DNA of 64,000 nucleotides. Source: Candidatus Woesearchaeota archaeon (lineage in GTDB: Archaea; Nanobdellota; Nanobdellia; Woesearchaeales; UBA10216). Positions 1-64,000 of this stretch are shown here, in pieces. Position numbers and translations under genes: made by a program. The notes below the pieces were generated by a model, which was given only the letters and a program-made list of their open reading frames with translations, was not told where the DNA came from and searched no databases. Numbering within the stretch: position 1 is the first letter of the stretch; the number at the start of each line of letters is the position of its first letter. The stretch lies in the NCBI GenBank assembly GCA_016192915.1, contig JACPTF010000016.1, forward strand, positions 1-64,000. The letters run 5' to 3'.

Positions 1-32
1 TGGTCCTTCTGGAGGGGCTTAATTGCTTCAAG

Positions 33-533
33 TCAAGTTGAGATGGGTATACTCTTTAATCTGCCGTCAATAGCCTCAAACTGATTTTCTAGTGTCTTAT
101 ATAAAAGGAAAGCGCCTGCAGTCCCACATCTAGCCAGAGCTTTTATCTCTTTTTCTGCAAACAGCATATCATCTTGAGACCATGAACCAAAAGGATGCGT
201 GTGATAGAGAAGATCAGCAGGGACAATACTTCTTTTTCTTAAGTTCTGACTATAAGCAGCACTCTCCTTAAGCCCCCATATTATTCTTGGTAACTGTAAA
301 AGTTTCACAAAAAAGTCATGAACAGTTATCGTACGAGTGGGTTTTCCACTTTGAGAATATAGATTGTAGATTCGAGAGACTGAAATCTGATGAGATGATG
401 GATTATAACTACCGGAAAGCAATCCTACAGCTTCCCAATCTCTTTGCGTTTCCTGTCTGCCATCGCTTCGGATCTTTTCCAGAATAGGTTCGGGAATGAG
501 GACTTCCCTTGGAATCAGCAATTCATCAATCAT
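33..533 (-). CDS. JAB1/MPN (JAMM) domain metalloprotease-like protein
   Basis: 166 aa; JAMM-like motif HTHPFGSWSQDD with upstream Glu (WEAVGLLSG). Confidence 0.8.
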   Translation of the reverse strand: MIDELLIPREVLIPEPILEKIRSDGRQETQRDWEAVGLLSGSYNPSSHQISVSRIYNLYSQSGKPTRTITVHDFFVKLLQLPRIIWGLKESAAYSQNLRKRSIVPADLLYHTHPFGSWSQDDMLFAEKEIKALARCGTAGAFLLYKTLENQFEAIDGRLKSIPIST

Positions 534-570
534 AGATTAAAAGAAACTTCTGTGCAATTATAAATTTTAC

Positions 571-1149
571 TCAAAAGCAAACAAGCCCTAATTCTTCCAG
601 CACACAAAAAAAGCATGATCTTTTTGCAGCGGGCTTCCTTGCCTTCAGCGCAAGCAACCCATAGCCGCCTGGCTTAAGGAAAAGGCTGCAGTTCTTGGTA
701 AAGATTTCAAGCTGGTTCTTCTGCGCAACATCTTGGTAAACAATGTCCACAGCGCCAACGAGGTTGTAGTACGTTTCGGGATGGTTCGCGTTAGCCAGCA
801 AAGGGATTATGTTTTCTCTTTTCTCTGCAACGAAAACGAGATCTCTGACCACTCTGGGCGCAAAGTCAACAGCAAAAACCATCCCTTCTGCAGCTATGTC
901 TGAAATGAATGAGGGAGTATAGCCGTGGGCAGCTCCAAGATAAAGGATTTTTGAGTTCTTTGTTATTGGCAGCTGAGGCAGGCCTTTGACAATTGCTGCC
1001 GCCAGCTTGCTGCGCATAGGGTTCCAGCTTCTGTACTCACTGCCGTCAACTGTGAGAAGCTCTTCGTCAAACAGCTTCTGCTTAGGAACGCCGTTTAGCG
1101 TGTACAGTCTCCTGTCCTCTTCAAAAACACCATCAAATACCAGTTTCAT
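571..1149 (-). CDS. flpA: Fibrillarin-like rRNA/tRNA 2'-O-methyltransferase, C-terminally short
   Basis: SYRSWNPMRSKLAAAI, YLGAAHGYTPSFISDI, VYQDVAQKNQ, LLALKAR; adjacent to Nop5; lacks the usual C-terminal ~30 aa. Confidence 0.9.
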   Translation of the reverse strand: MKLVFDGVFEEDRRLYTLNGVPKQKLFDEELLTVDGSEYRSWNPMRSKLAAAIVKGLPQLPITKNSKILYLGAAHGYTPSFISDIAAEGMVFAVDFAPRVVRDLVFVAEKRENIIPLLANANHPETYYNLVGAVDIVYQDVAQKNQLEIFTKNCSLFLKPGGYGLLALKARKPAAKRSCFFCVLEELGLVCF

Positions 1150-2261
1150 TTTTTTCTTCCAACTACGGCAGTAGCTTGTGATGCTGCCCTTTCCTGCAGC
1201 TGCTTCTTCAAGTCTGAGAGGAGGGAATCACCAACGAATTTGCCCTTGAAATAGTCAACCCTCGCGGCGATTGAGATTTTGTCTGCCAGGAGCTTTGCTA
1301 TCCTTCCCTGCTGCTGTTTAGGGGCTGATGTCACCAGCGGATGGCCCTGCAGTATGCCTGCCTTGGGTGGCTTTTGCCTCTTGTCTTTCAAATGCCTGAA
1401 CAATTCACGTTCAGCACCCAAAAGCTGGATAGTTGAGGAAGGCAGCATAGCCAGCCTTTGGAGGGAGCCTGCCTGCGCGATAAGCTCTGCACCTGTGGAA
1501 GGGCCTGCAACAGCTGCAATGTTAAGGCAGTGCCGCTTCATTACCGATTCGAGGTATTTCACCAGGGAGTCACGGCTGTCGTACAAGCCCTTCACTGTTG
1601 CGGCAAATGCAAGAATCCTGTCAACGTCACCCTTGCTGAGGGGGGCGCCCATGCTGTCCTTCTCAGAAATTTTCAGCTTCTTAAGCAATTCTGCCTTGCT
1701 GCCGACAAGGATTTCGCTGATAAACTCCTCATGATTCTGGGTTGCTGCTGAGAACTCGGGGCAGTAAAGCTCATACCACTCCCTCACTCTTTTTATCAGC
1801 AGGCTTATGGCCCTGTTTATGTCCCCGATGGAAGAAGATGCCTGAATTATCAGGTTATCATCGCTTACAGACTCCGAAACAGCTTTTTTAGTGAAGCTGA
1901 TTACGATGCCGCGCAGCTTTTTGAACTCTTCCTCTGCGGCTGAAGATGCATACGCAAGCTTTTTGGCATCCTGTGAGAATGAAACGCTAGGCATTTTATC
2001 CTTCTTGAAGCCAAGAACGACAACTGATTTTCCATCTCCTACAGCTTTTTTCACTGCGGCTGCTTCTTCAGTAAGCCAATCATTCCTTGTAAGAGCTGCA
2101 ATCGCGGCTTCCGGGTTGGCAACTTTTATTTTTTGCAGTAGCTTCAGGTTTGTGTCAAAGAGGAAAACAGCTGTTGGAATAGAGTAGAGAAATACGGCTT
2201 CCTTAGGCCGCTCAGCCTTTTCTAAGGGCGCTTTCGCGTGTTGCATTACACGGGAGTTCAT
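1146..2261 (-). CDS. Nop5/Nop56-family C/D box RNP protein
   Basis: GPSTGAELIAQAGSLQRLAMLPSSTIQLLGAERELFRHLK...GILQGHPLV Nop-domain signature. Confidence 0.95.
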   Translation of the reverse strand: MNSRVMQHAKAPLEKAERPKEAVFLYSIPTAVFLFDTNLKLLQKIKVANPEAAIAALTRNDWLTEEAAAVKKAVGDGKSVVVLGFKKDKMPSVSFSQDAKKLAYASSAAEEEFKKLRGIVISFTKKAVSESVSDDNLIIQASSSIGDINRAISLLIKRVREWYELYCPEFSAATQNHEEFISEILVGSKAELLKKLKISEKDSMGAPLSKGDVDRILAFAATVKGLYDSRDSLVKYLESVMKRHCLNIAAVAGPSTGAELIAQAGSLQRLAMLPSSTIQLLGAERELFRHLKDKRQKPPKAGILQGHPLVTSAPKQQQGRIAKLLADKISIAARVDYFKGKFVGDSLLSDLKKQLQERAASQATAVVGRKK

Positions 2262-2316
2262 TGTGAAAAGGCAAACTGGGAAGGTTAATAAATGTTTGCA
2301 ACCTCCACGCCATGAA

Positions 2317-3312
2317 ATGGCACAGATTTCACGCTACAACAGGCAGGAGTTGCTGATAGGGAGAGAAGCGCAAAAAAAACTTTTGAAAAGCTCTGCCGCA
2401 GTTGTTGGGATGGGAGCGCTCGGCACTGTTGCTGCTGAGATTCTTGCACGGGCTGGCGTGGGGAAGCTTGTTATCATTGATAGGGATGTTGTTGAACTAA
2501 CTGATTTGCAGCGGCAGCTTCTTTACGATGAAGCCGATGTTGGCAAGCCAAAAGCCTTGGCTGCAGCCGAGAAGTTGGTAAAAATAAATTCTGGAATAAA
2601 AATTATGGCTGCTGCTGCGGATATTGACTACAAAACTATTGCAAAACTCATTGGAACGCCTGATGTTGTGCTTGACTGCACCGACAACCTTGAAACACGG
2701 TTTCTGCTAAATGAGTATTGCCTGAAAAATAAGCTGGCGTGGGTGCATGCTGCGGCGATAGGAGAAACGGCGCAACTGATGACATTTGATTTTCGCAGCG
2801 GCAGCAATAGCAGTAATCTGCCGTGCTTCGCCTGCGTCTTTGGAAATTCTGCTGCTGATGGAACATGCGATACTGTAGGAGTTCTAAGCTCGGCGACAAC
2901 CATGATAGCAGCCATGCAGGCAACAGAGGCAATCAAGCTGCTGATAGGCATTGCAGCTGAAACTAAACTGCTGCGATTGAATGTGCTGCAAAATGAACTT
3001 ACAAAAATAGCCGTGAAGAAAAACCCAAACTGCAAAAGCTGCAGCAAGGATGGCAGCTACGATTACCTTAGCGGAAAGAAAGCAAAAAGCGCTGTTGTGA
3101 TGTGCGGCAGAGGCTCTTACCAGGTAAAGGAAAAGGCAATAGATTTTGTTGTGCTGAAGTCGCAGCTGCACCGAATGGGCGAAAAGGTTGCTGATTTCGG
3201 GGAATGCATCAGCTTCAGGAACATCACGCTGTTTAAGGATGGAAGGGCCTTAGTTAAGGCTGACTCTGCAGAGAAAGCAAAGGCAGACTACTCACGGGTT
3301 GTGAGCATGTGA
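2317..3312 (+). CDS. ThiF/MoeB/HesA E1-like adenylyltransferase
   Basis: RYNRQELLIG, VVGMGALGTVAAEILARAGVGKLVIIDRDVVELTDLQRQLLY; start placed at MAQISRYNRQ inside the ORF 2263-3312 because TATA-like sequence lies upstream of it. Confidence 0.9.
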   Translation: MAQISRYNRQELLIGREAQKKLLKSSAAVVGMGALGTVAAEILARAGVGKLVIIDRDVVELTDLQRQLLYDEADVGKPKALAAAEKLVKINSGIKIMAAAADIDYKTIAKLIGTPDVVLDCTDNLETRFLLNEYCLKNKLAWVHAAAIGETAQLMTFDFRSGSNSSNLPCFACVFGNSAADGTCDTVGVLSSATTMIAAMQATEAIKLLIGIAAETKLLRLNVLQNELTKIAVKKNPNCKSCSKDGSYDYLSGKKAKSAVVMCGRGSYQVKEKAIDFVVLKSQLHRMGEKVADFGECISFRNITLFKDGRALVKADSAEKAKADYSRVVSM

Positions 3313-3998
3313 ATGTTCCGTTTTCTAGCCTTCCTTTTCCCTTGCGCCTTCTCAAGTGGGCCCAGCAGCCTGATGACCAGCCGCTCAGCCCTTGAAACGT
3401 AATACCGCTCCCTCGGCTTTGGCTCAACTCTGCGCACAACTGCAAAGAAGATAGCTGCAAAAAGGAAAAACAACAGTGCTGCGAAAAGCGTGTACCAGTC
3501 AATCCTCAAATCAGCATAAATAACCGCAGCAGAGAAGTAAGCAAGCAGGTTGACTCCGAGGTATGATGATATTGTGAACGCAAAGCGCTTTGGCAGCAGG
3601 TGGAAGAAATCATAGTAAAGTATAAACAGCCCGCTAAGGCCCACTGCAACAGCCAGTATCGTCTTGCTTGGATTGAGCGAGAAAACCTCTGCCACAGCGT
3701 TAATGCTGGCTGAGCCGTAAATCTGCCTAAGCAGGTCAAGGGAAACAAAAACGAGCACAAGGCTGTTGCCAACACTGGTGTTCCAGCCAAGGCTCTCCCT
3801 CCGGTACCTGCCAAAATAAAACTCCATGGTGAAGAGAGTAACGATAAGAGGAAGCGCTATCCAAAGCATCTCCGGATTGCTGGCAGGCGCTGCCACAAGC
3901 TGGCTTACCCTTTCCCATAAAGAAGGCAGAACGTGCTGGAAAAAGTACGGGGTGGTTATGGGGGCGTTTACAACCGCAGCGCTGCTTAAGAACAACAT
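3288..3998 (-). CDS. Conserved multi-TM membrane protein (paralogue of 56925-57668)
   Basis: hydrophobic helices; shares the N-x-EMLWI..P / G(N/T)..GN(S/A)xxxVFVxxDxxR pattern with 56925-57668. Confidence 0.7.
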   Translation of the reverse strand: MLFLSSAAVVNAPITTPYFFQHVLPSLWERVSQLVAAPASNPEMLWIALPLIVTLFTMEFYFGRYRRESLGWNTSVGNSLVLVFVSLDLLRQIYGSASINAVAEVFSLNPSKTILAVAVGLSGLFILYYDFFHLLPKRFAFTISSYLGVNLLAYFSAAVIYADLRIDWYTLFAALLFFLFAAIFFAVVRRVEPKPRERYYVSRAERLVIRLLGPLEKAQGKRKARKRNIHMLTTRE

Positions 3999-4023
3999 TC
4001 CAGCCTCTTTTACCGATGAAAAC

Positions 4024-4446
4024 TTATGACTTTGACTCCTTAATCCTGAATTCCGATGCAGGCTTTTTCAGCTCGCGCAGCCAGAGAAGGCCAATCTTTA
4101 TAAGCTCCTTGTTAAAGGCGTCAGAGAGCTTGTAAGTCTTCTTGTAAAGGTCATAGTCAATCATGCCCATGCTCTTCATGGGGGTAAGAATTCTGTCGTA
4201 GAACTGGCGCTTGTTGTAGGAGAGCTTGACCTTCTTGCCCTCATAGCCGGGCTCGTCAATCTCAGTCACCATCTGGCCATCATGAAGCTTTGTCGCGAAA
4301 AAAGACATCTCGGTCTTGTTAATCTCGCCGTTCTTGTCTTTCATGGTCTTTATCAGAACTTTAGCAACTATCTTCTGCTGGGTTGTAGCAAAGACTACCT
4401 CAAAGATGTCCTCTGGCAAATGGAACTGGTCAAAGAGTATTACCAT
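4024..4446 (-). CDS. Hypothetical protein
   Basis: 140 aa ORF, good coding context. Confidence 0.65.
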   Translation of the reverse strand: MVILFDQFHLPEDIFEVVFATTQQKIVAKVLIKTMKDKNGEINKTEMSFFATKLHDGQMVTEIDEPGYEGKKVKLSYNKRQFYDRILTPMKSMGMIDYDLYKKTYKLSDAFNKELIKIGLLWLRELKKPASEFRIKESKS

Positions 4447-4616
4447 AACAGTTCATCTCGCAGACTCCTCTCTGCAAATCCACCCCAACAAGGTGTAGTG
4501 CCGAATACCACTATATAAAGATTACGCTTACCTATACTGCTATAGCTATTCAAGGCATTAACCAGCTCTCCTGCGAATGGAAATTATTTAATACTGACCC
4601 AAATACGCAACTGCAG

Positions 4617-5684
4617 ATGGGATTAACACCAAGAGAGTATGAGACAATCAGGGATGAGCTCAGGGCTGCTGAAAAGCCTTTCTTCCTGTTCCACGATGAC
4701 CCGGACGGGCTGACATCGTTTCTTCTGCTTAAGCACTTTGTTGGCAAGGGCTACGGCATGATGGTAAAGGCAGAGCCCAATGTAAACGACAGGTTCTTGG
4801 CAGCGGTGAAAAGCAGCAAGCCGGACACAATCTTCATAGTTGACGTTGCGCTGATGCAGCAGTCCTTTGTTGACACAGTAAAAAGCAGCACGTTTGGCGT
4901 AAAGAACATTGTCTGGATAGACCACCACCAGCCAGTCAAATTAACAGGTGTCAAATACTTTAACCCGAGGCTGCACTCGCCGCAAAGCAACCCGCCAGCA
5001 AGCTACCTCTGCTGGAAAACTGTTGAGGGCAACGCCGCCAGCAGGCAGGATTTGTGGCTTGCAATGGTGGGCATAGTGAGCGACTGGCACATGCCTGAGT
5101 TCGCTGACGAATTCAGGAAGCTTTACCCAGACCTGCTGCCGAAACAAATGACTGCCGAGGAAGCGCTCTTCACAACAGACCTTGGAAAGCTTGGAAGGAT
5201 ATTCTCATTCATGCTAAAGGGCCCAACATCAGAAGCAATGGCCTGCGTCCGGGCTCTTGAGAAAGTTACAGACCCTTATGAAATACTCAACAGGATAACA
5301 AGCCCCGGCAAATTCATCTACGGGCAGTTCAAAAAAATAAACTCAGATTACGAGCAGTTGCTTGCAGACGCAAAAAAAGCAGCTGACAAAAGCAGTGACA
5401 AAAAATTCCTCATATTCACTTACAAGGGCAAGCAAAGCTTCTCCGGAGACCTGGCTAACGAGCTGCTTTTCCTTTACCCGGACAGGATTCTGGTTGTTGG
5501 CAGGGAAAGGCAGGACTGCTTCATGCTGAGTTTCCGGGCAAGGAACGTGCCAGTGCTCCCAGCCCTCAAGAAGGCGCTTGTTGGCATAGACGGCTACGGA
5601 GGAGGCCACGAAAACGCATCTGGAGGCTCGGTCAACAAGAAGGACTTTGAGAGGTTCATTGAGCAGTTTAAGGGGGAGTTTTGA
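4617..5684 (+). CDS. DHH-family phosphoesterase (RecJ-like)
   Basis: HDDPDGL, VDVALMQQ, IDHHQPV, GYGGGHENASGGSV (DHH-DHHA1). Confidence 0.9.
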   Translation: MGLTPREYETIRDELRAAEKPFFLFHDDPDGLTSFLLLKHFVGKGYGMMVKAEPNVNDRFLAAVKSSKPDTIFIVDVALMQQSFVDTVKSSTFGVKNIVWIDHHQPVKLTGVKYFNPRLHSPQSNPPASYLCWKTVEGNAASRQDLWLAMVGIVSDWHMPEFADEFRKLYPDLLPKQMTAEEALFTTDLGKLGRIFSFMLKGPTSEAMACVRALEKVTDPYEILNRITSPGKFIYGQFKKINSDYEQLLADAKKAADKSSDKKFLIFTYKGKQSFSGDLANELLFLYPDRILVVGRERQDCFMLSFRARNVPVLPALKKALVGIDGYGGGHENASGGSVNKKDFERFIEQFKGEF

Positions 5685-5725
5685 GTGTAAATATTTAAAT
5701 AAGCATTTGCAGTTGCTTACATGCA

Positions 5726-6121
5726 ATGTCACTTGATACCGAGCTAGCCCAGAAATTAGAAACGGGCATCAGAGACGTTGCCGAGGAGTATTTACTGCGA
5801 CTAGCTGTTTACTTCTCGGCGCAACAACCTGGGAGCAAGGACGAGGCGCTGCCGAGCATGCGTGAACTGGATGCCGCTGTAGGATGGCAGAAAATGACTA
5901 ATGCCTTGATTTATAATGAAATGCTTATTGAGCCAGCTGCGTTGCGAGAATGGCTTGCAGATCTAGCAAGGAGGTTGTATCGTGAAGATACTTATCAGGT
6001 ACGAGGGCTAGAAATATACCGCAGCGGTTTGCAGCTTCTAATTGAGCAGCATCTTAGAAATGAAATAAACTTATACGCTGCGGGACAAGAACTGCATGCA
6101 AAAAGGGAGCAAAAACGCTGA
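5726..6121 (+). CDS. Hypothetical protein
   Basis: 131 aa ORF with upstream AT-rich promoter. Confidence 0.55.
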   Translation: MSLDTELAQKLETGIRDVAEEYLLRLAVYFSAQQPGSKDEALPSMRELDAAVGWQKMTNALIYNEMLIEPAALREWLADLARRLYREDTYQVRGLEIYRSGLQLLIEQHLRNEINLYAAGQELHAKREQKR

Positions 6122-6128
6122 AAGCATA

Positions 6129-6524
6129 CTACTTCTTCTCAAAGCTCAATGCCGCAGAGTTAATGCAGTACCTCTTCCCGCCCTTTGCCTTCGGGCCGTC
6201 ATCGAAGACGTGGCCCAGATGGCCGCCGCACTTCCTGCACATGACCTCTATCCTGTGCATGCCGTGGCTGGAATCTTCCTCTGTGATGATGCTTTTCTCG
6301 TTGGCTGCAAAGAACGCAGGCCAGCCGCAGCCACTGTCATATTTTGTCTCCGAAGTGAAGAGAACGTTGCCGCAAGCCGCACAGCGGTAACTGCCATTGT
6401 CAAAGAACGTATCGTACTTGCCGCTGAAGGGGAGTTCGGTGCCTTTATCGCGCAGGACGTGATACTGCTCTGGCGTGAGCTTTTTCTTCCATTCGGATTC
6501 TGGTTTTAGCATCACGATTCTCAA
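6129..6524 (-). CDS. msrB: Peptide methionine-(R)-S-oxide reductase
   Basis: [42 protein letters not shown]. Confidence 0.95.
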
Positions 6525-6892
6525 CCCTTAATATTAACAAGTTTGCTTATCGTGTCTGAAACCCTCTTGATGAAAACAACTGCTGAGCCCCACAAAAACG
6601 GAAGCCACATAGGTATGCCAAGGAAGGAAGGGTCAGCATACCTCCAGGCGCCAAACAATATTGCAACAATCTCTGCACTGGAGCCGGCAACAGCGGCTAC
6701 AACGAAAAGGATAGTATCTGTTTTACTGTGCCATACTTTCGTCGCGAAAAGCCAGGCAGCAACGATTATGGCTGTAAGAAGAATAGTATTCCTGTAAAGG
6801 AAAGCGACAAGAAGCACAGCGAATGCAAAGAGGAGTGCATCCAACGCCAGTTCCTTCTCCAGCTTTACAGCCGCCATTGCGTGCTTTTTCAC
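6521..6892 (-). CDS. Small multi-TM membrane protein
   Basis: 123 aa hydrophobic ORF. Confidence 0.6.
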
Positions 6893-8745
6893 CCTTTCAC
6901 CTTCTTCTGCTGCCTGTACAGCTTTTCAACGTCTTCCAATGTGTTGATGTCGTGGATGCCCTTTTCCTCCGTGCGGCTACGGATTACCCTTGGAAAACGC
7001 AAAGCATAGCCTGACTCGTATGTTGGGCTTTTCTGTATTTCCTCGTATGCGACTTCCAGCACTATTTTCGGCTTGACTTTTACCAGCCTGCCTTGCTCTT
7101 CAGTTATTAGTGGACGGAGCAGCTCTGTTACTTCATCAAAGCTCAGGCCTTCCTCACGCTTTTCCTTCAGGCCGGTTGATACTTTCCCTATCTCAAGCAG
7201 CTTGCCGTTGTCATTGCATGCCATGTAGTAGCTGCTCAGCCACTTTGCCCTCTTGCCCTCGCCCCACTCGGCAGCGACAATCGCGAGGTCAAGGTTCTCC
7301 ATGACTTTCTTGAACTTCAGCATGTAGCCAACCCTGGCTCCGGGCTTGTAAGGCGCGTCAAGCTTCTTCAGCATAAGGCCTTCTGTGCCGTCTGCCTTGG
7401 CTTTCTTGAAGAATCTTTCAATCTCGGCTTCGCTGCCAGTAACAATCGCTTTTGAAACGACGATTTTCCTTTTGGCGTCCTTGACGAGCTTCTCAATCAG
7501 CTCCCGCCTTTTCCTGAATGGCTCACCTGTCAGGTTCTTGCCATCATAGCTGAGGATGTCAAACACGTTTACCTCGACAGGCAGCTCCTCTGCTGTTTTG
7601 TCTATGTCATATTTTCTCTTGATGCGCTGCGAGATATTCTGGAACGGAACGTATTTCTGGGTCTTTGGGTCGTAGCCCACAGCTTCAGAATCAATAATGT
7701 AGTTGTCGCCCTTTACGTATTCCCTCAGATATTCAACAACATCAGGGAACTGGCTGGTGACGTTTTCCAACCTTCTTGTGTACAGCCAAACCCCGTTCCC
7801 TCTGCGGTGGCATTCAAGCCTGAAACCATCATACTTATACTCGCACTGTGCTGGCCTGCCAACTGTATCAAGGGCTTCCTGGACCGTTTCTGCCTTAAGC
7901 GCAAGCATAACCTTTATTGGCGTGCCAATCCTTATCTCGACCTTCTCAAGGCCTGCAGCTCCCTCAGTTTTTGCCTTCCTTGCAACAACCCCAAAGTCAT
8001 TGGTCAAATCATAAGCGGTCTGTATCTTGTCAAGAATCTTGTTGTATTCTCCCCTTGCTGCTTCAATTTCCGCAGCTGCTGCTTTTGCTTCCTTGCCAAG
8101 TTCCTTGCCGCATTCTGCGCAGCTGTCTGCCGGGGGTACTGTCTTGTGGCAGCTGTGGCATTTAACGAACACATCCTCAACAGCTTTCGGGAAATAAGCC
8201 CAGGCAATTGCATCTCTCAGGATGCCGGCTCCGGTGCCCACCCTTAGCTGGCCAAGAATGGTTCTGGCAATGTACCTCGCCTCTGCGCCTTTCGCAGAGC
8301 TGAGAAGCTCGGCAATGAGCTGCAGCTTCCTGTCAACGCTGCCTTGCCCTGTAAGCTCAGTCAGCTTGCGGAGATTGTCAAAAACTTTTTTGACTGTCAG
8401 CTCAGCAGCTGCCAAAGTTGACTGTTTTTTCCCTTTGATAAGCGATTCAGTGACTTTTCCCAGGTCGCCTGACTTTGCCCATTCCTTTTCTATGGCTGCC
8501 GAGGCAATTCCAGAAGCCACGTTGATGGCTTTCACAACCAGCTGGTTGGCAACGCCAAGCTCGCGCTCATCGTACGACGGGAATACCCTGCCCTGCACCA
8601 GCAGTATTACCGGCTCAATATCGTCAGCAGCTGTTTTTTTGAGGAATTCTGACAGGTAATAGGTTTTTTCAAGGCGCTTTGTTGTGCTGTCAAGCTGCCC
8701 GTAAAGCCTGACAAGCTCGGAGTATTTCATGGCAGGTAGCCACAC
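6889..8745 (-). CDS. lig: ATP-dependent DNA ligase with CxxC..CxxC insert in the N-terminal domain
   Basis: adenylation motif CEYKYDGFR; RARYIARTILGQLRVG-type sequence; start probably MKYSELVRLY (8730). Confidence 0.95.
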   Translation of the reverse strand: MWLPAMKYSELVRLYGQLDSTTKRLEKTYYLSEFLKKTAADDIEPVILLVQGRVFPSYDERELGVANQLVVKAINVASGIASAAIEKEWAKSGDLGKVTESLIKGKKQSTLAAAELTVKKVFDNLRKLTELTGQGSVDRKLQLIAELLSSAKGAEARYIARTILGQLRVGTGAGILRDAIAWAYFPKAVEDVFVKCHSCHKTVPPADSCAECGKELGKEAKAAAAEIEAARGEYNKILDKIQTAYDLTNDFGVVARKAKTEGAAGLEKVEIRIGTPIKVMLALKAETVQEALDTVGRPAQCEYKYDGFRLECHRRGNGVWLYTRRLENVTSQFPDVVEYLREYVKGDNYIIDSEAVGYDPKTQKYVPFQNISQRIKRKYDIDKTAEELPVEVNVFDILSYDGKNLTGEPFRKRRELIEKLVKDAKRKIVVSKAIVTGSEAEIERFFKKAKADGTEGLMLKKLDAPYKPGARVGYMLKFKKVMENLDLAIVAAEWGEGKRAKWLSSYYMACNDNGKLLEIGKVSTGLKEKREEGLSFDEVTELLRPLITEEQGRLVKVKPKIVLEVAYEEIQKSPTYESGYALRFPRVIRSRTEEKGIHDINTLEDVEKLYRQQKKVKG

Positions 8746-8839
8746 CTTTTTACTTTATATACTTTTGCGGTTGCAGTTTTATTGGAACCGCAACTTTTTT
8801 TAACCTGTTCCTGAATTGAAATGCCAAAAAGAGGCAAAA

Positions 8840-10522
8840 ATGAGTTATTCCCAGTTTTATGATGTCGGCATTGCGGTGGCAGCAGCCACTATACTGGCGG
8901 TTATTTTCAACATGCTTAAGCAGCCAACAATCCTGGGCTACATAGTTGCAGGGCTGCTTATAGGCCCGGTGCTTGGCATTGTAAAGGACACGGCGGTGCT
9001 TGGCAACTTCTCTGAGCTGGGCATAGCCTTGCTGCTGTTCATAATAGGCATTGAGCTTGACATAAAGCTAATAAAGCAGCTCGGTCTCTCCTCGCTAAGT
9101 GTAGGATTCCTGCAGGTTTTAACCACAGCAGTCATCAGCTATTTTCTGGCTGCCGCTGTGGGGTTCTCACCCTTGCAAGCGATTTACGTCGGCCTAATCG
9201 TCACATTCTCAAGCACAATGGTTGTAATCAAGCTCCTTTCTGACAAGAACGAGCTTGATTCCCTGCACGGCGAACTGGTGCTTGGCATACTCATAGTGCA
9301 GGACCTCCTGGCAGTGTTTGCAATGGCACTCCTTGGCACAATAAGCAACTTCACTCCGGCAGCAATAGGCATAGTCGTCGGAAAGGGAGCAGTTCTTATC
9401 CTGAGCGCATTCGCAGCGGGCTACATTTTGAACAAAGTCCTGAAATACGCAGTGCGCTCAAAAGAGCTCCTGTTCATATTTGCGCTGTCAGTCTGCATGG
9501 TCTTCGCAGCATGGGCAGCTTTCCTTGATTACTCGCTTGCAATCGGAGCCTTCATGGCAGGCATAATACTTGGCAACACCCAATATAGTTATGAAATAGC
9601 TGGCAAGGTAAAGCCCCTTCGCGATTTCTTCCTGACCCTGTTCTTTGTCAGCCTTGGGATGCAGATCACGCTCAGCAACTCAAACGGCTTGCTTGCCAAA
9701 ACAGCTGCAGCAGCCCTTATGGTGGTCGTGCTCAAACCGGTAATAACCTTCCTTATTACAAAAGCGTTCAGGTTCGGCAACAGGACTGCGCTGCTCGCTT
9801 CGGTGCAGCTAGGCCAGGTAAGCGAGTTCTCGCTAATCCTCGTGGCTGCAGGGATTTCGCTTGGCCACATAAGCAGCGAGTTCTTCTCAATAATGGCGAT
9901 ACTCACCATGCTGACCTTTGCGATAACGGCTTACACCATAAAGTTCGACAACACCATCTACGCAGCACTAAGCCCCTTTATGAAACTGTTCGAGCGCCTC
10001 TCAGCAAAAGAGGAGAACCTTAAAAGCCTGCCTGAAAGGCTTTCAAGCCATGTTGTTGTTTTCGGCTTTTACAGGATGGGCGGCAAGGTGATAAGGCTGC
10101 TGAAGCAGCGAAAAGAGGAAATTGTTGTGGTTGACTACAACCCTGAAAAGATAAGAGGCCTGATAATGGAAGGCGTGAACTGCATCTGCAGCGACATGGC
10201 AAACTGGGAAATTGACGGGCTGCTCAGCTTCAAAAGCGCCAAGGCTGTTGTGTCAACAATAAGGGACAAGGACAACAACCTTGGCCTGATAGGAAGGGTC
10301 AGGGAATCAGGGTCGAGAGCGATCGTTGTTGTAGCGGCTTTCTCCGAAGAGGATGCGCTGCAGCTGTACAAGAAGGGAGCTGACTATGTTGTGCTGCCGG
10401 AGCAGCTTGGAGGCGAGCACATAATAACCAACATCGTAAGCAGGAAGAAAAGCGAACTCAGAAAATTGAGCGGCAGCCACATTGAAAGCATAAGGAAGGA
10501 ACTGGCTGAGAATAAGCAGTAA
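8840..10522 (+). CDS. Kef-type K+/H+ antiporter (CPA2) with TrkA-N domain
   Basis: multi-TM GYIVAGLLIGPVLG, FSSTMVVIKLL; C-terminal HVVVFGFYRMGGKVIRLL Rossmann; start at MSYSQFYD. Confidence 0.9.
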   Translation: MSYSQFYDVGIAVAAATILAVIFNMLKQPTILGYIVAGLLIGPVLGIVKDTAVLGNFSELGIALLLFIIGIELDIKLIKQLGLSSLSVGFLQVLTTAVISYFLAAAVGFSPLQAIYVGLIVTFSSTMVVIKLLSDKNELDSLHGELVLGILIVQDLLAVFAMALLGTISNFTPAAIGIVVGKGAVLILSAFAAGYILNKVLKYAVRSKELLFIFALSVCMVFAAWAAFLDYSLAIGAFMAGIILGNTQYSYEIAGKVKPLRDFFLTLFFVSLGMQITLSNSNGLLAKTAAAALMVVVLKPVITFLITKAFRFGNRTALLASVQLGQVSEFSLILVAAGISLGHISSEFFSIMAILTMLTFAITAYTIKFDNTIYAALSPFMKLFERLSAKEENLKSLPERLSSHVVVFGFYRMGGKVIRLLKQRKEEIVVVDYNPEKIRGLIMEGVNCICSDMANWEIDGLLSFKSAKAVVSTIRDKDNNLGLIGRVRESGSRAIVVVAAFSEEDALQLYKKGADYVVLPEQLGGEHIITNIVSRKKSELRKLSGSHIESIRKELAENKQ

Positions 10523-10569
10523 GCACTAATAAAGCATTAAATTAATAAACGCCGCAGCCAAAAGAGCTG

Positions 10570-11322
10570 TTGAGGATTGCGATGGACGTTTTTGAAGCAA
10601 TAAGGGACAGGAGAAGCGTAAGAAAGTACCTCGACCTGCCAGTGGAATGGGACAAGGTCGGAAGCGTCCTTGAAGCAGGAAGGCTTGCTCCCTCATCCGG
10701 AAACCTACAGGCCTGGAAATTTATTGTTGTGAGGGACTTGAAGAAAAGGAAGGCCCTGGCAGAGGCAGCAGCCCAGCAGTTCTGGATGGAGCAGGCGCCA
10801 GTGCACATTGTAATTGTTGGTGTGTTTAACAAGCACCAGCGGTTTTTTGGCGACAGGGGGAAGGACCTTTATGTTATTCAGGACTGCGCAATGGCAGCAA
10901 TGCAGATGATGATAGCAGCAACTGCACTGGGCTTGGGAAGCTGCTTCGTCAGCGCAATAAATGAAGAAAGGGTTGGAAGCATAATCATAATCAGGGGAGG
11001 CGCAAGGCCAATGGGCATACTAACGCTTGGCTACGCTGCAGAGACGCCAAAAATGCCGCTGCGGTACAGGCTGGAAAACATTTCTTATCTCGAGGTTGAC
11101 GCGGGGCTGGCTTATGTCCACGGCTACACGTCAGGAAGGGTTGCTGACTTTGACGACGCAGTAACCAACTGGAGGTTTGCACAGCGAGGCATAAGGTACG
11201 TCACGCAGGCAGTGGAGGACATCGACAAGGCAACAAAGGAAAAGAGGAAAGGGTTCCTTCAGAAGCTCGTACAAAAGGCAAAGCCAAAAGAGAAGCAAAA
11301 GGAAGAAAAGCACAGCAAGTGA
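10570..11322 (+). CDS. Nitroreductase family protein
   Basis: FEAIRDRRSVRKYLDLPV, RLAPSSGNLQAWKFIVV. Confidence 0.9.
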   Translation: MRIAMDVFEAIRDRRSVRKYLDLPVEWDKVGSVLEAGRLAPSSGNLQAWKFIVVRDLKKRKALAEAAAQQFWMEQAPVHIVIVGVFNKHQRFFGDRGKDLYVIQDCAMAAMQMMIAATALGLGSCFVSAINEERVGSIIIIRGGARPMGILTLGYAAETPKMPLRYRLENISYLEVDAGLAYVHGYTSGRVADFDDAVTNWRFAQRGIRYVTQAVEDIDKATKEKRKGFLQKLVQKAKPKEKQKEEKHSK

Positions 11323-11343
11323 AAGCAAAGAAAAGCCAACAGC

Positions 11344-13020
11344 TCAAAGTCCGCTTCCGGGCCCGATTTTTTCCCTCATTATGTTCTCCCCTTCCTGCTG
11401 CAGGGCAAGCTCTTTTCTCCCTTTAATAACTGAGAAGATTACTATGAAAAAAACTATGATGGCAACAACAATCACAGCTGCCCTGAACTGAGACTGGGTG
11501 TTCGGCTTTGGCTTCAACAGCCTTTGAAGAAAACCCCCCTTAGAAGTTTTCCCTTCGTCTTTCTCATCTTTAACGGGCTGCTGCGGCTGCTCGGCTTTTG
11601 GCTGCATGGCTGGTGTGCCGCTCTCAGGCGCCTTTTGCTCTTCCACCATCCTATGCCCTGGCTTAGAAGAAGAATTTAGCGGTAGTGAAGATTCAGCTGT
11701 GAGTGCCTGCCCGTATTGGGTGTAATAAAAGATTGTGCCTGTGTAATTTCCGGTGCTGGCAGAGCCAAGGGCAAGGCCAAAGCTTGCGTGGCTAAGGCTG
11801 CTGATGCTGTCGGCATGCAATGCCTGGCCATTAGAACCTGAAAAGGCAGTTGAAATAACAGTGGTGTTATAAATCGGAAGGTGGGAAGGGTTAACAACGT
11901 CTATTGATGCTGCCATGGTTTGGTTGTCGAACTTAACCAGGCGAATGTATGGCCCCGCAAGGGTGACGTTAACAGGGAAATAAGCCGCCATTTTTTGCTT
12001 CAAATCATTATATAGCCACGTTGCATTGCTTTCAATGAAGAAAACACCGGCATTAGTGGCTTCCGCATTTATTTTTATCTCAGTGCTTCCGTTGAGTTTT
12101 GTGAACGCATCACCGTACAGTATCCTAAGCCCGCTCTTGTCAACCTTAGTTAAGGCAATCTTACCAACAGAAATGACCTTGATGCCCTTTGGAATAAATG
12201 CATTAAAAACAAGAGACTCAACTTCATCACTTGAGGAAAGCAGAAGGCTGATGCTGAACTTTTTCCCCAGAGGCATCTCCTGAGGGTAGGTTGAGTTTAT
12301 GGCTACAGGAAGAGTTTTGACTGTGAGAGAAGAGGACCCTTCTACGCTCTCCCTTTTTACTGAGTCAAACTCGGCAGTTGAAACCAAGGAGTAAGTGCCT
12401 GGGCTTGCTGGGACAACCTTGTAGTTGCAGCGCTTCAGCTGCCCAGAGTCCAGGTCCGCAATCATGCTTAAGGTGTTGCTGTGGGAGAGCTGGCACAGCT
12501 GGTCAGGCAGTTCAACAATCTTGAGTTCTAAAGGGATTTTTTCCGAATAATAGACAGTTCCAGTCGCTGTGCCTGCGTTGCTAATATTTACGTATACTGT
12601 TGTTCCTTCCCCAACATCAACAGAGGGCTTTTCAATGAGCTTTGCAATCTTTATGTCTGGGGCAAACAGTGTCAACTTGACGCTAAACTCATAAACTACC
12701 CTGTCGGGCAGCGTGTAATTATACCCCTTGAACTTTGCTCCATTATAGCAGCCCCGGAACTTTTTTCCATTCGAACAGCTGTTGTTTTCAACAATAAAGC
12801 TTTCACCAGGCAGGTCTATTGCAATCTTGTCCAATGGGGGGGCGGAGGCGATACTAAAAGCATCTCCCGTTGAGGTCGTATACTTGGAGCCGGCAAGAAC
12901 CTGATTGTCAAAGATAGTGGTGTCAGCAGCCAAAATGCCCTCTGCAGAAATCAAGAAAACAGCAACAATTGCTACGGCAAGGATAAGCCTGCCAAACAAC
13001 ATCCTCTTTTTACTATGCAT
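11344..13020 (-). CDS. Secreted/membrane-anchored surface protein
   Basis: N-terminal signal-like helix, Ig-like beta-rich repeats, C-terminal TM helix. Confidence 0.7.
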   Translation of the reverse strand: MHSKKRMLFGRLILAVAIVAVFLISAEGILAADTTIFDNQVLAGSKYTTSTGDAFSIASAPPLDKIAIDLPGESFIVENNSCSNGKKFRGCYNGAKFKGYNYTLPDRVVYEFSVKLTLFAPDIKIAKLIEKPSVDVGEGTTVYVNISNAGTATGTVYYSEKIPLELKIVELPDQLCQLSHSNTLSMIADLDSGQLKRCNYKVVPASPGTYSLVSTAEFDSVKRESVEGSSSLTVKTLPVAINSTYPQEMPLGKKFSISLLLSSSDEVESLVFNAFIPKGIKVISVGKIALTKVDKSGLRILYGDAFTKLNGSTEIKINAEATNAGVFFIESNATWLYNDLKQKMAAYFPVNVTLAGPYIRLVKFDNQTMAASIDVVNPSHLPIYNTTVISTAFSGSNGQALHADSISSLSHASFGLALGSASTGNYTGTIFYYTQYGQALTAESSLPLNSSSKPGHRMVEEQKAPESGTPAMQPKAEQPQQPVKDEKDEGKTSKGGFLQRLLKPKPNTQSQFRAAVIVVAIIVFFIVIFSVIKGRKELALQQEGENIMREKIGPGSGL

Positions 13021-13132
13021 GCCACAACCACTGTAAGAGGGGTATTTTTATCTTTTGCTTTTCGCAGTCGTGTATTTATTTTTATCCCTAACCGCAAGAT
13101 TTATAATTGGCCGCTACAACTTTTATTTCCAG

Positions 13133-13735
13133 ATGATTGACAAGCTTTTAGGCGCTGTTACAAAAAAGTTGGAACAAGTTAAGCCACTTTACGCCCCTTA
13201 CCATGTGGGGAAGGAAGTTGTTGTGCCACTTGAGGAGGAGCTATTGCGCAGTAACTCTTACGAGGCAGGTAAGCCAGAAGGGCACGTTCCAGGCATTTTT
13301 GAGCGCCGGTACCAAAAGAGGATGCTCGTAAACCCTGTTAATGGGGCATATCTTGGCATGCAATTGTGCGTAGGATGCACAACCCTGCACATTAAGGATG
13401 CAGAAACAAAGCTTAACATGGAGGCCGTCCTTTTAGTTCAGCTAGGCATGGCTGCCAAGCTAAGGGGCGCTGCTGGAGTAGCACTTTTAAGCAACGGCGC
13501 TGTTTCTGCGGTATTCGGAGTGCCCCTTTCCTTTACTTATACTAGCAGCTGGTATCCAGAAGGAAAAGCAGGCCTTGGAAGCTTTCCTTACCCTAACAGC
13601 GGTTCTGATGTTTTAGACCTGATGAAGCGTGAAGTCATGGCCACTAACCCGCGCTTTGATGCAAAGGCAGCCAGAGGCTTACCGGATCTGGTGATGCTCG
13701 CTGTGAATACTTATAAGAGGTTTGATAAAGAATAG
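13133..13735 (+). CDS. Hypothetical protein
   Basis: ORF 13055-13735; TATA-like tttataatt at ~13099 argues for start at MIDKLLGAV (13133). Confidence 0.6.
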   Translation: MIDKLLGAVTKKLEQVKPLYAPYHVGKEVVVPLEEELLRSNSYEAGKPEGHVPGIFERRYQKRMLVNPVNGAYLGMQLCVGCTTLHIKDAETKLNMEAVLLVQLGMAAKLRGAAGVALLSNGAVSAVFGVPLSFTYTSSWYPEGKAGLGSFPYPNSGSDVLDLMKREVMATNPRFDAKAARGLPDLVMLAVNTYKRFDKE

Positions 13736-13747
13736 GGCTTGAAAACC

Positions 13748-14239
13748 TTATTTCTGGTCAGCTACCACCGTGTTCCTGAGCTTCGTCGTAAGTGTTTCTT
13801 CGTCAATCGGCTCAACAAGCTCGGACATTGCCTTCAAGCCCTGGAGCAATGAGTTCCGGTCACACACCTTATTGTGAAGGAAAGGCTTCAGAACCCATTT
13901 ATCCTCGGTTGCAGAGAAAGGGTTGGCAAATATGATAAGCAGGCCCTGGCTTGCCGCAAGCGCATCCCACACACTGTAAACAGACTGTATGTTTTCCTCG
14001 TTGCTTAATGTGACAACAAGGGCGCTTTTACCTGCCGCAGATGCTGAAATAAACTCTTTGCTTACACCCTTAAATGACAAGGCAATAGTGCAGCTTGCCG
14101 AAGTGCCATCATTGTTGGCTATCAAGAAACCGTAATCTGTATCTTTGATGGCAGCAATCTTTTTCGCATGAATGTCCCTATGCCTGACATACCGCAGAGC
14201 CCACTGCTTAAGCGCGTCAAAAGCCTCAACCTTTGCCAT
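13748..14239 (-). CDS. Hypothetical protein
   Basis: 163 aa ORF. Confidence 0.6.
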   Translation of the reverse strand: MAKVEAFDALKQWALRYVRHRDIHAKKIAAIKDTDYGFLIANNDGTSASCTIALSFKGVSKEFISASAAGKSALVVTLSNEENIQSVYSVWDALAASQGLLIIFANPFSATEDKWVLKPFLHNKVCDRNSLLQGLKAMSELVEPIDEETLTTKLRNTVVADQK

Positions 14240-14293
14240 GTTGCCATAAAAATATGGGAATCTTTTTAAACATTTTTTATTCCCAGCACCTTT

Positions 14294-15847
14294 ATGGCCG
14301 GAGAGCGGGAAAATGAAGATGTTGCGGGGCAGGTCATCTCAGGCGAGTTTGACAGCGTCCTCCTCAGGCAGAAGTCAGGCATAAGGCTCGAGATAGGCGA
14401 GCTTCTTGTTGCTGAAAGTTCTGAGGGCAAGATACTGCTCCAGCTTTTCAACTTGGCATACGGCTCGCAGCTCTCACAGCAAAGCCTCGAGCTCATATCA
14501 GGAGTAAAACTCGAAGGCGAAAACGACCTCGAACTGCTTGATAAGGAGCTGCGCAGCTATACGCTCGCATACCTGAAGCCCCTCCTGTTGATCAATGGCA
14601 ATGAAGCAAAGGTGTGCAAGGCGCTGCCGATGTTCTTTTCAAACGCAAGAAGGGTAAAAGCCGAGGACTTATCCTTTCTCTCAACGCCACAAACACCGCT
14701 GCTGCTCGGAAAGATACGCTCAGGCTCCAATGCGCTGGACTTTGATGTTGTAATTGACGGCGAAAAAGCCCTCTCCCACCACGTGCTGGTTGCAGCGCAA
14801 ACAGGCAAAGGCAAGTCCAACCTTGCATCGTGCATGCTGTGGGGCATTGCGTCAAGCGACTACGCAGGAATCCTCGTGCTTGACCCCCATGACGAGTACT
14901 ATGGCAGAAACAAAACTGGCCTGAAGGACTTCCCAGACAAGAGCAAAATAGTCTACTACACGCCCAACAGCCCTCCCCAAGGGGCAAGAACACTCAAAAT
15001 AAACCTGAGGCACGTCAAAACATCGCACTTCACAGGAGTCCTGAACTGGTCTGACGCCCAGAGGGAAGCGCTTGGCTACTACAGCAAGCACTACGGCAGC
15101 AAATGGATACAGGCAATACTGACAGGAGAGCTTCCCCAAAACTTCCACGAAGGCACAATCAGCGTGCTCCGAAGGAGGCTGCTTTCGCTGCTCGACCTTG
15201 AAGTGAAGGACGGCGAGATATACTCTAAAGGCGTGTTTGACGCCGAGGCAGGGCAGTCAACGCTCAACGATGTGCTGGAAGACCTCGAAAGAGGCAGGTG
15301 CGTCATAATAGACACGTCAAGCTTCTCAGGCCCTGTCGAGCTGCTCATGGGAAGCATATTTGCAAGCGAAGCCCTCAGGAGGTATCAGAACTACAAGCGC
15401 GAAGGCCAGCTTGATGCAAAGCCTGTAATATCAGTTGTGGTCGAGGAGGCGCCAAGGGTGCTTGGCAAGGAAGTCATTGAGAAAGGAGGCAACGTCTTCC
15501 TAAGGATTGCCAGAGAGGGAAGGAAATTCAAGGTCGGCCTGATAGCGATAACGCAGCTGCCATCGCTCATACCGAAAGAAATACTGGCGAACATAAACAC
15601 GAAGATAATCCTAGGCATGGAAATGGCCCCTGAAAGGACAGCGCTCATTGAATCAGCAGCGCAGGACCTAAGCAGCGACGACCGCAACATCGCATCGCTC
15701 GACAAGGGCGAGGCAATCGTGACAAGCGCATTCACCAGGTTCGCAATCCCAATAATGATACCGCTCTTTGGCAATCTGGTAGCTGCTGAAGCTGCAAAGA
15801 AGAAGCCGAATTTCACAAAAATAGCTTTTCCCGAGCTTAAAAGCTAG
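14294..15847 (+). CDS. herA: HerA-like ATPase/helicase (DUF87)
   Basis: Walker [11 protein letters not shown], Walker [39 protein letters not shown]. Confidence 0.9.
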
Positions 15848-16182
15848 CTCTTACGCTCAGCAAGGATTTCCTCAAGCCTCGACTTAGTAACCTTTCGCAA
15901 TGGGATATGATAAGATTGCACAACCATTTCCACGCTGCTTATGTTAACCCACAGCTGCGAAGGGTCCATTTCCTTTAGTTCTCCGTTCAAAGGCTGATGT
16001 GAGTCAGGACTAGAGTAGAATTGAACTCCTCTTCCTTGCAAGTAATTTCGCGTTGTTCTTGGGCTGCGGTGCGCAAACACACCCTGGGCTTCCCGCAGGC
16101 TTATCATTTGAGGTGGAGTGCGTCCGGTAGAAGAATAACGGTCACTGCTTCCATTGTCGTACATTAGTAATTCCCCTTTCAT
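15844..16182 (-). CDS. Hypothetical protein, possibly DNA-binding
   Basis: 112 aa ORF; upstream AAACTTATT repeats. Confidence 0.5.
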
Positions 16183-16403
16183 TCAAACTTATTTAAACTT
16201 ATTCAAACTCTGCGAATCCGGCCATGAAGCCATCTTCCCTTGTGCTTATTTCGTCGTTTTCAGCGAGGCTTAGAACTCTTCGTAAAAGTCACCACCCCTG
16301 TCTTCCTCATACTAATATTCGGCATTCATTTTAATCACCTTGCACTTCGCTTTGAAAATGATAGGTCGTTTTTTAGTTTTATTTATAGTTTTTCGACTTT
16401 TAT

Positions 16404-16419
16404 GTAAACAAATGTTTAC
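16404..16419. promoter_or_regulatory. Palindrome GTAAAC-AAAT-GTTTAC upstream of Lrp-family gene (candidate operator)
   Basis: perfect 6-bp inverted repeat, 45 nt before the ATG, followed by TATA-like aatttatataatt. Confidence 0.5.
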
Positions 16420-16464
16420 TTTTTATCGGAAAATTTATATAATTACAAGTAAATTACAGGTTAG

Positions 16465-16935
16465 ATGGCACTAAAACTAACATTTGGAAAGGTGACACCT
16501 GACGAGACCGACCGGAAGCTGCTCGAAATCCTTCTTGCCGATTCCCGCCAATCGTACAGGAGAATAGCATCCAAGGCAGGGGTTTCAGTAGCCACGGTGA
16601 TGAACAGGATAAACAGGCTTGAGAAAGAAGGCATAATAAGAGGCTACACGGCCACTCTTGACTATGAAAAGCTTGGATACGACATCGATGCCATAATCAA
16701 CATGAAAATATCCAAGGGAAAGCTGTTTGAGATTGAGAATAAGATAGCCCATCACCCCTCTGTAGCAGCTGTTTATGACGTAACAGGCGACTTTGACAGC
16801 ACAATAGTTGCCAAGTTCAAGAACAGGAGAGCCCTTGATGCTTTCCTGAAAAAAATCCAGACATACGAGTTCGTTGAGCGGACAAGCACGGTGCTGATAC
16901 TGAACACGATAAAGAGCTCGCAGATAAAGCCGTGA
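16465..16935 (+). CDS. Lrp/AsnC family transcriptional regulator
   Basis: DRKLLEILLADSRQSYRRIASKAGVSVATVMNRINRLEKEGIIRGYTA. Confidence 0.95.
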   Translation: MALKLTFGKVTPDETDRKLLEILLADSRQSYRRIASKAGVSVATVMNRINRLEKEGIIRGYTATLDYEKLGYDIDAIINMKISKGKLFEIENKIAHHPSVAAVYDVTGDFDSTIVAKFKNRRALDAFLKKIQTYEFVERTSTVLILNTIKSSQIKP

Positions 16936-16949
16936 AGGAACAGCAAAAG

Positions 16950-17653
16950 CTACCCTTCGCCAAACTCCCCAAGCTTTTTCTGCCACTTACCGCTGAGCTT
17001 TTGCCTGTAAGGCGCCCAGCTCTTCCTGAAAATGTCAGGGTAAACCTCAAAGTATTTGTCGAAGAATGCGATCGTCTTCGGGTCAGTGAGGTAACCAGAG
17101 CCGAAGTCCTCTACAACAACCTTTTTTATTTTTTCAATCTCCTCATCCCTGGTAACTTTCGCGAGTATTGAGGCGGCAGAGCACTCAACATGGTTAACAT
17201 CAGCCTTATGCTCAACAACAGCCTCAATTTTCTTGTTTTTCAGCAGCCGCATAAGGTATTTCTTGTAGTTGGCAACGTTGTTGCTGGGGCTGTCGATAAT
17301 AATCCTGTCAGGATTCAGGGCATTAATAATCTCGGCTGACTTGTGCGCCTCAAGCCAGTTCAGGTTCATGCCGTCATCAGACTTCACAGAGGCGTCAATC
17401 TCGGCAGGGCTTACGATAAGGATTTTGTAGCCCTTGACAATCCTGACTATCTTGCCAAACAACTGCTCACGCTGACTTGGGCTGAGCAGCTTGGAGTCCT
17501 TCGCACCAATCTTTTTCAGCTCGGCCGCACCTACTTCGTCAGTCAGCACGCCGCACATTACCATTGGGCCGATGATGGGGCCTTTCGGAGAACCATAGAA
17601 AATTAATCCTAAAGTTCACTTCCGCTCTCATCGATCCCGCAAGCTAGTGTCAT
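16950..17653 (-). CDS. rnhB: Ribonuclease HII, interrupted by a 35-nt insert; proposed join complement(16950..17583,17619..17653)
   Basis: exon 1 MTLACGIDESG(R) and exon 2 GPIIGPMVMCGVLTDE...VEHKADVNHVECSAASILAKV; joined frame gives MTLACGIDESGRGPIIGPMVMCGV, 222 aa. Confidence 0.88.
17584..17618 (-). other. Candidate BHB intron (35 nt) in rnhB mRNA
   Basis: CGGA-[AG^U]-GAAC...GUUC-UCCG-[AA^A]: 4-bp central helix CGGA/UCCG, two 3-nt bulges, 4-bp inner helix GAAC/GUUC; contains in-frame TAG; length not a multiple of 3. Confidence 0.8.
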
Positions 17654-18681
17654 ATTGGCACCACTTCCTTATTTGTGTTCATTACTTCCCACATACCATC
17701 TTCTTTTCTTTTTATTAAACCTAGTCCTTCAAGTTCTTTCAATCTTCTGAATGCCGCTTTCCAGCAAACTCCAGCATCATCAGCTAAATCTTTAGTTCGT
17801 TTAGCGTCGCTTTTTAGTGCACAAAGGTATTTATATTTTATCGATGAAATTAAAATTACGCCATTATTCAGAGTCCAATAATCTTTGCTTCTTATCCTGT
17901 ACTTTACTATGATGCCTTCCTTTTTGAGTTCTGATAATATCTCCCATATCCTGTAATTAGACCTATCGAAAGTTTTTGCCAGTTGTTCTGTCGTATACGG
18001 TTTTATACTATCAAAAACTTTTGCAAGTGCACTTTTTAAATAATTCGGTCTATATTGTTTCTGCTTATATTTGTTTAGCATTCTATTGAATCTGTTTTTC
18101 TTATCAGGGTGTAAATCTGCAAGTCCTATCGCAGCTGCTTTATCAAAATTCTCTTTTCTTCTAATTACGTAACCTTCCCTGTGGTGTTTTGAGAACTCAT
18201 AATCTATTTTGAAAAATTCTAATCCCTGTTCTACAACAGTTACTCTTTTTGCTTGTGCCATCCTTAGAATTCTGCTGCAATGCTTCCCTTCCTTAATACT
18301 GCCTTCACCAGCAAAAAATCCTCTAAGTATCCCGGCATAATTGCGTTTATTGTTTTTAATTTCTTCAACTAACTTTCTCCATTCTTTCATCAAGCTGACC
18401 GATGCAAGTCTTCATATGAAATAAGGTTTTGTAGCTCTTTCATCGAGATAATAATTTACTTGAACTCTTTTTAGTGATATTCTCGTTTTATTTTTATTTG
18501 GCTGATATATGTATATTCTAATCTTTGGCTTATGCCTAACGAATAACCTTCTAACATTTCTGTGGAAAAACTCCACCAATTTCCAGCAATTATTAGTGAA
18601 TGTAATTTCATTTTCTGACTTGTTATCTCCTTCTGCTAACCATAAGCCAACGCATTCTGCAATTCTATCTTCATTATCCAT
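17650..18681 (-). pseudogene. LAGLIDADG homing endonuclease with a single in-frame TGA (18414..18412)
   Basis: two LAGLIDADG helices (CVGLWLAEGDN and YAGILRGFFAGEGS) in ORFs 18412-18765 and 17650-18393, same frame, separated only by TGA; start ATG at 18681. Confidence 0.85.
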
Positions 18682-18910
18682 TTTCTTTACCTCTGAAATC
18701 CCAATCAAGCGTTGAGATTTCTCACGCTTAGCTGAGAAATCTCGCGTTGTTGGCGAGGAGGACACTGAGCGGAGCTGCCTAATTGCTTTTAGGCGTTAGC
18801 CGACCCTGCATAGCAGGGGAAAAGCATAATTTGGCAGCTCTGCGGTCCTCCGAGCCTTTCGTAAGAAGTCGTTTATATACCCTCGCCGGGCACTTGTCCA
18901 GTGTCCAGTG
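18679..18910 (-). repeat. Conserved promoter+leader element, copy A (inverted relative to copy B)
   Basis: CACTGGACACTGGACA...GCCCGGCGAGGGTATATAAA...GGCTCGGAGGACCGCAGAGCTGCCAAA...TTGATTGGGATTTCAGAGGTAAAGAAAATG; near-identical blocks at 61614-61851. Confidence 0.95.
18682..18854 (-). ncRNA. Structured leader RNA, copy A, upstream of LAGLIDADG gene
   Basis: long paired rod, side hairpins CCCTGC-tat-GCAGGG and GAGATTTCTC/GAGAAATCTC; covaries with copy B. Confidence 0.8.
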
Positions 18911-18954
18911 GTTTCTTGTTGTAAACTTTGCAAGATTTTTGAATAAAATTCAGA

Positions 18955-19215
18955 AAAAGAAAATAATCGGCCACGGCAATAACAGTGGCCGATAAGTAGC
19001 GGAGGGAAGACTTTCTCTCGGGGTACAAAGCGTACTCCGTGCTTTGAACTTCCGACAAGCACATGTGGAAACGTTTGCTTCCACGTTCTGTGGGTCTCCC
19101 AACCAAAAGTGGTTATGAGCCGTCCGAAGCAACAGGTCATTGCTGCACCGGGCACTCCTGGTTAGGCGGTTAATAGCAGATGGCTATTGACCACTGCCCT
19201 ACTCCGCTTATGCTT
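18955..19215 (-). ncRNA. Candidate structured ncRNA, class unassigned
   Basis: TATA-like cctttataaac at ~19240 (minus), paired ends AUAAGCGGAG/CUCCGCUACUUAU, terminator-like AUCGGCCAC...GUGGCCGAU + U-rich tract; no coding ORF fits. Confidence 0.5.
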
Positions 19216-19264
19216 TGAAGGTTTTGTCCAAACGTTTATAAAGGTTTAGGAAGCACGGCTGCGC

Positions 19265-20137
19265 ATGCCTACTGCCGCACTAATGGCTATTGTCGCAGCC
19301 GCAATATTCCCGCTCGGGCTGATATTTCTCAAGAAGGGCTACGACCACTCAAGCCCGCTCTACGGCACCATTGTAGTCACGGCCATGAACGCGGCTGTGC
19401 TGTGGCTCATTGCATTGTCCATTTCAGAGGTTCACCTCACTTTTTCCTCAGCAGCGCTTTTCTTCGTCATCGGCGGCTTCATAGGGCACGGCATGGCAAG
19501 GTACCTCCAGTTCATCGGCCTGCACCATATAGGGGCAGCGCGGAACACTACAGTGATTGCAGGCGCAGCAGCATTTTTGGGAGTGGCAATTGCAGTCATT
19601 TTCAGGGGAGAAACGCTGACTGCCCCTATTGCAATTGGCGTTGCCGCCCTCATAGCGGGGGTTGCCCTGCTGGCGCATGAGAGCAGGAAAACAAAGTGGA
19701 ACCCGATTTACCTGCTTATCCCATTGGGAGCAGCCCTGCTGTACTCAATCATGTCAAACCTCTACAAGGCAGGGCTGGATATCATCCCGGACGCCTTCCT
19801 TGCAGGGGCAATAGGAATGACAGCTGCCTTATGCGCCATGCTCATCTTCATTGTGCCGGAAGTAAGGAAGAACAAGCTGCCCAGAATTCCTGTAATAAGG
19901 AAAGCTTTGCCGCTCTTCGCCATTGCCGGCGCCATCAACACAATTGGCATCATCCTCAATTTCCAGGCGCTCAAGCTCGGTCAGGTAAGCATCGTACACC
20001 CAATCCTCAACTCGCAGCCGCTCTTCGCAACCCTCTACGGCTACCTCTTCCTGAAGCAGCACGAGAAAATAACCCTGCACGTTGTCCTTGGCGCGGTTGT
20101 AGTGGTAGCGGGGATTGTGGTGATATCGGCGTTTTAG
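19265..20137 (+). CDS. EamA/DMT-family transporter
   Basis: 10 TM-like helices, LGVAIAVIFRGETLTAPIAIG, HPILNSQPLFATLYGYLFLKQ. Confidence 0.85.
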   Translation: MPTAALMAIVAAAIFPLGLIFLKKGYDHSSPLYGTIVVTAMNAAVLWLIALSISEVHLTFSSAALFFVIGGFIGHGMARYLQFIGLHHIGAARNTTVIAGAAAFLGVAIAVIFRGETLTAPIAIGVAALIAGVALLAHESRKTKWNPIYLLIPLGAALLYSIMSNLYKAGLDIIPDAFLAGAIGMTAALCAMLIFIVPEVRKNKLPRIPVIRKALPLFAIAGAINTIGIILNFQALKLGQVSIVHPILNSQPLFATLYGYLFLKQHEKITLHVVLGAVVVVAGIVVISAF

Positions 20138-20148
20138 AAGCCGAAAGA

Positions 20149-21291
20149 CTAGCGCCGGGCGAAATGCGGAAGATTACTTATTGCGTGGGAATTTACCGCA
20201 TAGAGAGGGTCTGAGGGCTTCAGAGCGGTTTGGCACGCCTTTGCAATTGCAATAAGGTTATTTACTATTGTGGCAGGCGCTTGGAAGGAGCCAAACTCCA
20301 CCGAATGCTTTTCCGGCGGCTGGCTGCTGTGCCCATCAACGTAAAAGCCAACCTGTCTGTTCACGCCGCTGCGGTGGCTCGTAAAATGGACAGCAACAAT
20401 GGGTGAACCAAAATATCCTTCAAGGGTGGCTTTAGGGTCAGCCGAGTTGAGAAACTGAACAATCATCTGGCGGGTGGGCTTTTGCGAAACCGGCGTTATC
20501 CTGCTTCCTCCCTGGCTTGGCGCCAATCTCTGATTCTGAGACGTTATGCTTGCTTCGAGCTCAGAAATCTTGGCTTGAACGAGCGCCAAGTTCGGAACCC
20601 TGCCTGAAAGGTAGCTTTCTGCAATGTAAGAAAGAACATTATCAAGCGCTTGGCCATACGCGTCAATTCCGCAGGCCCTTATACTCGCTGCCGCTTTTGG
20701 CAAAACTTCCGGAAATAGCTCAAGCATAAGAGGCGTGCCAGTCACCCTGCCAAATGTGATCAGCTTTGACACCCTGTCCCTGTATGTGCGAGCATCCATC
20801 TCTGCCTGGCTCTTATTTGGCGTCGATCCGAGCTGCTGCAAGGGCAAGCCGCTAAGCACTCTAAGAACTCCATGAACGTAGCTGTGCGGGTCCGCTCTTT
20901 CGTACGTGTTAAGAACAACCTTGCTAACCAGCCGAGTTACCCCTTCAATAGCGTTTAATGCTTCCTGCCCATGCGAGTTCAGAACAGCTTCCAAGCCCTG
21001 AACAGAGGCGCCATTGCCTGCAGGGTCAGGATATTCAATTTTATAATCTGCAAAAAAGCCAATAAGCTCTTCCCTGGTTTTTTTGGCCCAATCTGCTGCA
21101 AATTTGGAGCTCCTTCCTCCTGCACCGTGCATACCGGCATACAAGGACGCTGAAGCGCTGATGCTTTCAAAAGTGTGAACTACGCGCTCAAGCGTTACCC
21201 GCGGCGTGTTATCCTTGGCTGGCTTGTCCGTGTAGAGTCTGTCAAGAACGAGGTTAACATCAACAGCACTTTCTTCTGACGATGTTTTCAT
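20149..21291 (-). CDS. Hypothetical protein
   Basis: 380 aa ORF. Confidence 0.65.
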   Translation of the reverse strand: MKTSSEESAVDVNLVLDRLYTDKPAKDNTPRVTLERVVHTFESISASASLYAGMHGAGGRSSKFAADWAKKTREELIGFFADYKIEYPDPAGNGASVQGLEAVLNSHGQEALNAIEGVTRLVSKVVLNTYERADPHSYVHGVLRVLSGLPLQQLGSTPNKSQAEMDARTYRDRVSKLITFGRVTGTPLMLELFPEVLPKAAASIRACGIDAYGQALDNVLSYIAESYLSGRVPNLALVQAKISELEASITSQNQRLAPSQGGSRITPVSQKPTRQMIVQFLNSADPKATLEGYFGSPIVAVHFTSHRSGVNRQVGFYVDGHSSQPPEKHSVEFGSFQAPATIVNNLIAIAKACQTALKPSDPLYAVNSHAISNLPHFARR

Positions 21292-21463
21292 TAAAAAATT
21301 TAGAAATGCACATTTATTTAAAAATTTTTGTTTTTTGAGCTTTCTCCGAACAAACCGGATTTTAACCCAAAACCTTTAAAAGCCGCCTTCGACTCTTTCT
21401 TGATTGACCATTTCAGAAGGGAGGTCGTCGTTTTTTGATTGACCTTTTTTCTAAAAAGGTCAT

Positions 21464-21669
21464 GCCGCGGTCGCGTAACCTGGTATCGCGGTGATTCGTA
21501 AGCCGGCAAGAAGGCTTGCGGACCGGAAGATTGCTAAGGGCATTTAGGTGTCCTTTAGATACCTACGATACCACACAGATTCACTGCCCGAAAGGGCTTG
21601 AGGGTTCAAACAGCCTCACTGCGTTCGGAGCTTTCCAACGCAGGGGCGTTGAAAGTCCCTCCCGCGGCG
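21464..21669 (+). tRNA. Intron-containing tRNA (class II-like variable arm, identity unresolved)
   Basis: acceptor GCCGCGG/CCGCGGC, D-arm TCGCGTAACCTGGTATCGCG with A14/GG/A21, T-stem GAGGG/CCCTC; T-loop intron 21611-21655 leaves GAGGGTTCAAATCCCTC; at least one more intron 5' of it. Confidence 0.7.
21611..21655 (+). other. BHB intron at tRNA T-loop 59/60
   Basis: TTCA-[AA^C]...TGAA-[AG^T]; splicing restores canonical T-arm. Confidence 0.8.
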
Positions 21670-21723
21670 CTTTTTTCTTTATCATGGATAGTTTTTTAAA
21701 CAACCGCATCGACATATGCGGCA

Positions 21724-22998
21724 ATGAAAAAGGTGCTGCCGGCAATATTGCTTTTGGCGCTTCTATCTGTTTTTGGCTGTACTACTGGCGAACAGCTTAC
21801 GGCAGACACTAGCGCTGAAGGGCATGCTGATGCGCAAACTTCTGCCGACGCTGAAGCAGCAGCCGCAACAGCAAATGAAGATGCCGGCCTCCGAGAAGAA
21901 GAGCAGGAAAGGATGCCTTCAACGCGGGAGGAGTTCAAGGTTGGCCTGCTCAGCCCTAGAGGGTGTGAAGGCTCGGGCTCGTTCATGCTGGGCGCTTCGC
22001 CATTGGCGCTTGAGGACATAGAGAAAATCCGCCCAATGGGAGGTTTGTCCAGCGTTCACATAACCCCAACAGACCACCAGTACTGGGATACTATTGGCTC
22101 GGACGGGTTTAAAGAGGATACGACAAACCTTGACAGGTTCAAGGTGTTTGCGCCCGCTGACGGCTTTATAGTTGATATTGAGCAGCACACCGATTACAGG
22201 GTCGTGATAGAGCACTCCTGCACCTTTTATACCATCTTTATCCATGTGGACAAGCTTTCTGACAAGATAATGGCTGCTGCCGGCTTTAAAGAGGGCGAAG
22301 TTGGCAACCACGCCTGGCCGCGAATTCCTGTAAAAGAAGGAGAGGTTATCGGAAGCATTGGAATTGGGAAGCTTGACTTTTCTGTTGTTGATGCAGATAG
22401 CACACTTAAGGGCTTTGTTAATCCGGAAAGCTATGAGGGAGAGGTCTGGAAGATACATACTATTGATACATTCGATTACTACGAAGAACCACTGAAGAGC
22501 AGGCTAATAGCGAAAAATGTCAGAACGATGCCTCCGTTAGGTGGAAAAATAGATTACGACGTTGAAGGCAGGCTCGTTGGAAACTGGTTTAGGGAAGGAA
22601 CTGGCAAATACAAAGGGAACCTGGGCGAATACTGGGTAAACCACCTGAGCATAGTTTATGATTCGATTGACCCTTCCCAGATACGGGTTTCAATAGGTGA
22701 TTTTGGGGAATGGTCTCAAGTTTTTGGCGTGAATGGCAATAGCCCTGACCCAGCGACTGTGGATGGCCTTGTGAAATATGAATTAACTACTTTCGATTAC
22801 TATCTTGGAGATACAAGCACAAAATTCAATCCGGTCGAGTATTCAAATAATATACGGGGCAGAAATCTTGATGAAGTAAGAGGAGTGGCGCTCTTCAAGG
22901 TGCTTCCTGAAAACAAGCTCCGGGCTGAATTCTTCCCTGGCAAAAGCGGGGAGGAAGTATCAGGATTCACAGCCTCTGCGATGATTTATGAAAGATAG
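21724..22998 (+). CDS. Lipoprotein, possible M23-like domain
   Basis: lipobox LLALLSVFGC; H-x-D and APADGFIVDIEQHTDYRVVIEH pattern. Confidence 0.6.
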   Translation: MKKVLPAILLLALLSVFGCTTGEQLTADTSAEGHADAQTSADAEAAAATANEDAGLREEEQERMPSTREEFKVGLLSPRGCEGSGSFMLGASPLALEDIEKIRPMGGLSSVHITPTDHQYWDTIGSDGFKEDTTNLDRFKVFAPADGFIVDIEQHTDYRVVIEHSCTFYTIFIHVDKLSDKIMAAAGFKEGEVGNHAWPRIPVKEGEVIGSIGIGKLDFSVVDADSTLKGFVNPESYEGEVWKIHTIDTFDYYEEPLKSRLIAKNVRTMPPLGGKIDYDVEGRLVGNWFREGTGKYKGNLGEYWVNHLSIVYDSIDPSQIRVSIGDFGEWSQVFGVNGNSPDPATVDGLVKYELTTFDYYLGDTSTKFNPVEYSNNIRGRNLDEVRGVALFKVLPENKLRAEFFPGKSGEEVSGFTASAMIYER

Positions 22999-23005
22999 GT
23001 GATGC

Positions 23006-23155
23006 ATGATGGTAAGATATGTCTGCACAGGAACATGCGGCGGCTCTGTTAGCGCGGAAGAGTTTAGGAAAGGCAGGAACAAGTGCGCAACAAAAGGCTG
23101 CCCCGAATATGGGAAGCCGCTTGTGAGGGCTGAGAAGGAGATGGGGTGCTGCTGA
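23006..23155 (+). CDS. Small Cys-rich (zinc-ribbon-like) protein, 49 aa
   Basis: MMVRYVCTGTCGGSVSAEEFRKGRNKCATKGCPEYGKPLVRAEKEMGCC; not in supplied ORF track. Confidence 0.75.
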   Translation: MMVRYVCTGTCGGSVSAEEFRKGRNKCATKGCPEYGKPLVRAEKEMGCC

Positions 23156-23200
23156 GGCGCTGTTCTTAAATACCACAGAGCTTATACCAGCTTAAGAAAA

Positions 23201-23635
23201 ATGCCTGAGTCGATAGATGATTTGCTTGACGAAGCACTAGCAGTGCTTAGGAAAGGGAGAAGGCAGGCAAAACTAATGACAGGGCCTGTAGAAAGGTGGG
23301 CATTGCCTAATTACTTAGAAGCTTTGAGCTACATGATAAGGTCGCTCGAGCCACTAAACGAAGCGCTTAAGAGGCTTGGCGATGCTGAAGGCCTCCCTGC
23401 TCATGAAGCGTTGCAGCACACAGAACTGTTTTACAACAGAATGCTACAGCTGGGTAACTTTAATATTGGTCACGTGATAGGGGCGCTGCGAAAGCGTGAA
23501 ATCCCAGAAGACATTGTAAGGGCAGCATGCGTCAACGCTTACCTCCACCCCAAAGTCAGGGAAGCAATTAAGGAAGGCTACGGCCTTATGCCCCTTGTGC
23601 CGCCAGAGCCTAAAAAGCCGCAACAACACGGTTGA
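23201..23635 (+). CDS. Hypothetical protein
   Basis: 144 aa ORF, TATA upstream. Confidence 0.6.
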   Translation: MPESIDDLLDEALAVLRKGRRQAKLMTGPVERWALPNYLEALSYMIRSLEPLNEALKRLGDAEGLPAHEALQHTELFYNRMLQLGNFNIGHVIGALRKREIPEDIVRAACVNAYLHPKVREAIKEGYGLMPLVPPEPKKPQQHG

Positions 23636-23672
23636 GAAAGGTATTTAAAACCTGCTGGATTCGCTTTTTCTT

Positions 23673-24860
23673 ATGGGGGAAATAGCTTACATTACGAACA
23701 TAGGGCTAGGCTCCGCTCCCTTGGCGGAAGAAAGGATCGTAATCGCAAAAGTGCCAGGAACAGGCAGGATAACGGCACCTTACGCCAACCAGGCGGCAGG
23801 CTACAGCGTTTTGATGTGTCCTGTTCCAACCAGTTCACTTGTGCGCACAGTAAGAAGAGAACTGGAGTTCAGGGAAAAAAATGAAAATCCTGAGATAAAT
23901 TTAAGCCCTCGTGATATTGTAGACCTTGAAACAAGGATTGGCTCTGTTATTGACGGCTTGTGGCTATTCCTCAAGGTTGATGGACACGCTGAGGTTAAAA
24001 GAAAAGATGGCATTACTGGTGCTGTTAGGGTGCTTAATTACGGTAGAACTTCGGAGATTGACCTGCCAGAGCAACTAATGCACAAATACCTCCCTATGCA
24101 GAGGCTTATACAATATGTAACAGTTCTAGAACAAACTTTGAAAGAAATTTCCTTCCAATACCTTACTAACATTACGTCATCCGATTTCATTGATCCTGCC
24201 TTAGTAAGTAAGCTTCCTGAAAACTTTACAGTGCACCCCGGTGTTGTGCTCAGGAGCGTGCTTCCGCAAAATGAGGCGGTGGGAAGGCTTTACCCAGATA
24301 GCAGAGTATTCCTTGAAAGTAACCCTGAGCTTAATGCTAAGGTCAGCGCTGCTGCTGCAAAACATTACAGAAGCGGGCTTATCGCCAAAATAGCAGCGCC
24401 TCGCTTTAATCTTTCTGAGGGAGAAGCAGCGCAAGGTATTCAAACGCTTACGGCACTTCTTGATGGTTTGATGCCTCTTCTGCCGTTTGACGTATATGAC
24501 TTGATCATGCAGAATCATGCAGTGGAAAGTTTAATGGAACGGATGAGAGCGATAAAAAGAGAAGTTGGAAGTATGGGCCCGGTAGAGTCAATGCCTCGGC
24601 AGGTAAGGCAACGGCATAGTCTGCTCATTTCGCAATATCAGAGACTTGCCGAACAACAAGAAAGAGCTTACGCCAAAAATAAAAAGCTTATGCAGAGGAT
24701 GAATACTGTATTTGCTATTGAACCTGAGACTATGAATGGGTATGATGCCGAAACCGTCGAGGAGGTAATTAAGCTTCTTGGAGAGAAGGTAAGCTTTATC
24801 AGAAAAGTCCTGCAGGAAGACCTAAAACAAAAATTAGTTCCTCAAGGCGTCAGCTCTTAG
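23673..24860 (+). CDS. Hypothetical protein
   Basis: 395 aa ORF. Confidence 0.65.
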   Translation: MGEIAYITNIGLGSAPLAEERIVIAKVPGTGRITAPYANQAAGYSVLMCPVPTSSLVRTVRRELEFREKNENPEINLSPRDIVDLETRIGSVIDGLWLFLKVDGHAEVKRKDGITGAVRVLNYGRTSEIDLPEQLMHKYLPMQRLIQYVTVLEQTLKEISFQYLTNITSSDFIDPALVSKLPENFTVHPGVVLRSVLPQNEAVGRLYPDSRVFLESNPELNAKVSAAAAKHYRSGLIAKIAAPRFNLSEGEAAQGIQTLTALLDGLMPLLPFDVYDLIMQNHAVESLMERMRAIKREVGSMGPVESMPRQVRQRHSLLISQYQRLAEQQERAYAKNKKLMQRMNTVFAIEPETMNGYDAETVEEVIKLLGEKVSFIRKVLQEDLKQKLVPQGVSS

Positions 24861-25032
24861 GGAGTGATTCTCTCAATTCCCTGTACCTCTTATACCTCTT
24901 CAGGCTCATGCCGAGCTTTTCCATCTCCTCGATGCAGGAGATGCAGTAAAGCGGAGCGTCCATCCTTACGCTGCCGAGATCGGCATTGCAGGTTTCGCAG
25001 CGGCTAAATCTATCAGGGGCTTTTACAGACAT
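24850..25032 (-). CDS. Small zinc-ribbon protein
   Basis: MSVKAPDRFSRCETCNADLG...YCISCIEEMEKLG; CxxC...CxxC, start internal to ORF 24850-25140. Confidence 0.65.
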   Translation of the reverse strand: MSVKAPDRFSRCETCNADLGSVRMDAPLYCISCIEEMEKLGMSLKRYKRYRELRESLPKS

Positions 25033-25066
25033 AAAGGACTTTTGTGAAAGAAGAAATATAAAAATC

Positions 25067-25546
25067 TTAGCCAAAAGCCAAAAACAAGACAATGGCAACC
25101 GCAGGACAGAGCAGATTATTGGCGAACACTTTTGCAGCACCTCTTACTACGTCTTTTCTCTTCAACTTTGAGTCAAAATAGCCGCTGCCCGACAACAGCC
25201 CGAAAAGGAAAACAAGAGCTGCTACGACAAGGAGCGTGTTGCTGTCCTTCGACACCGCAAAGATTGCAGCGCCAAAGGCAGCATAAACAAGTTTCAAATT
25301 ATAACCGTAAATGAAAAAAAGCAGAAGCACAATATAGACAACTACCCTTGCAACAATGTTTATGCTAAAAAAATCCATAACAAAAGCAGCAACCGCCAAA
25401 ATTATCAGTTTTTCCAGCCAGGGGAAATACTTTTTTGCTGTGGGCAGTTCCTCCCTTGTCAGCAAGGCCAGGAAAAAGCCAGACAGCAGGCCAAGATAGG
25501 AAATAACGACTGCTGCTGCGAATTGCGATAGAGTTACGGCCGCCAT
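25067..25546 (-). CDS. Multi-TM membrane protein
   Basis: 159 aa hydrophobic ORF. Confidence 0.65.
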   Translation of the reverse strand: MAAVTLSQFAAAVVISYLGLLSGFFLALLTREELPTAKKYFPWLEKLIILAVAAFVMDFFSINIVARVVVYIVLLLFFIYGYNLKLVYAAFGAAIFAVSKDSNTLLVVAALVFLFGLLSGSGYFDSKLKRKDVVRGAAKVFANNLLCPAVAIVLFLAFG

Positions 25547-25551
25547 GTTCT

Positions 25552-26046
25552 TTACTTGAACACCTTTTTTTCAAACTCAGCTATCTTCTGAAGCCTTCTG
25601 GCATGGCGCTCCTCACCAGTAAATGGAGTTTCAAGCCACGCCTTGGCTATCTTCTTCGCCTGCTTAGCAGTCATCCAGTCACCGGACAAGCCAAGGACGT
25701 TGGCAGCGTTGTGCTCGCGAGAGTGCTTTGCAGATGTTTCATCGAATGCAGCAACAGCCCTCACTCCCTTGACCTTGTTTGCTGCAATCATCATTCCCGC
25801 TGCTGAGCGGCACACGAGGATTCCCAAAACTTTCGGAAACGGGCTTAAATCACTGCTGCTGTTGCTAACAGCCTGTGCGACTTTAAAAGCGTAATCAGGA
25901 TAATCGCAGCTTTCCTCAGAATGCGTGCCAACATCCTCAACTTGGTAGCCGAGCTGCTGCAGAAACGGCTTCAGCTCCTCTTTCAGCCTGTAGCCGCCGT
26001 GGTCGGCTCCAATGACGATTTTAGGTTTCATGTGCTTTACCCACAT
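25552..26046 (-). CDS. rpiB: Ribose-5-phosphate isomerase B-like (RpiB/LacAB)
   Basis: IGADHGGYRLKEELK, DYPDYAFKVA, SREHNAANVLGLSGDWM. Confidence 0.85.
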   Translation of the reverse strand: MWVKHMKPKIVIGADHGGYRLKEELKPFLQQLGYQVEDVGTHSEESCDYPDYAFKVAQAVSNSSSDLSPFPKVLGILVCRSAAGMMIAANKVKGVRAVAAFDETSAKHSREHNAANVLGLSGDWMTAKQAKKIAKAWLETPFTGEERHARRLQKIAEFEKKVFK

Positions 26047-26987
26047 TATTTTGCAAGCAAAAACAGCCCTGCAATAATCATCGCTATCGCGACTGCCTTT
26101 GTTAATAAAGTTTTCCTGTCAACAACCTCTCTAATTATGCTGGGCCAGAAAAGCGACAAGGCAGTTGCGCCAATCAGAACGAAAAAGCTCGACAGGCCAG
26201 AAATTGCAATGGTCAGGGAAACTGGTCCTGTGAGTATCGCCAAATTAAGCAAAACAAACGCAAGCATTCCAACCAGCTGCCTAAGAATGAGCAGGCTGCC
26301 CGCACCGAAGCTGCTTTTTTTAAGTTCGCCAGTTACAGCGGCCCTTAACTTTCCAGAGAACAGCATTACGGCCGCAGCACCGGCAAAGCCTCCAAGAAGC
26401 AAAGCAATCTGGACAGGCCAGTGGCTGTTCGAAGAGTAAAGCCCCTTTGCAATTACAGAAGCAGCAGAAGTTCCTATAGCTGCGATAAGTATGAGGTAAA
26501 AAGCCAGGCTAACTTTGAGCATGCCACTAAAGTTTTTGACGGATATCAGAAAAGCGCCTGCAGTTATAAGGGCAAAAGATGCATAGTTCAAGGAAGTCAG
26601 CTTCTCACCCAGAAAAACAGCAGCCATGACAAGAGTTATGGGGCTCTGAAGCTGCCACAGGGGGATAACCCTCGAAACCTCCTCCACAGAAAGAGCCTTG
26701 AAATAAGGAAAGCCGGCAAGGAACCAAACTACGCCGCCAAAAAGCCCAATTAGCAGCGCAGAGAGAGGCAAATCGTAATCCACAAGCAAAAAGCCCAAAA
26801 CTGCAACCACTGAAAAGAAGCCAGCGGTTACGTTCATTGTTAAGGTGCTGAAGTGTTTATCCCTCAGAACCTTGTCAAGAAGGTTAAGCACTGCGAAAAT
26901 CACAGGAGCCATTAAAGCGTAAAAGAGCCAGGCAGCCATCGAATCACCCACGGGAAAGCAGCAGCAGGCCAAGCGCCATAAGGCCAA
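26046..26987 (-). CDS. EamA/DMT-family transporter
   Basis: 10 TM-like helices; similar to the neighbouring ORF. Confidence 0.85.
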   Translation of the reverse strand: MALWRLACCCFPVGDSMAAWLFYALMAPVIFAVLNLLDKVLRDKHFSTLTMNVTAGFFSVVAVLGFLLVDYDLPLSALLIGLFGGVVWFLAGFPYFKALSVEEVSRVIPLWQLQSPITLVMAAVFLGEKLTSLNYASFALITAGAFLISVKNFSGMLKVSLAFYLILIAAIGTSAASVIAKGLYSSNSHWPVQIALLLGGFAGAAAVMLFSGKLRAAVTGELKKSSFGAGSLLILRQLVGMLAFVLLNLAILTGPVSLTIAISGLSSFFVLIGATALSLFWPSIIREVVDRKTLLTKAVAIAMIIAGLFLLAK

Positions 26988-27849
26988 TCGCAGCAGCCTT
27001 CACTCCAATTGTCTTAGCATCAACAGCCTCCTTAATGAAAAGCGGGAACCTTACTGAAAAAACAGTGGCCAACAGCAGGACAAACAGACTATGGAAGCTT
27101 ATGAATACGCTAACCAAAGTCACAGGACCCAGCAGTATTGCACGGTTCCATAAAACGTTGCCAAAAAATCCTGCCAGCGCGCTTAGGGAGACAAGAAGCA
27201 CAAAGCCCTGCCTTTGCGGCTTAGAGCTCATCGCATTTGAAAAGCTCTTCCTAGCATTTGGAAGAACAAATAGGGAGAGGCTGCTCAAGGTACCACCAAT
27301 AAAAGCCACAAAGTAAGTTTCCCAAAACACGCCCGTTCCATAGGCAAACTTAAGCAGAACATCTGAAAGTGCAAATAAAAGGCTTGAAAGCAGCATAAAA
27401 GCCACAGCAGGGCTCAAGTGAAACACTTCCCCAACGCGCCTTACCGATATCAGGAAACCCCCAAAAAGTATCAGGGCAAAGGCAGCGTAGCTCAAAGGCT
27501 TCAATATTTCGCCAAGAAAAATCACTGCCAGTACCAATGTGAACACCGGCGCAAAATGCCACATCGGAATCACCCTTGAAGCCTCCTCAAGCGATAAGGC
27601 CCTGAAGTAAGGAATTAAAGCATAAGTAATAAGGGCCCCGCCTAGAAAGGCCGCCACCCAGTTAGGAAGTGGAATAGATGGAGCCCCAATAAACGTGAAC
27701 AAAACAGCGCCAATAACTATGCTGAGTAATCCAAAAGAGGCAGTTAACGCTATAGAATCTTTAAGGTGTCTTGTCCTGAGCACCTTGTCAAAGATGTTAC
27801 CCCACGCCCAAAGAAAAGTTGCGGCAATTGCAAAGAACACCCAGGACAA
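26944..27849 (-). CDS. EamA/DMT-family transporter
   Basis: RALSLEEASRVIPMWHFAPVFTLVLAVIFLGE, parallel to RVIPLWQLQSPITLVMAAVFLGE in the neighbour. Confidence 0.85.
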   Translation of the reverse strand: MSWVFFAIAATFLWAWGNIFDKVLRTRHLKDSIALTASFGLLSIVIGAVLFTFIGAPSIPLPNWVAAFLGGALITYALIPYFRALSLEEASRVIPMWHFAPVFTLVLAVIFLGEILKPLSYAAFALILFGGFLISVRRVGEVFHLSPAVAFMLLSSLLFALSDVLLKFAYGTGVFWETYFVAFIGGTLSSLSLFVLPNARKSFSNAMSSKPQRQGFVLLVSLSALAGFFGNVLWNRAILLGPVTLVSVFISFHSLFVLLLATVFSVRFPLFIKEAVDAKTIGVKAAAIGLMALGLLLLSRG

Positions 27850-27855
27850 ATCAGC

Positions 27856-28269
27856 TCATCTCCACTCAGCATGGCCCCACTGAATCAGAAGGTCAACGCC
27901 CAGCCTTTGAGCTTCTACGGCAGCATCACAGGCACCGTAGCAGCTCCCAGCCCAAATCACAACCTTAGCATCGGTTTTTCCCTCAAGCTGCTGCTGAATC
28001 TCTGCTGCGTAAGGCTTCAGGCCGTCAGGAAGCTGGATGCACACCAACCTGGCGCTCTCTTCCTTAATCTTGGCAACAGCCTTTTCTATTTCAAGGTCAT
28101 ACTGCGAGGTTTGCATGTTGCCGAGAAAACGGCGTAGCTTTAAAAAGATACCCTGCCGCATAGTAAAATTTAAATACCAGTTGTTATTTTTATCTATCAA
28201 ATGATAGAAAAATCTACCATCGGAAAGGTCTTGGAGGCATTTTTTGAATCGCCATCCGAAAGATTTCAC
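27856..28269 (-). CDS. Dph2-like diphthamide synthesis protein, N-terminal domain only
   Basis: YDLEIEKAVAKIKEESARLVCIQLPDGLKPYAAEI, AGSCYGACDAA, VDLLIQWGHAEW, then TGA; the other two domains are absent. Confidence 0.7.
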   Translation of the reverse strand: MKSFGWRFKKCLQDLSDGRFFYHLIDKNNNWYLNFTMRQGIFLKLRRFLGNMQTSQYDLEIEKAVAKIKEESARLVCIQLPDGLKPYAAEIQQQLEGKTDAKVVIWAGSCYGACDAAVEAQRLGVDLLIQWGHAEWR

Positions 28270-28719
28270 CTGAGGGAACTCTCCCGCCGGCTTGGTTTGT
28301 CCATGCCCACCATTATCACGGCAACAGATATCCTTTCAAAAGAAAATTTAATCCTAAAAGCCAAAGGCAAGGTTGTCACAGAAGTACAAGCCAACAGGGA
28401 AAATGCCCGTTTTACCCAACATAAGCGCATTAACAACATGGAGCGAATTTATAGCTCAGGCCTGCTTGAGCACCTTATAGCCAAATATAACAACCCAAAA
28501 CTAGTTATACTGTTCGGCAGCTATTCCAGAGGAGAAGATATTGAACAATCAGATATTGACATTGCCATAATTACGGCCAAACGATTGCATATTGATTTAG
28601 CCGTATTTGAAAAAAAACTTGGGAAGAAGATAAGCATCCACGAATTGGAATTGGGGCAGGCAAGCAATGAATTCAAAGCAAACCTCGCAAATGGCATAGT
28701 ACTGGAGGGATCCTGGTGA
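28201..28719 (+). CDS. Winged-HTH + minimal nucleotidyltransferase (MNT) protein
   Basis: FHLRELSRRLGLSMPTI; VILFGSYSRGEDIEQSDIDIAII. Confidence 0.85.
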   Translation: MIEKSTIGKVLEAFFESPSERFHLRELSRRLGLSMPTIITATDILSKENLILKAKGKVVTEVQANRENARFTQHKRINNMERIYSSGLLEHLIAKYNNPKLVILFGSYSRGEDIEQSDIDIAIITAKRLHIDLAVFEKKLGKKISIHELELGQASNEFKANLANGIVLEGSW

Positions 28720-29129
28720 AAGAATTCGGTTTCTTTGTAAGCAAAGCCGAGGTTAGGAAGCAGAGCCCTGACAGAAACTTAGCCACGGCTACTTTTAAGG
28801 ACAGCGAAGAAAGGCTCATGTTAGCCAAAAGTTTGCAATCAATTGCGAAAGCAAAATACGTTCTTGAAAACGCATATGAGGCGATGCGAGAAGCTGCCGA
28901 TTCTGTTTTGTACAATGAAGGATTTAAGTCATTTTCTCATGAGGCATCAATAGCTTATCTGCTCAAGAAAGGCTTCGGCGACTCTGACATAGCCCAGTTT
29001 GACAGATTTCGGAGGATAAGGAATGGCATCAAATATTATGGCGGTGACTGCGAAAAGCCCGATGCCGAAGAAGCGATAAAACTTGCAGAGAAAATAATCG
29101 CCAAGATAAAAGAAATTCTTAAACCATAA
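28716..29129 (+). CDS. HEPN-domain protein, partner of MNT
   Basis: 4-nt overlap with MNT gene; RFRRIRNGIKYYGGD. Confidence 0.75.
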   Translation: MKEFGFFVSKAEVRKQSPDRNLATATFKDSEERLMLAKSLQSIAKAKYVLENAYEAMREAADSVLYNEGFKSFSHEASIAYLLKKGFGDSDIAQFDRFRRIRNGIKYYGGDCEKPDAEEAIKLAEKIIAKIKEILKP

Positions 29130-29135
29130 TTTATC

Positions 29136-29336
29136 TTACAGCATAACCTCGTCCAGCTCGTGCCTGCTCAGCTTCTTCTTGTTGACTACCGAGATAAAGT
29201 TCTTCCGCCTCTCCCTGCGCTTCGCAGCAAGCTCTTCGAGTATCTCCTCGTCCTCCTCCTGGCTCTCAAACTGGCCAAGAAGGTCTGTTTCCTCATCAAA
29301 AACCGCTCTCGGCATATAAACCAATACCCCCAACAA
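29136..29336 (-). CDS. Small acidic hypothetical protein
   Basis: MPRAVFDEETDLLGQFESQEEDEEILEEL... Confidence 0.45.
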   Translation of the reverse strand: MLGVLVYMPRAVFDEETDLLGQFESQEEDEEILEELAAKRRERRKNFISVVNKKKLSRHELDEVML

Positions 29337-29485
29337 TCAATTATGTCTGAATTATGTCTGGCGACATCAAATCGCCGTTGTGACCACTATTTTCACTACT
29401 TTATGGTAGTTTAAACCCTTTAAAAAGATTGTTGTGGTGGAGAATATAAGTTAAGTAGAGAAGTAGCCGACTGGCAAAAAACAGG

Positions 29486-29848
29486 TCAGATCTTGCAACA
29501 AGGTTTAGTTTTGCAGATCCAGTCACCTGCAGGAATCCGCTCTGCACTCGGGCAACTATCTTTGGTGCAAGTGCCTTGCAGTTCAGATCATTGTTTCAAG
29601 CAACATTTTTGACCTTCTTTCACGTCTTCGTAGAAGCCAGATGCTTCCTGAGCTTTGCCAAGAAGGCAGTCTCCTGTTGTTGGTGTTCCACCTTTCTCCG
29701 AACATGAAGTTGCGGTTACAGAACCAAACTTCGGGCCCCATTTCCCAAAATAACCCGTAGTCACACCAACAAGGAGCAAAAGAACGATAAGAACAATGGC
29801 TGCGATAACTATTGTGTTGAGGGACAGGCCCTGGGCTTTGGATGGCAT
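29486..29848 (-). CDS. Pilin-like Cys-rich secreted protein with possible continuation past an in-frame TGA (29590..29588)
   Basis: KAQGLSLNTIVIAAIVLIVLLLLVGV N-terminus; ...QKCCLKQ* SELQGTCTKDSCPSAERIPAGDWICKTKPCCKI*. Confidence 0.6.
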
Positions 29849-29857
29849 GTTAGCTGA

Positions 29858-30136
29858 TTATGCTGATTGGCCCTTTAGGCAACATACCTTAGATGCGGTT
29901 GTGCAGTCTTTTGTATTAATGGATTTCCCCTTTTCTCCTGGGAAAGCACCTTTATCATCGCATTCTGCAACTGTCAGGCATTCACCACCTTGAGTTGGGC
30001 AGCTTGCAACGCTTGGAGTGAACACCTTTCCAAAGTAGCCTGTGAAAATCATCACGAGGACAACCAGGACAATGAGAACAATAATCGCGATTATGATGGT
30101 GTTCAGAGAAAGACCCTGGCCTTTTTTTGTTGTCAT
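29858..30136 (-). CDS. Pilin-like Cys-rich secreted protein (tandem paralogue)
   Basis: KKGQGLSLNTIIIAIIVLIVLVVLVMIFTGYFGK...VCCLKG. Confidence 0.7.
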   Translation of the reverse strand: MTTKKGQGLSLNTIIIAIIVLIVLVVLVMIFTGYFGKVFTPSVASCPTQGGECLTVAECDDKGAFPGEKGKSINTKDCTTASKVCCLKGQSA

Positions 30137-30400
30137 CTAAAGTGCACCTCTTTCAAAATAAATTAAATAATAAAAGGCATAGCCGGGTTTTCCTGCCTCC
30201 TGGACATGCCCTTTTGCTGTTTTACAACCTTCTGCAATCATGTATATAAACTTTATGTTCTGCCGCGTTTATGCCTGTTTATGTTTTTTTGTTTTGAAGT
30301 ATAGAGGGTTTTGATTATTTCCGGTGTTTGTCAACTATATTCTATAGAATAGCAATTATTAAAAGCAGAGTCTGCCGCTGTTATGAAGGTTGGATAAAAA

Positions 30401-30745
30401 ATGGTACAAAACCTGAAAATACTCGTTTTCCTGATGATGGCTATCGGAGCCCTTTACGCCTTTGACAACCTTAACCAAGGCCCTCTGTCAGCAAATAGTG
30501 TTACCGGGTTTGCCGTTTCAGAACAGAGGATTACGCAGCAGGACGTCAACTGCTACGATTCAGATAACAGGGACCATTACGGCCAGGGAACAACCTACGC
30601 AAGGCTGTTTGCAGCAAACGGCGAAGGCCCGAAACAGGATGTTTGTGAAGGAAATTCGCTGATAGAATACTATTGCGTTTTTAATGAGCCCCAGGTTGAA
30701 TTCTACGACTGCGAGAACGGCTGCTTTAACGGCGCTTGTGCGTAA
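30401..30745 (+). CDS. Small secreted Cys-rich protein
   Basis: N-terminal hydrophobic helix; CENGCFNGAC C-terminus. Confidence 0.6.
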   Translation: MVQNLKILVFLMMAIGALYAFDNLNQGPLSANSVTGFAVSEQRITQQDVNCYDSDNRDHYGQGTTYARLFAANGEGPKQDVCEGNSLIEYYCVFNEPQVEFYDCENGCFNGACA

Positions 30746-30880
30746 TAAATTTACTAATTTATTTTCTGCCAGTCTTTCTTCTTTTGGGTGGCTTTAAAAG
30801 ATTCCGTTATGGGTCGTCTGAAATAAAGCAAAAGCCTTAAATACAAGATTTATCTTACTTACAAGATATCTTCAAGGAAG

Positions 30881-31150
30881 GTGATGGATATGACAGCCAG
30901 TATTGAAATCGGGAAAGTTAGCTCTAGGGGCCAGGTAGCCATACCAGCAGAGATGAGGAAGAACCTTAACCTGAGGGAGGGGGAGAAGGTGTTGTTCTTT
31001 TCTGAAGGAGATGCTATAGTGATGAAGAGGGTGACGCCGGGAAGCTTTAGAGAGATAACTGAGCCGCTCAAAGAAGCTGTGAAAAAGGCAGGGTTAAAAG
31101 AGAGTGAAGTGACCGATATCATAAGCAGGTTTAGGAAGTCAAGAAGATGA
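30881..31150 (+). CDS. AbrB/MazE-family antitoxin
   Basis: IGKVSSRGQVAIPAEMRKNLNLREGEKVLFF. Confidence 0.9.
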   Translation: MMDMTASIEIGKVSSRGQVAIPAEMRKNLNLREGEKVLFFSEGDAIVMKRVTPGSFREITEPLKEAVKKAGLKESEVTDIISRFRKSRR

Positions 31151-31560
31151 TAAGGATTACAGTTGATACGAATGTCTTAGTTTCTGCTACATTCTGGTAC
31201 GGTGCTTCCTACAGAATAATTGAGCTAGTTGAGCAAGGCAAGGTTGAGTTGGTGTTGTCAGAGGCCATAATTCAAGAGTTTTCTGCTGTTCTGGAGTACG
31301 AGGAGATTAAGAAGAAAATTGTAAACAAAGGACTCTTGATACTGCGTACAGTTGAGAAGCTTGTTTCTATGTCAAAAATAGTGGTGCCTGCCATCAAAAT
31401 AACGGCGGTAAAAGAAGACCCTGATGATGACAAGGTTCTTGAGTGTGCAGTAGAAGGCGGTGTTGATTATTTAATCTCAAAGGATAATCATCTGCTTAAG
31501 TTTGTCGAATACGGAAAAATAAAGATTGTTTCTCCAGAAGGCTTTCTCAACATCTTCTGA
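31147..31560 (+). CDS. PIN-domain toxin
   Basis: VDTNVLVSATF, KEDPDDDKVLECA, DYLISKDNHLL; overlaps the antitoxin stop. Confidence 0.9.
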   Translation: MIRITVDTNVLVSATFWYGASYRIIELVEQGKVELVLSEAIIQEFSAVLEYEEIKKKIVNKGLLILRTVEKLVSMSKIVVPAIKITAVKEDPDDDKVLECAVEGGVDYLISKDNHLLKFVEYGKIKIVSPEGFLNIF

Positions 31561-31567
31561 ACTAGAG

Positions 31568-33979
31568 CTATCTTCTTCCAGTTTTCCTTCTCAGCTCATC
31601 AAAGAGTTCCTCGCCGCTTAGCCTCGAGTAATCTCTTTCCAGCTGCTCAAAAACAGCGTGAGGATGGCCGTGGCTGCGGCTCTCTGGCTGGCGAACTGGC
31701 TGTTGCGAAGGTTGAGGCGGCTGCCCGGGCTGCCTATTCTGGCTGGTTTGGCGGCTGGTTTGGCGCTGCTGCGGATACTGGTAAGGGCCGCCGCCTGTGT
31801 GGCTGTACTCAAGCTTATGCCTACCCCTGCCTTTTCTTTTCAGCGCTGAAACTAATGAGAATAAAGCAATTCCTGCAGCAATGATAATAAGGAAAACAGT
31901 TGCCTTTGCAGCGAAGCCGCTGCCTGGCTTTGATTTGGGGTCCTTTGGGTCAGTGCCTTTTGCAACCTCCTTTCCATCATCAGCGCCATCATGGTCAGTG
32001 TCCTTAAGATTTGGTGAGGTTCCGGATTCGAATTCTTTCAGATTAGTTAAGCCATCATCGTCAGAATCAACCAGCGCATCGCTGCTGCTAAAAGGGTTAA
32101 GGCCGTACTTCTTCTCCCACTCGTCAGGCATGCCGTCATTGTCATTATCAGTGTCGCATGAGTCGCCTACGCTGTCCTTGTCAGAGTCCTTCTGGTCCTT
32201 GTTGGGCGCGTCGCGGCAGTTGTCATCAATGTTAAGTATGGTGTCGCCGTCAATGTCGTTAGCGTTAACGCACTTTCCGTTTGTGCCGCAAACTCCTGTG
32301 AAGCAGTCAGAATTCTCAATGCACTTCAAGCTTGCAGGGCACTTCTTATTCTTGACGGTAACGCAAAGCCCGCCGCAGTCAACGTCTGTTTCACCAGCAT
32401 CAAGGCGCTTGTTGGAGCATGGCCCTTCAGCCACGCACACGCTGTCAGTGCAGAGAAAGGTTTCGCAGTCAGAGGCTTTCTTGCATTTACTGCCAAGGTC
32501 GCACTTCTTGCCGCATCCACCGCCGCAGTCAATATCAGTCTCGTCCTGGTTCATGTAGCTGTCGGTGCAGTTGCCAATCCGGCAAACACCAGAAACGCAA
32601 AAATTGTTCCTGCAGTCGCTGCTAACACCGCAGCTCTTGCCGTTTGCACATTTTGAGCTGCAGGTTCCCCCGCAGTCAACATCGGCCTCATCCCCGTCTT
32701 TTATTCTGTCGCTGCAGGCATACTCCATGTTGAGAAGCACGTTAACAGTGATGCCCCTGCTGGCGGCAACATCTGTCCTCATGCCTGCCTTGTTCTGGGC
32801 GTAGGCCTGAACATAATACTTTTCGCCATCCTTCAGCCTAAGGTCGCGCGCTGTTATGCTGCTGTCCTTTGTGGTTGTCCAGCCTTGCACGAGCCTTCCA
32901 GAGAAGTCCTCGACTATTGAGTAATTGTAGAAGTCGATGCCGCTTTCAGCATCTTCTGCCTTGAACTTTATTGTTATGCGGTCAAGGTAGTATGTGAAGC
33001 CTTCCTCAACGCCTTTAAGCTCTTGCGAGTCATTTACCTCAAGAGCCGAAGGAGGTGTGTTATCAACCGAGAATGAGGTTTCAGCAGTCGCTTCCTTGGG
33101 ACCTTCGAAAAGGCACTTTACGTAGTACCTGTACTGCCTTGGCTCAAGCTTCAGCGTAACCTGGTGGTTTACTGTTGTCAGAGAGAAATTCCCTCCTGTT
33201 TCCTTGTACTCTGTGGTGTTGCCGTAGCTGCATACAGACTTCTTGTTTGTGGTTACAGAAAGGCTCACTTCCTTCGCGGTTGTCGCAAGGCCGCTCGCAG
33301 GCAAAATCTCAGAAACAGCTGGCGGTAGCGATGTGTCAACGCTAAATGCTATTCTGGAGGTTGACGAGGTCAGCTGGGCCAGGTTGCGGCAGCTAACATT
33401 GTAGGCGTAAGAGGTCTTGTCAGAAAGGCCGGTAACTTTGGCTTCATGATACTTTTCATAATTTGACTTAACTTTGTCTGCATCAGCTGTCTTAAAGAAC
33501 GTGCCCATTGACTCGTAAGTGTAAAAGGCCGCGTCGTACTTGCACGTGGCGTTCTCGTTTGACTCAACAACAAGATTTGCTTCCAATGGCGTTTCTATGA
33601 CTGTTGAAGGCACAGCCACAGCGCGCGTTATCACAGGCGGTGAGCTGTCAACAGAAAGGTCAAAGCTGCCTTTTTCAGCGTTTGAGCACTCAGCAAAGAA
33701 CCTGTACTGCTGGCCGTTTTCAGGAAGGTTGAAGTTGAGGAGCTTATGAAATGTGCCGCCTGTCTCGGAAAAGGCACCCATATCGGCAAAGGGCTTCTCA
33801 AAAGGGCTGCTGTACTTGCATGTTGCAGCAGCAGAGCTGGTTACAGTGACGTTGAAGGTTGACTGATTAGCCACGCTGAACTTCGGGTCTGTCAGGGTGA
33901 TTGATGCGGAAGCAAAAGAAGGAACGACCAACAGCGCGATAAGGATTGCAGCTGCTAACGCTAAAGCCTCTTTTTTCAT
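31568..33979 (-). CDS. Large surface protein with Cys-rich repeats, thrombospondin type-3-like Asp repeats and C-terminal TM
   Basis: signal peptide MKKEALALAAAILIALLVV; three D(E/G)xDVDCGG..C units; DSDKDSVGDSCDTDNDNDGMPDEWE. Confidence 0.85.
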   Translation of the reverse strand: MKKEALALAAAILIALLVVPSFASASITLTDPKFSVANQSTFNVTVTSSAAATCKYSSPFEKPFADMGAFSETGGTFHKLLNFNLPENGQQYRFFAECSNAEKGSFDLSVDSSPPVITRAVAVPSTVIETPLEANLVVESNENATCKYDAAFYTYESMGTFFKTADADKVKSNYEKYHEAKVTGLSDKTSYAYNVSCRNLAQLTSSTSRIAFSVDTSLPPAVSEILPASGLATTAKEVSLSVTTNKKSVCSYGNTTEYKETGGNFSLTTVNHQVTLKLEPRQYRYYVKCLFEGPKEATAETSFSVDNTPPSALEVNDSQELKGVEEGFTYYLDRITIKFKAEDAESGIDFYNYSIVEDFSGRLVQGWTTTKDSSITARDLRLKDGEKYYVQAYAQNKAGMRTDVAASRGITVNVLLNMEYACSDRIKDGDEADVDCGGTCSSKCANGKSCGVSSDCRNNFCVSGVCRIGNCTDSYMNQDETDIDCGGGCGKKCDLGSKCKKASDCETFLCTDSVCVAEGPCSNKRLDAGETDVDCGGLCVTVKNKKCPASLKCIENSDCFTGVCGTNGKCVNANDIDGDTILNIDDNCRDAPNKDQKDSDKDSVGDSCDTDNDNDGMPDEWEKKYGLNPFSSSDALVDSDDDGLTNLKEFESGTSPNLKDTDHDGADDGKEVAKGTDPKDPKSKPGSGFAAKATVFLIIIAAGIALFSLVSALKRKGRGRHKLEYSHTGGGPYQYPQQRQTSRQTSQNRQPGQPPQPSQQPVRQPESRSHGHPHAVFEQLERDYSRLSGEELFDELRRKTGRR

Positions 33980-33999
33980 ACAAGCAGGGACAGCTATTT

Positions 34000-34944
34000 T
34001 TAGTATATAAAACTTTGTAACTGCTGTGAATGCTGCACTGCGGCAATGGTTGAGCTTTTCAAGGAATTGACGTAAATGCAAGCTTTGCACAGCTCATTGC
34101 TTGACGGCTCGCCGCAGCCGCGGCAGTAGCTTATGCTTGAGGACGCAGCGTACTTCCTCTTCAGCTTCGGCAGAATCTTAAGGAAATTGCTGACTATGTT
34201 CTGCTTTGCACCTGGATGCTGCTGCTCTAGGCCATTGAGAAAGTCCCTTATCGCTGCCCTGAAGGAGATGCGGGCGTGAGGGCACTCGTTGAACCGGATT
34301 CCAAAGTTTTGCAGGAAAGCGTAGGCTGCGACCTCTTTCTCATGGCAGAAGTAAAGCGGCTTTATTCTCGGGACAAATTTTTCATCCTTGACAACACCTG
34401 TAACTGGCCCGAGCCTGGCAGCCAGCTCGAGGTTGCCCTTCATGAAATTCATCATGATCGATTGTGCTTCGTCATCAAGGTTATGGCCTGTCGCAATCTT
34501 AGTGAAGCCTTTTGCTGATGAATTTAGAAGGTATCTCCGTAGTGTTCCGCAGATGTTGCAGGGCAGTACGCTGACTTTTTTCAAAGCTTCATGAAGCGAG
34601 AAGCCAAAAGCTTCCTTGTACGACAGCACTTTCAGAGGGATGCTGTTGCGGCTGCAGAAGCTTCTGAGGTCTTCCAGCGTAACGTTGCGGTAGCCCGGGA
34701 TGCCCTCGTCAATGGCCAGGGCTGTTACGTTGCCAAACCACTTGTTAAGGAGGTAAAGGACTGTCGTGCTGTCCTTGCCGCCGCTGCAGGCAACGATTAT
34801 TTTGTCTTTTTTGCCAATAAGCTTATATTTCTTTATTGTTGCAGCTACCTTTGACTCGAAGTATCTTATGAAATGGGCCTTGCAGTACGGCTTTGCCACG
34901 TTTATAACCGCAGATTCGCCGCATTTGCTGTGGCTGCAATTTAC
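34000..34944 (-). CDS. TtuA/Ncs6 (CTU1)-family tRNA 2-thiolation protein
   Basis: VACSGGKDSTTVLYLL (PP-loop), LPCNICGTLRRYLLN, TGHNLDDEAQSI, terminal CxxC pairs; start MVNCSHSKC. Confidence 0.9.
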   Translation of the reverse strand, partial: VNCSHSKCGESAVINVAKPYCKAHFIRYFESKVAATIKKYKLIGKKDKIIVACSGGKDSTTVLYLLNKWFGNVTALAIDEGIPGYRNVTLEDLRSFCSRNSIPLKVLSYKEAFGFSLHEALKKVSVLPCNICGTLRRYLLNSSAKGFTKIATGHNLDDEAQSIMMNFMKGNLELAARLGPVTGVVKDEKFVPRIKPLYFCHEKEVAAYAFLQNFGIRFNECPHARISFRAAIRDFLNGLEQQHPGAKQNIVSNFLKILPKLKRKYAASSSISYCRGCGEPSSNELCKACIYVNSLKSSTIAAVQHSQQLQSFIY

Positions 34945-35002
34945 CATCACACTTGATTGTTGAGGAAAAGTATAAAAAGATTCGCAACAGGGCATAAAAG
35001 AT

Positions 35003-36433
35003 ATGCAACAAATGTCAGTAACTGCAGGGAAAGGTAAACCTGCCAATTCTAACCGCAAAATAAAGGTCGGTTTGGAAATCCACGGCTACCTGAACATGGC
35101 TGAGAGCAGGGCAAAGCTGTTCTGCAACTGTGCAATTGAACCAGATGCAGAGCCAAACACCACGATATGCCCCGTTTGCACGGGGCAGCCGGGAAGCAAG
35201 CCAATGCTGCCAAACAAAGAGGCGATAGACGAGATAATTGCAATTGCTGCCATGCTTGACTGCCGCATAAATGAGCGGCTAATCTTCCAGAGGAAGCATT
35301 ATGACTGGCCTGACATGCCAACCGGCTACCAGAGGACAATGTCAGGCAGCTACTCTGTGCCAGTAGGCCAGGAAGGAAACTTCCTAGGCATAGGAATAGA
35401 AGAAGTGCACCTTGAGGAAGACCCGGCAAGGTGGGACCCTGAGACAGGGCTTGTTGATTACAACCGAAGCGGATACCCCCTGGTTGAAATCGTTACCAAA
35501 CCAGACTTTACATCAGCAGAAGAGGTCAGGGTATGGCTCCGCAGACTGGTTACAACGCTCAGCTACATCAAAGCCATAGATCAGGATTTTGGAATAAAGT
35601 CCGATGTCAACGTTTCAGTTGCTCCTGACTTTGGAAGGGTTGAAATAAAAAACGTAAACTCGTTCAGGAGCATAGTAAGGGCCATTGAGTATGAGGTTGC
35701 AAGGCAGCAGCGCGAGGTAAAAGAAGGCAGGAAAGTCTCTATGGAAACAAGGGCATGGCGCGATGCAGAAGGCGTTTCAGTATTCATGAGGCAGAAGGAG
35801 ACCGCTGTGGATTACATGTTCATACCAGATCCGGATTTGCCAGTTGTTAAAGTCACAAAAGCAGCAATTGCCGCGATAGCGAAGAAATTACCGGAAAAGC
35901 CCGCATCCAAAATTGAGAAATATGTGAAGCAGTGGAAGATTGACCATGTTGATGCTGAGGTTCTGAGTTCGGAAATTCTTTTGGCTGGGCTGTTCGAAAA
36001 GGTTGCGGCTGTTGTTAATCCGATTCTGGCCGCAAAATGGCTGAGGAGGGAGCTGCTGCGCGTTTTGAATTACAACAAGAAAGAATTGGAAGAAGTGAAA
36101 CTGGATGAAAGGCACATAATTCAGCTGCTGAAGCTGGTTGAAAGCCGCAAAATCACGGACGAGACTGCCAAAGATATCCTCGAAAAGCTGGTTGAGAAGC
36201 AGTTTGACGTTGAGGAATACGTGAGGAAAAACAACCTGTTCGCTGTTGCCAAAGCAGATGTGCTGGAAAGATTCTGCGAGGAAGCCATCGCGGAAAGCCC
36301 GCAGGCAGTTGCCGACTTTAAAAGCGGAAAGGAAAAGGCGCTGAACTTCATCGTCGGAGCTGTCATGAAAAAGTCAAAAGGAAAGGCAACTCCGCAGCAG
36401 GTGGGAGAGATACTGAAAAGACTGATAAAGTGA
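35003..36433 (+). CDS. gatB: Asp-tRNA(Asn)/Glu-tRNA(Gln) amidotransferase subunit B
   Basis: KVGLEIHGYLNM..KLFCNC, PVCTGQPGSKPMLN-type, YDWPDMPTGYQRTMS, HLEEDPAR. Confidence 0.95.
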   Translation: MQQMSVTAGKGKPANSNRKIKVGLEIHGYLNMAESRAKLFCNCAIEPDAEPNTTICPVCTGQPGSKPMLPNKEAIDEIIAIAAMLDCRINERLIFQRKHYDWPDMPTGYQRTMSGSYSVPVGQEGNFLGIGIEEVHLEEDPARWDPETGLVDYNRSGYPLVEIVTKPDFTSAEEVRVWLRRLVTTLSYIKAIDQDFGIKSDVNVSVAPDFGRVEIKNVNSFRSIVRAIEYEVARQQREVKEGRKVSMETRAWRDAEGVSVFMRQKETAVDYMFIPDPDLPVVKVTKAAIAAIAKKLPEKPASKIEKYVKQWKIDHVDAEVLSSEILLAGLFEKVAAVVNPILAAKWLRRELLRVLNYNKKELEEVKLDERHIIQLLKLVESRKITDETAKDILEKLVEKQFDVEEYVRKNNLFAVAKADVLERFCEEAIAESPQAVADFKSGKEKALNFIVGAVMKKSKGKATPQQVGEILKRLIK

Positions 36434-36445
36434 GAAATTCTGGCG

Positions 36446-36997
36446 ATGGCAAATTTCATTCTTATACATGGCACGGGAGGCAATCCTGACGAATGCTTCT
36501 ATCCTTGGCTTAGGCAACGGCTGGAAGAAGACGGTCACAAAGTATACGCTCCCCAGCTGCCGATGCCAGAAAACCAATCATTACAAACCTGGCTAAAAGC
36601 GTTTGAACCTTACTGGAAATATGTAAATAAAGATGCAGTTTTTGTTGGCAGAAGCATAGGACCAGTGTTTATTCTGCGGCTGCTGGAAAGGACAAAAGTA
36701 AATGTCAAAGCTTCTTTTCTTGTAGCTGGTTTTTGCTCTGACATTGGGCTACCTTCGTTTACTCCTCTGATAAGAACATTTGTTGACAAGCCGTTTGGCT
36801 GGCAAAAGATAATGAGCAGCTGCGGCAGATTCTTTGTTTACAATTCTGATAATGACCCTTATGTGCCGCTAGAGAAAGGCAAAGAACTAGCAAAGAACCT
36901 GGGCACAGAACTGGCTCTAGTGAAAGGCGCAGAGCACTTCTGGTTTGAGGAATTTCCAAAGTTGCTAACGGACATCAACAAGGTTACGGAAGACTAA
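36446..36997 (+). CDS. Alpha/beta hydrolase (RBBP9/YdeN-like)
   Basis: ILIHGTGGNPDECFYPWLRQRLE, FVGRSIGPVF, YNSDNDPYVP. Confidence 0.85.
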   Translation: MANFILIHGTGGNPDECFYPWLRQRLEEDGHKVYAPQLPMPENQSLQTWLKAFEPYWKYVNKDAVFVGRSIGPVFILRLLERTKVNVKASFLVAGFCSDIGLPSFTPLIRTFVDKPFGWQKIMSSCGRFFVYNSDNDPYVPLEKGKELAKNLGTELALVKGAEHFWFEEFPKLLTDINKVTED

Positions 36998-37083
36998 GAG
37001 CTGTCTCAAACGTTTATTTTTCCAAACCTATTCTATTTTTTGGGCAAAAAGCTTTATAAATAACAAGATAGAATTGTTCTGAT

Positions 37084-37224
37084 ATGGCGAACGCGTCTGT
37101 AACAATAGCTGTTGAAGAGTACGAACGCTTAAAGAAAAAGGCTGCTGTGGCAGACGATTTGGTGGTACAGCTCGAAGCCAGCCTCAAGGACTTGGAAGCT
37201 GGAAGGATTAAGAGGGTAAGATAG
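37084..37224 (+). CDS. Small antitoxin-like protein, 46 aa
   Basis: MANASVTIAVEEYERLKKKAAVADDLVVQLEASLKDLEAGRIKRVR; TATA ctttataaata; not in ORF track. Confidence 0.6.
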   Translation: MANASVTIAVEEYERLKKKAAVADDLVVQLEASLKDLEAGRIKRVR

Positions 37225-37234
37225 GTTTTGAATT

Positions 37235-37534
37235 CTATTCTATCAATTTAAGATACCTTTCCATATTAGCAAGAATGTGGTCAACAATCTTCTGCTGCTC
37301 TTTCTTTGGTCCGAAAGCCAGAAGAACTGCTTTGTTCGTCTTTGCGTTAATGAGGTAGTAAAGCCTCTTGTTACCTAACTTCTTCTCCCTAAACCAGCCA
37401 TATCTGAGTGGCTTCCCAACTTCAAGATTAGCAGTTAGCTGGTCCTTAATCTTCTCAACCCATTCACACTCTGGCTTTTCCAATGTTCCATACAATTTTG
37501 TGAATGCCTCTGTTTCGTAAACAGTGTTCATACG
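37235..37534 (-). CDS. RelE/ParE-like toxin
   Basis: MNTVYETEAFTKLYGTLEKPECEWVEKIKDQL...GNKRLYYLINAKTNKAVLLAFGPKKEQQ. Confidence 0.65.
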   Translation of the reverse strand, partial: RMNTVYETEAFTKLYGTLEKPECEWVEKIKDQLTANLEVGKPLRYGWFREKKLGNKRLYYLINAKTNKAVLLAFGPKKEQQKIVDHILANMERYLKLIE

Positions 37535-37729
37535 CCAATTTGGCAGCCTTTTACTTAAATAACTATCCAAAAGCCCTGTTGAAGATTTCCAAACTTTTCA
37601 GATAATTTTCACAAAAACGGCTTTTTTCCAAAAGTTTTCTTGGCAGCAACGTATAATTTGCAATTTCTCCGTTGCATTTTCAACTTTTTCTCCGCAAAGC
37701 ACTTTAAAGTTTAAAACACGCTGTAATCC

Positions 37730-39067
37730 ATGCGGCGCAACAGCGGCAATACTGCTTCATTAGCGGCAAAAAGAAGACGAGCACTCGCAGAAGCGATAGC
37801 TGAGGGCAAAAGAGAGAAGGGCGAGCTTGAGCTGATAATAAAAGCAGATGAAGTCAGGAGGGAGGAGGTAGCTAACCAGCTGCAAAGAATAGGTGTTGTA
37901 AGGCACTTTTACAGCTTCGTTCCTTACCTGAGCCTGAGGTGCGATGCTGACTATGCAGACATACTGAGAAAGGCTTCTGCTGGCAATGTCAGCGACAGCG
38001 TGTTTGAAAAGAGCTTCAGGAGCATAATCTCTGCAATTGCGGGGGTAGAGCTTTCTAACAGCTTTACAATTCCGAAATCATCAGCTGCTGTTGTCGCATT
38101 CCCAAAGTCAAAAATAAAATCCGCTTTGTGGAACCTTGAAGCCATTGGCGCGTATGAGGCACAGCAATACGGCTCTGGGGATAGAATAGCGGTTGCCATA
38201 ATTGACAGCGGGGTAGACTACACCCACAGCCAGCTTTTGGGAAGGTTTGGAAGTAAAAAGGGCTACGACTTTGTAAGGAACACTGAAGAGCCAATGGACG
38301 AAAACGGGCATGGAACCCATGTGGCAGGAATAGTGGCTGCTTTGGACTACGGGGTTGCACCGTCATCAATTCTCTATGCCGTGAGGGTGCTTGACCAGAA
38401 CGGCTCAGGAACAGAAGCTGACGCGATAGCCGGCATTGAATGGTGCATCAAAAACGGCATTGCCGTTGCCAACATGAGCTTTGGCGGGCCGGTTGCTTCT
38501 CAGGCGCTTGAAGAGATTTGCCAGTATGCGTGGGAGCAGGGCGTACTCCTGGTGGCGGCGGCAGGCAACAGCGGCTACGGTGCAAACTACCCTGCGGCTT
38601 TCGGCGATTCGGTAATAGCTGTTGCCGCTGTTGACGAAAACCTTGAACACCCGGACTTCAGCAACATCTACGAAACAAACGACATAGCAGCCCCAGGCGT
38701 GAACATTGTTTCAACTTACCTAAATGAAAGCTACGCGAGCCTGACAGGAACGTCAATGGCCTCGCCGCACGTCACAGGAGCGTTGTCACTGGCGAAGTCA
38801 GTAGCGGCTTCAGATGCACCTGGACTGGAAGAGCTTATGAAAGAAAAAGCTGACAAAAAAGGCGAGCCGGACGTATTCGGGGCAGGCATTGTAAGGGCTG
38901 ACAGGATAGCAAGCTACCTCGCTGGCAACAGCAGCAAGAATGAACGAAGTAATTTGCCGCAGCCGCAGCTTGTGAAAAGTTATATGCGGCTTGAAAAGGC
39001 AGCAGATGCTGCATTTGGCAACTTTGCGAAAGACGCCGCTGCCGAAGTAAGGAGGTGGCTGCGATGA
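37730..39067 (+). CDS. Subtilisin-like S8 serine protease
   Basis: AIIDSGVDYTH, NGHGTHVAGIVAA, GTSMASPHVTGA catalytic triad. Confidence 0.95.
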   Translation: MRRNSGNTASLAAKRRRALAEAIAEGKREKGELELIIKADEVRREEVANQLQRIGVVRHFYSFVPYLSLRCDADYADILRKASAGNVSDSVFEKSFRSIISAIAGVELSNSFTIPKSSAAVVAFPKSKIKSALWNLEAIGAYEAQQYGSGDRIAVAIIDSGVDYTHSQLLGRFGSKKGYDFVRNTEEPMDENGHGTHVAGIVAALDYGVAPSSILYAVRVLDQNGSGTEADAIAGIEWCIKNGIAVANMSFGGPVASQALEEICQYAWEQGVLLVAAAGNSGYGANYPAAFGDSVIAVAAVDENLEHPDFSNIYETNDIAAPGVNIVSTYLNESYASLTGTSMASPHVTGALSLAKSVAASDAPGLEELMKEKADKKGEPDVFGAGIVRADRIASYLAGNSSKNERSNLPQPQLVKSYMRLEKAADAAFGNFAKDAAAEVRRWLR

Positions 39068-39456
39068 GCGAAACAAGACCAGAAAGGCCAGAGCTTGAAC
39101 GCACGGTAATGTCGGCAGCGGCCGACAAGTCTTCCCTCTCCGGGAAGATTCAGGATAACTACATTATTTACGTGCAGCGCGACGCAACAAAGCCAAAGCC
39201 AGAGGCAGATGCAGAAAGACTGCAAAGGTTCAAAACGCTTATTGAAAGGACAGAGCAGCTCCAGCAGCAGTACGGGGAAGGCACATTCATTTGCTACAGA
39301 AGGTTTGAATACCTGAAGGCGATAGCTGCCGTGATAAAAGACAACGGCATTGTTGATGTGCTAAAAAGCGAGGGCTACGCTGTTGAGAAACAGGGAATCA
39401 TGAGGGCACAACTGGCTGAATTGCACAGCAGCAACGAAATGAAACATAAAGATTAA
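39055..39456 (+). CDS. Hypothetical protein
   Basis: 133 aa ORF overlapping the protease end. Confidence 0.55.
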   Translation: MAAMSETRPERPELERTVMSAAADKSSLSGKIQDNYIIYVQRDATKPKPEADAERLQRFKTLIERTEQLQQQYGEGTFICYRRFEYLKAIAAVIKDNGIVDVLKSEGYAVEKQGIMRAQLAELHSSNEMKHKD

Positions 39457-40682
39457 AGGCGAATATCAAGAACATTCGCAAAATCAGCCTTGACGCGCTT
39501 CTCAAAGTCAGCATTGGTCTCGCCTTCCTCCTTTTCCTTTGCGAGGATGTGAAGCAGCTTACGGGCAATCTCTTTCTCCTTATCAGCGGTAAACGCCTTT
39601 GACTGGCCCACGTGCTCACCAATTAGCTTCTGCTCAATGTCCTCAACGCTATGATAATCAACCCTGACTTCCTCAAAATCCTCGCCTGAAAGCTTGCTGA
39701 TGTTCCTGGTAACGTAAACAGCGCCCTTGCCATAAACGGCATCAAAAAACTGCTTGAAGTTAATGTCCCCGGGCTTCCCTGACCTCAGCGTACCAGCCAC
39801 CCTCAGAAGGACTATTGTATTGTAAAACTCCTTCTGCCCGATGGAGGACATAAGCTCGTCAGTAACCTCTTCAGGCGCTTTCTTCTCAGCATTAACCTTT
39901 ATTGTGTGGACGTTGTGGATAATTACCGGGACGTGGGTTGCCTTCACTGCGCCGCTCCCTGAGGATTCAACAATGAAAAAGCCGCCATTGCCGAGAAGCT
40001 CGAGCTCGTCGAAGCTGTTTGGGAAAAGAGGTCCGGGCATTGTGATAAGGCCGTAGCCTTTCTCTTCGCGCTCAGAAACCTGATGTATGTGGCCGCCGGC
40101 ATAGTAGTTGAAGCCCTTCGGGAACGTTGCCAGGGGAACAGCCTCCATCTGCTCCATGCCCTTCGGCTTGAACTCCACGATAGCGGTGTGAAACATGAAA
40201 ATCTTAAAGCCCTGCTCCTTTTCAAGGTTGTCCAGCAGCAGTTGTCCGTAATAATGCTTGTCCAGCATGCCCTTCTTACCAGGTATGCCAACAACCTTAG
40301 CTCCGGTTTTTTTGTCGACTGTGAATTTGAGCTGCAGCTTTCCATCGTCAGTGCCGCTGCCTCGCATTACGTTCGTGAAAAGCCCTGCGTTCTCAAGCAC
40401 GTCAAGCATTGTCTTGCCGGTTGGGGAGTAGTCATGGCTGCCTGGTATAATGTAAACAGGAAGCTCCCTGTCTGCAAGCTCCTTCAGCTTGCTAGTGACT
40501 TCCTTGAGGCGGTCTATGGATGGAAGCGAAGTGTTAAAAAAATCGCCCGAGATGAGTATGAAGTCAACAGGCTTCTCAATGCAGATGTCAATAGCCTTTG
40601 TAAAAGCCTTAGTGCTTGCCTCTGCAAGCCTGTCATCAGCCCAGGAGCCGATGTGGATGTCTGCAAAGTGCGCAAATTTCAT
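39453..40682 (-). CDS. mre11: Mre11-family DNA repair exonuclease
   Basis: FAHFADIHIGSW, LISGDFFN, IPGSHDYS, GGHIHQ. Confidence 0.92.
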   Translation of the reverse strand: MKFAHFADIHIGSWADDRLAEASTKAFTKAIDICIEKPVDFILISGDFFNTSLPSIDRLKEVTSKLKELADRELPVYIIPGSHDYSPTGKTMLDVLENAGLFTNVMRGSGTDDGKLQLKFTVDKKTGAKVVGIPGKKGMLDKHYYGQLLLDNLEKEQGFKIFMFHTAIVEFKPKGMEQMEAVPLATFPKGFNYYAGGHIHQVSEREEKGYGLITMPGPLFPNSFDELELLGNGGFFIVESSGSGAVKATHVPVIIHNVHTIKVNAEKKAPEEVTDELMSSIGQKEFYNTIVLLRVAGTLRSGKPGDINFKQFFDAVYGKGAVYVTRNISKLSGEDFEEVRVDYHSVEDIEQKLIGEHVGQSKAFTADKEKEIARKLLHILAKEKEEGETNADFEKRVKADFANVLDIRL

Positions 40683-40803
40683 GAGATTTGGGAATACTGC
40701 GGCGTTTTTAACGTTTTTGCACTGAATAGGACCATAAGGCCCCTTATACCCCTTATGAAAAAAGATTAACTACTTTCTGGACTAATGCGTTTTAGGAAAA
40801 ATT

Positions 40804-41424
40804 TTGAAAAAAGAGGTGGTTTTGATGATAGAGAAAAATAATGCGGTGCTTCTCGCGCATTTGCGCAGGAACGCCAGGATTAAGCTGACTGCAATTAGCA
40901 GGGAGACAGACGTGCCCGTGTCAACGATATTTGAGAAGATAAACGGCCCCCTGCGCGGATATGTGCAAAGGTACACCTGCCTGCTAAACAACAACGAAAT
41001 AGGGTTTAGCTCAAGGGCAACAATAATCCTGAAGGTTGACAAGGAACAGAAGACCGAAATAGGGCAGCACCTTGAAAGGCACCCAAACGTAAACTCCCTG
41101 TACAGGATAAACAACGGCTACGATTTCCTGCTTGATGTGATATTCGAGCGGATGATGGACCTTGAGGAATTCCTCGAGCAGCTTGAGCGCAGGTTCAGGA
41201 TAAAGCACAAGGAAGTCTACTTTATCATCAGTGAGGTAAAGCAGGAAAGCTTCCTTTCGGATCCGGAAACGGTGAAGCTAGTCCTGGAAAAGCAGCAGGA
41301 GCCCAAAGGCCCAGCCAAAACAGCATCGGCAAAGCGAATCGGGTTTAGCCCGATTCAGCATCGTCAACAGCCGATGCGTAGGGACAGCCTTGCTGCCCCT
41401 AAAAGCCGCCGCACAGCTAAGTAA
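40804..41424 (+). CDS. Lrp/AsnC-like HTH regulator
   Basis: LLAHLRRNARIKLTAISRETDVPVSTIFEKI. Confidence 0.8.
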   Translation: MKKEVVLMIEKNNAVLLAHLRRNARIKLTAISRETDVPVSTIFEKINGPLRGYVQRYTCLLNNNEIGFSSRATIILKVDKEQKTEIGQHLERHPNVNSLYRINNGYDFLLDVIFERMMDLEEFLEQLERRFRIKHKEVYFIISEVKQESFLSDPETVKLVLEKQQEPKGPAKTASAKRIGFSPIQHRQQPMRRDSLAAPKSRRTAK

Positions 41425-41426
41425 AG

Positions 41427-41705
41427 GTGACAAAACCACAAAATATTAATACGTGTATGTTTAAACGTATGTTTATGGTGACGAAGACTTTGACAATAAC
41501 AAAAGACGCATACGAACGGCTCAAAATGCTCAAAAAGCCCGATGAGAGCTTCAGCAAAGTGATAAAGCGCATAACAGAAGACAAGCAGGACATCATGAGG
41601 TTTGCGGGCATTTTAAGTGATATAAGTGATAAAGACTTTGAGGAAATGAAGCAGTCCATACGAGATTTGCGTAAGCGAAGTTTTAGCAGACTGAGGAACC
41701 GCTAA
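41427..41705 (+). CDS. VapB-family antitoxin
   Basis: TKTLTITKDAYERLKMLKKPDESFSKVIKRI; start probably MVTKTLTI. Confidence 0.85.
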   Translation: MTKPQNINTCMFKRMFMVTKTLTITKDAYERLKMLKKPDESFSKVIKRITEDKQDIMRFAGILSDISDKDFEEMKQSIRDLRKRSFSRLRNR

Positions 41706-42097
41706 TGGAACCTGTTTGTCTTGACAGCACATGGATTTACGATTTCCTGAAGGGCAAGCGGAATGCTGTTGTTGCGCTTGAAGCCGTGAAAAGCTCTCAC
41801 AGCTTAGCAACAACATCCATAAATGCTTATGAAATCATCTATGGGCTTTTGCGCAAAAAAGAAGAAAAAAAGCTCGTCGCAGTAATGGAGCTATTTAAAT
41901 CAGTAAGAATGCTGGATTTTGACTTAAGTGCAGCAGGCAAAGCCGCACAAATAGGAGCTACCCTGGAGAAAAAGGGGAAAATGATTAATGAATTTGACAT
42001 TCTGGTGGCTGGTGCAATGCTGGCAAACGACTGCCGGAAGATAATCACCGAGAACACAAAGGATTTTGAAAAAGTTGACGGAATAACAGTGCTTTGA
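41705..42097 (+). CDS. VapC-type PIN toxin
   Basis: VCLDSTWIYDFLKG, INAYEIIYGL, INEFDILVAGAML, ENTKDFEKVDGI. Confidence 0.9.
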   Translation: MEPVCLDSTWIYDFLKGKRNAVVALEAVKSSHSLATTSINAYEIIYGLLRKKEEKKLVAVMELFKSVRMLDFDLSAAGKAAQIGATLEKKGKMINEFDILVAGAMLANDCRKIITENTKDFEKVDGITVL

Positions 42098-42232
42098 ACG
42101 GCTGTTGCATTCCCTGATTCGCCTGTTCAGTTTCTTTAAGCATATGGATAAGCACTATCTTAGTATTCCAGTATACAAAAACGTAACATTTATATATTGG
42201 AGGCATCATAATGCATTGCATTTGAAAAAAGG

Positions 42233-42292
42233 GGCTCCCTAAGGATTTCTCTCCCATACCCCCAACTCACGTTAGGGAGCCTTACTTTTTTT
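42233..42292 (+). promoter_or_regulatory. Leader hairpin GGCTCCCTAA...TTAGGGAGCC + T-run upstream of MscS/diadenylate cyclase operon
   Basis: perfect 10-bp inverted repeat, 29-nt loop, downstream tttttttc; TATA tttatatatt at ~42189. Confidence 0.6.
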
Positions 42293-42318
42293 CATGAGGG
42301 TTTACGTGAGGGTCAAGA

Positions 42319-43194
42319 ATGAGGCATCTGGGCGTTCTGTTCCTTTTTCTGCTGACAGCTGGCGTTGGAGCAGCTTCTTACTTTACTGACAAGCACGGTA
42401 TTCTAAGCCTTAGCACGCCATTGACAAAGCTGCTGCTTATCCTTATTGTCGTAATAATAGCAAACATTGCCACAAAAATAGGCATACGGCTGCTGCTGAG
42501 ATACACGAAGGCAAAGGACAAGGGCGAGCTGAAGCAGGTAACGTCTGTTTACAGGTATGCAGTGCTTATAATCCTTGTTCTTGCAGTTATGGTTCTGCTG
42601 TACGGGATAATAGGGCCAGCCATCACTTCAATCGGGCTGCTCGCCGCAGGCCTGACCCTCGCCCTCCAGAGGCCGCTGCTTAACCTAGCCGGCTGGTTTT
42701 CCATAGTTGCAAAGAGGCCCTTCAGAATAGGCGACAGGGTTGACATTGGAAACGTTGGCGGCTATGTGCACGATATAGCGCTTATGCACACGCACCTGAG
42801 CCTTGTTGAGAAGGACGAGCAGACAGGAAGGATGGTTTATGTACCAAACGAGCAGGCCCTGACACAGCCAATAGTCAACTATACGAAAGGCTCAGCCCTT
42901 GTATGGAGCGAAATAAAAGTCAGGGTGCCACCAAGGATAAATGTTAACAAAATTGAACAGAAGCTCCTTAAATGCGCGGAAGAGGTTGTGGGCAAAGAGA
43001 TGAAAGAGGCATCAAAAAAATGGAAGGCTGAGGTTAAGCCGGAAGTAAGAACCAGAATAGAGTACACGCCATCAAATGAGCTGTACATTGAGCTTGTGCT
43101 AAGGTACCTCTGCGACGTGAAAGAGCTGCAGGCAGCAAGGAGTGAAGTGACAAAGAGAATACTTTCAAAGTTCAAAAAAGGATTCAGGCACTGA
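42319..43194 (+). CDS. MscS-family mechanosensitive channel
   Basis: GLLAAGLTLALQRPLLNLAGWFSIVAKRPFRIGDRVDIGNVGG. Confidence 0.92.
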   Translation: MRHLGVLFLFLLTAGVGAASYFTDKHGILSLSTPLTKLLLILIVVIIANIATKIGIRLLLRYTKAKDKGELKQVTSVYRYAVLIILVLAVMVLLYGIIGPAITSIGLLAAGLTLALQRPLLNLAGWFSIVAKRPFRIGDRVDIGNVGGYVHDIALMHTHLSLVEKDEQTGRMVYVPNEQALTQPIVNYTKGSALVWSEIKVRVPPRINVNKIEQKLLKCAEEVVGKEMKEASKKWKAEVKPEVRTRIEYTPSNELYIELVLRYLCDVKELQAARSEVTKRILSKFKKGFRH

Positions 43195-43197
43195 AAA

Positions 43198-44445
43198 ATG
43201 GACAAAAGGCTTGCGAGACTGAAGGCTGATGAAGAGGAGTTCAAGGGCTACAGGGTCACAGTAATACAGAAAAAAGCAATAAGTCCCAAAGACGTCATCC
43301 CAAAGAACATACTGGAAGAGATCGACAGGGTTTACAACCAGAAAAAGCTTAACTCATTCTTCAACGCTGCACTGCCTGAGAAAAGCGCATTTTCCAGGAC
43401 AACCACGCAGCAGCCGCAACAGAGCCACCCGAATCAGCAACCAACAGTAAAGCCATCAGCAGAACGAGTCCTGAAAATTCAGACTGTGCCGCAAAGCCAG
43501 ACCCTTTTCATATCAGAACAGCTCAGGCAGCTACAGCAAAAAGAGCACCAAACTGGCAAAGCAAAAAGCGATAACCTATCACAGCTTAAAGACCCCTACA
43601 GCCAGACCAATGTAGAAGAGCTTATAGGAAAAGCAGCAGCCCGCCTGTCAAGGGACGTTGGTGCAGACTGCATAATTTCGATAGAGAAAGCCCAGAAGGA
43701 AGCGCAGGATTTCAACTTCATTTACGTAAAAGTGGCCATATTCAAGAAAACAGCGAAGAACGTCTACACAAAGCTCAGCTACAACACAAAAATGAGGAAG
43801 CAGATAGGAGGCTCAACACTGCCTGTAAAGGAGCTGTTGATGGAAGCAGTCAACAGGCACTTTGCCAACAAAGGCGAAAGAATAGTCTGCGTTGCTGATG
43901 AAAGCCTCGGCATGGGCTACAAAGGGCTCATATTCGTGTTCGATGTTGACAAAATATTCTTCAACATGAGCATCCACAACCTGACAGAGAAGATAAGCAG
44001 CGACGTGCTTGAGGCAATACTAAACGTAGCCCTTGAGATAGTAAGCGAAGGCCGCGAGGGAAGAAAAATCGGCACAGCCTTCATTGTCGGCGATGCCGGA
44101 GAGATGTCAAAATACGCCAGGCAGCTAATAATAAACCCGTTCCAGAATTATCCTGCGGAGATGAAGCAGATAACCGATCCTGACATAAAGGAAACAATCA
44201 AGGGCTTCTCGCAGCTTGACGGCGCATTCTTCATAGACCAGAACGGCACTGTGCTCTCGGCAGGCACCCACATTAACGTGGACCTCAACACTGTCCAGCT
44301 GGACGGCATGGAAGGGTTTGGAACAAGGCACAGGTATTCTGCAGCAATCACGAAACTGACAAATTCAATCGCCGTTGTTGTGTCAGAAAGCGGGGGAACT
44401 GTCAGGGTGTTCAAGGAAGGCAGGATAGTCATGAAGCTGCCGTGA
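43198..44445 (+). CDS. Diadenylate cyclase (DisA_N domain) protein
   Basis: LDGAFFIDQNGTVLSAGTHI, GTRHRYSAAITKLTNSIAVVVSESGGTVRVF. Confidence 0.9.
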   Translation: MDKRLARLKADEEEFKGYRVTVIQKKAISPKDVIPKNILEEIDRVYNQKKLNSFFNAALPEKSAFSRTTTQQPQQSHPNQQPTVKPSAERVLKIQTVPQSQTLFISEQLRQLQQKEHQTGKAKSDNLSQLKDPYSQTNVEELIGKAAARLSRDVGADCIISIEKAQKEAQDFNFIYVKVAIFKKTAKNVYTKLSYNTKMRKQIGGSTLPVKELLMEAVNRHFANKGERIVCVADESLGMGYKGLIFVFDVDKIFFNMSIHNLTEKISSDVLEAILNVALEIVSEGREGRKIGTAFIVGDAGEMSKYARQLIINPFQNYPAEMKQITDPDIKETIKGFSQLDGAFFIDQNGTVLSAGTHINVDLNTVQLDGMEGFGTRHRYSAAITKLTNSIAVVVSESGGTVRVFKEGRIVMKLP

Positions 44446-44507
44446 CTTGGGCATTTGCTGTCAAGTAAAAAAATAAATAACTAAAGAAATAGAAACTGCA
44501 GTTGCGC

Positions 44508-44615
44508 TTATTTGGCACCTTCTCCTGAGCCGCTACCTTCCCCGCCTTCGGAGCCGCCGGAACCGGTATCTCCGCCGCTTCCGCCTTCCCCGCCTTGTCC
44601 TTCATCCATTTTCAT
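44508..44615 (-). CDS. Gly/Ser/Glu-rich micro-ORF, 35 aa
   Basis: MKMDEGQGGEGGSGGDTGSGGSEGGEGSGSGEGAK; AGGTGAT SD upstream; not in ORF track. Confidence 0.55.
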   Translation of the reverse strand: MKMDEGQGGEGGSGGDTGSGGSEGGEGSGSGEGAK

Positions 44616-44785
44616 TTACATCACCTGTTTCGCTTTTAAAATTACAACAAGCTCCACCTTATAAAAAAATTTAGGTTATTGAAAAGTGCCTTTTGAGAAG
44701 ATATTTAAGAAGCGGCTTTGTTGCAAGTTTCACTGGCTTCACTTCATCAGCACGTTGTGAGTGAAGCACCTGGAAGGCGGGTCCT

Positions 44786-45880
44786 CTACTTATTCAGAAT
44801 AACAGTCTGAGTCGGGAAAGCCATATCTATCCCCTCTTTCTCAAAAGCGTCCTTTATTGCGAGGTTTATTTCCTGCTGTGTATCCATATACCTGTTGTAG
44901 TCACCTGTCAGGACGTAGTAAACCACTTCAAAGTTGAGGCTGTAGGGGCCGAACTCCTTGAAATGCACGCGGTCAACCTCGGCTCCCGCGTTCTTTGCAA
45001 TTATCTTCCTTATCATGTCTGGGATTTTCTCCAGCTTTTCTTTCTTCGTGCCGTAGACGACTCCTATGCTGAAGACGACCCTTCTCTTGTCCATCCTCTT
45101 GTAGTTGTTTATTCTCGCGTTTGTGATTTCCCTGTTTGGAATTATGAGCTCCTGCCCCTGCAGCGTCTTTATCCTGGTTGACTTGAGCCCGATGTGCTGG
45201 ACTGTTCCCATGTCCTGGCCTATGATTATGAAGTCCCCCACCTTGAACGGCTTGTCAAAGTAGATAGATATCGTGGCGAAGATGTCGCCGAACACGCTCT
45301 GCAACGCGAGTGCAATCGCCAAGCCGCCTATGCCAAGCCCTGCGACAAGCGATGTTATGTCAAAGCCGAAGTTTGAAAGAAGGAACAGAACAGCGAGAAG
45401 CCACAGCGCAACGTTGATTGCGCTTGTTATCAGGTTTACCACAGAAGCGGTTTGGGCCTCTTCCTCGCCCTTTGCCCTTTTTTTTATTTCCTTCCGCGTG
45501 AAGTAGTCTATCACGCTTTGCGCTACCCTTACCGTGTAGTAAGTTACACCCACCAGCAGAGCGTATCCTAAAATCTTTGACACTGTCCCATCCAGCTGCG
45601 TGAACTTCAGTGCTATGTAAACAGCCACCAGGAAGTAAAGCGGCCTGCCAATCCTGCCTACAGCATCCAGAAGCATGTCATCAAACTCAGACTTGCTTTT
45701 CTTGGCAAGATTTTTCAGCTTGCCTATGAGGCGTGTCCTGACTAACTCCATTATTACGAACGAGACAAGGAACGCCAGAAAGATGCTAACCAGTTCACCT
45801 GTAGCGCTGCTGCCAAGCTGCCGGCTCAAAAAGCTGTCCATGCCAGACTTCAGCGAACCAAATGCAATGTTCAGTGCCAT
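44786..45880 (-). CDS. MscS-family mechanosensitive channel
   Basis: GLGIGGLAIALALQSVFGDIFATISIYFDKPFKVGDFIIIGQDMGTV. Confidence 0.93.
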   Translation of the reverse strand: MALNIAFGSLKSGMDSFLSRQLGSSATGELVSIFLAFLVSFVIMELVRTRLIGKLKNLAKKSKSEFDDMLLDAVGRIGRPLYFLVAVYIALKFTQLDGTVSKILGYALLVGVTYYTVRVAQSVIDYFTRKEIKKRAKGEEEAQTASVVNLITSAINVALWLLAVLFLLSNFGFDITSLVAGLGIGGLAIALALQSVFGDIFATISIYFDKPFKVGDFIIIGQDMGTVQHIGLKSTRIKTLQGQELIIPNREITNARINNYKRMDKRRVVFSIGVVYGTKKEKLEKIPDMIRKIIAKNAGAEVDRVHFKEFGPYSLNFEVVYYVLTGDYNRYMDTQQEINLAIKDAFEKEGIDMAFPTQTVILNK

Positions 45881-45944
45881 AAAAGTGACTTTCAGCCAAT
45901 CATATTTATTTCTTTCGGAACAATGGGATTTGCTTTAGCATTCG

Positions 45945-46547
45945 CTAAGATAAGAGCGCCAGAAGCGGGCCGGCAGCATACGACAGGAAAAGGTAATTTA
46001 CTGCAAAGTTAACTAAAATACCGACTGCAGCCGTGACCTTATACACGTTTTCCCTCTGTACAAAAAAGGTAAAGCTTTGAACAAGAAGCATTGAAAAGGC
46101 AAGCAGAACCATGCCTGTCGCTACCAGCCCTAGGAATGATCTCAGGAACTGGGCGGCAGCGCCAGCACCGACTGCTGCCAGCAAGAACAAAATAGTAGTG
46201 ACCCCAACGTCCCTTGATAGCATAACCGAGACAAGGGCGGCAGCAAAGCCGAAAACAGCCCCAGGCAGGGGGCCAAGCGCTATGCCTGCAATCACTGAGG
46301 TTGAAGTGACCAGCTCAAAACCCATTGCGCTCATGTCTTCAAGCTTTCTCTTGTAATAAGTGGAAAAGGCCCCTATCACGAACAGGATTGCTATCGATAG
46401 CAGCGCCCTTATAAAACCTTGAAAGATTACGACAAGCGCTAAAGCAACTAGCGCGAGGAAAGCTATCTGCTTTTTTGTAAACCTTCTCGTCAAAGTATTT
46501 GCGGCGTCTTTAACCCTTTTTGACAAGTGCTGTACGAGCGTGAGCAT
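45945..46547 (-). CDS. Multi-TM membrane protein
   Basis: 200 aa hydrophobic ORF. Confidence 0.7.
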   Translation of the reverse strand: MLTLVQHLSKRVKDAANTLTRRFTKKQIAFLALVALALVVIFQGFIRALLSIAILFVIGAFSTYYKRKLEDMSAMGFELVTSTSVIAGIALGPLPGAVFGFAAALVSVMLSRDVGVTTILFLLAAVGAGAAAQFLRSFLGLVATGMVLLAFSMLLVQSFTFFVQRENVYKVTAAVGILVNFAVNYLFLSYAAGPLLALLS

Positions 46548-46593
46548 GTGTCTAGCCCAGTACCTTGGCGTTTTTTATTGTTTTCCGTTTTGC

Positions 46594-46674
46594 TCAATCT
46601 CTGCAGTCGTCTCCGAAAGCGGAGGCACAGTTCGCGTCTTTAAGAAAGGCAGGATAGTCATGAAGCTGCCGTAA
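46594..46674 (+). pseudogene. 3' remnant of a diadenylate cyclase gene
   Basis: SISAVVSESGGTVRVFKKGRIVMKLP* matches the C-terminus SIAVVVSESGGTVRVFKEGRIVMKLP* of 43198-44445; no N-terminal part. Confidence 0.8.
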
Positions 46675-46714
46675 GCCTTCAGCAAACAAAAGGCAGAGTC
46701 CTGCCTAAAGAGCT

Positions 46715-46882
46715 TTAGGCTGCCCCTCCCATCCCCGTTTTTGCCTCAAGCTGCCTCTCCTGAGGTGTGCCGTACTCCGCCCTTTGCGCTGAAATCCCGC
46801 CAAGAACGCGAAACAGGATAAAAACAATTACCAATCCCCCCAATCCAGCCGCCCACTCTTTCAACGAGCTAAACTCCACCAT
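46715..46882 (-). CDS. Single-TM small protein, 55 aa
   Basis: MVEFSSLKEWAAGLGGLVIVFILFRVLGGISAQRAEYGTPQERQLEAKTGMGGAA; not in ORF track. Confidence 0.6.
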   Translation of the reverse strand: MVEFSSLKEWAAGLGGLVIVFILFRVLGGISAQRAEYGTPQERQLEAKTGMGGAA

Positions 46883-46944
46883 CAAGCATTTTTGCCTTTT
46901 TATAGTTTATAAGCTTTTCCGAATGTTTTTTGTGCCCGTCTTTG

Positions 46945-46997
46945 GTACCATTACATTTCTCTTAAAAATCACAAAAATTAAATACTTGTAATGGTAC
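46945..46997. promoter_or_regulatory. 11-bp perfect inverted repeat GTACCATTACA / TGTAATGGTAC bracketing the fic promoter
   Basis: arms 46945-46955 and 46987-46997; TATA-like aattaaata between; second arm ends 9 nt before the ATG. Confidence 0.7.
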
Positions 46998-47006
46998 TTC
47001 CCCTCT

Positions 47007-47855
47007 ATGAATGTTGTAAAGCGCGGCAGCTTCTATCACCTCGCCCACTCGTTCCGAAAAGGCGGCAAGGTCACGTACAGGGAGAAATACCTTGGAAAGC
47101 AGCTACCAGGTAACATCGAGGAGTTAAAAGAAGCATTTCTCCGCAAATGCCTCGCTGAGGAGGCGTTCAAAAAGCTTGACAGGATAAAGAAAAACTTTGC
47201 CTCTGAATGGGGCAAATATCCGGAATCAGTCAAAAAGAATATTCTTACTGATTTCGCAATAGATTTTACCTACAACACCAACGCCATAGAGGGCTCAACC
47301 CTGACCCCTGAGGATACCGAGGAAGTCATCAGGCACAAAATAGCCCCAAACAAGCCTTTCGCTGACGTGCAGGAAACGCTCAACCACGCCAGAATATTTT
47401 TTGCCGTGTTTAACGAGAAAAGAGTTGTCACCCTAAGCATGCTGCTCCAGTGGCACCTTGGGCTGTTTAAGGACACCAAGCAAGATATTGCTGGGAAACT
47501 CAGAGAATACTTAGTGAGAGTCGGCGATTACGTGGCTCCGGACTGGCAGGATTTACCACGGCTTATGAGGGAGTTCTTTGCCTTCTATGAAAAAAACAAA
47601 AATACCATGCACGCTGTTGAACTTGCCGCAAGGGCACACTACAAGTTCGAGAAAATCCATCCTTTTGGCGATGGCAATGGTAGAGTAGGCAGGCTGATAA
47701 TGGCTTACATACTCAAAAAAAGAGGCTACCCGATGCTGATAATCGAGTACAAAAAAAGAAGGTCATACTACCGCGCGCTTTCAAGGACAGAAAACGGCTT
47801 CCTTGGCTACTTCATCAGGGCGTACATAAGCGCGCACAGGAAATACGTGGCATGA
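47007..47855 (+). CDS. Fic-domain protein
   Basis: HPFGDGNGRVGRL catalytic motif; NAIEGSTLT. Confidence 0.92.
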   Translation: MNVVKRGSFYHLAHSFRKGGKVTYREKYLGKQLPGNIEELKEAFLRKCLAEEAFKKLDRIKKNFASEWGKYPESVKKNILTDFAIDFTYNTNAIEGSTLTPEDTEEVIRHKIAPNKPFADVQETLNHARIFFAVFNEKRVVTLSMLLQWHLGLFKDTKQDIAGKLREYLVRVGDYVAPDWQDLPRLMREFFAFYEKNKNTMHAVELAARAHYKFEKIHPFGDGNGRVGRLIMAYILKKRGYPMLIIEYKKRRSYYRALSRTENGFLGYFIRAYISAHRKYVA

Positions 47856-48484
47856 TTTCCTAACTTTACATACCTCCTAAGCGCGGAAAGCCTCGGAAGC
47901 ACGATATCAGGCTTTTGCGGCAGCAACTTCGATTTTGAATCAACACCCCCAAGATAGGCTGCAGTAATGACGCCGCACTTCCTGCCTTCTTTGATGTCAA
48001 ACATCATATCACCGACGAACACAACCTCCTCTGGCCTCAACTTGTAGTGCTTCAAGAAATCCTTAATATGACCTGCCTTGGTGTGGCAGTCCCCTCTTAC
48101 GAAGCCAAGCAGAGTGCTGATTCCGTGATTCCTCACTTCTGCCAACAGGCAGACTGTTGGATAACTGCTCACAATACCGACTTTTATGTTGCGCCTGTTG
48201 AGAAACCTAAGAAGCGGAATGGCATCACGAAAAAGCTTTTCCCTGATTTTTTCACGCTTCAAATAATAGCAAAACCACTTGTGGATAACCGCTTTTTTAA
48301 CGCGGCAGCCCAAGTCATCGCGATAAAACGGATACCAAGGATTCCTGACCTTTCGCTTGAATTCGGCAACGGAGCGAAGCGGCTTTCCGCCAACCTTCTT
48401 AGCAGTCTTCATGGCAACAGCGAAAACTCTTAGAGTATCATCAGACAACGTGCCGTTCCAGTCAAAAATAACGCCCTTAATCAT
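47807..48484 (-). CDS. HAD-superfamily hydrolase
   Basis: FDWNGTLSDD, VGIVSSY, VFVGDMMFDIKEG. Confidence 0.9.
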   Translation of the reverse strand: MIKGVIFDWNGTLSDDTLRVFAVAMKTAKKVGGKPLRSVAEFKRKVRNPWYPFYRDDLGCRVKKAVIHKWFCYYLKREKIREKLFRDAIPLLRFLNRRNIKVGIVSSYPTVCLLAEVRNHGISTLLGFVRGDCHTKAGHIKDFLKHYKLRPEEVVFVGDMMFDIKEGRKCGVITAAYLGGVDSKSKLLPQKPDIVLPRLSALRRYVKLGNHATYFLCALMYALMK

Positions 48485-48540
48485 TGAAACTGCCGCAACA
48501 GATAACTTTTTTAAACTTTTACCTTACACAGCAGTGTTAT

Positions 48541-48693
48541 GGGCCTGTGATCTAGTGGCTATGAGTCAAAGGCTTAACTTGGCTTTGGCTAGCAAATGCC
48601 TCCTTCACAGGGAGGATGTCCTCGGTTCGAACAGCCCTTTTTCCTTCGGAAAAAGCCCTGGGGGAAAAGGCTACGAAAGTCCGAGCAGGCCCA
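48541..48693 (+). tRNA. tRNA-Val(CAC) with two introns (48564-48595 and 48632-48679)
   Basis: spliced: GGGCCTG-TG-ATCTAGTGGCTATGAT-G-CCTCC-TTCACAG-GGAGG-ATGTC-CTCGG-TTCGAAT-CCGAG-CAGGCCC-A. Confidence 0.95.
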
Positions 48694-48696
48694 CTC

Positions 48697-49338
48697 ATGA
48701 TGAACATAGAGAAGCTAAAAGAGGAGCAGCTGGCGACAGCGCACAAGGTTGTCACGACAGATGAACTTGGCGAGGTAAGAACAATCGGAGGCTGCGACTG
48801 CGCATACGTCAACAATACAGTGATTGCTGCAGTTGTTGTCTGCGATGACAAACTGGGTGTTATAGAGAAGCAGACTGCGGCTGTTGAGAACGACTTTCCC
48901 TACATGCCCGGGCTTTTGTACTACCGTGAGGGCAGGGCAATAAAAGAAGCATTCTCAAAGCTGAAAAACAAGCCTGATGTCTTGCTTGTGGACGGGAATG
49001 GAGTGCTTCATCCGCTCAGGTGCGGCCTGGCATCCCACATTGGGGTTGAGCTTGGCCAGCCTACAATCGGGGTGGCTAAGACGCGGCTGCTGGGGGAGGA
49101 AGACGAGGCAGGCAACATAAAAGTCGGGAAGGACATAATCGGTGCAGAGTTCAAGGCAAAAGAGCATGCGAAGCCGATTTACGTTTCTGTAGGCCATAAG
49201 GTAAGCCTTGAGACAGCCATGGAAGTGGTGCAGAAAACAACAAAGCAGCCACACAAGCTTCCCGAGCCGTTGCACCTTGCGCACAGATTGGCCGACAAAG
49301 CGAGGAAGGAACTCGAGAAAAATGCAAAGAAAGGCTAA
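48697..49338 (+). CDS. nfi: Endonuclease V
   Basis: GCDCAYVNN, YMPGLLYYREG, VDGNGVLHPLRCGLASHIGV, GVAKTRL; ORF 48616 extends back into the tRNA, true start MMNIEKL. Confidence 0.92.
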   Translation: MMNIEKLKEEQLATAHKVVTTDELGEVRTIGGCDCAYVNNTVIAAVVVCDDKLGVIEKQTAAVENDFPYMPGLLYYREGRAIKEAFSKLKNKPDVLLVDGNGVLHPLRCGLASHIGVELGQPTIGVAKTRLLGEEDEAGNIKVGKDIIGAEFKAKEHAKPIYVSVGHKVSLETAMEVVQKTTKQPHKLPEPLHLAHRLADKARKELEKNAKKG

Positions 49339-49348
49339 ATGCTACTCC

Positions 49349-49909
49349 TTAGATCTTTTTGTGAGTTCTATAAATTGGGCTGTTTCTTAAAAAGTTCTCA
49401 ATGGCTTCCAAGTCGCCATCAGCCACTAAGCCGCTAAGAAAACTCGTTAATAACAAAAGCCCCTTCTCAAGCTTAAGCTTTTCCCTAAAAGCCTTTTCAG
49501 ATAGAACGCGCATAGAAGGCACAAACCAGACACGGTAAGACTTGCCGAGCACCTTCTTGAAAACAAGCTTTGCTCGAGAAATGTGGAATATGGATGTCAC
49601 AACAATGATTCTGCGCCAATTATTGCCGAGCAAAAATTTCTTGAGGGTGAAAAACGCATTGCCTATGGTATCCGTAGCTTTGGACTCCACCAGTACATCG
49701 GTTGTTTTGATACCTTTTTTAATAGCGTAACGCCTCATTACACTGGCCTCATTCTTGCCTGTTACAATCATCTTGGGAGCAGCTCCTTCCCTGTAAAGCC
49801 CAATAGCCTTGTCCATTCTGGACTTTGCAACCCTTGAAAGGTTGCCCTTGCGGGTGATTCCGGCGCCGAGCACAATGATAGCGTCAAATTTCATCATTCC
49901 AAACCCCAA
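49349..49909 (-). CDS. DUF218 (YdcF-like) family protein
   Basis: DAIIVLGAGITRKG, MIVTGKNEA, ATDTIGNAFF, VVTSIFHISRA. Confidence 0.8.
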   Translation of the reverse strand: MGFGMMKFDAIIVLGAGITRKGNLSRVAKSRMDKAIGLYREGAAPKMIVTGKNEASVMRRYAIKKGIKTTDVLVESKATDTIGNAFFTLKKFLLGNNWRRIIVVTSIFHISRAKLVFKKVLGKSYRVWFVPSMRVLSEKAFREKLKLEKGLLLLTSFLSGLVADGDLEAIENFLRNSPIYRTHKKI

Positions 49910-49987
49910 ATCACTTTCTACCAGCAGGATTTAAAAAATTTCCGGAATAGCATTAATTTTTTAACCAGTCACCAATTCCAAAGATAA

Positions 49988-50899
49988 ATGGCAAATGTTG
50001 CAGAGATTGCAGCAGCAGAAAAGAAAAGGATATTCCAGGACCTAAAGGATAGAAGGCCCGGCAAGTACGAGTCTGTAATAAGGCAAATGGAAACCTCAAA
50101 ATGGTTTATGCTTCTCCAAACAAGAGGGAATGTTGCTGAAGCTTTTGCCAGAGCACAGCTTCTCACAACTTTTTACCTTGCAATGAGAGCAGTTGACGAT
50201 GTTATTGATGGAGACGCTCCACTCCCTTCAAGCGCAGCCACACTGACCGAATATGCAGAACAGCGAATTGCCTTTGCACAAAGATTGACTGCGCCAGTGG
50301 ATGTTGCAGATTACCTGCTTCTTTATTCTGTAATGATTGGCGGCAAAATAGGCATTGAAGTAACAGGAGAAGCAAGAGCTGTACTTGAGTCGATGAAGTT
50401 TGACGCCCAGCGGAGGGATGAATTTCTAAAAACCATGCAGCTGAAATTTTACCCCCGCAAAACACTGGATGAATACTTCCACAGCCAGGACATAAAAGGT
50501 ACTGTCAGCGGAATGCTGAAGCTTTTCGATACGCCACCAGGAAAAACACAACTGCTTATGCCAATAGGGAATGCACACCGGCTTTACCTTACCCTCAAGG
50601 ATTTTCCTGAGGATTTAGCGGCTGGTTTGGTAAATATTTCACAAGAAGACGCAGACAGACTAGGAATAAAGCAATCAGACTTAGAGGCTGTCGTAAATCA
50701 AGGAATGATACAGCCAAATGTGCGAACGTGGATAATTCAAACAGCACAGAATGGACTTGACACGCTGAGGCAGCATCGGGAAATTTATCTCAGGCGTGAT
50801 GATTTTCCTAAAAATATGCTTGGAAGGGTTGTCCTAAGGCTGGCTTACGAAAGACCGGCTAAGAAAGCGTTCCAAGCCGCCATCACAGTTTATTCTTAA
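49988..50899 (+). CDS. Squalene/phytoene synthase-like prenyl transferase
   Basis: RAQLLTTFYLAMRAVDDVIDGD motif. Confidence 0.6.
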   Translation: MANVAEIAAAEKKRIFQDLKDRRPGKYESVIRQMETSKWFMLLQTRGNVAEAFARAQLLTTFYLAMRAVDDVIDGDAPLPSSAATLTEYAEQRIAFAQRLTAPVDVADYLLLYSVMIGGKIGIEVTGEARAVLESMKFDAQRRDEFLKTMQLKFYPRKTLDEYFHSQDIKGTVSGMLKLFDTPPGKTQLLMPIGNAHRLYLTLKDFPEDLAAGLVNISQEDADRLGIKQSDLEAVVNQGMIQPNVRTWIIQTAQNGLDTLRQHREIYLRRDDFPKNMLGRVVLRLAYERPAKKAFQAAITVYS

Positions 50900-52635
50900 A
50901 TCCTGATTTTCCTGAAAAACCTCGGCAGCTCCTTCAGCGGCCTCGTGTTAACAACGTCTTCAGGAGAGAGCCACGCCCTCCTCGCAACAGCAACGCCAAG
51001 GTCAATAAACCTAAGGTTTTCGGTGCTGTGCGAGTCTGTGTCAATCACGAATTTGCAGCCAAAGCCCTTCGCTTCCCTGGCATGCACATCCTTCAAGTCA
51101 GTCCTGTCAGGATAGGCGTTTATTTCCAGCAGCACCTTTTTTTCTGCCGCTGCAGCGAAAATCCTCTTCAAATCCACTTCGTAGGGCTCCCTTTTGCCAA
51201 TCATCCTGCCTGTTGGGTGGGCCAGGATGTCAAGGTGCTTGTTCTCCATTGCTGTCAAAATGCGCTTTGTCATTTCCTCCTTTGCTGACTTGAACCTTGA
51301 GTGGACAGAGCCAACGACAATGTCCATCTTTTTCAGAAGGTCATCAGGGTAATCAAGCTCACCATTCGGAAGGATGTCCACTTCAGAGCCAGCCAGAATT
51401 TTTATCCCTTTTTCCCTTGCAGCAACGGCTTTTATCTCCTTAAGCCACTTTTCCATTTCCTCATCTGATAATCCGTGGGCGATTCTTTCGCTCTTGCTGT
51501 GGTCAGTGATGGCAATGTATTCGTAGCCCAGCTGCTTTGCCGCAGCCACCATGTCACCGAGGCTGTTGCCGCCATCGCTCTTTACCGTGTGGGTGTGGAA
51601 ATCGCCCTTTATGCCGCCGTATTTGACAAGGTTTGGCAGCTTATTCCTCGCTGCTGCCTCAACTTCACCGCTGTTCTCTCGGATTTCCGGCTCCATATAG
51701 CGAATGCCAATCGCTTTGTAAACCTCTTCCTCAGTCTTTCCTGCAATTCTCCTGTTGCTGTTTTTCCTGAAAACGCCGTACTCATTAAGCTTAAGGCCTT
51801 TCCTTATTGCCAATTCACGAACAACAACATTGTGCTCCTTGCTGCCGGTAAAATACTGCAAGGCTGCCCCGAAGCTGCTGTCGTCAACCACCCTCAGGTC
51901 AACCTGCAGCCCAGTTTTCAGCATGATGCTTGACTTGGTTTCGCCTTTAGCAAGAATTCTGTTGACATCTGGCATACTGGTAAAAAAATTCATTATCCTT
52001 GCGGTTGCTTTCCCGCCTTTGCAGCTTACGAGCAGGTCAACGTCACCAATTGTTTCCTTCCTCCTGCGGGTTGAGCCTGCGATTGAAACCCTCGCTGTTT
52101 CCTTAAGCCCTCTCAACCTGTTTTCGATTTCCTCAGCAATAGGTAACGCATATCCAAGAAGCATTCTTTCCTGCCCTTTTTTGAACGTGCCAATGCCTTT
52201 TAGTATGTCTTCTTCAGACTTTTCTCCAAAGCCAGGTAATTTGCAGATCTTATGAGCCTTTGCCGCAGCTTCTAAATCGGCAACGGTCTTTATCCCGAGC
52301 TTGCCATGCAGGAGCTTAATCCTTTTAGGCCCAATTCCTGGAACGTTCATGAGCTCGGTAATGTGCTGCGGAAACTTTTTCTTAAGGCCGTCGTAATACT
52401 TCAGCTTTCCGGTTGTAAGAAATTCCTCAATCTTCTCGGCAATGCTTTCTCCAATGCCTGGCAAAACCATCAGCTTTTCCCTGCCGCCGCTTCTGAAAAC
52501 CTCAGCTATGTCCTCAGAAAGGGTCTCGACGCTTCTGGCGGCCTTCCTGTAGGCAGCGGGCTTGAAAGAGACGTTCTGCATCTCCAGCAGGTCAGCAATG
52601 TCATACAGCAATTGTGCGACTTCAGGGTTTTTCAT
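50896..52635 (-). CDS. polX: Family X DNA polymerase with PHP domain (PolX)
   Basis: HhH repeats, SIAGSTRRRKETIGDVDLLVS, GDFHTHTVKSDG, AITDHSKS. Confidence 0.95.
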   Translation of the reverse strand: MKNPEVAQLLYDIADLLEMQNVSFKPAAYRKAARSVETLSEDIAEVFRSGGREKLMVLPGIGESIAEKIEEFLTTGKLKYYDGLKKKFPQHITELMNVPGIGPKRIKLLHGKLGIKTVADLEAAAKAHKICKLPGFGEKSEEDILKGIGTFKKGQERMLLGYALPIAEEIENRLRGLKETARVSIAGSTRRRKETIGDVDLLVSCKGGKATARIMNFFTSMPDVNRILAKGETKSSIMLKTGLQVDLRVVDDSSFGAALQYFTGSKEHNVVVRELAIRKGLKLNEYGVFRKNSNRRIAGKTEEEVYKAIGIRYMEPEIRENSGEVEAAARNKLPNLVKYGGIKGDFHTHTVKSDGGNSLGDMVAAAKQLGYEYIAITDHSKSERIAHGLSDEEMEKWLKEIKAVAAREKGIKILAGSEVDILPNGELDYPDDLLKKMDIVVGSVHSRFKSAKEEMTKRILTAMENKHLDILAHPTGRMIGKREPYEVDLKRIFAAAAEKKVLLEINAYPDRTDLKDVHAREAKGFGCKFVIDTDSHSTENLRFIDLGVAVARRAWLSPEDVVNTRPLKELPRFFRKIRI

Positions 52636-52641
52636 TTCTCA

Positions 52642-53304
52642 TCACTTCTTTAAGCTAACCTCCATGCCGTCAAAGCCAAAATCGTAGTAAACACTCCTGT
52701 ACAGGCCGCTTTTCCTGACATAAGCAAGGTAAGGCGCAAGCCTGTCTGCAAACCACATCACGTTATTGGCAACAACTATGCAGCCTTCTTCAATGCAGCC
52801 GTTTCTTTCCAGGGCCTTCAGGCAGGCAAGGTAGTCTGCGACGTCAAAAAACACGAAGTTGACACCACTCTTCAGGCTGCCCAATACAGATGCTGCTTCG
52901 CCAACCACCACATCAACCTTGCCTGAAAGGCCGGCTGCTGAAATGTTTTTCCCCGCTTCAGCTGCCCTCAACTTATTTATCTCTATGCTGACAAGCTTGC
53001 CGTTAACCGGAAGATTCCTGGCTATCCTTATTGCCGAGTATCCAATGAGGGTGCCGGTTTCAACCGCAAATGCGGGCTTGCTTTTTCTCACTAGCTTTTC
53101 CAGCAGCTCTGCCTTCCGGCTGCTGACAATGTGCAAAAAGCGCTTGTTAGCAAGCTCCTCAATATGTGCCAGCACTTTTTCTGTTTTGTCTATGGCGGCA
53201 TTTGCATTTGCAGCTATTCTTGTTGCCATCCTTGCAGCAGCCATAGTCATGACTTGGCGCTTTATATTTAAAAAACCTTTTAAAGCCGCTGCGAAAACAA
53301 GCAT
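52642..53304 (-). CDS. O-methyltransferase-like SAM-dependent methyltransferase
   Basis: AVETGTLIGYSAIRIAR, LVSIEINKLRAAEAGKNI. Confidence 0.75.
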   Translation of the reverse strand: MLVFAAALKGFLNIKRQVMTMAAARMATRIAANANAAIDKTEKVLAHIEELANKRFLHIVSSRKAELLEKLVRKSKPAFAVETGTLIGYSAIRIARNLPVNGKLVSIEINKLRAAEAGKNISAAGLSGKVDVVVGEAASVLGSLKSGVNFVFFDVADYLACLKALERNGCIEEGCIVVANNVMWFADRLAPYLAYVRKSGLYRSVYYDFGFDGMEVSLKK

Positions 53305-53307
53305 AAT

Positions 53308-53883
53308 ATGCTATTCAGGAAGAAACTTGCGGACAGCTATGTGCTTGACACAAGCCTGTTTGTAAACCCAGACTCAAGAAGGCACTTCGGCAACACTGTA
53401 GACGAAGCCATAAGCGGCTTCCTTTCATTGGCAGTGAAACAGAGAAAATTGCACTTCTACATGACGCCTTCAGTGCAGAAAGAGCTGAAATACTTTGCCC
53501 AGAAAGAGCTGCCGAGCTTCAAGAACATCATAGTGACAAGGTCACCATCGCTTTATGAGCTCAAGGTGCCTGCAATACTAATGTACAAATTCATTGACGA
53601 GATAAGAGGCAGGGTGAATGCAGGGCTCAGGGTAAGCGAAAAATTCGTGAAGGACGAGAAAACGCCTCTGGACGAAAAGCTCCACAAGCTCCGCGTCCAG
53701 TACAAGGAGGTGCTTCGTGAAGGCATACTGGACAGCGAGGAGGACTTTGAGGTGCTGATGCTGGCAAAGGAGCTTAATGCGGCAATAATGACTTCAGACC
53801 AGGGCCTTGTGAAGGCTGCCGAGGAGCTGGGCGTAAGATGCGCTGACATTGATTCTTTTTACAGCCATGTCAAAGGGGAGTAG
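53308..53883 (+). CDS. HARP-type PIN protein (UPF0278, RNA ligase partner / RNA-free RNase P family)
   Basis: YVLDTSLFVNPDSRRHFG, FYMTPSVQKELKYF, VLMLAKELNAAIMTSDQGLVKAAEELGVRCADID. Confidence 0.8.
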   Translation: MLFRKKLADSYVLDTSLFVNPDSRRHFGNTVDEAISGFLSLAVKQRKLHFYMTPSVQKELKYFAQKELPSFKNIIVTRSPSLYELKVPAILMYKFIDEIRGRVNAGLRVSEKFVKDEKTPLDEKLHKLRVQYKEVLREGILDSEEDFEVLMLAKELNAAIMTSDQGLVKAAEELGVRCADIDSFYSHVKGE

Positions 53884-54643
53884 CATCCTCAATCAGCTTT
53901 CTGTCTGCGATAATGTATTTGCCTTTCTTAAGGTTAAGGTCTTCAAGCTTTAGGCTGCCAAGGGCAACGCGCCGCAGCTGCAGGACCTCGTTACCAACAG
54001 CCTCGAACATTCTCCTGACCTCGCGCTTCCTGCCCTCACTAACTGCCACTTTGAGTTTTTTCATATCTGCTGCTACCACTTCAATCCTGCAGCCTTTGGT
54101 CTTGTAACCAGCTATCCTGCCGTTTTCTTCCAGCCCTATCACAACGCCTTTTTCCAGCTCAGCAACATCCTTGCTGCTAATCGGCTTTTGCAGCTCAACA
54201 AGATAGGTTTTTTTAACTCCATGCTTCGGGTCCGTAAGCCTGCTCCCAAGCTTGCCGTCGTTCGTTATGAGAAGGAGGCCTGACGTGTCCTCGTCCAGCC
54301 TTCCGACACAGAACAATGCCTTCATTGTTGCCTTACCAATACTTTTGTCTTCCTCGACAAGCTCGAAAACGCTCCTCTTGCCAAGCCTCCTGTCGTTTGG
54401 AGTAAGCCTTGATGAGAGGTAGCCCTCTGGCTTGTTGATTACGATGTAAATGCTTTCCCTTACTTTTTGCAGCAGCCTGCCCTTCCAGAACACCCTGCAC
54501 TTTGCAGCGTCGAATATGAACTCAGGATTAACAACAACTTTGCCATCTATGCTCACCTCGCCGCTCCTGACTCTGTGGATTAGGTCCTTCTTGCTGCTGA
54601 AGGCGCCTGTCCTGCTCAAAAACTGGTGAAGGCGCAGTTTCAT
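53870..54643 (-). CDS. RsuA/RluB-family pseudouridine synthase
   Basis: S4-like N-terminus; INKPEGYLSS, VGRLDEDTSGLLLITNDG, EGRKREVRRMFEAVG. Confidence 0.92.
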   Translation of the reverse strand: MKLRLHQFLSRTGAFSSKKDLIHRVRSGEVSIDGKVVVNPEFIFDAAKCRVFWKGRLLQKVRESIYIVINKPEGYLSSRLTPNDRRLGKRSVFELVEEDKSIGKATMKALFCVGRLDEDTSGLLLITNDGKLGSRLTDPKHGVKKTYLVELQKPISSKDVAELEKGVVIGLEENGRIAGYKTKGCRIEVVAADMKKLKVAVSEGRKREVRRMFEAVGNEVLQLRRVALGSLKLEDLNLKKGKYIIADRKLIEDATPL

Positions 54644-54714
54644 ATCACCAGCGGCTTTTACCGCTGCGTATTTAAAATTTGGTTTAAATTGCTGGAATAA
54701 ACATTATAAACGCT

Positions 54715-55386
54715 GTGAGGAAGGAAAGCAAGTGTATGTTTGAACTTGCGCCTTTTGCAGGGTTGGCCTTGCTGCTTGGATTCAAGCACAGCTACGATGC
54801 GGACCACCTCATAGCGGTAGCCAATTTTCTCAGGAAGACGCAAACGCTGAAATCTGCCCTGAGGATAAGCGCGAGCTGGGCACTTGGCCACATGATAACA
54901 GCTACAATAATAACAACGCTCCTGTATGTTTTTCGGGAGTCTGTACTGAATGCAGTTCTTTCGAACTTTGACAAAGTAGTAGGGGTGGTGCTCATCGGAC
55001 TTGGATTACTGAGCCTGAAGGACCTGCTTGGCTTCCACACACACAGGCATTCCCATGAGGGAAGCAGGCATTCGCATCCCCACCTGCATGAGAATGAATC
55101 CAAAGGGCATATTCACAAGCACATGCTCGGCATAGGCATAATCCACGGCTTGGCAAGCAATGACGAGCTTCTAATCCTGTTTACGGCATCGCTGGGGTTG
55201 ACAACATTGGGCAACATACTGCTCGGGGTTGCCGTGTTCAGCATCGGGGTTGTTGCGGGGATGGTGCTTTTCGCGCTGCTGTTTTCTTACCCGCTGCTCA
55301 AGTCAAAAAGCGAAGCATTATACAAGGCTGTTACTGTAGTGACAGGGGCATTAAGCGTTGGGTATGGAGTGAGAATGCTGCTATAG
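54715..55386 (+). CDS. NicO/UreH-like Ni/Co transporter family protein
   Basis: LLGFKHSYDADHLIAV, His-rich loop HTHRHSHEGSRHSHPHLHENES. Confidence 0.8.
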   Translation: MRKESKCMFELAPFAGLALLLGFKHSYDADHLIAVANFLRKTQTLKSALRISASWALGHMITATIITTLLYVFRESVLNAVLSNFDKVVGVVLIGLGLLSLKDLLGFHTHRHSHEGSRHSHPHLHENESKGHIHKHMLGIGIIHGLASNDELLILFTASLGLTTLGNILLGVAVFSIGVVAGMVLFALLFSYPLLKSKSEALYKAVTVVTGALSVGYGVRMLL

Positions 55387-55450
55387 CTTTGCAATTTCAC
55401 AACCATTAAAAATTTCTGATTTCACGCTGTCACAACAGGTACTTTTTAAA

Positions 55451-56914
55451 ATGAACACCAGAACAGAGAAAGACGCGATTGGAAGCCTGGAAGTGCCAGC
55501 AGGCGCCTATTACGGCATATTCACGGAGAGGGCCAAGAGGAATTTCAGGATTTCAGGAATACGGGCCGAAAGGAACTTTATCAAGGCATTGGCTTTGGTT
55601 AAAAAAGCCGCAGCTGCCGCCAATAAAGAGTTAGGGCTTCTTGACAACCGCATTGGTGATGCGATAATGGCAGCTGCCGCTGAGGTCGCTGATGGCAAAT
55701 GGGACGAACAATTCCCGCTCGATGTCTTCCAGGCCGGGGCAGGAACTCCATTCAACATGAACTGCAACGAGGTAATAGCCAACATAGCCATTGAAAAGCT
55801 CGGGGGCAGCAAAGGGAATTACTCGCTGGCGCACCCAAACAACCATGTCAACATGGCCCAGTCGTCAAATGACGTTATCCCAACAGCAATAAGGATTGCA
55901 ACGCTTTTTTCGCTGCAACCGCTTATGGCTGCTGCAGGAAAGCTGGCTGCGGAGTTCAGGAAAAAGGCGGCTCAGTACAGCGGAATTGTCAAAACAGGCA
56001 GGACCCACCTTGAGGACGCTGTGCCGATAAGGTTCGACCAGGTCTTCAACAGCTACGCGCATTCGCTGGATAACTGCGTCAGAAGGACAAAAGAGGCTGA
56101 AAATTCGCTGCTGCAGCTCGGAATAGGGGGCACGGCAGTGGGCACAGGGATAAACACGCACCCGCAGTTCAAGCAGAAAGCCGTTGCGAACCTAAGCAGT
56201 TATACGGGATTCAATTTTGCTGTTGCTGACGATTCTATTTTTACTACGTGGAGCGCTGCTGCTTTTCTTGAAGCATCAAGCTCACTGAGGCTGCTGGCTT
56301 CCGAAATGGTAAAGGTATGCAATGACCTGATGCTGCTGAACTCGGGGCCAAAAACAGCAATCGCTGAGATCGTGCTGCCAGAGGCAGAGCCTGGCTCGTC
56401 CATAATGCCTGGAAAGGTCAACCCTTCTGTTCCCGAATGCGCCATAATGGCATGCTACCAGGCGCTGGGAAATGATTTTGCGGTTGCAGAAGCCGCAAAA
56501 GCCGGGCAAATGGAGCTGAACGTCATGACCCCACTAATGGGATTTGGCCTGCTGTGGTCGGCAAAGCTCATGACAAACGCGCTTGGCATGCTGGATGAGT
56601 TCTGCGTAAAGGAAATGAATGTTGACGCTGAACGCTCACAGCAGCTGCTGCATAAAGGGCTCAGCCTCGTTACTGCCCTGAACCCGTACATCGGGTATGA
56701 GGTAGCGGCAGAGGTTGTGAAGATTGCCCTCAGTGAAGACAAGCCTCTGGCACAGGTAATTGTCGAGACCGGCGTTATGGGCCAAGCTGACTTAAAAAAG
56801 GTGCTTGACGCAAGGGCAATGACAGAGCCCGGGCTTGTTGACAAAGAGCTGCAGCAAAGGATTCAGAACAGTGAAAGCTTCAAGCGATTCAGACAATCGC
56901 TTTTTGCCAAATAA
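55451..56914 (+). CDS. Class II fumarase/aspartase-family lyase
   Basis: GTPFNMNCNEVIAN, NHVNMAQSSNDV, GSSIMPGKVNPSVPE. Confidence 0.92.
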   Translation: MNTRTEKDAIGSLEVPAGAYYGIFTERAKRNFRISGIRAERNFIKALALVKKAAAAANKELGLLDNRIGDAIMAAAAEVADGKWDEQFPLDVFQAGAGTPFNMNCNEVIANIAIEKLGGSKGNYSLAHPNNHVNMAQSSNDVIPTAIRIATLFSLQPLMAAAGKLAAEFRKKAAQYSGIVKTGRTHLEDAVPIRFDQVFNSYAHSLDNCVRRTKEAENSLLQLGIGGTAVGTGINTHPQFKQKAVANLSSYTGFNFAVADDSIFTTWSAAAFLEASSSLRLLASEMVKVCNDLMLLNSGPKTAIAEIVLPEAEPGSSIMPGKVNPSVPECAIMACYQALGNDFAVAEAAKAGQMELNVMTPLMGFGLLWSAKLMTNALGMLDEFCVKEMNVDAERSQQLLHKGLSLVTALNPYIGYEVAAEVVKIALSEDKPLAQVIVETGVMGQADLKKVLDARAMTEPGLVDKELQQRIQNSESFKRFRQSLFAK

Positions 56915-56924
56915 AATGTTAGAA

Positions 56925-57668
56925 TTAAAACAGCCTCTTCCCTTTCTGCTGCTGCGGATATTGTTGCGGCTGCTGGGGCAGGCCAAACTGGCTGCCAAAC
57001 TGAGGATTCTGCCGCCCTGCGCCGAAAACGTCGCTACCGAAGTCGCTGCCCAAACCGCTCAAACCAACACCCCCTGTGCCAGCCGCACCTTTTCCAGAGA
57101 TTTCCTTGTCTAACATTTCCTCTTCTTCAAGCTCAAACATGTGCGGGGTTGGCAGCACCTTGTCAAGTACCTCAATCAAGATGTAAAATAGCGGGAAAAA
57201 AGCGAGTATTACTGCAATGTTTCGCAGGGTTAGTTCAACAACGTTGTAAACGACAGGGCTGAACATAAGCATGAGATAAGTCGTTTCCCTCACGCGCCCT
57301 ATCAGCCTCACAAAGCTGCGAGCCTTTATTCCCATAACTATTATGAACGCGCCCAGAATGATTATGGCAGCGGCGAGCCCCATCTTTGTGACAGAGTCAG
57401 CGCCTAAAGAAGCGCTGCCTGCGCTTATCTGGCGAATAACATACCTTGTCCAGTCAACGCCAACAAACACCATCGTTGCGCCGTTGGTTATAGCGTTGCC
57501 AAAGCTCGTGCCTTTCTTTTCCTGAAAAAATTCAGAAAAAAGCCAGACACCCCAAATCGGGATTATAATCCAAAGCATTTCAAAGTTCTTAAGAGGAGCT
57601 ATAAACAGCTTCAGCCAGTCAACAAACGCCCATCCGACCACTGGAAGAAAGCCCAAAAAGTCAACCAT
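56925..57668 (-). CDS. Conserved membrane protein (paralogue of 3288-3998)
   Basis: NFEMLWIIIPIWGVWLFSEFF...GTSFGNAITNGATMVFVGVDWTRYVI. Confidence 0.7.
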   Translation of the reverse strand: MVDFLGFLPVVGWAFVDWLKLFIAPLKNFEMLWIIIPIWGVWLFSEFFQEKKGTSFGNAITNGATMVFVGVDWTRYVIRQISAGSASLGADSVTKMGLAAAIIILGAFIIVMGIKARSFVRLIGRVRETTYLMLMFSPVVYNVVELTLRNIAVILAFFPLFYILIEVLDKVLPTPHMFELEEEEMLDKEISGKGAAGTGGVGLSGLGSDFGSDVFGAGRQNPQFGSQFGLPQQPQQYPQQQKGKRLF

Positions 57669-57756
57669 AAAGCACCATCTTTTTTACAACATACTTCGGC
57701 AACGATATAAATAACTTTTCATAAAATTTATAAATGTACCGTAGTCAAACTATTGC

Positions 57757-58098
57757 GTGAAAATTCTGCATGCTGCTCCAGCAGAAATATTCGGGCTTGG
57801 CCTGTACAAGTCCCTCACACTCATAGGAATAGGAATCGGCCTCTGGCTGCTTCTTCGCGGAATCAGCGGCAAAACGCTGTGGCCAGTGATACTCCTGCTT
57901 CTGGGAATTTTCATAACAATAAAGGAGCTTATGGACATGATGCACTATACTTCGTTCATGAACCTGGTTGGGGTAGGAACAGGAATAGTTGTTGTCGTTC
58001 TCGCAATAATCGGAACTGTCCTGCCTCCGCTGCTTCTGGCTGCGCTGGGCGCATTCATGGCAGGCAAGGAAGTAATGGACCTGATGCATTCGGGATAG
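57757..58098 (+). CDS. Small multi-TM membrane protein
   Basis: 113 aa hydrophobic ORF; TATA atttataaatg. Confidence 0.6.
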   Translation: MKILHAAPAEIFGLGLYKSLTLIGIGIGLWLLLRGISGKTLWPVILLLLGIFITIKELMDMMHYTSFMNLVGVGTGIVVVVLAIIGTVLPPLLLAALGAFMAGKEVMDLMHSG

Positions 58099-58170
58099 CG
58101 GTAGCTGGACAAATGCCTGGCCATGATATTCAATTGCAATCGGCATCCGCTCTGGCATGATAAAATGTCA

Positions 58171-58231
58171 GAATTTTCCATCGGTCCTGTGACTGATGGC
58201 AAACTACCCGATGCCATTATGATGCGGAAAA
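58171..58231. terminator. Nested inverted repeat between convergent genes (bidirectional terminator or small RNA)
   Basis: GAATTTTCCATCGG ... CCGATG ... GGAAAATTC. Confidence 0.45.
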
Positions 58232-58273
58232 TTCAAGGATGAGAAAGCTTGCTCGCCAATATGTGCCAACGCA

Positions 58274-59299
58274 TCAGTTAGGGCTTCGCGAAAGAACAGC
58301 ATTCGCTGCAGGTGATGATGCCCTTTGCTTTGCAGTTAGGGCAACCCTCCTGAGTGAGCCAAGAATCTGCCTGTACGATTCAATAACGCCGGTTTCCTCA
58401 AACGGAAGGCTGTTCTCCCTGCAAAACTCCACAACAAACGGCTTCGCCTTAGTGAAATTGTTCCTCGGCATGGTAGGGAACAAGTGATGCTCTATCTGGT
58501 AGTTCAGGCAGCCGTAAACAAAGTCAACAAGCAAGCCGGGCCTGACGTTCCTTGTTGTGATAATCTGCCTCTCTGCAAAGCCAAGCTGCTCGCCTTTCTT
58601 CACCACCCTCATCCCTTTGTGGTTGGTGGCTGAGACAGAGCCAAAATACAAGCCCTCCAGAAGCCTGAGAAGCGGAGCGAACAGGGCAGCCTTCCACCAA
58701 GCCATGAAGAAAAACGGAAGCACCCAAAAAACAAAAAGGTGCGAGAGCAGCAGGACAAGCTCGCCCCACTTTCCCAAAGAGTTTTTCAGCCCTATGTTAT
58801 GAATGGTGCTTCTGACCTGGAACACGAACGCATACATGCTAAGAGCCGGAAAGTAAAGCCAGTGCTGCCTTCTCGCAAGAAACAGCCCAAGCCCCTTCTT
58901 TCTGGCCATCATGCCTTCTGACTGCACAAAAATCATGTCAGGGTCCTCATCCTCTTGGTTAGGGTTTGCGTGGTGCTCATTATGTCTGGCAACCCAGTAA
59001 TTGTATCCTACCCCTCCAAAAAGCTCAAAGAAGATGTGCCCAAAAAAGTCATTCCGGCGGTCGCTCTTGAATATTGCCCTGTGGCCTGCGTCATGCCCCA
59101 GGAAGGCAAACTGCAAAACCCCGACTGTCAGCCCAAAAACAAGCAGCAGCTGGAGCCAGAAATTTGAAACAGTAAGGAAAAGGAAGCCAAAACCGCAAAC
59201 AATTGCCAACGATGAAAGAATCTTAAAAGCATAGTAGCCGTACTGCCTGTCCAGAAGGCCGGCATCAGTTACCTCTTTTCGCAAAGAAACGTAATCCAT
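58274..59299 (-). CDS. Membrane fatty-acid desaturase-like protein
   Basis: three His boxes HDAGH, HNEHH, QIEHH. Confidence 0.92.
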   Translation of the reverse strand: MDYVSLRKEVTDAGLLDRQYGYYAFKILSSLAIVCGFGFLFLTVSNFWLQLLLVFGLTVGVLQFAFLGHDAGHRAIFKSDRRNDFFGHIFFELFGGVGYNYWVARHNEHHANPNQEDEDPDMIFVQSEGMMARKKGLGLFLARRQHWLYFPALSMYAFVFQVRSTIHNIGLKNSLGKWGELVLLLSHLFVFWVLPFFFMAWWKAALFAPLLRLLEGLYFGSVSATNHKGMRVVKKGEQLGFAERQIITTRNVRPGLLVDFVYGCLNYQIEHHLFPTMPRNNFTKAKPFVVEFCRENSLPFEETGVIESYRQILGSLRRVALTAKQRASSPAANAVLSRSPN

Positions 59300-59385
59300 G
59301 AATCAACAGCGTAATAACTTCAAAAGGTAGTTTAAATACTTTGCTGCGGCAGCACCGTTTAGTCGCAACTATTAAATAAGAGGAA

Positions 59386-60585
59386 TTGAACTCGTTAAGC
59401 ATGCGGAAACAGGGGATTTTTGGAACTCAATTGTCGCTGCCCCAGCTGCTGTTGATCCTGTCAATTGCTGCGGCTGTGCTTGTGCTTCCTGGTTCTGACA
59501 TCTACTCAAACATCCACTGGGGCTGGCTTTACAATTACATGATTGAGCATGGTGTCCTGCTGGAAAAGGACTTTTCTATGCTCAGCGGGAACCAGCCGCT
59601 GTATGGCGCAGGCGTATTTTCGCATATCCTGTCAGGGCTTGGCTGGTCCGCATTTGGTAAAGCTATTGTGAAGATTCTTGAAGTGCTCCTGTTCTCAGGG
59701 ATAGTGCTCCTGTCGCTGAAAATATTCAGGAACAGGAACATGCTGTTCTTCTGGTACGCGATGATTTTCGTCAAGATACTGCTTCCTGACTCCTACCCTT
59801 ACCTTCTTTCCGCCTTTCTTTTCTACCTCGGTATTTACCTGATTAAAAGGTTCAGGGACAAGCCGTACGGGGACATAGCCATCTCAGTGGCGGGGCTAAA
59901 CCACCCTTACGTCGCTGTCAGCAACATGGCAACAATCCTCTTTGGCAGGATGAGCCTTTTCCTTGCCAACGTGGCAGTGCTGCTCGCGCAGCTCTTCGTA
60001 GTCAAATACGTTTTCCTGTCAGGCGCTGTCAATTTTGAGCTTGACAACATTCTCGATTTGGCTATACGCTCTGCCATATTGCTTTTCCCTTTTGCAGCAG
60101 AGTTTGCCCCCAAATTCCTGCTGAGGCTAATGAACCTCAGGGCAGCTTATCTTGTTGTCGCAGCCGGAGTACTCTTAGTTTACCCTGTTTTTTTCGTGCC
60201 TTTCGAGATGGGATGGAAGGAAGGCATAAGCTGCTACTACACGAAAACGTACGATGAAATCCCCAAATTGCAAGGAAACATAAGGATAGTTGACGACTGC
60301 AGGAACTGGATATACGTGTTCCCGCTGAAAGGAATGGCCACTTCGCTTTCGCCATATTTTGAGGGCCAGCACTACCAGACGGAATGGAGCGAGGACGAGT
60401 ATGTATCGTACCTGAGCGAAACTAAAACGAGCTACGTCATCTTCTGCAAGAAATGCAAAATCAGGACAAAAACCCTGCAGGAAACAGGAGAGCTTGAAAT
60501 TCTGAAAAGCAACTTCCCAATTTACGCCGAGCTCGAGGGCTACACAATCTTTGACGCGAGGAAAGCCGACTTGGGAAACATTTAA
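59386..60585 (+). CDS. Multi-TM membrane protein, unknown function
   Basis: 399 aa, ~9 hydrophobic segments. Confidence 0.7.
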   Translation: MNSLSMRKQGIFGTQLSLPQLLLILSIAAAVLVLPGSDIYSNIHWGWLYNYMIEHGVLLEKDFSMLSGNQPLYGAGVFSHILSGLGWSAFGKAIVKILEVLLFSGIVLLSLKIFRNRNMLFFWYAMIFVKILLPDSYPYLLSAFLFYLGIYLIKRFRDKPYGDIAISVAGLNHPYVAVSNMATILFGRMSLFLANVAVLLAQLFVVKYVFLSGAVNFELDNILDLAIRSAILLFPFAAEFAPKFLLRLMNLRAAYLVVAAGVLLVYPVFFVPFEMGWKEGISCYYTKTYDEIPKLQGNIRIVDDCRNWIYVFPLKGMATSLSPYFEGQHYQTEWSEDEYVSYLSETKTSYVIFCKKCKIRTKTLQETGELEILKSNFPIYAELEGYTIFDARKADLGNI

Positions 60586-60603
60586 AAGAACCCAAAGGAC
60601 TTC

Positions 60604-61005
60604 TTGTGGCGCATGACCAATGACAAGGAGATAAAGGCAGAGTTCAGGAAGAAGGCATCATTGGAGCCGGATAATACTGTTATCTTACGTTTCATGGACA
60701 GCGAGGACGAGTTTCCCTTCAGATTTACTTGGTCCATTGAACTGCCAACTGGAATGTCGGGTGTGGAGATTGTTAAAATTAAAAAGTGGACTGATGAGCA
60801 CATAGACTTAGGGAGTACGGCTCGAGCATGGCTTAAACGAGCAAACCCTGGAGAGCATCCACCAGAATATCTGCTCAGTATTAGTGGACACGGAAATGAT
60901 AATCGTTGGGGGTGGTTTAATGCATTTGTAAGTGCCTTAAATACGCATCTTGAAAGGAACGGTTATAAATTAAAAAGAATAGGCCGTCATGATTTTGAGT
61001 TATAA
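60604..61005 (+). CDS. Hypothetical protein
   Basis: 133 aa ORF. Confidence 0.5.
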   Translation: MWRMTNDKEIKAEFRKKASLEPDNTVILRFMDSEDEFPFRFTWSIELPTGMSGVEIVKIKKWTDEHIDLGSTARAWLKRANPGEHPPEYLLSISGHGNDNRWGWFNAFVSALNTHLERNGYKLKRIGRHDFEL

Positions 61006-61017
61006 TAGTTGAAGACT

Positions 61018-61476
61018 TCATATGTTATTTTTTATTGAATTTAAAATATTAGCAGGATTTTTTAGGGCTTTCTTTAATAGCGCAATACCGTCCTCATTTT
61101 TGAAATTCTCATATTTTTCTATTTGCGAAAACCTCATAAATCTAAATTTTCTTTGTCTATTAAATTTATATCCTCCTTTTTTATAGAATATTATTGAAGG
61201 CATTACATAAAATTTATTGCCAGTTATATTGTGGCACACTATAAAGAAATTTTCTCTTGGTTCAAAATCTTTTACGGCAAACTGTTCTTCGTAACCTAAT
61301 ATAACTCTACTTTTAATTTTTATTTCAACATAAGCACCCTCTTTACTCTTTACAATTACGTCTACACCTTCAACGTCTGTAACGGGTACATAGATATCAA
61401 AGTCATTTTTTAAAAGCTCTGATATAATCAAATATTCTACTGATTTACCTTTCTTTACTGTATTTTGCGTTATCAT
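61018..61476 (-). CDS. PD-(D/E)XK-like nuclease family protein
   Basis: KGKSVEYLIISELLKNDFDIYVPVTDVEGVDVIVKSKEGAYVEIKIKSR. Confidence 0.65.
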   Translation of the reverse strand: MITQNTVKKGKSVEYLIISELLKNDFDIYVPVTDVEGVDVIVKSKEGAYVEIKIKSRVILGYEEQFAVKDFEPRENFFIVCHNITGNKFYVMPSIIFYKKGGYKFNRQRKFRFMRFSQIEKYENFKNEDGIALLKKALKNPANILNSIKNNI

Positions 61477-61613
61477 TTCATATCCCTTTTTATTCTTCTG
61501 ATGGGTCTTCTACCATTTATATTTGTTTTGTAAGTTTTAATATTTTTAAATGCTTGATGAGAAATTTCCGAAATTAGCACTGGACATTCCGGAAACTTTT
61601 CAGGACGGGAAGT

Positions 61614-61851
61614 CACTGGACACTGGACAGATGCCCGGCGAGGGTATATAAACCACTTCTTACAGAGGCTCGGAGGACCGCAGAGCTGCCAAATAATGCT
61701 TTTCCCTCATCTTGCGAGATGAGGTCGGGCTTACGCCCTAAAAGCAATTAGGCAGCTCCGCTCAAAGTCCTCCTCGCTGGCTGAGAGGTTTCTTTTCCTA
61801 AGCGGAAAGAAACCTCAACGTTAGATTGGGATTTCAGGGGTAAATAAAATG
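61614..61851 (+). repeat. Conserved promoter+leader element, copy B (inverted relative to copy A)
   Basis: near-identical blocks to 18679-18910 from CACTGGACACTGGACA through the ATG. Confidence 0.95.
61669..61848 (+). ncRNA. Structured leader RNA, copy B, upstream of 632-aa nuclease
   Basis: stems GGAGGAC/GTCCTCC, GAGCTGCC/GGCAGCTC, TGCTTTT/AAAAGCA, CCTCATC/GATGAGG, GAGGTTTCTTT/AAAGAAACCTC. Confidence 0.8.
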
Positions 61852-63747
61852 ATTAATATTAGTTCAGTTCAAAATGTTAGCAACTTTATAGATGGAATTT
61901 GTGCTACAAACAAAATTAGCTATGCAGCTGTGTGTAGAACCTTTACAATCACAAAAAGAAGTCTGTACTTGTGGAGGAAGTATAATAAATTGCCTTCTAA
62001 AGAGTTACACAGGACCAAATTGCAAGAATTAACAGAGAAAACCGGTAAGTCTGTTGAGGAATTAGAGAGGGTAGGTAATATGTGTAATCATATCAGAAAA
62101 TACAGGATAGCTAAAATTATTTCTTACATCCTAATGACTAAAAAGCTCAAACAGAAGGAACTTGCAGAAACTCTTAATGTAACTCGCGCATTGCTTGACA
62201 GTGCTATGAATAAAAACGCTTATGAGCAAAATAGGCGAAACTCAACAAACTTTTTTTCTTATCAGTTAGCCAAATATTGTGTTGATAACAGTATTGACTT
62301 AAAAAATGTTGAAAGTGCCCCTTTGTTTGATGTAAGGAAATTAAACAATCAGGAATTATCTAATCTTATTTATGGTCTTCTGAAAGTATTAGAGCTAAAC
62401 ACATACGATTTGAACAAATATGGGCTGCAGGATAACACGGTATGTAGGTGGCTATTAGGAAAATCAATAATTCTACAGTACAAAGATGTAGGCATGCTGC
62501 TCGAATTAATACTAAAAACTGGCAAAAGTATCGATGAATTAATTTCTATTGGAAGTAGTGTTAGCAAGGAGATAAGGAAATTAGAAGCCCAAAATAACTG
62601 GGAAATAACAAGTTGCAATTTTAAAATTGACAATAATGCTGAGAAACTATTGTATGATCGGCTCAAATCGATTTATTCAGGCTATGAAATCCTGCATAAA
62701 GTGAGAATTTCTAAAAATAATGAAAAATTTGAGGCTGATTTTATTGCCTTTGATGAGAAGGAAACTTTGTGGTTTGAGATTACTGAAATTGTGAATACTT
62801 CAAGTTTTCCAGGCAATCTTGATATGCGTGTCTTAAGAATTAAAGAGTTACTTAAGCCGACAAAAATTGTGCTTATAAGAAGAGTGGAAACTAACACAGG
62901 TGCCTTACTTAGGTATTCTAGACTGTTAAGGTTAGGGATATTTACCTGTTCTATAGATGGAATAACTGAAATTGATAAAGTGATAGAAGAACAGGAGAAA
63001 TTAATGGAGCTATCAAAGACATTGCTCTACAATCCTATCAAAACAAGTCATGAATTAAGGATATTCAGAATGTACTGCTTAAGCATGTCAAAAAACCAAT
63101 TCGCAGCACTTTTGAATGGCAACAGCATCAGGAGCAGCGTGTTGGAATATAAATTAAAGTTACCAACTCACATCACCGCTCAAGTATCAGAAGTACAAGA
63201 GCTCCTTAGGCTGGGCAAGCCAGTTCGTGAATTGCATAGACTTTCTAATAATAAATTGCGACTCGAAACTACACAATGTAATAAAATCTTACGACAAACT
63301 AATTTTAAAGATAACTTAGAAAAGGATTTGTTCGAGCATTTAAGCAGCAAGTTTGAAGTTTATCATAATGTAGTTCTTGCTAACAAAGAAGTAACTATAG
63401 TTAGTGAAGCGGATTTGTTTATACCTGCCTTTGATGTTATTGTTGACTGCAAGAATTCAATAAACAGGCATTCTGGCACCTTCATTAAAGTTCTGTGGAG
63501 CTTGCAAAGGTTCAGAAGAATAACAAAAAACGTGGTTTTATATGTGCCTAACGCTACCGAAAGAATAGTAAATGTTTTTAAAAAGAATGGCATAGCTATA
63601 GCCAAAAATAAAGAAGAGTTGCTATTCATTATTCAAGGACTGCAAGAAAATGAGCGACAAAGAAACCAAAAGCTGGTTCAAGAAGGAAGTCCAGAAGAAC
63701 CCCGAAAAGTATTACCCCTTTGCCGTGTTAAAGGGGATGGGATTTGA
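61849..63747 (+). CDS. Modular HTH + tandem PD-(D/E)XK-like nuclease, 632 aa
   Basis: three HTH-like modules sharing (L..)TGKS(V/I)(E/D)EL; nuclease modules FEADFIAFDEKETLWFEIT and SEADLFIPAFDVIVDCKNS. Confidence 0.75.
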   Translation: MINISSVQNVSNFIDGICATNKISYAAVCRTFTITKRSLYLWRKYNKLPSKELHRTKLQELTEKTGKSVEELERVGNMCNHIRKYRIAKIISYILMTKKLKQKELAETLNVTRALLDSAMNKNAYEQNRRNSTNFFSYQLAKYCVDNSIDLKNVESAPLFDVRKLNNQELSNLIYGLLKVLELNTYDLNKYGLQDNTVCRWLLGKSIILQYKDVGMLLELILKTGKSIDELISIGSSVSKEIRKLEAQNNWEITSCNFKIDNNAEKLLYDRLKSIYSGYEILHKVRISKNNEKFEADFIAFDEKETLWFEITEIVNTSSFPGNLDMRVLRIKELLKPTKIVLIRRVETNTGALLRYSRLLRLGIFTCSIDGITEIDKVIEEQEKLMELSKTLLYNPIKTSHELRIFRMYCLSMSKNQFAALLNGNSIRSSVLEYKLKLPTHITAQVSEVQELLRLGKPVRELHRLSNNKLRLETTQCNKILRQTNFKDNLEKDLFEHLSSKFEVYHNVVLANKEVTIVSEADLFIPAFDVIVDCKNSINRHSGTFIKVLWSLQRFRRITKNVVLYVPNATERIVNVFKKNGIAIAKNKEELLFIIQGLQENERQRNQKLVQEGSPEEPRKVLPLCRVKGDGI

Positions 63748-64000
63748 AAGAAAGTGCTGCGCTAATTGTAAAACCTTTTTTTGGACAGCAATTGATTCAG
63801 AAGTTTGTGGAAATCCGGAATGCTCCGGAGGATTTCGCTTTATAGATAAATCGCCTGCGAAAAAGAGATTAAGCTATATAGAAGTCTGGCAACAATTTGC
63901 AAGTCACTTCAAGAAGCTTGGTTACACACCTATAAGGCGATATCCCGTCGCGTCAAGATGGAATCCAACAAGCGACTTTGTAGCTGCCTCAATTTACGAC
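63650..64000 (+). CDS. alaS: Alanyl-tRNA synthetase, archaeal type (5' part, truncated by window end)
   Basis: MSDKETKSWFKKEVQKNPEKYYPFAVLKGMGFERKCCANCKTFFWT...CGNPEC; open frame to window end. Confidence 0.93.
   Translation, partial: MSDKETKSWFKKEVQKNPEKYYPFAVLKGMGFERKCCANCKTFFWTAIDSEVCGNPECSGGFRFIDKSPAKKRLSYIEVWQQFASHFKKLGYTPIRRYPVASRWNPTSDFVAASIYD

Follow-up and report, generated by a model that had tools for sequence, protein, structure and literature searches.

A structured 5′ leader RNA associated with mobile nuclease genes in an order of Archaea, and its probable role in translational control

The window analysed here, a stretch of 64,000 nucleotides corresponding to contig 13 of a 1.2 Mb woesearchaeal genome, contains two copies (A and B) of a leader sequence, each preceding a gene that in turn overlaps a conserved host gene, namely rnhB (RNase HII) for copy A and alaS (alanyl-tRNA synthetase) for copy B. 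The features of the two loci are as follows.

16950-17653 (-): rnhB; its start codon overlaps the gene A stop codon
17618-17584 (-): 35-nt insert of bulge-helix-bulge (BHB) type in rnhB
17650-18681 (-): gene A, LAGLIDADG homing endonuclease gene; C-terminal winged-helix matches
18682-18852 (-): leader copy A (rod 18851-18757); covariance model R2 match 18751-18857, E 1.8e-14
60577-60672 (+): native alaS remnant, promoter and ~20 codons (MTNDKEIKAEFRKKASLEPD), matching G001 and G006
61614-61629 (+): promoter-upstream motif of copy B, CACTGGACACTGGACA
61645-61652 (+): TATA box of copy B (TATATAAA), conserved in the alignment of copies
61669-61848 (+): leader copy B, preceding gene B
61672-61773 (+): rod domain of leader B; R2 match 61666-61779, E 1.5e-14, with pair counts and the covariation test as further evidence
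61672-61678/61767-61773, 61683-61690/61751-61758 and 61697-61703/61740-61746 (+): the three rod helices of leader B
61705-61724 (+): apical hairpin 1 of rod B (CCTCATC/GATGAGG); double changes relative to copies A, C1, C14 and C20
61727-61738 (+): apical hairpin 2 of rod B (GGGC/GCCC)
61785-61816 (+): platform hairpin of leader B, arm a 61785-61795 and arm b 61806-61816
61827-61835 (+): strand c of leader B (UGGGAUUUC), which can replace arm a as the partner of arm b
61836-61841 (+): Shine-Dalgarno sequence AGGGGT, immediately 3′ of strand c, assigned by sequence and conserved position
61849-63747 (+): gene B, encoding a 632-aa protein with a helix-turn-helix N-terminus; weak HTH matches only
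63650-64000 (+): alaS, with a foreign 5′ end brought by the cassette; overlaps gene B by 98 bases

Gene A contains one in-frame TGA (18414-18412, minus strand) and shares 44% identity along its length with a homologue in G154 that is intact; intact homologues are present in other genomes. The product of gene B has two segments that on visual inspection resemble PD-(D/E)XK motifs, and is a probable homing endonuclease on the basis of its sequence; a homologue in G013, 53% identical, also adjoins alaS. A model of the gene B protein produced by AlphaFold without an alignment (pLDDT 35) was unusable. Just upstream of leader B, within the element that splits alaS, a 152-aa open reading frame (61018-61476, minus strand) gives a sub-threshold PD-(D/E)XK (PDDEXK_5) match.

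The genome contains five copies of the leader, the three others (C1, C14 and C20) lying on contigs 1, 14 and 20. It also contains 11 LAGLIDADG_3 matches, most of them in open frames of 675-1334 residues that are probably inteins, and the genes behind copies A and C20 would thus be the remaining free-standing LAGLIDADG_3 genes with leaders.

The conserved leader block begins just past a TATA-type promoter, runs in the sense direction of the gene and ends at the start codon; transcription of copy B is predicted from sequence to start ~25 nt downstream of the TATA box. Upstream of this box, the motif CACTGGACA occurs five times in the window against 0.23 expected, and the extended form CACTGGACA-N-GCCCGGC occurs 11 times in the genome and 0 times when read backwards. 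The related arrangement CACTGGACACTGGACA-N2-GCCCGGC appears to be a promoter common to mobile genes. The same arrangement also precedes rod-less nucleases, a TnpB-like open reading frame and a nucleotidyltransferase-like open reading frame of the same genome (L225-L229, L233). Each cassette consists of a promoter (CACTGGACA motif and TATA box), a rod of ~100 nt, a Shine-Dalgarno control segment and a nuclease gene; within the rod three helices are stacked and two internal loops are conserved.

Copies A and B are 82% identical over 252 aligned columns, and both are predicted to fold stably (-74.1 kcal/mol, z = -6.3 for A; -75.4 kcal/mol, z = -5.1 for B), with none of 200 dinucleotide shuffles as good in either case. 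The initial annotation had proposed, from these two copies, that compensatory base changes reflect a real RNA structure in the leader. All of the stems that it quoted were found at the expected positions in both copies, changes on both sides were found at nine predicted pairs among the five leaders of the genome, and homologues from across an archaeal order now lend strong support to the existence of a selected RNA structure. A search among these homologues for stems lacking compensatory changes did not refute the structure, double changes being abundant in 34 rods. In a structure-blind alignment of these 34 homologous rods (A5), 92.4% of cells pair, compared with 84.5% after shuffling and 46.8-54.6% after a slide of one column; 13 pairs have changes on both sides, and 70 cells are doubly changed, against a shuffled mean of 18.8 (sd 3.3), a value matched in 0 of 500 shuffles. 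A test modelled on R-scape was also performed on 86 rods, using a structure-blind MAFFT alignment, a FastTree phylogeny and a Fitch-based null. The proposed helix pairs rank at the top of ~4000 column pairs and three of them, one per helix, reach E < 0.05; the null being home-made, this result counts as support and does not replace R-scape. The two internal loops (ACGC against UUAAC, and AAAUWAUG against CAAUUA) are nearly constant. Invariance of the outer rod, a further proposal, holds between A and B only, since in relatives the outermost helix is the one that covaries most strongly. Apical hairpin 1 is missing from most other genera, whose rods have a single apical loop.

A pseudoknot between the loop of the last hairpin and the downstream sequence, also put forward in the initial annotation, can be drawn in copy A and in some of the genome's other leaders, but is not conserved. 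In the close relatives L046, L087, L042 and L098 the loop sequence AAGCG is retained while its partner is altered, and the pseudoknot was rejected for this reason; in the minimum-energy fold of copy A, moreover, the hairpin loop pairs differently. Pairing of the 3′ arm of this hairpin with the strand just before the Shine-Dalgarno sequence is a better supported alternative.

Twin-hairpin insertions of ~45-60 nt are present in L025, L033 and L094 within otherwise intact leader RNAs (rods and platform), and a similar insertion is found in the T arm of a tRNA-Ile-like region of L036 near G000:C1:29136. These insertions are possibly further mini-introns or a small repeat.

The leader is widespread within one archaeal order. 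In BLAST searches of relatives, leaders turned up in most members of the genus and in several of the family, and a degenerate pattern of the rod core, run on one genome per species (85,488 species), gave 54 loci, of which ~50 belong to Woesearchaeota or neighbouring DPANN bins. Because two lineages are offset by one base in a mixed alignment (A4), RNAalifold missed the outer helix; covariance model R2 was accordingly built from a single lineage set with a named structure, comprising 34 rods; with the exception of L075, from G007, these come from outside the genus of the window. R2 recovers the five leaders of the genome, with E values from 1.5e-14 to 1.8e-8, and has matches in 51 of the 295 genomes of the order; in a phylum-wide sample of 382 genomes, 39 have matches, all 39 in that one order, and the named matches are almost all Woesearchaeota. 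Three IMG/VR pattern matches, considered as signs of viral or plasmid spread, lie inside long open reading frames, lack the rod and look like chance, and blastn against phage and plasmid collections gave no leader match. Four bacterial contigs picked up by the rod-core pattern (L054, L072, L085 and L092; L054 and L085 within long open frames) were taken as chance matches, and a partial leader-like match beside an ArdC-like gene in G097 (L017), not found by R2, was dropped. At gathering scores, no Rfam 15 family matches the window, and in sets of 14 and 12 loci no leader match was obtained up to E 0.1. Literature searches covering homing endonucleases, structured RNA and Woesearchaeota brought up no prior description; with no counterpart in Rfam or the searched literature, the leader is an undescribed folded RNA.

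Between the rod and the start codon, the leaders fall into two classes. In class I, which includes most genera, this distance is ~49 nt and the Shine-Dalgarno sequence lies within a stem, for example CUCCAAAG/CUUUGGAG, in 44 of 45 leaders. The mean score of this stem is 23.1, compared with 10.8 (sd 3.3) when the upstream sequence is shuffled, and 36 distinct arm pairs form it. In class II, the type found in the window, the distance is ~65-73 nt, and arm b has two alternative partners, arm a and strand c, the latter abutting the Shine-Dalgarno sequence. The b:c duplex is present in nearly all of the 37 class II leaders examined (the arm-finding script misplaced the arms in two, copy A of the window and L031), with a mean score of 16.8 against 10.7 for shuffled downstream sequence. 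Swapping of partners lowers this score only slightly, to 15.3, because the arms are alike within a lineage. The letters of b:c are nevertheless changed on both strands in GAAACCUCA/UGAGGUUUC, AAGUCUCG/CGAGAUUU and GGAAUUCUUA/UAAGAGUUCU. In copies A and B the Shine-Dalgarno sequence itself is outside the predicted stem, and in the minimum-energy fold of leader B arm b is paired with arm a; judged from these models, the default state of the class II leaders of the window may be "on".

Among 80 open reading frames downstream of leaders, 51 match LAGLIDADG_3 and four match HNH_repeat. No nuclease follows the leader in L062, and a protein of the 23S rRNA intervening-sequence (IVP) type, which is not a nuclease, lies behind the leader in L068. 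The leader-bearing nuclease genes end at conserved genes, such as rnhB, carB, cysS, alaS, guaA, pth2 (names assigned by reading translations) and many tRNA genes.

At the alaS locus, the remnant at 60577-60672 corresponds to the region just before and at the alaS start in G001 and G006. Residues 1-40 of the present alaS product are 80% identical to G013 and 42-51% identical to all others, including its own genus, whereas over residues 161-200 the identity is 92-97% with its own genus and 72% with G013, in which a shortened gene B homologue occupies the same place. Cassette B thus interrupts alaS and has brought a foreign alaS 5′ end with it, a pattern that break-driven homing with co-conversion of the flank would leave.

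Of the 295 genomes of the order, 14 have a gene A homologue, in every case directly before rnhB; 13 of these rnhB genes carry an insert precisely within the catalytic motif, DEAG^RGP. With the addition of two from rnhB genes beside other cassettes (G005, G012), 15 inserts were examined (besides that of the window, at L181, L187, L189, L194, L237-L240, L242, L244, L245 and L247-L249). They are 22-45 nt long, and their central helix, flanked by 3-nt bulges, has its full 4 bp in 14 of the 15 and 3 of 4 in one, with compensatory changes among them. Cutting after the second bulge nucleotide restores [DE]E(A/S)GRGP in 15 of 15. In G053, the exception among the 14 genomes, the nuclease copy has three stops and the rnhB motif is intact. 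In our reading, the inserts are apparently BHB mini-introns that protect the target of the nuclease; a literature search on RNase HII introns found no prior description. In L071, L076 and L088, where rnhB lies beside other leader-bearing nucleases, the motif reads DEARRGP instead of DEAGRGP, which is perhaps another target-site change.

Rods from the same lineage group that precede unrelated nucleases have a mean identity of 0.827, compared with 0.685 for rods from different groups that precede homologous nucleases and 0.670 for unrelated pairs. Gene A itself follows a class II leader, its homologues in G154 and G284 follow class I leaders, and those in G008 and G208 have no detected rod before them, which indicates that the leader is not essential. 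Since the rod tracks lineage and not nuclease family, these results argue strongly against a nuclease-specific guide and fit a control module adapted to the host. A trans-acting guide or cofactor RNA, such as HEARO is for IscB, would account for the fact that almost all copies have a structured RNA immediately before a nuclease gene, and for the high conservation of the two internal loops; it is quite improbable, however, given also that the nucleases concerned belong to unrelated families and that the variable stretches are paired stems rather than free, guide-like segments. The similarity of leaders within a lineage, whatever gene follows, is also what recombination between copies would give, and the rod is so nearly self-complementary that model R2 scores its reverse strand as well. 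The rod could then act as DNA, in the form of a cruciform or an imperfect palindrome that provides a landing site, a recombination joint or a replication signal when nuclease genes are exchanged, but a conserved block that starts at a promoter, is sense-oriented and ends at a start codon, together with the conserved internal loops and the Shine-Dalgarno pairing of class I, fits RNA and makes this explanation unlikely.

The succession of a rod with conserved internal loops and a switch-like segment of competing pairs before the Shine-Dalgarno sequence recalls a metabolite or ion riboswitch, which selfish genes might carry by chance. Neither a metabolic nor a transport gene is found among the dominant downstream families and no Rfam family matches, so that a riboswitch is very improbable. 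Homing endonucleases typically ride in introns, and group I introns are present in Woesearchaeota rRNA (PMC6125680), but a self-splicing or processed intron, or a self-cleaving ribozyme, is hardly credible for an element that has its own promoter, ends at a start codon and not at an exon, and matches no group I, group II or ribozyme family of Rfam.

We therefore consider it likely that the leader is a cis-acting translational-control element, common to mobile free-standing homing-endonuclease cassettes, that keeps translation of the nuclease low. This reading builds on the observed structure, covariation, position, nuclease association, lineage-tracking and mobility signatures. Because the leader hides the ribosome-binding site or can fold against it, it probably keeps the nuclease genes quiet. 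The transcript from the TATA promoter would comprise the rod and the platform. The Shine-Dalgarno sequence would be paired inside a stem in class I; in class II, the proposed switch would leave it free when a pairs with b, and initiation would be hindered when b pairs with c and touches it. By hiding or crowding the Shine-Dalgarno sequence, the platform would thus bring about the proposed repression and limit the output of a dangerous nuclease. Transcription readthrough could supply the mRNA of a host gene whose promoter has been displaced, as is suggested by the ATGA overlaps in copies A and C1.

A plain sequestering stem needs no conserved rod of 100 nt, and translational control leaves the role of the rod unexplained. 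The conserved loops suggest a bound factor, and the rod is probably the target of a host factor or folding pathway. More tentatively, the rod might sense a host factor, or offer it a protein-binding site, and so license the translation of otherwise silent nucleases, unrelated nucleases having joined it independently and exchange within each lineage maintaining the switch.

If translational control is correct, a regulatory RNA family is common to unrelated selfish genes across an archaeal order, and mobile endonucleases can share an RNA control module and exchange it. It thereby becomes possible to test how archaea put up with numerous DNA-cutting genes ahead of essential ones, and model R2 provides a sequence handle with which to find free-standing homing cassettes in uncultured archaea.

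Among known systems, HEARO RNA (the omega RNA of IscB) is likewise a structured RNA upstream of an endonuclease gene; the present leader differs from it in tracking host lineage rather than nuclease family, and has no Rfam match. In the mobA/gene 60 cassette of phage T4, the insert in the target is associated with ribosome bypass. The rnhB insert obeys the archaeal BHB rule, which makes splicing, and not a bypass of the gene 60 type, likely. The two cassettes resemble each other in that a free-standing endonuclease adjoins an essential gene and the target there contains a short insert (PMC2988022). RNA structures that sequester the ribosome-binding site precede I-TevI, I-TevII, I-TevIII, segB and Aeh1 mobE of T4-type phages (PMC2988022), and as in those leaders, the Shine-Dalgarno sequence before a homing endonuclease is paired in class I, and free-standing endonuclease genes adjoin conserved host genes. 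The stable Seg43 hairpin of Aeromonas phage 25, which lies immediately upstream of an uncovered Shine-Dalgarno sequence, is similar to the b:c duplex of class II, but it is a single hairpin for which neither a competing a:b partner nor a rod is reported (PMC2988022). A criterion for T4-type structures is an internal alternative promoter that gives a translatable transcript, whereas within the archaeal leader no internal TATA box was noticed; its conserved promoter is upstream of the whole structure, which the cassette's own transcript would consequently always contain. Finally, the T4-type structures are separate short hairpins (PMC2988022), whereas the archaeal leader is one homologous RNA of ~170 nt that is common to unrelated nucleases and has an additional, conserved rod domain.

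Follow-up and report, generated by a model that had tools for sequence, protein, structure and literature searches.

A Putative Free-Standing Homing Endonuclease Gene with a Structured Leader RNA Inserted at the Start of alaS in a Woesearchaeota Genome

The alanyl-tRNA synthetase gene (alaS) of a Candidatus Woesearchaeota genome (G000; 1.2 Mb) is interrupted near its start by an inserted element, which leaves a stump of the native gene on its left, carries a structured leader RNA followed by a gene for a protein of 632 amino acids, and ends in an alaS reading frame whose first codons are foreign to the host genus. Judging from sequence comparisons, we consider it likely that the 632-aa protein is a free-standing homing endonuclease of the PD-(D/E)XK type, which would cut alaS and which carries with it a replacement for the 5' end of that gene. 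A relative of the nuclease gene is linked to alaS in a second genus, and the same leader is found upstream of homing endonuclease genes at unrelated loci. Positions refer to the window, i.e., the whole stretch of 64,000 nucleotides that was analysed, and are collected in Table 1.

Table 1. Features of the alaS element and of a second leader locus in the window.
Feature	Position	Strand	Basis or remark
LAGLIDADG-like homing endonuclease gene behind the second leader, broken into two ORFs	17653..18681	-	
Second copy of the leader RNA	18679..18866	-	Model match 218 bits
Native alaS stump: promoter region (TTTAAAAG) and first ~21 codons (ATG 60613, MTNDKEIKAEFRKKASLEPD)	60577..60676	+	Aligned to same-genus alaS
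ORF tail fused to the stump, ~109 aa, left end of the insert	60677..61005	+	
PDDEXK_5-like small nuclease, 152 aa, divergent neighbour	61018..61476	-	PF11645 E 7e-5, below cut-off
Promoter box CACTGGACACTGGACA..TGCCCGGCGAGGGTATATAAA	61614..61652	+	Multi-copy element in the genus
Structured leader RNA, ~195 nt, ends at the ATG of the ORF	61657..61851	+	Covariance model R1, match 185 bits
Putative free-standing homing endonuclease, 632 aa	61849..63747	+	ORF, G013 relative, module comparisons, shared leader
HTH1	61849..62082	+	Residues 1-78
HTH2	62083..62328	+	
HTH3	62329..62562	+	Residues 161-238
Nuclease-like module 1	62563..63030	+	EADF..ETLWFEIT
HTH4	63031..63282	+	Residues 395-478
Nuclease-like module 2 (NUC2)	63283..63684	+	EADLFI..VIVDCKNS
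Replacement alaS 5' end, codons 1-60	63650..63829	+	Co-inherited with the nuclease gene
Remaining alaS in the window, running past its end	63830..64000	+	Codons 113-400 group with the host genus
NPTS at alaS codons 105-108	63962..63973	+	Codon alignment

Insertion into alaS and Origin of Its 5' End

The left border of the insert is marked by the remnant of the native gene. The stump aligns with the promoter and alaS 5' end of genomes of the same genus, best with G001 and with 85% over 20 aa to G006, and this homology stops after position 60676, the insert running from about 60677. The ORF tail that is fused to the stump at this point has no homologue in 98 relatives. The small gene encoded on the opposite strand between the stump and the leader has rare and distant relatives (31% in G001 and 26% in G053), and its membership in the element is uncertain.

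On the right side, alaS now starts at position 63650 with an ATG of its own and runs for its full 844 aa; its codons 1-20 are duplicated by the stump. The beginning and the body of this gene differ in descent. For codons 1-60, G000 and G013, which belong to the same GTDB family but to different genera, form a clade with a support of 1.000 and a long branch; this clade is absent for codons 113-400, where G000 groups with its host genus and G013 with G017 and G018. Compared with six genus mates, G000 has nucleotide identities of 0.53-0.58 over codons 1-60 as opposed to 0.78-0.81 over codons 113-400 (Fisher P 1e-7 to 2e-13), a drop that is not seen between pairs of genus mates used as controls (P > 0.04). 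G000 also lacks an extra residue that its genus mates carry near codon 48. Codons 61-112 group with G001 at the protein level (0.905), yet their nucleotide identity to the genus mates is low; given the grouping of the protein with the host genus, the foreign tract has no sharp right-hand limit. Since the genome yielded only a single alaS, the chimeric alaS is presumably the working gene, and the native sequence that flanks the insert on both sides argues against a chimeric bin.

Codons 105-108 of alaS read NPTS in G000 and NDTS in G013, where the 12 other members of the family that entered the comparison have R(D/E/A)DT or similar. We had considered a recoding that confers immunity, but NPT at codons 105-107 is also present in non-carriers, namely distant Woesearchaeota of other families, which weakens the view that these residues are necessarily of that kind; they may have another origin.

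Distribution and Domain Architecture of the 632-aa Protein

The ORF is open and intact in the window and translates as given in the preliminary description. A relative encoded by Ca. Woesearchaeota ARS1199 (G013; NZCN01000001.1), with 53-56% identity over residues 223-631 (dN 0.39, dS saturated), makes it more than a chance reading frame. The G013 copy is a pseudogene, in which the N-terminal part is missing and a TAG replaces the codon of Trp550. In a phylum sample of 371 genomes the gene was present in these two only, GTDB contigs again yielded G013 and nothing else, and no homologue of the protein was found in phages and viral contigs. The search for homologues and their neighbours, a check already named in the preliminary description, thus returned one relative, with alaS directly downstream in both genomes. 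Weak matches at three loci (L003, L004, L005) were rejected as false homologues, being a repeat-rich secreted-type protein, a Trm1-like tRNA methyltransferase and other unrelated genes. Searches of the ORF against Pfam, NCBIfam and PDB gave no match of note, and neither did PADLOC for anti-phage defence, the best E-value of 0.017 being confined to an HTH stretch.

With its last ~30 residues (603-632), the ORF overlaps the beginning of alaS. The G013 copy ends in an ATGA overlap with alaS, which we take as the ancestral state; the window copy is without that stop, which was lost through a change in alaS codon 2, and the ~30 extra C-terminal residues result from this loss.

The protein had been described as a series of repeated HTH units interleaved with two nuclease-like modules, one active and one degenerate. 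HTH1 and HTH3 are significantly alike (z 7.1, with 0 of 300 shuffles as good) and carry the TGKS-type tails as described, and HTH4 resembles the repeat weakly (z 2.6-3.0), but HTH2 has no sequence likeness to the other units, its residues 84-122 giving HTH matches below the cut-off. The motif letters of the nuclease-like modules are likewise present as quoted (EAD..EIT in module 1, EAD..DCK in module 2); the modules themselves show marginal similarity to each other (z 2.4; hhalign E 0.05), and neither was matched by a Pfam, NCBIfam or PDB family. Structure prediction, which the preliminary description had suggested, gave poor AlphaFold models with two sequences as input (pLDDT 36 for the full length and 54 for NUC2), and Foldseek, run with the NUC2 model, placed PD-(D/E)XK/ERCC4 proteins (FANCM, Hef nuclease, NucS/EndoMS) and others at the top, at non-significant E-values (0.09-0.46). 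The division into one active and one degenerate site is not supported: relative to G013, conservation is higher in the EIT module (62% identity, dN 0.30) than in the DCK module (56-58%), and fold evidence is weak for both. In the decayed G013 copy, module 2 reads ACK, with Ala in place of the presumed catalytic D533 of D-C-K. The reading as HTH units with two nuclease-like modules is plausible, and the latter are probably of the PD-(D/E)XK type.

A Structured Leader RNA Shared with Homing Endonuclease Genes

Exact matches to the promoter box number 2 in the window, where 0 would be expected, and there are many copies genome-wide as well as in genus mates. The leader that follows it is also multi-copy in the genus and shows the marks of a conserved fold (z -6.1): 12 of its 47 pairs have compensatory changes, and 96.9% of the alignment cells are paired, compared with 42-49% once the pairing is slid. 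On visual inspection, several leaders appear to have an alternative, riboswitch-like hairpin ahead of the ribosome binding site. A known RNA was suspected at first, but the Rfam search gave no family and nothing near a gathering score, and no account of the leader was found in the open-licence literature on homing endonucleases and structured leaders in Woesearchaeota and archaea. It is likely to represent a new RNA family, present across families of the order.

Wherever the sequence behind a leader copy could be read, the leader stops where an ORF begins. Of the ORFs in the first set, 11 contain LAGLIDADG_3 above the Pfam cut-off, others have LAGLIDADG motifs recognisable by eye, and those at L111 and L118 give sub-cut-off matches to PD-(D/E)XK families. 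A covariance model (R1) built from 17 leader copies then gave 44 matches in 21 of 59 genomes, including further families. Among the 16 readable ORFs behind leaders that had been left out of model building, 11 have a homing endonuclease Pfam domain above the cut-off (nine LAGLIDADG_3 and two HNH_repeat, the "homing endonuclease associated repeat"), and a further two have LAGLIDADG_3 below it. The proteins at L174 and L182, in which those repeats are joined to a PD..ExK segment, are nearest in architecture to the 632-aa ORF. It is mainly because of this out-of-sample association of leader and nuclease that we call the 632-aa ORF a homing endonuclease. The leader RNA appears to predict homing endonuclease genes across families of the order, and could serve as a handle for new nuclease types that are missed by sequence searches, such as the modular 632-aa protein.

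The leader region is also seen at 18679-18910 on the reverse strand of the window, with further loci at L089-L124 and L161-L184. The 39-bp box without a leader stands upstream of other G000 genes (L094-L107), and the genes behind the box alone include TnpB-like (L097), Bro-N-like (L100), Cas4-like (L102) and LAGLIDADG-like (L095, L099) examples.

Similar Layouts at Other Genes

An ATGA overlap of the nuclease stop and the start of the target gene, as seen at alaS in G013, recurs at rnhB (window 17653-17650), at guaA and a helicase gene in G000, and at rtcA in G005. In G002 (L118, 5314-7653), cysS is split into two ORFs by a leader and a PD-(D/E)XK-like gene; the split lies before GRPGW(H/S)IECSAM, and each half has its own start or stop. 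Codons 1-24 of rtcA look weakly foreign (P 0.009-0.09), which is suggestive of a replaced 5' end.

Interruptions of another kind were observed in genes that neighbour leader-borne nuclease genes. In rnhB, an insert with in-frame stops interrupts the Arg codon in the catalytic motif DE(A/S)GRG, of 35 nt in G000 (window 17618-17584, reverse strand) and ~45 nt in G005 (L113, ~1930-1990); the frame is restored once the insert is removed, and rnhB is uninterrupted in G004 and G007. It could be either a mini-intron or a translational bypass element, a bulge-helix-bulge fold not being evident by single-sequence folding. Near a leader-borne nuclease gene of G006 (L124 / L008), rtcB appears to be interrupted after DAHEGF by ~100-150 nt, possibly a mini-intein or intron.

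Proposed Mechanism and Alternative Explanations

The preliminary description had proposed a site-specific nicking or homing enzyme. Homing is largely supported, not by the domain reading on which that proposal was built, but by the insertion into alaS with its stump, the co-inherited alaS 5' end and the shared leader. We infer the mechanism from the behaviour of free-standing homing endonucleases in T4-like phages (PMC2988022). The HTH units would recognise DNA and the nuclease-like modules would cut it, the target being the 5' region of alaS in element-free cells. As the break is mended on the donor template, the leader would be copied in together with the nuclease gene and with a divergent beginning of alaS, ~60 codons long (perhaps reaching to ~112), which would be immune to the enzyme and restore the full AlaRS frame. 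In G000 the left side would have been joined illegitimately, so that the native promoter and ~21 codons remain as the stump. As the target gene begins at the stop codon of the nuclease gene (ancestrally through ATGA), alaS probably relies on the element's own promoter and leader, a dependence that would guard the element against loss.

Could the gene instead encode a transcription regulator of alaS, forming one operon with it? Several HTH units, the position directly upstream of alaS in both genomes and the missing catalytic Lys of one module would suit such a protein, in which dead nuclease-like modules would act as effector or dimer domains. A regulator is, however, difficult to reconcile with a gene restricted to two of the sampled genomes and decaying in one of them, with a leader that otherwise precedes homing endonuclease genes, and with a native alaS that was interrupted and given a foreign 5' end; we therefore judge it very unlikely. 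A passive passenger, whereby a G013-like alaS region was acquired together with the gene through ordinary homologous recombination and without nuclease drive, appears unlikely as well. Recombination alone suffices for a mosaic alaS, and the pseudogene in G013 fits a passenger, but the alaS 5' ends are foreign in both carriers relative to their own genera, and passive transfer does not predict that leader-borne nuclease genes recur at the starts of unrelated conserved genes.

An intron or intein, with splicing that joins the stump to the downstream alaS, would find parallels in the group I introns of Woesearchaeota rRNA, some of which contain LAGLIDADG genes (PMC6125680), and in the interrupted cysS. 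Splicing is nevertheless unneeded at alaS, given the complete downstream gene with its own ATG and the repetition of codons 1-20 in the stump; the alaS insert has no Rfam intron match, and nothing was seen there of a group I or bulge-helix-bulge intron that would bring the exons together. This places the element outside introns and inteins and makes the spliced reading extremely improbable.

A free-standing homing endonuclease, the reading that we favor, suggests that homing takes place without introns in the chromosomes of uncultured archaea, the genes concerned being those of essential proteins (alaS, cysS, guaA, rnhB and rtcA). No account of homing in alaS was found in the open-licence literature on homing endonucleases and alanyl-tRNA synthetase. 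More tentatively, and with somewhat less than even confidence, we suggest that the Woesearchaeales harbor a class of such elements, each with a common promoter, the leader RNA, an interchangeable nuclease gene (LAGLIDADG, PD-(D/E)XK or others), the ATGA junction and a replacement 5' end for an essential gene, which could function as natural cleave-and-rescue drives with the leader as a switch or an active part for mobility or controlled expression.

Comparison with Known Systems

I-Ssp6803I is a small, intron-borne homing endonuclease of the PD-(D/E)XK type. Its family is listed in PMC6083498. The 632-aa protein is similar in that it is probably a homing nuclease of this type, but it is modular and free-standing and has no detectable sequence similarity to I-Ssp6803I. 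In HEARO/IscB, a mobile element, a structured omega-RNA lies directly upstream of the ORF for the endonuclease IscB, an HNH/RuvC protein. The alaS element shares the structured RNA directly 5' of an endonuclease ORF; its leader, however, serves different nuclease folds and gives no sign of a variable guide, and the proteins behind leaders contain LAGLIDADG, HNH_repeat or PD-(D/E)XK-like domains instead of an IscB domain. The SXT/R391 integrative and conjugative elements insert into prfC by means of an integrase, at the 5' end of the host gene, for which they supply a new promoter and a new beginning of the coding sequence. The alaS element has this layout in common with them, but no integrase was seen there.

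The free-standing homing endonucleases of T4-like phages (Seg and Mob, and mobE of Aeh1 in the split nrdA) cut a conserved gene that lacks them and co-convert its flanks; the target genes may be split and still work, and translation of the nuclease can be regulated by RNA structure (PMC2988022). These features have counterparts here, in a selfish nuclease gene located next to or within a conserved gene that is essential, the co-conversion of flanks, a target that is split yet coding, an own promoter (as for some of the phage genes) and RNA structure near the ribosome binding site. The Woesearchaeota elements differ in residing in an archaeal chromosome, in using LAGLIDADG and PD-(D/E)XK-like rather than GIY-YIG and HNH nucleases, and in having a conserved ~195-nt leader common to unrelated nuclease folds together with a substitute 5' end for the target gene. 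Through this substitute the element resembles synthetic cleave-and-rescue gene drives, in which a nuclease directed against an essential gene is linked to a resistant copy of it (PMC7951863). While those systems are designed, the archaeal element is natural and replaces the 5' part of the gene alone; with the damage mended by a linked substitute 5' end, it would represent their natural counterpart.
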